A stretch of 9,043 bases of DNA from Candidatus Zhuqueibacterota bacterium (GTDB lineage: Bacteria; SM23-31), in assembly GCA_022562855.1 (NCBI GenBank), contig JADFON010000047.1, forward strand, positions 1 through 9,043, in the 5' to 3' direction. This document shows, one piece after another, positions 1 through 9,043 of the stretch. Made by a program: the position numbers and the translations under genes. The notes under the pieces are model-generated. The model had not been told where the DNA came from. It did no database searches and was given only the letters and a program-made list of their open reading frames with translations. The number at the start of each line of letters is the position of its first letter. The stretch's first letter is position 1.

Positions 1-28
1 GCGTTCAGCAAGTTGGTTTCGCTTTGTT

Positions 29-181
29 TTAATTCTTTTCTAGCAATAGATATCCAAATCCAGAAATAATACCCACGAAGACAACAATAAACTGCAAAAC
101 AGTGGACGCTCTCTGTCGCTCATTGTTGGTAAAAGACTCATAGTGAACTTCTACAAGGCAAGATTCTGTGATTTTAAACAA
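29..181 (-). CDS. possible small membrane peptide or truncated gene tail
   Basis: A minus-strand frame is open from 235 down to a TAA at 29-31 and overlaps the last few codons of the transposase in another frame. From a possible TTG at 179-181 it would encode about 50 residues: a polar stretch with NNERQRAS followed by a hydrophobic run (VLQFIVVFVGIISGFGYLLL) that looks like one transmembrane helix, then LEKN. No good ribosome site or ATG is present. It may be the C-terminal remnant of a gene cut by the transposase element, a tiny single-pass protein, or chance. I do not recognise a family. The rest of 1-173 holds nothing else I can name. Confidence 0.28.
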   Translation of the reverse strand: MFKITESCLVEVHYESFTNNERQRASTVLQFIVVFVGIISGFGYLLLEKN

Positions 182-388
182 AGTATTTATCTCGCCGCCA
201 ATGTGCCGGGTTATTGATAATATAACCCGATATTTTTAGATAAGAATTATCATTCCGTACAACGTGTTCGTGATAATTGCGCTGCCATACTGAATTTCCA
301 GGCGCATTGCGAGATTTATTGATGTGCCTGGAGGAAAATGTTTTGAATTGCCGTACAATTTCAGATATGGATTTCGTCTTCCCATGTT

Positions 389-451
389 CCGTAGGGGCAG
401 GTTCATCGTTTGGGGTGTTATTGCGGACGGGTTTGGAACCCGCCCCAACGG
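389..451. repeat. REP-like imperfect palindrome inside the transposase gene
   Basis: The arm at 389-404 (ccgtaggggcaggttc) is followed after a 31-base spacer by an inverted arm at 436-451 (gaacccgccccaacgg), matching 14 of 16 bases when reverse-complemented. It is read through in frame, encoding PVGAGSKP and NDEPAPTEH segments that are not part of the usual RAYT core. G-rich hairpins of this kind are typical targets or products of RAYT activity. Confidence 0.6.
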
Positions 452-594
452 GAATGTCATTGTAAATTTCGATTAATCCGTGAATATGGTTCGGCATGAC
501 AATAAATGCATGTAATTTGATATTCCGGACGTGATTAACCAAATCGAACCATGTATTTTCAACAATCCGCCCAAAATCATTCAATTTCATATTC

Positions 595-626
595 ACATCC
601 GTATCCATATCCGTAGGGGCAGGTTC
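595..626. repeat. REP-like arm plus three hexamer repeats at the frameshift
   Basis: Bases 611-626 repeat exactly the 16 bases at 389-404. They abut three tandem hexamers (acatcc, gtatcc, atatcc; 595-612), which read GGATRY on the coding strand. This tract sits just where the transposase frame changes, so insertion or slippage here is the probable cause of the break. Confidence 0.6.
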
Positions 627-744
627 CGAATAAATGTTCACGGTTGTGGGTGCAAACGGTTATAAAATACATCCCCGGCTGCGAATAATCATAACCCTTT
701 AACCTGATCGACCGACGGTGATGAATATCCGGATTATATGTCAT

Positions 745-933
745 ACTCCACCCTCACCTAACCGCTTATCAATTTATGCAGCAACGTATCACGAAGATTA
801 TGCACAAGTTTTATCGTAAAGTACAAAAGAGACTGAAATTGTTCAATATAAATATTTGCCCTGTTTTTCAACCGTTTACAATAGAGTTACAGGAGGATAA
901 TAAGTATTGTTTCCGGCAAAGATATTTGGTATG
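745..933. other. intergenic, no gene seen
   Basis: About 190 AT-rich bases between the transposase start and the tRNA terminator. A purine-rich aggagg at 892-897 looks like a ribosome site but no credible reading frame follows it. I see no RNA gene or repeat here. Confidence 0.5.
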
Positions 934-977
934 ATTATCAAAAACAAAAAGGGCTTGGAGGTGTTTTCCAAGCCCTT
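934..977 (-). terminator. intrinsic terminator of the tRNA unit
   Basis: Perfect 11-bp stem (949-959 with 967-977) and a 7-base loop. On the minus strand it is followed by a T-rich tail (TTTTTGTTTTTG). It lies 11 bases beyond the CCA end of tRNA-Glu, so it ends the Gln-Glu tRNA transcript. Confidence 0.85.
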
Positions 978-988
978 ACTTTTACAGG

Positions 989-1063
989 TGGTAGCGCATA
1001 GGGGAATCGAACCCCTGTTACCGACGTGAGAGGCCGGCGTCCTAACCCCTAGACGAATGCGCC
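989..1063 (-). tRNA. trnE: tRNA-Glu, anticodon CUC
   Basis: Full cloverleaf on the minus strand. The acceptor GGCGCAT pairs with ATGCGCT (with a G-U first pair), the T arm reads AGGGGTTCGATTCCCCT, and the anticodon stem CCGGC/GTCGG encloses the loop CTCTCAC, giving anticodon CTC. Discriminator A is followed by an encoded CCA (989-991). It is the second gene of a two-tRNA transcript, 12 bases after tRNA-Gln. Confidence 0.95.
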
Positions 1064-1075
1064 GTGATGGTTTTG

Positions 1076-1146
1076 CTGGGGAGCAGGGATTCGAACCCCG
1101 ATTATGCGGTCCAGAACCGCAGGTCTTGCCATTGGACGACTCCCCA
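1076..1146 (-). tRNA. trnQ: tRNA-Gln, anticodon CUG
   Basis: Full cloverleaf on the minus strand. The acceptor TGGGGAG pairs with CTCCCCA, giving the weak U1-A72 pair, and discriminator G73 is present; both are usual glutamine identity elements. The anticodon stem TGCGG/CCGCA encloses TTCTGGA, giving anticodon CTG, and the T arm is GGGGTTCGAATCCC. Unlike its neighbour it does not encode CCA: the bases after G73 are CAA, so the end must be added or repaired by the nucleotidyltransferase. Confidence 0.95.
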
Positions 1147-1157
1147 GGGTTTCGCAT

Positions 1158-1183
1158 TTCTGTCTGCACGAATACAGACAGAA
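1158..1183 (-). other. hairpin in the tRNA 5' leader
   Basis: Perfect 9-bp inverted repeat (ttctgtctg, loop of 8, cagacagaa) beginning 11 bases upstream of the mature tRNA-Gln 5' end. It lies between the predicted promoter and the RNase P cut site, so it would fold in the precursor. No adjacent T-run supports termination on the minus strand. Confidence 0.5.
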
Positions 1184-1222
1184 CCAGATTTTTCCGGTTT
1201 GATAAAACCGAATGCCAAAATT

Positions 1223-1251
1223 ATTATTTATTACTTAAAAAATCAAGTCAA
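1223..1251 (-). promoter_or_regulatory. predicted sigma70-type promoter of the tRNA unit
   Basis: Minus-strand TTGACT (1246-1251), 17-base spacer, AATAAT (1223-1228): five of six matches in each box. It lies about 75 bases upstream of tRNA-Gln, leaving a leader that includes the hairpin at 1158-1183. Confidence 0.5.
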
Positions 1252-1416
1252 ATCATCTTGAAAAAGTGATTTTCCGAATATTTATGATTTTCCGGAGAAA
1301 TAATCCCGGGGGTGACTTACGTTGGAAGAATTCCCATGAAGAATATCGGAAGGAATCTATAAATTGTTATAAAAACTGGTGAGGAAATTTAAAATAATGA
1401 GACTGCGCAGGAAATA

Positions 1417-1605
1417 TTACATTAACAGTTCGCGCAGTTTTACGTTTAATTCTTTTTGTTCCTGAATTAAGGAAGAAATCTGCATCTTCTCCAAAGGCGA
1501 AAGATTGCCTGCGGCGTTTTCTTTTTGCAATCTTTCGAGATCAGCCTTGCAATTATTTATTTTAGCTTTTACAGCTTTCACTTTTTGTTCTAATAAATCA
1601 CCCAT
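1417..1605 (-). CDS. small coiled-coil protein, 62 residues
   Basis: Hypothetical cytosolic protein. It is almost wholly helical and charged, with heptad-like spacing (LLEQKVKAVKAKINNCK, LERLQKEN, then LIQEQKELNVKLRELLM) and a helix break at NAAGNLSPLE near residues 30-39. This suggests a helical hairpin that dimerises. It has no signal peptide and one Cys at about residue 19. The start is secured by a strong GGAGGAG site four bases before the ATG and by a good promoter upstream. It is transcribed away from the threonine aldolase gene. I do not recognise the family, and coiled-coil content makes homology calls unreliable. A loose inverted repeat (1402-1408 with 1432-1438) overlaps its stop codon. 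Confidence 0.7.
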   Translation of the reverse strand: MGDLLEQKVKAVKAKINNCKADLERLQKENAAGNLSPLEKMQISSLIQEQKELNVKLRELLM

Positions 1606-1650
1606 TTAGCTCCTCCATTTTCGCAGGATTCATTGTAAAATTAGTCTTTT

Positions 1651-1679
1651 ATATTAAAAAAAAATTGATTGATTGTCAA
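1651..1679 (-). promoter_or_regulatory. predicted promoter of the coiled-coil gene
   Basis: Minus strand: perfect TTGACA (1674-1679), 17-base spacer containing nine T in a row, then TAATAT (1651-1656), or TATAAA with a 20-base spacer. The predicted start of transcription is about 40 bases before the ATG at 1605. A consensus -35 box like this implies steady, strong expression. Confidence 0.55.
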
Positions 1680-1751
1680 GCAATATTTCGCTAACATTCA
1701 GCTTCATAATTTCATTATGCAGGCAATAGGAACTTTCAATCAAGCAATAAT

Positions 1752-2795
1752 ATGAATAAGAAGAGTCTGAGAATTATCGACCTACGGAGCGACACTGTGA
1801 CGAAGCCGTCCGGGGCAATGCGGGAAGTAATGATGACTGCGGAGGTTGGCGACGATGTGTTTGGCGAAGATCCGACAATCAATCTACTGCAGGATAAGGC
1901 TGCTGATTTATTTGATATGGAATCTGCCCTGTTCGTGCCGAGCGGTACGATGGCAAATGAAATAGCAATAAAAGTGCACACTAATCCGGGTGACGAGGTC
2001 ATTACCGACTGTCTCTCACATATAGTTCATTTTGAAAGCGGAGCCCCGGGTCTGCTGTCCGGGATCAATCTGTTGTCAATACAGACTCCTAACGGAATCA
2101 TTACAGCAGAACAAATTGAAAAAGCGCTAAGACCCGACAGAATCGCTTATCCTCACAATAGTCTTATATCTCTGGAAAATACCCATAATTACGGCGGCGG
2201 CGCTATATTCCCCTTGTCCGAAATAAAGAGAATATCATCCCTTGCAAAACGCAAATCATTGCGGCTGCATCTCGACGGAGCGCGTATTTTTAACGCTATG
2301 GCTGTCACAGGTATTAAACCCGGCGAATATTCACAGCATTTCGACTCGGTTATGTTTTGTCTTTCCAAGGGTTTAGGAGCTCCGGTCGGTTCCTTGTTGA
2401 TGGGATCAAAAGATTTTGTCGATGCGGCAAGAAGGTACAGAAAAATGTTTGGAGGAGGGATGCGTCAAATCGGGATGCTTGGCGCGGCAGGAATATACGC
2501 CCTTGATAACAACGTGGAAAGACTGAATGAGGATCATAAGAACGCGAAATTACTTGCCGAAGCGTTTCAATCGACCTTGTTATTCGAATTAAATACGGGT
2601 TTAGTCGAAACAAACATTGTTATTGCCGGAATAGCGGACAGGAATACGTCTCCTCAAGAAGCTGCTGCCCGGTTGGAGGAAAACGGTATACTCGTTTTTC
2701 CTTTTGGCGATAACAGCATCAGGGCTGTTACACATCTTGATATTTCGAACGAAGATATTGAAGATGCCTGTGAGAGGATAAAAAGGCATTTTTAG
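1752..2795 (+). CDS. ltaE: low-specificity L-threonine aldolase
   Basis: PLP-dependent fold-type I enzyme that cleaves L-threonine or L-allo-threonine to glycine and acetaldehyde in the cytosol. The 347 residues match the usual length (about 330-350). Visible motifs are DLRSDTVTKPS at 10-20, VGDDVFGEDPT at 32-42, PSGTMAN at 63-69, H90 in the PLP-stacking position, SLENTHN at 140-146, HLDGARIFNA at 173-182 with the PLP-binding Asp175, CLSKGLGAPVGSLL at 203-216 with Schiff-base Lys206, GGGMRQ at 234-239 and RAVTHLD at 324-330 with the carboxylate-binding Arg. One oddity: the His of the usual DIHF segment before LENTHN is Ala132 here. The ATG at 1752 has only a distant AGGAA, so translation initiation looks weak, but the first motif starts at residue 10 and no earlier start fits. 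It is monocistronic. Confidence 0.95.
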   Translation: MNKKSLRIIDLRSDTVTKPSGAMREVMMTAEVGDDVFGEDPTINLLQDKAADLFDMESALFVPSGTMANEIAIKVHTNPGDEVITDCLSHIVHFESGAPGLLSGINLLSIQTPNGIITAEQIEKALRPDRIAYPHNSLISLENTHNYGGGAIFPLSEIKRISSLAKRKSLRLHLDGARIFNAMAVTGIKPGEYSQHFDSVMFCLSKGLGAPVGSLLMGSKDFVDAARRYRKMFGGGMRQIGMLGAAGIYALDNNVERLNEDHKNAKLLAEAFQSTLLFELNTGLVETNIVIAGIADRNTSPQEAAARLEENGILVFPFGDNSIRAVTHLDISNEDIEDACERIKRHF

Positions 2796-2842
2796 GATTT
2801 GCTCCTTTTAGACAGGTTCGGGATTTTGGACAAAAATTCAAA

Positions 2843-2900
2843 TTACAAATAAAATTCTTGATTTTAATATTGATAATTTGTAAAATATTCTGTTTATACT
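2843..2900 (+). promoter_or_regulatory. weak candidate promoter and dyad before the 385-residue gene
   Basis: TTGATA (2870-2875) is followed by TATACT (2895-2900), but the 19-base spacing is long. An 8-bp inverted repeat (ttacaaat 2843-2850, atttgtaa 2876-2883) overlaps the spacer. The sequence is very AT-rich, so chance is possible. Confidence 0.25.
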
Positions 2901-2929
2901 GTTAATTCTAATCACAGGGACTATGCGCA

Positions 2930-4087
2930 ATGGCTGAGAGAAGTTTAAGTTTAGCAAAAATAAGGGCATACGACGATATTAAGCGTATGATTAGATTCCT
3001 TCAGGAAGAGCAGGAATCTATAGACGGCGCCAATAAGAAAAGACATTTTTTCAGAAAAAACATAGAAACGATTTTTGAGAATAATTTTAAGGGCAAACTT
3101 CCAATCGAAGAATACGAATCTATAATTTTTGACATCTGTATAGCAAAAAAATTGATACTGGGTGATACAAACGAAGCAAAGATCGGCAAAAAGATAGAAG
3201 ATGCTATACTGCACTGCAATATCCGGAACAAAGAACTGATATCAGAAAAGATATCGATGGCTGTTGCTGACGACCCGCGTACCAAGGCGCGTATTAAAGC
3301 GATTGTAGAATCGAAATACAGAGAAATTGTCACACCGTTGGTTAGTGTTATGGTGCGGGATCTTATCCCTGAAAAGGAAATTGACAGCCGGGAAATAATA
3401 GCGAGAGTAAAAGAAGAACGTTATGATTTAGACACGGTTTCTATCTCGAAAATATTTACAAAAGAGTTGAAGATTTACCAGGAGAAGAATAGAGGAAGCC
3501 TCAAACGCGACTTCGAGATGAAGCGGCGTCTTGGTAAGAGTGGAGATTTAAAGCAGGACAGCAGAGCTCCAGGCGCAAAGACAAATGTCGAAAAAATGAC
3601 AATCATTGTCAACCGTGAAAAAGAACGTAAGGAGAAATACGTCGCAACCCTATCTGATATTGCGTTCAAATTGAGCGAAACGTATCTTGACGATAATATC
3701 AGGGTTTTTGTTCACACTTCCGATTACAAAAAAATGAGAATACTGATTATTTCCTACGCCCAGGAAGGTGAAATCGACAATGTTTCTATTTTGTTTGAGC
3801 CTGCCCAGGGAAGTAAAGGAAGCGAGTTCTTTTTTGATTTAGGTGAGTTAAACGCTCTTGACGAAAAAGTCACGCCTACATTTATAAAAAGCAAATTAGG
3901 ATTGTTCAGCAGGGTCCTTAGTGTCAACGATGTGCTGGAGGTGATCTGGTTTCTGACAAATGTTCTAAAAGTGGAAAGAAAATTACCGCTCAAATCTGTT
4001 GAATTTATTCAGGATTCATTTCTTATATATCTTGAAACAATCGAAACGGAAATACACAAAGCAACCGTGCAAAAAGCGATTCGATGA
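2930..4087 (+). CDS. hypothetical cytosolic protein, 385 residues
   Basis: Not recognised. The ATG at 2930 has AGGGA nine bases upstream. There is no signal peptide or membrane helix. Residues 1-190 are predicted mostly helical and highly charged (for example IRFLQEEQESIDG, KKRHFFRKNIETIFENNFKG, VRDLIPEKEIDSREI). Residues 190-235 form a basic, probably flexible linker (RDFEMKRRLGKSGDLKQDSR). Residues 235-375 look like a mixed alpha/beta domain with strands such as IRVFVHTSDY, MRILIISYA and NVSILFEPAQ followed by a helical end (VLEVIWFLTNVLKVERKLPL). The layout suggests an N-terminal scaffold or interaction domain joined to a small C-terminal module. It has no catalytic motif that I can name and no operon partner, and it converges on the DUF4097-like gene 35 bases beyond its stop. 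Confidence 0.8.
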   Translation: MAERSLSLAKIRAYDDIKRMIRFLQEEQESIDGANKKRHFFRKNIETIFENNFKGKLPIEEYESIIFDICIAKKLILGDTNEAKIGKKIEDAILHCNIRNKELISEKISMAVADDPRTKARIKAIVESKYREIVTPLVSVMVRDLIPEKEIDSREIIARVKEERYDLDTVSISKIFTKELKIYQEKNRGSLKRDFEMKRRLGKSGDLKQDSRAPGAKTNVEKMTIIVNREKERKEKYVATLSDIAFKLSETYLDDNIRVFVHTSDYKKMRILIISYAQEGEIDNVSILFEPAQGSKGSEFFFDLGELNALDEKVTPTFIKSKLGLFSRVLSVNDVLEVIWFLTNVLKVERKLPLKSVEFIQDSFLIYLETIETEIHKATVQKAIR

Positions 4088-4122
4088 TAGTATATAGAGT
4101 CCTAACCGGTTATAAAAGCGCT

Positions 4123-4947
4123 CTATGACCCTTTGATTATTATTTTTCCGTTCGTTGTATATAACCTCAGATTTACACCTTTACCGTTTATCCAACCATA
4201 CTGAATCTGATTTGTAAACGGTCCTATCCGGTATAATTTCAGGTCATTGATAATTTCTCCGCCTTCTGCACTGGCATAATATGAGATTTTTGCGTTTTTG
4301 GGCAATTCAATATTTATGTCCGCATTCGTTGTAGTAAGTTCTAAATCATCCGCTCCAAGCTCTACTATTTCGACATTTAACGATGCGTTTGTCGTGTGTG
4401 CAGTAACCGAACCCCGAATCTTTTTTAAATTCACAGCGCTGTGGGTGGTTTCAGCATGGATTCTTCCGTTGACATTTTCCATTTCAATGGACCCTTTTGA
4501 AGAATAAATCCCTATATTGAACCGTTCAGGCACCCAGATTTGATAAGAAATGAAAATGAATAAATCCGAAGAGCCGAAAATTCTTTCCATGAAAGATTTT
4601 TCCCGTATAACGGGTTGTATAAACGGTTGAACGGAGCTAAAACGTAAAGAGTTTCCGGTACTATCTACTTCAAACAAGATTTTATCGAGATACAATTGCG
4701 CTTCTTTTGCGTTTGGGGCATTAACTTCTATACTTGCTTCGATTCTGATTTTCTGGGAACTCCACGTTATTACTATTACTTTGCTATTTTTACTTTTTAA
4801 TATGAAATCGGTTTTACCAGATACATCAAATACATAGCTAATGTTCTTTCTTTTTGTGGAAGCTGCGAAGATATCTTTGAAACACAACAACGATATCCCC
4901 ACTACACAAAAGATAACCAGACTTTTTATGGTGAAATTTAGTTTCAT
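4123..4947 (-). CDS. exported DUF4097-like beta-repeat protein
   Basis: Putative envelope protein of 274 residues. The signal peptide is residues 1-29 (basic start, hydrophobic LVIFCVVGISLLCF, cleavage near IFAA-S). An N-terminal domain (about 30-145) is followed by degenerate beta repeats of the DUF4097 type: NVNGRIHAETTHSAVNL, IRGSVTAHTTNASLNV, LELTTTNADINIELP and finally LRLYTTNGKIIIKG, each about 20-30 residues with a TT-N/H turn. Such proteins form right-handed beta-helix-like stacks, often annotated as putative adhesins or polymer-forming, with no proven function. No good ribosome site precedes the ATG. The MITE-like element starts 33 bases upstream and may supply its promoter. The gene stands alone, divergent from the rrf2 operon. 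Confidence 0.75.
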   Translation of the reverse strand: MKLNFTIKSLVIFCVVGISLLCFKDIFAASTKRKNISYVFDVSGKTDFILKSKNSKVIVITWSSQKIRIEASIEVNAPNAKEAQLYLDKILFEVDSTGNSLRFSSVQPFIQPVIREKSFMERIFGSSDLFIFISYQIWVPERFNIGIYSSKGSIEMENVNGRIHAETTHSAVNLKKIRGSVTAHTTNASLNVEIVELGADDLELTTTNADINIELPKNAKISYYASAEGGEIINDLKLYRIGPFTNQIQYGWINGKGVNLRLYTTNGKIIIKGS

Positions 4948-4974
4948 TTATATATTCTTGGATATATAAAAAAT

Positions 4975-5003
4975 AATATTAGAGAGCGTTGCATAATTAT
5001 CAA
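4975..5003 (-). promoter_or_regulatory. candidate hybrid promoter at the MITE edge, reading into the DUF4097-like gene
   Basis: Minus strand: TTGATA (4998-5003, inside the element) with TAATAT or AATATT (4975-4981) 16-17 bases downstream, spanning the element's left boundary. The start of transcription would be about 20 bases before the ATG at 4947. Confidence 0.35.
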
Positions 5004-5133
5004 AAACGCTGATTTTTGTTGATTTTTATGTAGATTCCGGCTCGGAGGCCGGAATGACAAGCACGAAACCGTCTTGCTGAACTTGTTTCAGCATCTAAAT
5101 TCAAATCGTAAAACAGTTTTGCAACGCTCTCTA
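4980..5133. mobile_element. MITE-like element, 154 bp, TA-flanked
   Basis: Perfect 14-bp inverted ends: tagagagcgttgca at 4980-4993 and its complement at 5120-5133. The outermost TA on each side can be read as a TA target duplication around 12-bp inverted repeats, the pattern of IS630/Tc1-mariner-type elements. Inside lie two hairpins: attccggc/gccggaat (5034-5041 with 5048-5055, followed by gaca, a very common dispersed repeat form) and tgctgaa/ttcagca (5075-5081 with 5087-5093). It has no coding capacity, so it would depend on a transposase elsewhere. Confidence 0.7.
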
Positions 5134-5156
5134 CAAATAAAAAACAAAATAAATTT

Positions 5157-5229
5157 TTGACCGGGCAATAGTGAAAAAAGGATAAATATTCACTTTTTTC
5201 TTGATAATTGATTTTTATAATCGTATATT
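5157..5229 (+). promoter_or_regulatory. promoter and candidate operator of the rrf2 operon
   Basis: Best promoter: TTGATA (5201-5206), exact 17-base spacer, TATATT (5224-5229), with the start near 5236 and the ribosome site at 5257-5263. An alternative is TTGACC (5157-5162) with GATAAA (5181-5186), 18 apart. A 23-bp interrupted dyad, GTGAA...TTCAC (5171-5193), extended by one A/T pair, abuts the first promoter and covers the -10 of the second. Its 11-1-11 size equals that of known NsrR/IscR sites, so autoregulation by the adjacent Rrf2 protein is plausible. An overlapping gaaaaaag/cttttttc pairing (5173-5180, 5193-5200) also exists. Confidence 0.5.
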
Positions 5230-5272
5230 AGCATGTGAATATGTTATTATAGAAATTAGGAGACATAAAATT

Positions 5273-5683
5273 ATGTTAAATAAATCCACCATTTATATTT
5301 TGAGGTCTCTTGCCCATATAGCGGCGCTTCCGGGGGATGGGATCAAGGGCGCTCGCGAGATAGCGAATGATCTTTCCATACCGGCAAATTATCTTGGAAA
5401 AATGCTGCAAATCCTGGCAAAGAAGGGTTTTCTCTATTCACAGAAAGGATTGGGCGGCGGATTCGGTCTGGCACGACCTGCCGAAGAAATTACGATGCTC
5501 GAAATTATTGAAGCGGTCGGGGAAGAGGAATTTTTGTCAGGGTGTTTCTGGGGAAAGGAACTTATGTGCACCGATGAAGCAGGATGCGTCCTGCACAGCA
5601 GGTGGAAATGTATCGTGCAGGAAACAAGAAATATTTTTGAAACGACGACTATACGGGATTTAACCACGGGAATATTGCCGTGA
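5273..5683 (+). CDS. Rrf2-family transcriptional regulator, probably Fe-S sensing
   Basis: Winged-helix regulator of the Rrf2/IscR/NsrR family, 136 residues, the typical size. The ATG at 5273 is chosen over an upstream TTG at 5201 because TAGGAGA lies nine bases before it and the family N-terminus (MLNKSTIYILRSLAHIA) begins exactly there. The helix-turn-helix and wing are at about 26-70: GAREIANDLSIPANYLGKML, then KGFLYSQKGLGGGFGLARP. The cluster-ligand region holds Cys91, Cys99, Cys105 (C-x7-C-x5-C) and a further Cys113. NsrR and IscR use three cysteines with shorter first spacing. The gene leads the operon and overlaps the next gene by four bases, so it probably senses NO, redox state or cluster status and controls the genes that follow. 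Confident as to family, less so as to the signal. Confidence 0.9.
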   Translation: MLNKSTIYILRSLAHIAALPGDGIKGAREIANDLSIPANYLGKMLQILAKKGFLYSQKGLGGGFGLARPAEEITMLEIIEAVGEEEFLSGCFWGKELMCTDEAGCVLHSRWKCIVQETRNIFETTTIRDLTTGILP

Positions 5684-6795
5684 ATACCGATAATTTACTG
5701 ATGGACATAGAAAATTCGACTGCCGCCGTCGATACGGAACCTGCACCCGTAATCAGCAAACCTGAAATCAATAAAGAACATCTGAAAAAAGACGAGTGGC
5801 TGAAAGTCAGGTTCTGGACACAGACCGGGTTCTTTGTGCTGACTCTGTACATTGGGTGGGAATTTGTAGTATTTGTCAATAAAATGGCAATGGGTGCGCC
5901 CGCAGATATATCGCAAAGACCTCCCGGTATCGAGGGGTTTCTCCCGATCAGCTCTATGATGGAATTATGGTTATGGGTAAAGACCGGTCTGGCGCCCGCC
6001 ATCCATCCTGCGGGCGTCGTGATATTTGCATTTGCGATAGGGACTGCGCTGTTAATAAAACGGGGTTTTTGCTCCTGGTTTTGTCCTGTCGGTTATATCT
6101 CCGAATTGCTGAGCCGGATTGGGGTAAAGATGCATGTTAGTATAAAACCATGGAAATGGATAGATTATCCCCTGAGATCGCTGAAGTATATCATAATGGC
6201 GTTTTTTGTTTACGCGATATTGTTGATGCCGCTCAATGCGCTCTACCTGTTTATTACCGGTGATTATAACCTGGTATCGGATGTGAAAATGTTGAATTTG
6301 TTTTCCTTCGATGACAGGATGACCTGGTCGGTTTTTGGAATACTTGCCCTGCTGACCTTGCTTATAAAGAACTTCTGGTGCAGGTATCTTTGTCCGTATG
6401 GCGCGTTATTGGGGATTTTTTCGATGGCAAGTCCTGTGGCTATCCGGAGAAACGCATCCACCTGTATTGACTGCGGGCTATGCGATAAGGCATGCCCCTC
6501 ATTTTTGCCCGTCGCCACAAAGAATTCGATCAAATCCGCCGAATGTCTTGCCTGCCAGCAGTGCACCGCGGTCTGCCCGGTGGTCGATTGTCTGCAACTC
6601 TCAACACCAAAGAAAAGATTAGTGCTCAAACCCTCTCTATATGCGATGCTATTTGCCGGTTTATTCTTTGGCAGTGTTGTGGTAGCGAAAATTGCGGGAT
6701 ACTGGCAGACGACAACCGATGTGGAAACGTACAGGGAATTGACTATTAAATCTGAATCATTGAGTCACCCGAGAGATTTGAAAGGATACAAATAA
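5680..6795 (+). CDS. NapH/NosR-like membrane 4Fe-4S polyferredoxin
   Basis: Integral membrane electron-transfer protein, 371 residues. The soluble N-terminal 45 residues are followed by about five or six transmembrane helices (roughly 46-66, 111-127, 168-190, 217-232, 240-252, 320-340). It has both NapH-type CX3CP motifs at membrane edges (CSWFCP 131-136, CRYLCP 234-239) and two [4Fe-4S] ferredoxin motifs (Cys262/265/268/272-Pro and Cys289/292/295/299-Pro). It lacks the FMN domain of NosR and the C-terminal domain of CcoG, so NapH is the nearest type. Such proteins pass electrons from quinol or cytoplasmic donors across or along the membrane. The GTG at 5680 overlaps the rrf2 stop (GTGA) with GGGA nine bases upstream; ATG 5701 is an alternative without a ribosome site. 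Context suggests it feeds electrons to an NO- or O2-reacting partner. Confidence 0.88.
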   Translation: MNTDNLLMDIENSTAAVDTEPAPVISKPEINKEHLKKDEWLKVRFWTQTGFFVLTLYIGWEFVVFVNKMAMGAPADISQRPPGIEGFLPISSMMELWLWVKTGLAPAIHPAGVVIFAFAIGTALLIKRGFCSWFCPVGYISELLSRIGVKMHVSIKPWKWIDYPLRSLKYIIMAFFVYAILLMPLNALYLFITGDYNLVSDVKMLNLFSFDDRMTWSVFGILALLTLLIKNFWCRYLCPYGALLGIFSMASPVAIRRNASTCIDCGLCDKACPSFLPVATKNSIKSAECLACQQCTAVCPVVDCLQLSTPKKRLVLKPSLYAMLFAGLFFGSVVVAKIAGYWQTTTDVETYRELTIKSESLSHPRDLKGYK

Positions 6796-6796
6796 T

Positions 6797-7336
6797 ATGA
6801 AAGCAATAGAAACGCTTATGGGCGAACACCAAGTGATCTTAAAAGTGCTGAACAGTTTGGAGGACTGTATCGATGATAGAGATACGGCAAAACTGAAAGA
6901 ACATCTCCCGGATTATGTTACTTTCATACAGGGATTTGCCGACAAACTTCATCACGGCAAGGAGGAAGTTATATTATTTAAGGAAATGGGGAATTACGGT
7001 TTTCCTGCTGATTCCGGTCCCGTAATGGTCATGCTGCATGAGCACGACCTCGGAAGAGGACTGGTTAAGACAATCAAGGAAATGAGTGTGAAAGACCGTT
7101 GGGATGATGATGATCTGCGAACGGTGAAGGAGGCGGGAACAAAGTATATTACATTACTGCGCCAGCATATTAATAAAGAAGACACGATACTTTTTCCAAT
7201 GGCGAAAGCCTCGCTTCCGGAGGCTTCATTGACGGCAATAGACGATGAGTTCGATTTATACGGAAACGACAGCGCTAATTCGGAAAGAAGACGTGAGCTG
7301 GAAGCGTTGGCGGAGGTTTTGGTGGGTATGAAATAA
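6797..7336 (+). CDS. hemerythrin domain protein
   Basis: Cytosolic four-helix-bundle protein of 179 residues with a hemerythrin HHE cation-binding domain carrying a di-iron site. Likely ligands are His11 (MGEHQ), His53 and Glu57 in LHHGKEEVILF, His83 in MLHEHD, and His124 with Glu128 in RQHINKEDTILFPMA. These follow the H...HxxxE...H...HxxxE order also seen in Ric proteins. The start at 6797 is one base after the polyferredoxin stop, with AAAGGA about 11 bases upstream, so the two are translated from one message. Stand-alone hemerythrins of this group bind O2 or NO or take part in iron and redox handling. It has no DUF542 domain, so it is not itself a Ric protein. The acidic patch DDDD near 103-106 and the C-terminal ERRRELEAL helix are unremarkable. 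Confidence 0.9.
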   Translation: MKAIETLMGEHQVILKVLNSLEDCIDDRDTAKLKEHLPDYVTFIQGFADKLHHGKEEVILFKEMGNYGFPADSGPVMVMLHEHDLGRGLVKTIKEMSVKDRWDDDDLRTVKEAGTKYITLLRQHINKEDTILFPMAKASLPEASLTAIDDEFDLYGNDSANSERRRELEALAEVLVGMK

Positions 7337-7436
7337 TTTACCTAATTTACAATAAAAACATCAGGAAGTATTTTCGTGGATGTGCACCAGCTGTACAGGT
7401 TTTCAGCCACAAATTTTGAGAAAGGAGAAGTGAATC

Positions 7437-8159
7437 ATGAATACGTTTAAAACTACCGATACTGTGGGAGGCGTTGTGACGCAACGTCCGGCTCTTTCGC
7501 GCTTGTTTGAGAAGGAGAGCATTGACTACTGCTGCGGGGGCAAAAAGACCTTGGAGGAGGTTTGCCGGGAGAAAGGGATCGATCTTACAACCTTTATCGC
7601 CACGTTGAAGGAAGCCGGAAATGAAGAAATGGTCGACACGGCAGCAATGTCCTTATCGGAGCTGGCTGACCACATTGAGCAGACGCACCATGCCTACCTG
7701 CGATCCGAGTTCCCGCGTTTGGACGAGATTACGGAGAAGGTAGCGTCAGTCCACGGGAAAACAGACTCGCGTCTTTACCGGGTAAGAGACACCTTCCAAG
7801 CGCTGGCTGAGGAACTCCTCAGTCACATGATGAAGGAGGAACGTATTCTCTTCCCGATGGTGCGGCAGTTGGAGGGCAGTAACGAGGCGCCCTTGTTCCA
7901 TTGCGGGACGCTCGCCACTATCATCGGGCAGATGGAAAAAGAGCATGGCCAGGCAGGGTCGGCATTGGAGAGCCTTCGGGAACTGACGGATGGTTTTACG
8001 CCACCCGAATGGGCTTGCAATACGTATCGCGTCTTGCTGGATACCCTGGACAATCTCGAGCGTGACCTGCACAAGCACATCCATAAGGAGAACAACGTGC
8101 TGTTCCCACGGGCGTTGGAGATGGAGGAGCGCAAAGGCGCGGCTCGCGACCGGAATTAG
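7437..8159 (+). CDS. ric: iron-sulfur cluster repair di-iron protein (Ric/ScdA/YtfE)
   Basis: Cytosolic protein that helps restore Fe-S clusters after NO or oxidative damage. It has 240 residues, close to the usual 220-240. The N-terminal DUF542/ScdA_N domain (about 5-60) holds the paired Cys32-Cys33 in SIDYCCGGKKTLEEVC. The hemerythrin-like domain has His84, His130 and Glu134 (SHMMKEERILFP), His170 (EKEHGQAG), and His214 with Glu218 (HIHKENNVLFPRA), the full di-iron ligand set. AAAGGAG nine bases before the ATG is a strong ribosome site. It lies 100 bases after the hemerythrin gene. Its G+C is clearly higher than that of neighbours (35 of 60 bases at 7681-7740, against 24 of 60 at 6841-6900), which suggests recent transfer. 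Ric genes are commonly under NO-sensing control, which fits the operon. Confidence 0.95.
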   Translation: MNTFKTTDTVGGVVTQRPALSRLFEKESIDYCCGGKKTLEEVCREKGIDLTTFIATLKEAGNEEMVDTAAMSLSELADHIEQTHHAYLRSEFPRLDEITEKVASVHGKTDSRLYRVRDTFQALAEELLSHMMKEERILFPMVRQLEGSNEAPLFHCGTLATIIGQMEKEHGQAGSALESLRELTDGFTPPEWACNTYRVLLDTLDNLERDLHKHIHKENNVLFPRALEMEERKGAARDRN

Positions 8160-8161
8160 AT

Positions 8162-8269
8162 ATCGTGGTGCGCAGGCTGAACGATAAGGATTGGAAAGGA
8201 AAGGCTTACGCCATTGTCTCTCCGGGAAACGATCTGTATAACAACAAAGCCGGAATTATTCTGAAATAA
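8162..8269 (+). pseudogene. orphan C-terminal reading tail after ric
   Basis: In a different frame from ric, an open stretch begins at the ric stop and ends at TAA 8267-8269. It reads VVRRLNDKDWKGKAYAIV and then SPGNDLYNNKAGIILK. It is a protein-like composition with lower G+C than ric and ends in the terminator stem. Two GTG codons (8165, 8168) could start a 33-34-residue peptide but no ribosome site precedes them. I read it as the leftover end of a gene whose front was lost when ric arrived; the family is unknown. Confidence 0.35.
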
Positions 8270-8288
8270 TTCCGGCTTTTTGTTTTTT
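8246..8288 (+). terminator. strong intrinsic terminator after ric
   Basis: Perfect 15-bp stem (8246-8260 with 8265-8279), a four-base loop ctga, and a tail of T (tttttgtttttt). It ends the rrf2-to-ric transcript. The stem overlaps the last codons and stop of the orphan tail. Confidence 0.93.
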
Positions 8289-8490
8289 GGAGCAATTCAT
8301 TCCAAAAACTGTTATATTCCTACAACAGTCTCAAAATATTTTTTTTATTTTTCCTCAAAAGGGAACCTTGCCGATTGGTATAGTATATAACTAACATATA
8401 TACGCATACACATCACATTTATACCGTCGTTTTCATCTTCACACATTACTGTTTACAGCAGCATTTCTTTAATTTTAGAGGGGGTCTGCC
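8289..8490. other. intergenic, AT-rich, no gene seen
   Basis: About 200 bases separating the terminator from the lipoprotein gene. It contains two short inverted repeats (8285-8291 with 8301-8307; 8308-8313 with 8324-8329) and a TATA-rich stretch near 8380-8402 that may hold the lipoprotein promoter. I could not place a convincing -35/-10 pair. Confidence 0.4.
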
Positions 8491-9043
8491 GTGAAGTCAA
8501 GATCCATCCTATTCACTTCTTTATTTCTTGTTATTATTTTTTCCACGTGTAGCAGTCGGGACGAATTCTACACTGTCGAAATTATCGACGGCGTGCGAAC
8601 AGTCCACAATATCAAACCGTTGTGGGGTGATGAACCGCAGGTGGAGTTGGAATTTGTACAGCAAATTGGAGAATTAGATGGCATGGATGAGAATTACCAG
8701 CTTTTCAAACCCAGGGATGTTGCGGTGGATAACGAGAATAACATCTATATTCTTGATGCGGGTAACTACAGGATACAAAAGTACAGTCCGGAAGGTAATT
8801 ACACCGCTACATTTGGTAAACAAGGTCAGGGTCCGGGCGAATTATCTTCACCCTCAAACCTAAACATAGATATAAATAATACCATTTATGTTCTCGACAG
8901 CCGAAATTCCCGAATACAGAAATACTTTGATGACGTGACTAATACGGAAACAATAAAGTTTACGAAATCGACAAATTTTCTAAGAATATTTTCAACTGGT
9001 GAATTGGTTATAAGCGAATTGGGAACTCCCTATGATGAATTTG
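8491..9043 (+). CDS. lipoprotein with NHL repeats (six-bladed beta-propeller), 5' part only
   Basis: Partial gene running off the window; 184 codons are visible. The GTG at 8491 follows GAGGGGG seven bases upstream. The signal peptide (residues 1-19, KSRSILFTSLFLVIIFST) ends at Cys20 in an FSTC lipobox, so the protein is probably lipid-anchored on the cell envelope. After a 50-residue lead-in come NHL-type propeller blades: about 71-109 (FKPRDVAVDNENNIYILD, RIQKY, TFGKQGQGPGEL) and 117-147 (SSPSNLNID, IYVLDSRNSRIQKYF). Proteins of this kind are numerous in Bacteroidota and relatives, where ligands are mostly unknown. It lies after a strong terminator and is transcribed separately from the stress operon. 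Confidence 0.88.
   Translation, partial: MKSRSILFTSLFLVIIFSTCSSRDEFYTVEIIDGVRTVHNIKPLWGDEPQVELEFVQQIGELDGMDENYQLFKPRDVAVDNENNIYILDAGNYRIQKYSPEGNYTATFGKQGQGPGELSSPSNLNIDINNTIYVLDSRNSRIQKYFDDVTNTETIKFTKSTNFLRIFSTGELVISELGTPYDEF

Follow-up and report, generated by a model that had tools for sequence, protein, structure and literature searches.

Four neighbouring + strand genes of an uncultured bacterium, encoding an Rrf2 regulator, a membrane polyferredoxin related to E. coli YccM, a hemerythrin HHE protein and Ric (Table 1), probably constitute a single operon with a promoter before it and a strong terminator after it, and this operon likely answers nitric oxide (NO) and Fe-S damage. An earlier note on this DNA had read the four neighbours as an NO/Fe-S stress module. 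ORFs and family matches confirmed the gene set, and the module reading gained ground, with independent NO links for relatives of all four gene types and a YccM-hemerythrin linkage above chance. The analysis yielded gene identities and the operon layout, showed that sub-sets recur, and placed relatives in an NO context. Our genome comparison ties the little-understood YccM-type membrane Fe-S protein to iron proteins that repair NO damage, and proposes an electron source for Ric and small hemerythrins. We judge the operon to be a variant within the known NO regulon that was not previously seen in this form; a literature search for Rrf2, polyferredoxin, hemerythrin and NO jointly found no paper.

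Table 1. Operon genes and candidate control sites in the window (the whole 9,043-nucleotide stretch of DNA that was analysed).
Feature	Position	Strand	Evidence
Inverted repeat AGTGAA-N13-TTCACT, 5' of promoter, possible regulator site	5170-5194	.	single occurrence in window
Promoter-like TTGATA-17-TATATT of operon	5201-5229	+	10/12 matches (match count in region not above shuffled sequence)
Candidate Rrf2 operator TATTAGCATGTGAATA, overlaps -10 box	5226-5241	.	palindrome, weak
rrf2, putative Fe-S-type Rrf2-family regulator, 136 aa	5273-5683	+	ORF call, Pfam
YccM-family membrane polyferredoxin, 371 aa	5680-6795	+	ORF call, family and E. coli YccM comparison
Hemerythrin HHE protein, 179 aa	6797-7336	+	Pfam, alignment, fold model
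Ric (YtfE/ScdA/DnrN) di-iron Fe-S cluster repair protein, 240 aa	7437-8159	+	TIGR03652, structures
Intrinsic terminator 3' of ric, 15-bp stem, T-rich tail	8246-8279	+	terminator scan

The polyferredoxin gene starts with GTG and shares 4 nt (GTGA) with the end of rrf2, as its claimed coupling to the regulator had it, and the ORF coordinates bear out the one base said to lie between its stop and the HHE start. A terminator scan gave no + strand match in the intergenic gaps of the quartet; two weak + strand matches lie inside the polyferredoxin gene. The start of rrf2 was corrected to ATG-5273 because the Pfam match begins at residue 2 of that form, and the upstream TTG start of the listed ORF, too far 5', was rejected. 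Elsewhere in the window, ORF 2930-4087 had no PHROGs match.

The polyferredoxin shares 37% identity with E. coli YccM over 347 residues (E 4e-83), nearly end to end, and judged by this alignment is a full-length relative of it. The protein, probably with five membrane spans, carries two CxxxCP motifs, two [4Fe-4S] motifs, a conserved RPPGxEGFLP loop and a C-terminal His, the residue at which E. coli YccM also terminates. In a nine-member YccM-type alignment, more than 50 columns were invariant, among them P, E and G of the RPPGxEGFLP-type loop, CxxxCP and the Fe-S residues; no curated YccM model was among the polyferredoxin matches, and the YccM tree is a quick tree only. The protein had been called "NapH-like", which is not supported in the strict sense: scores lay far below the cut-offs of both NapH models (TIGR02163, 78.6 vs 213.05; PRK09477, 76.4 vs 234), and the protein is YccM-like. 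NapH, the quinol dehydrogenase subunit of periplasmic nitrate reductase, has membrane spans with CxxxCP and a ferredoxin domain in common with the window protein, which differs in its own RPPGxEGFLP loop and C-terminal His and has no nap genes nearby. Neither sequence nor Foldseek searches returned a solved structure related to the membrane core. Fused polyferredoxins (a 763 aa frame in L134 and 710 aa in L131) were rejected as evidence of partnership; the extension contains no extra Pfam domain, and the frames are probably over-long.

Our literature search turned up no function assigned to E. coli YccM. One review calls YccM a CcoG homologue without the Ig-like domain, and describes CcoG as promoting Cu tolerance via Cu(I) (PMC7558416). 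The window protein is shorter than CcoG, the copper reductase of cbb3 oxidase assembly, and no cbb3 oxidase genes lie in the window. Given the homology, YccM might be a CcoG-like membrane metal reductase acting on Fe(III) (or Cu(II)), which would supply Fe(II) for clusters and leave the di-iron proteins untouched directly, still within an NO/Fe-S repair operon. Its CxxxCP pair and C-terminal His, predicted on the far membrane side, could form a metal site, and the description of Ric as an iron donor (see below) would fit. We nonetheless think it unlikely: where the surroundings of yccM-type genes are telling, they consist of N-oxide and NO genes, and an unsystematic reading of the loci showed neither a copper chaperone nor an ATPase for copper next to them.

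The HHE protein matches PF01814 (70.2 bits vs a cut-off of 25.3), and its putative di-iron ligands (H11, H52, E56, H83, H124 and E128) are present in 21/21 aligned sequences. Its predicted model (pLDDT 92.6) has a hemerythrin fold, with Z-scores of 16.4 to 3cax and 13.6 to 6q09. It scored 23.3 bits against the Ric model TIGR03652, for which the cut-off is 204.7. In three distant genomes (G148, G325 and Desulfosarcina ovata), relatives of this protein adjoin genes for NO reductase, for example as rrf2-HHE-norB in G148 and norR-norB-HHE in D. ovata, and 6 genomes had both HHE and NorB vs 1.05 expected (P 2e-4). In sequence alignments, two relatives bear an extension like DUF2249, a domain linked to denitrification (PMC11218638). 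The operon might instead serve an O2 or microaerobic response, in which the hemerythrin would store or scavenge O2 and Ric would mend O2-damaged clusters. Some Rrf2 regulators react to Fe-S cluster loss generally, which would suit such a role. Hemerythrin-like proteins are also tied to oxygen use in Myxococcus by one study (PMC12753109). This O2 response is improbable, however, given the NO reductase or NorR neighbours and the DUF2249-like extensions of HHE relatives, and given that yccM elsewhere is NsrR-bound or under predicted HcpR control.

On sequence grounds, the last gene of the quartet is with certainty a bona fide Ric: it scores 249.8 bits with TIGR03652, both its ScdA_N (PF04405) and hemerythrin (PF01814) domains match, and it hits the solved structures of YtfE (E 1e-34) and ScdA (E 3e-31). 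A review passage on Ric (PMC9268430) rates the NO reductase activity of the E. coli protein as negligible and describes Ric as an iron donor; that passage does not name a physiological electron donor for Ric.

In the mechanism that we propose, by analogy with NsrR, an Rrf2 protein with an Fe-S cluster would repress its own operon, and NO, or loss of iron or Fe-S, would damage that cluster and turn the operon on. The YccM-family protein would draw electrons from the membrane quinol pool and, according to its predicted topology, relay them towards the cytosol by way of its CxxxCP and two [4Fe-4S] sites. HHE and Ric, as soluble di-iron proteins, would be held ferrous by these electrons; in this state they may bind NO or nitrite, or turn either of them over, and give off Fe(II) for rebuilding damaged clusters. 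Electron transfer from YccM to a di-iron protein is plausible; direct reduction of HHE or Ric by YccM is a tentative suggestion, with the balance somewhat against it. The step in the earlier note by which the hemerythrin would use polyferredoxin electrons to reduce NO or O2 gained no support, given the negligible activity rated for E. coli Ric and a nearest relative genome that has Rrf2 and YccM but neither Ric nor an HHE of this subfamily. For the whole proposal, a nitrosative-stress operon with YccM feeding HHE and Ric, we see roughly even chances. The YccM family might even comprise dedicated quinol-linked reductases of HHE and Ric from E. coli to uncultured phyla, with NO or nitrite consumed and Fe(II) released for cluster repair; this is a speculative extension with a modest chance at best, for which the E. 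coli end is that YccM and YtfE are both under NsrR.

The E. coli NsrR regulon (NsrR, ytfE, yccM, hmp and hcp-hcr) likewise combines an Rrf2-family regulator, Ric and YccM. Its genes are scattered, with yccM adjoining tor genes, whereas the window has a single operon, a separate HHE protein and an Rrf2 that is not NsrR by model score. In ChIP-seq, NsrR bound the E. coli yccM promoter, with an 11-1-11 site, alongside those of ytfE, hmp and hcp (PMC5320621), and the same paper cites an earlier K-12 ChIP-chip study that also placed NsrR on yccM. In the HcpR regulon of delta-proteobacteria, yccM ("polyferredoxin"), a hemerythrin-like gene and dnrN are predicted members (PMC545781, PMC1274295), including a Desulfuromonas yccM with a predicted HcpR site (PMC545781); the regulator there is of CRP/FNR type, unlike the window Rrf2. 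This binding and predicted control elsewhere, together with the recurring link of YccM to hemerythrin or Ric, therefore suggest a concrete role for YccM in NO recovery, testable in a laboratory strain.

A survey of polyferredoxin and hemerythrin genes beside rrf2 and ric, as the earlier note had called for, recovered the pair across phyla and above chance, but not the full set. Hemerythrin-like genes lay within 6 kb of yccM-type genes at 9/80 loci vs 0.63 expected (P 3e-8), and on the quick YccM tree a minimum of 8 changes is needed to explain this linkage. The exact quartet is not supported as a fixed system, with no second copy among the sets searched; its sub-sets recur in other genomes. 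For example, G299 has yccM-DUF6448-ric-HHE, all on one strand, a Bacteroidota contig has nrfA-nrfH-rrf2-yccM-...-HHE, and norB accompanies rrf2-yccM clusters in L032 and L054. The pPRO1 cluster of Pelobacter propionicus (nrfH-(IS)-nrfA-yccM-HPP-hcp-PAS-ric-flavorubredoxin-DUF6448-ferredoxin) resembles the window in that a YccM-type gene and ric lie on the same strand of an NO/nitrite cluster, and differs from it in lacking Rrf2 and HHE, in having NrfHA, Hcp and flavorubredoxin, and in its interruption by an IS. In the nearest genome with a yccM-type gene (G004; same family, 76% complete), rrf2-yccM is retained and neither an HHE of the window's subfamily nor Ric was found; YccM therefore cannot depend on them. 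A chance neighbourhood, in which a general Fe-S/iron Rrf2 regulator sits by unrelated redox genes, would agree with this genome lacking half of the quartet and with the absence of the exact set elsewhere, but is highly improbable in view of the locus counts, the repeated label changes on the tree and contiguous, overlapping genes with one terminator.

In an even sample, the 386-genome "relatives" set, a hemerythrin gene lay within 3 kb of a yccM-type gene in just 1/30 carriers beyond the window's genome; most yccM-type genes there are away from hemerythrin genes, which counts against the proposal that we prefer. The electrons of YccM might go to another cytosolic acceptor (a ferredoxin for Hcp, flavorubredoxin, or nitrite- or NO-reducing enzymes), with HHE and Ric merely co-regulated. 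Besides the missing hemerythrin neighbours, ferredoxin-like genes 3' of yccM in L043, L052, L077 and L090 point this way, as does the pPRO1 cluster, where ferredoxin occurs together with hcp and flavorubredoxin. Such an acceptor does not strike us as likely, however: the window's own genome (80% complete) gave no NorB and no Hcp match, and the two di-iron proteins are the only soluble redox neighbours in the window.

The window Rrf2 scores 97.5 bits with Pfam Rrf2 (cut-off 30) and 37.9 with the NsrR model PRK11014 (cut-off 182); SUF-regulator, RirA and IscR models score slightly above NsrR, each below its own cut-off. Its three cysteines are spaced C-X7-C-X5-C, and in the alignment relatives mostly have C-X6-C-X5-C. 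In a general repeat listing, none of the inverted repeats upstream of the operon is the NsrR-type 11-1-11 AAGATGCATTT, and another palindrome is present. A shared operator TAWTNRCATGTKAWTA before rrf2 in G000, G148 and G285 showed no clear genome-wide excess over a reversed control in four genomes, and its two exact extra sites in the window's own genome lie between the ends of converging genes (C193) and at a contig start (C286); it is therefore kept only as a weak candidate. As points against the proposal we count, besides the G004 genome and the even sample, the NsrR score and X7/X5 spacing of the Rrf2, the negligible NO reduction by Ric, the motif without excess, and the absence of own NorB and Hcp. 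Palindromes similar to the candidate operator at the -10 box occur at the equivalent place before rrf2 in G148 and G285. The module start given in the earlier note (5171) falls on the inverted repeat 5' of the promoter.

The genome behind the window is an 80% complete draft of an uncultured bacterium (2.5 Mb, 491 contigs), from a phylum with only six genomes in the collection compared. Genes for an Rrf2 regulator, a membrane polyferredoxin, an HHE (hemerythrin) protein and the di-iron Fe-S cluster repair protein Ric follow one another on the contig. Among solved structures, Ric is related to E. coli YtfE and ScdA. A pattern scan of the window returned no terminator matches between the four genes, and, judging by sequence, they are likely to share one transcript. 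With three cysteines spaced C-X7-C-X5-C, the regulator is judged to be of the Fe-S type, and it falls below the cut-offs of NsrR, IscR and SUF-regulator models.

Features of the window and sites in compared loci (L-numbers)
Feature	Position	Strand	Remark
REP-type tyrosine transposase gene	174-641
Inverted-repeat element	4980-5133		~150 bases; 17-base terminal inverted repeats (TAGAGAGCGTTGCA...); between DUF4097 gene and rrf2
Promoter-like TTGATA-17-TATATT	upstream of rrf2
Rrf2 regulator gene	5273-5683	+	Pfam Rrf2, 97.5 bits
YccM-type membrane polyferredoxin gene	5680-6795	+	start within rrf2 stop codon region
HHE protein gene	6797-7336	+	one base 3' of polyferredoxin gene
Ric gene	7437-8159	+	above curated TIGR03652 cut-off
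Terminator	8246-8279		15-bp stem
DUF6448 sites	L127 8282-8923; L245 11978-12613; L186 from 812; L241 4737-5450
Methyltransferase after rrf2-yccM	L025, L027, L032, L038, L043, L052, L054, L061, L063, L067, L077, L079, L086, L090
YccM-type genes in housekeeping settings	L030 5959-7107; L071 4222-5349; L045 6013-7017; L056; L066

The earlier note had called the membrane protein NapH-like, an identity ruled out by scores far under the NapH models. It belongs with YccM, a protein already tied to the NO-sensing Rrf2-family repressor NsrR and the CRP/FNR-type regulator HcpR, and is 37% identical to E. coli YccM across 347 aligned residues. Alignment with 98 relatives placed R44, Q48, an RPPGxEGFLP-type loop, HP, FCxWxCPxG, KY, DxKM, NFWCRYLCPYG, eight cluster cysteines, W342 and a C-terminal His, the last residue of E. 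coli YccM, among the most conserved positions. Sequence and Foldseek searches found no solved structure for the YccM-type membrane core; the predicted structure has a pLDDT of 88.9. Membrane-helix order and the usual NapH-type arrangement suggest a cytosolic Fe-S domain and a C-terminal tail on the opposite side.

Published regulation links YccM to NO. A ChIP-seq study in CFT073 places E. coli yccM among NsrR-bound promoters with ytfE, hmp and hcp, and mentions binding in earlier K-12 ChIP-chip, a tie of promoter binding as distinct from expression (PMC5320621). An HcpR site is predicted at Desulfuromonas yccM, there named 'polyferredoxin' (PMC545781), and predicted HcpR regulon members include hemerythrin-like and dnrN genes (PMC1274295).

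Gene neighbourhoods point the same way. In Pelobacter propionicus, pPRO1 carries nrfH-(IS)-nrfA-yccM-HPP-hcp-PAS-ric-flavorubredoxin-DUF6448-ferredoxin, and genome G299 carries yccM-DUF6448-ric-HHE on one strand, its HHE 42% identical to that of the window. Other loci read nrfA-nrfH-rrf2-yccM-ferredoxin-methyltransferase-two multihaem cytochromes-HHE (L090, a Bacteroidota contig) and HHE-?-rrf2-yccM-methyltransferase-ric (L038). Two rrf2-yccM clusters are followed by norB (L032 and L054), the former with a hemerythrin-like gene directly after yccM. An acidobacterial HHE gene lies 29 bases upstream of yccM (L015), and L064 combines yccM with a frame-broken ric and a larger HHE-containing protein. 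HHE genes of the window's subfamily also occur in rrf2-HHE-norB (G148), in norR-norB-HHE (Desulfosarcina ovata) and adjoining norB with a ferredoxin and a DUF1858/DUF438/HHE/PAS protein (G325); by eye, two subfamily members bear a DUF2249-like extension.

Among 80 contigs picked for similarity to the window's YccM, 9 had a hemerythrin-like gene ≤6 kb from the yccM-type gene (8 of them same-strand), against 0.63 expected from gene density in genomes carrying YccM (Poisson P 3e-8, an optimistic figure, since the loci are related to one another and the two hemerythrin models are not the same). Of these 80 contigs, about twenty, mostly Ignavibacteria and Bacteroidota, had an Rrf2 gene directly upstream of yccM or one gene off. 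A quick tree built from 101 YccM-type proteins required 9 changes of the linkage label (11 rows, counting Pelobacter with ric and leaving out L082, with the gene on the opposite strand), at least 8 by well-supported branches; linkage was therefore gained or lost many times. An even sample of 386 genomes held 31 with a YccM-type gene, and G299 alone among the 30 besides the window's own had a hemerythrin gene ≤3 kb away. Genome-level co-occurrence, with P values uncorrected and blind to phylogeny, exceeded expectation for HHE and NorB (6 vs 1.05, P 2e-4), Ric and NorB (7 vs 1.8, P 7e-4), YccM and HHE (5 vs 1.9, P 0.03) and YccM and Ric (7 vs 3.0, P 0.02). YccM-hemerythrin linkage recurs above chance. 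The exact quartet had no second copy beyond the window among the sets searched. The NO/Fe-S stress module proposed earlier is well supported by Ric, the regulatory ties of yccM, the neighbourhoods and this linkage.

In G004, the closest genome that has the gene, rrf2-yccM is retained (50 and 55% identity) and an efflux-type gene comes next; no Ric was found there, and its HHE genes are of other kinds, located elsewhere. NorB and Hcp had no match in the window's own 80% complete genome. Another of its contigs (C190, 2407-3630; L234) encodes an HAO-like octahaem c-type cytochrome (PF13447), possibly for nitrite or hydroxylamine chemistry; a probable Fe-S protein gene ends close by.

Beyond the observed gene identities, layout, recurrence and NO context, the most likely scheme is that NO damage to the Rrf2 cluster would lift repression, and YccM would carry quinol electrons to the cytosol side, keeping HHE and Ric in the ferrous state, ready for NO/nitrite chemistry and iron donation; we infer the cluster sensing, electron route and acceptors. 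According to a review (PMC9268430), E. coli Ric has negligible NO reductase activity and reduces nitrite slowly, which speaks against the strong version of the scheme, with hemerythrin acting as an NO reductase. The window's HHE model matches 6q09 (Z 13.6), a mycobacterial protein described as homologous to Rv2633c; a helical-bundle match by itself shows no function. The close kinship of 6q09 with the M. kansasii protein, called a nitric oxide peroxidase in a paper's title (PMC8913304), counts for a reactive small hemerythrin.

Four distant genomes (G299, P. propionicus, G314 and G281) have a gene for the secreted-looking DUF6448 next to ric, HHE or flavorubredoxin; it is a candidate for a new NO-stress protein. 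A SAM-dependent methyltransferase gene of a single family comes within one or two genes after rrf2-yccM in Ignavibacteria and Bacteroidota. With names assigned by eye from sequence, housekeeping neighbourhoods also hold YccM-type genes: in Acidobacteria the flanking genes are mnmG-like and rsmG-like, in delta-proteobacteria purA-like and tatB/tatC-like. In the window, a 385-aa ORF (2930-4087) had zero matches in Pfam, NCBIfam and PHROGs, and the inverted-repeat element has partial copies on other contigs of the same genome.
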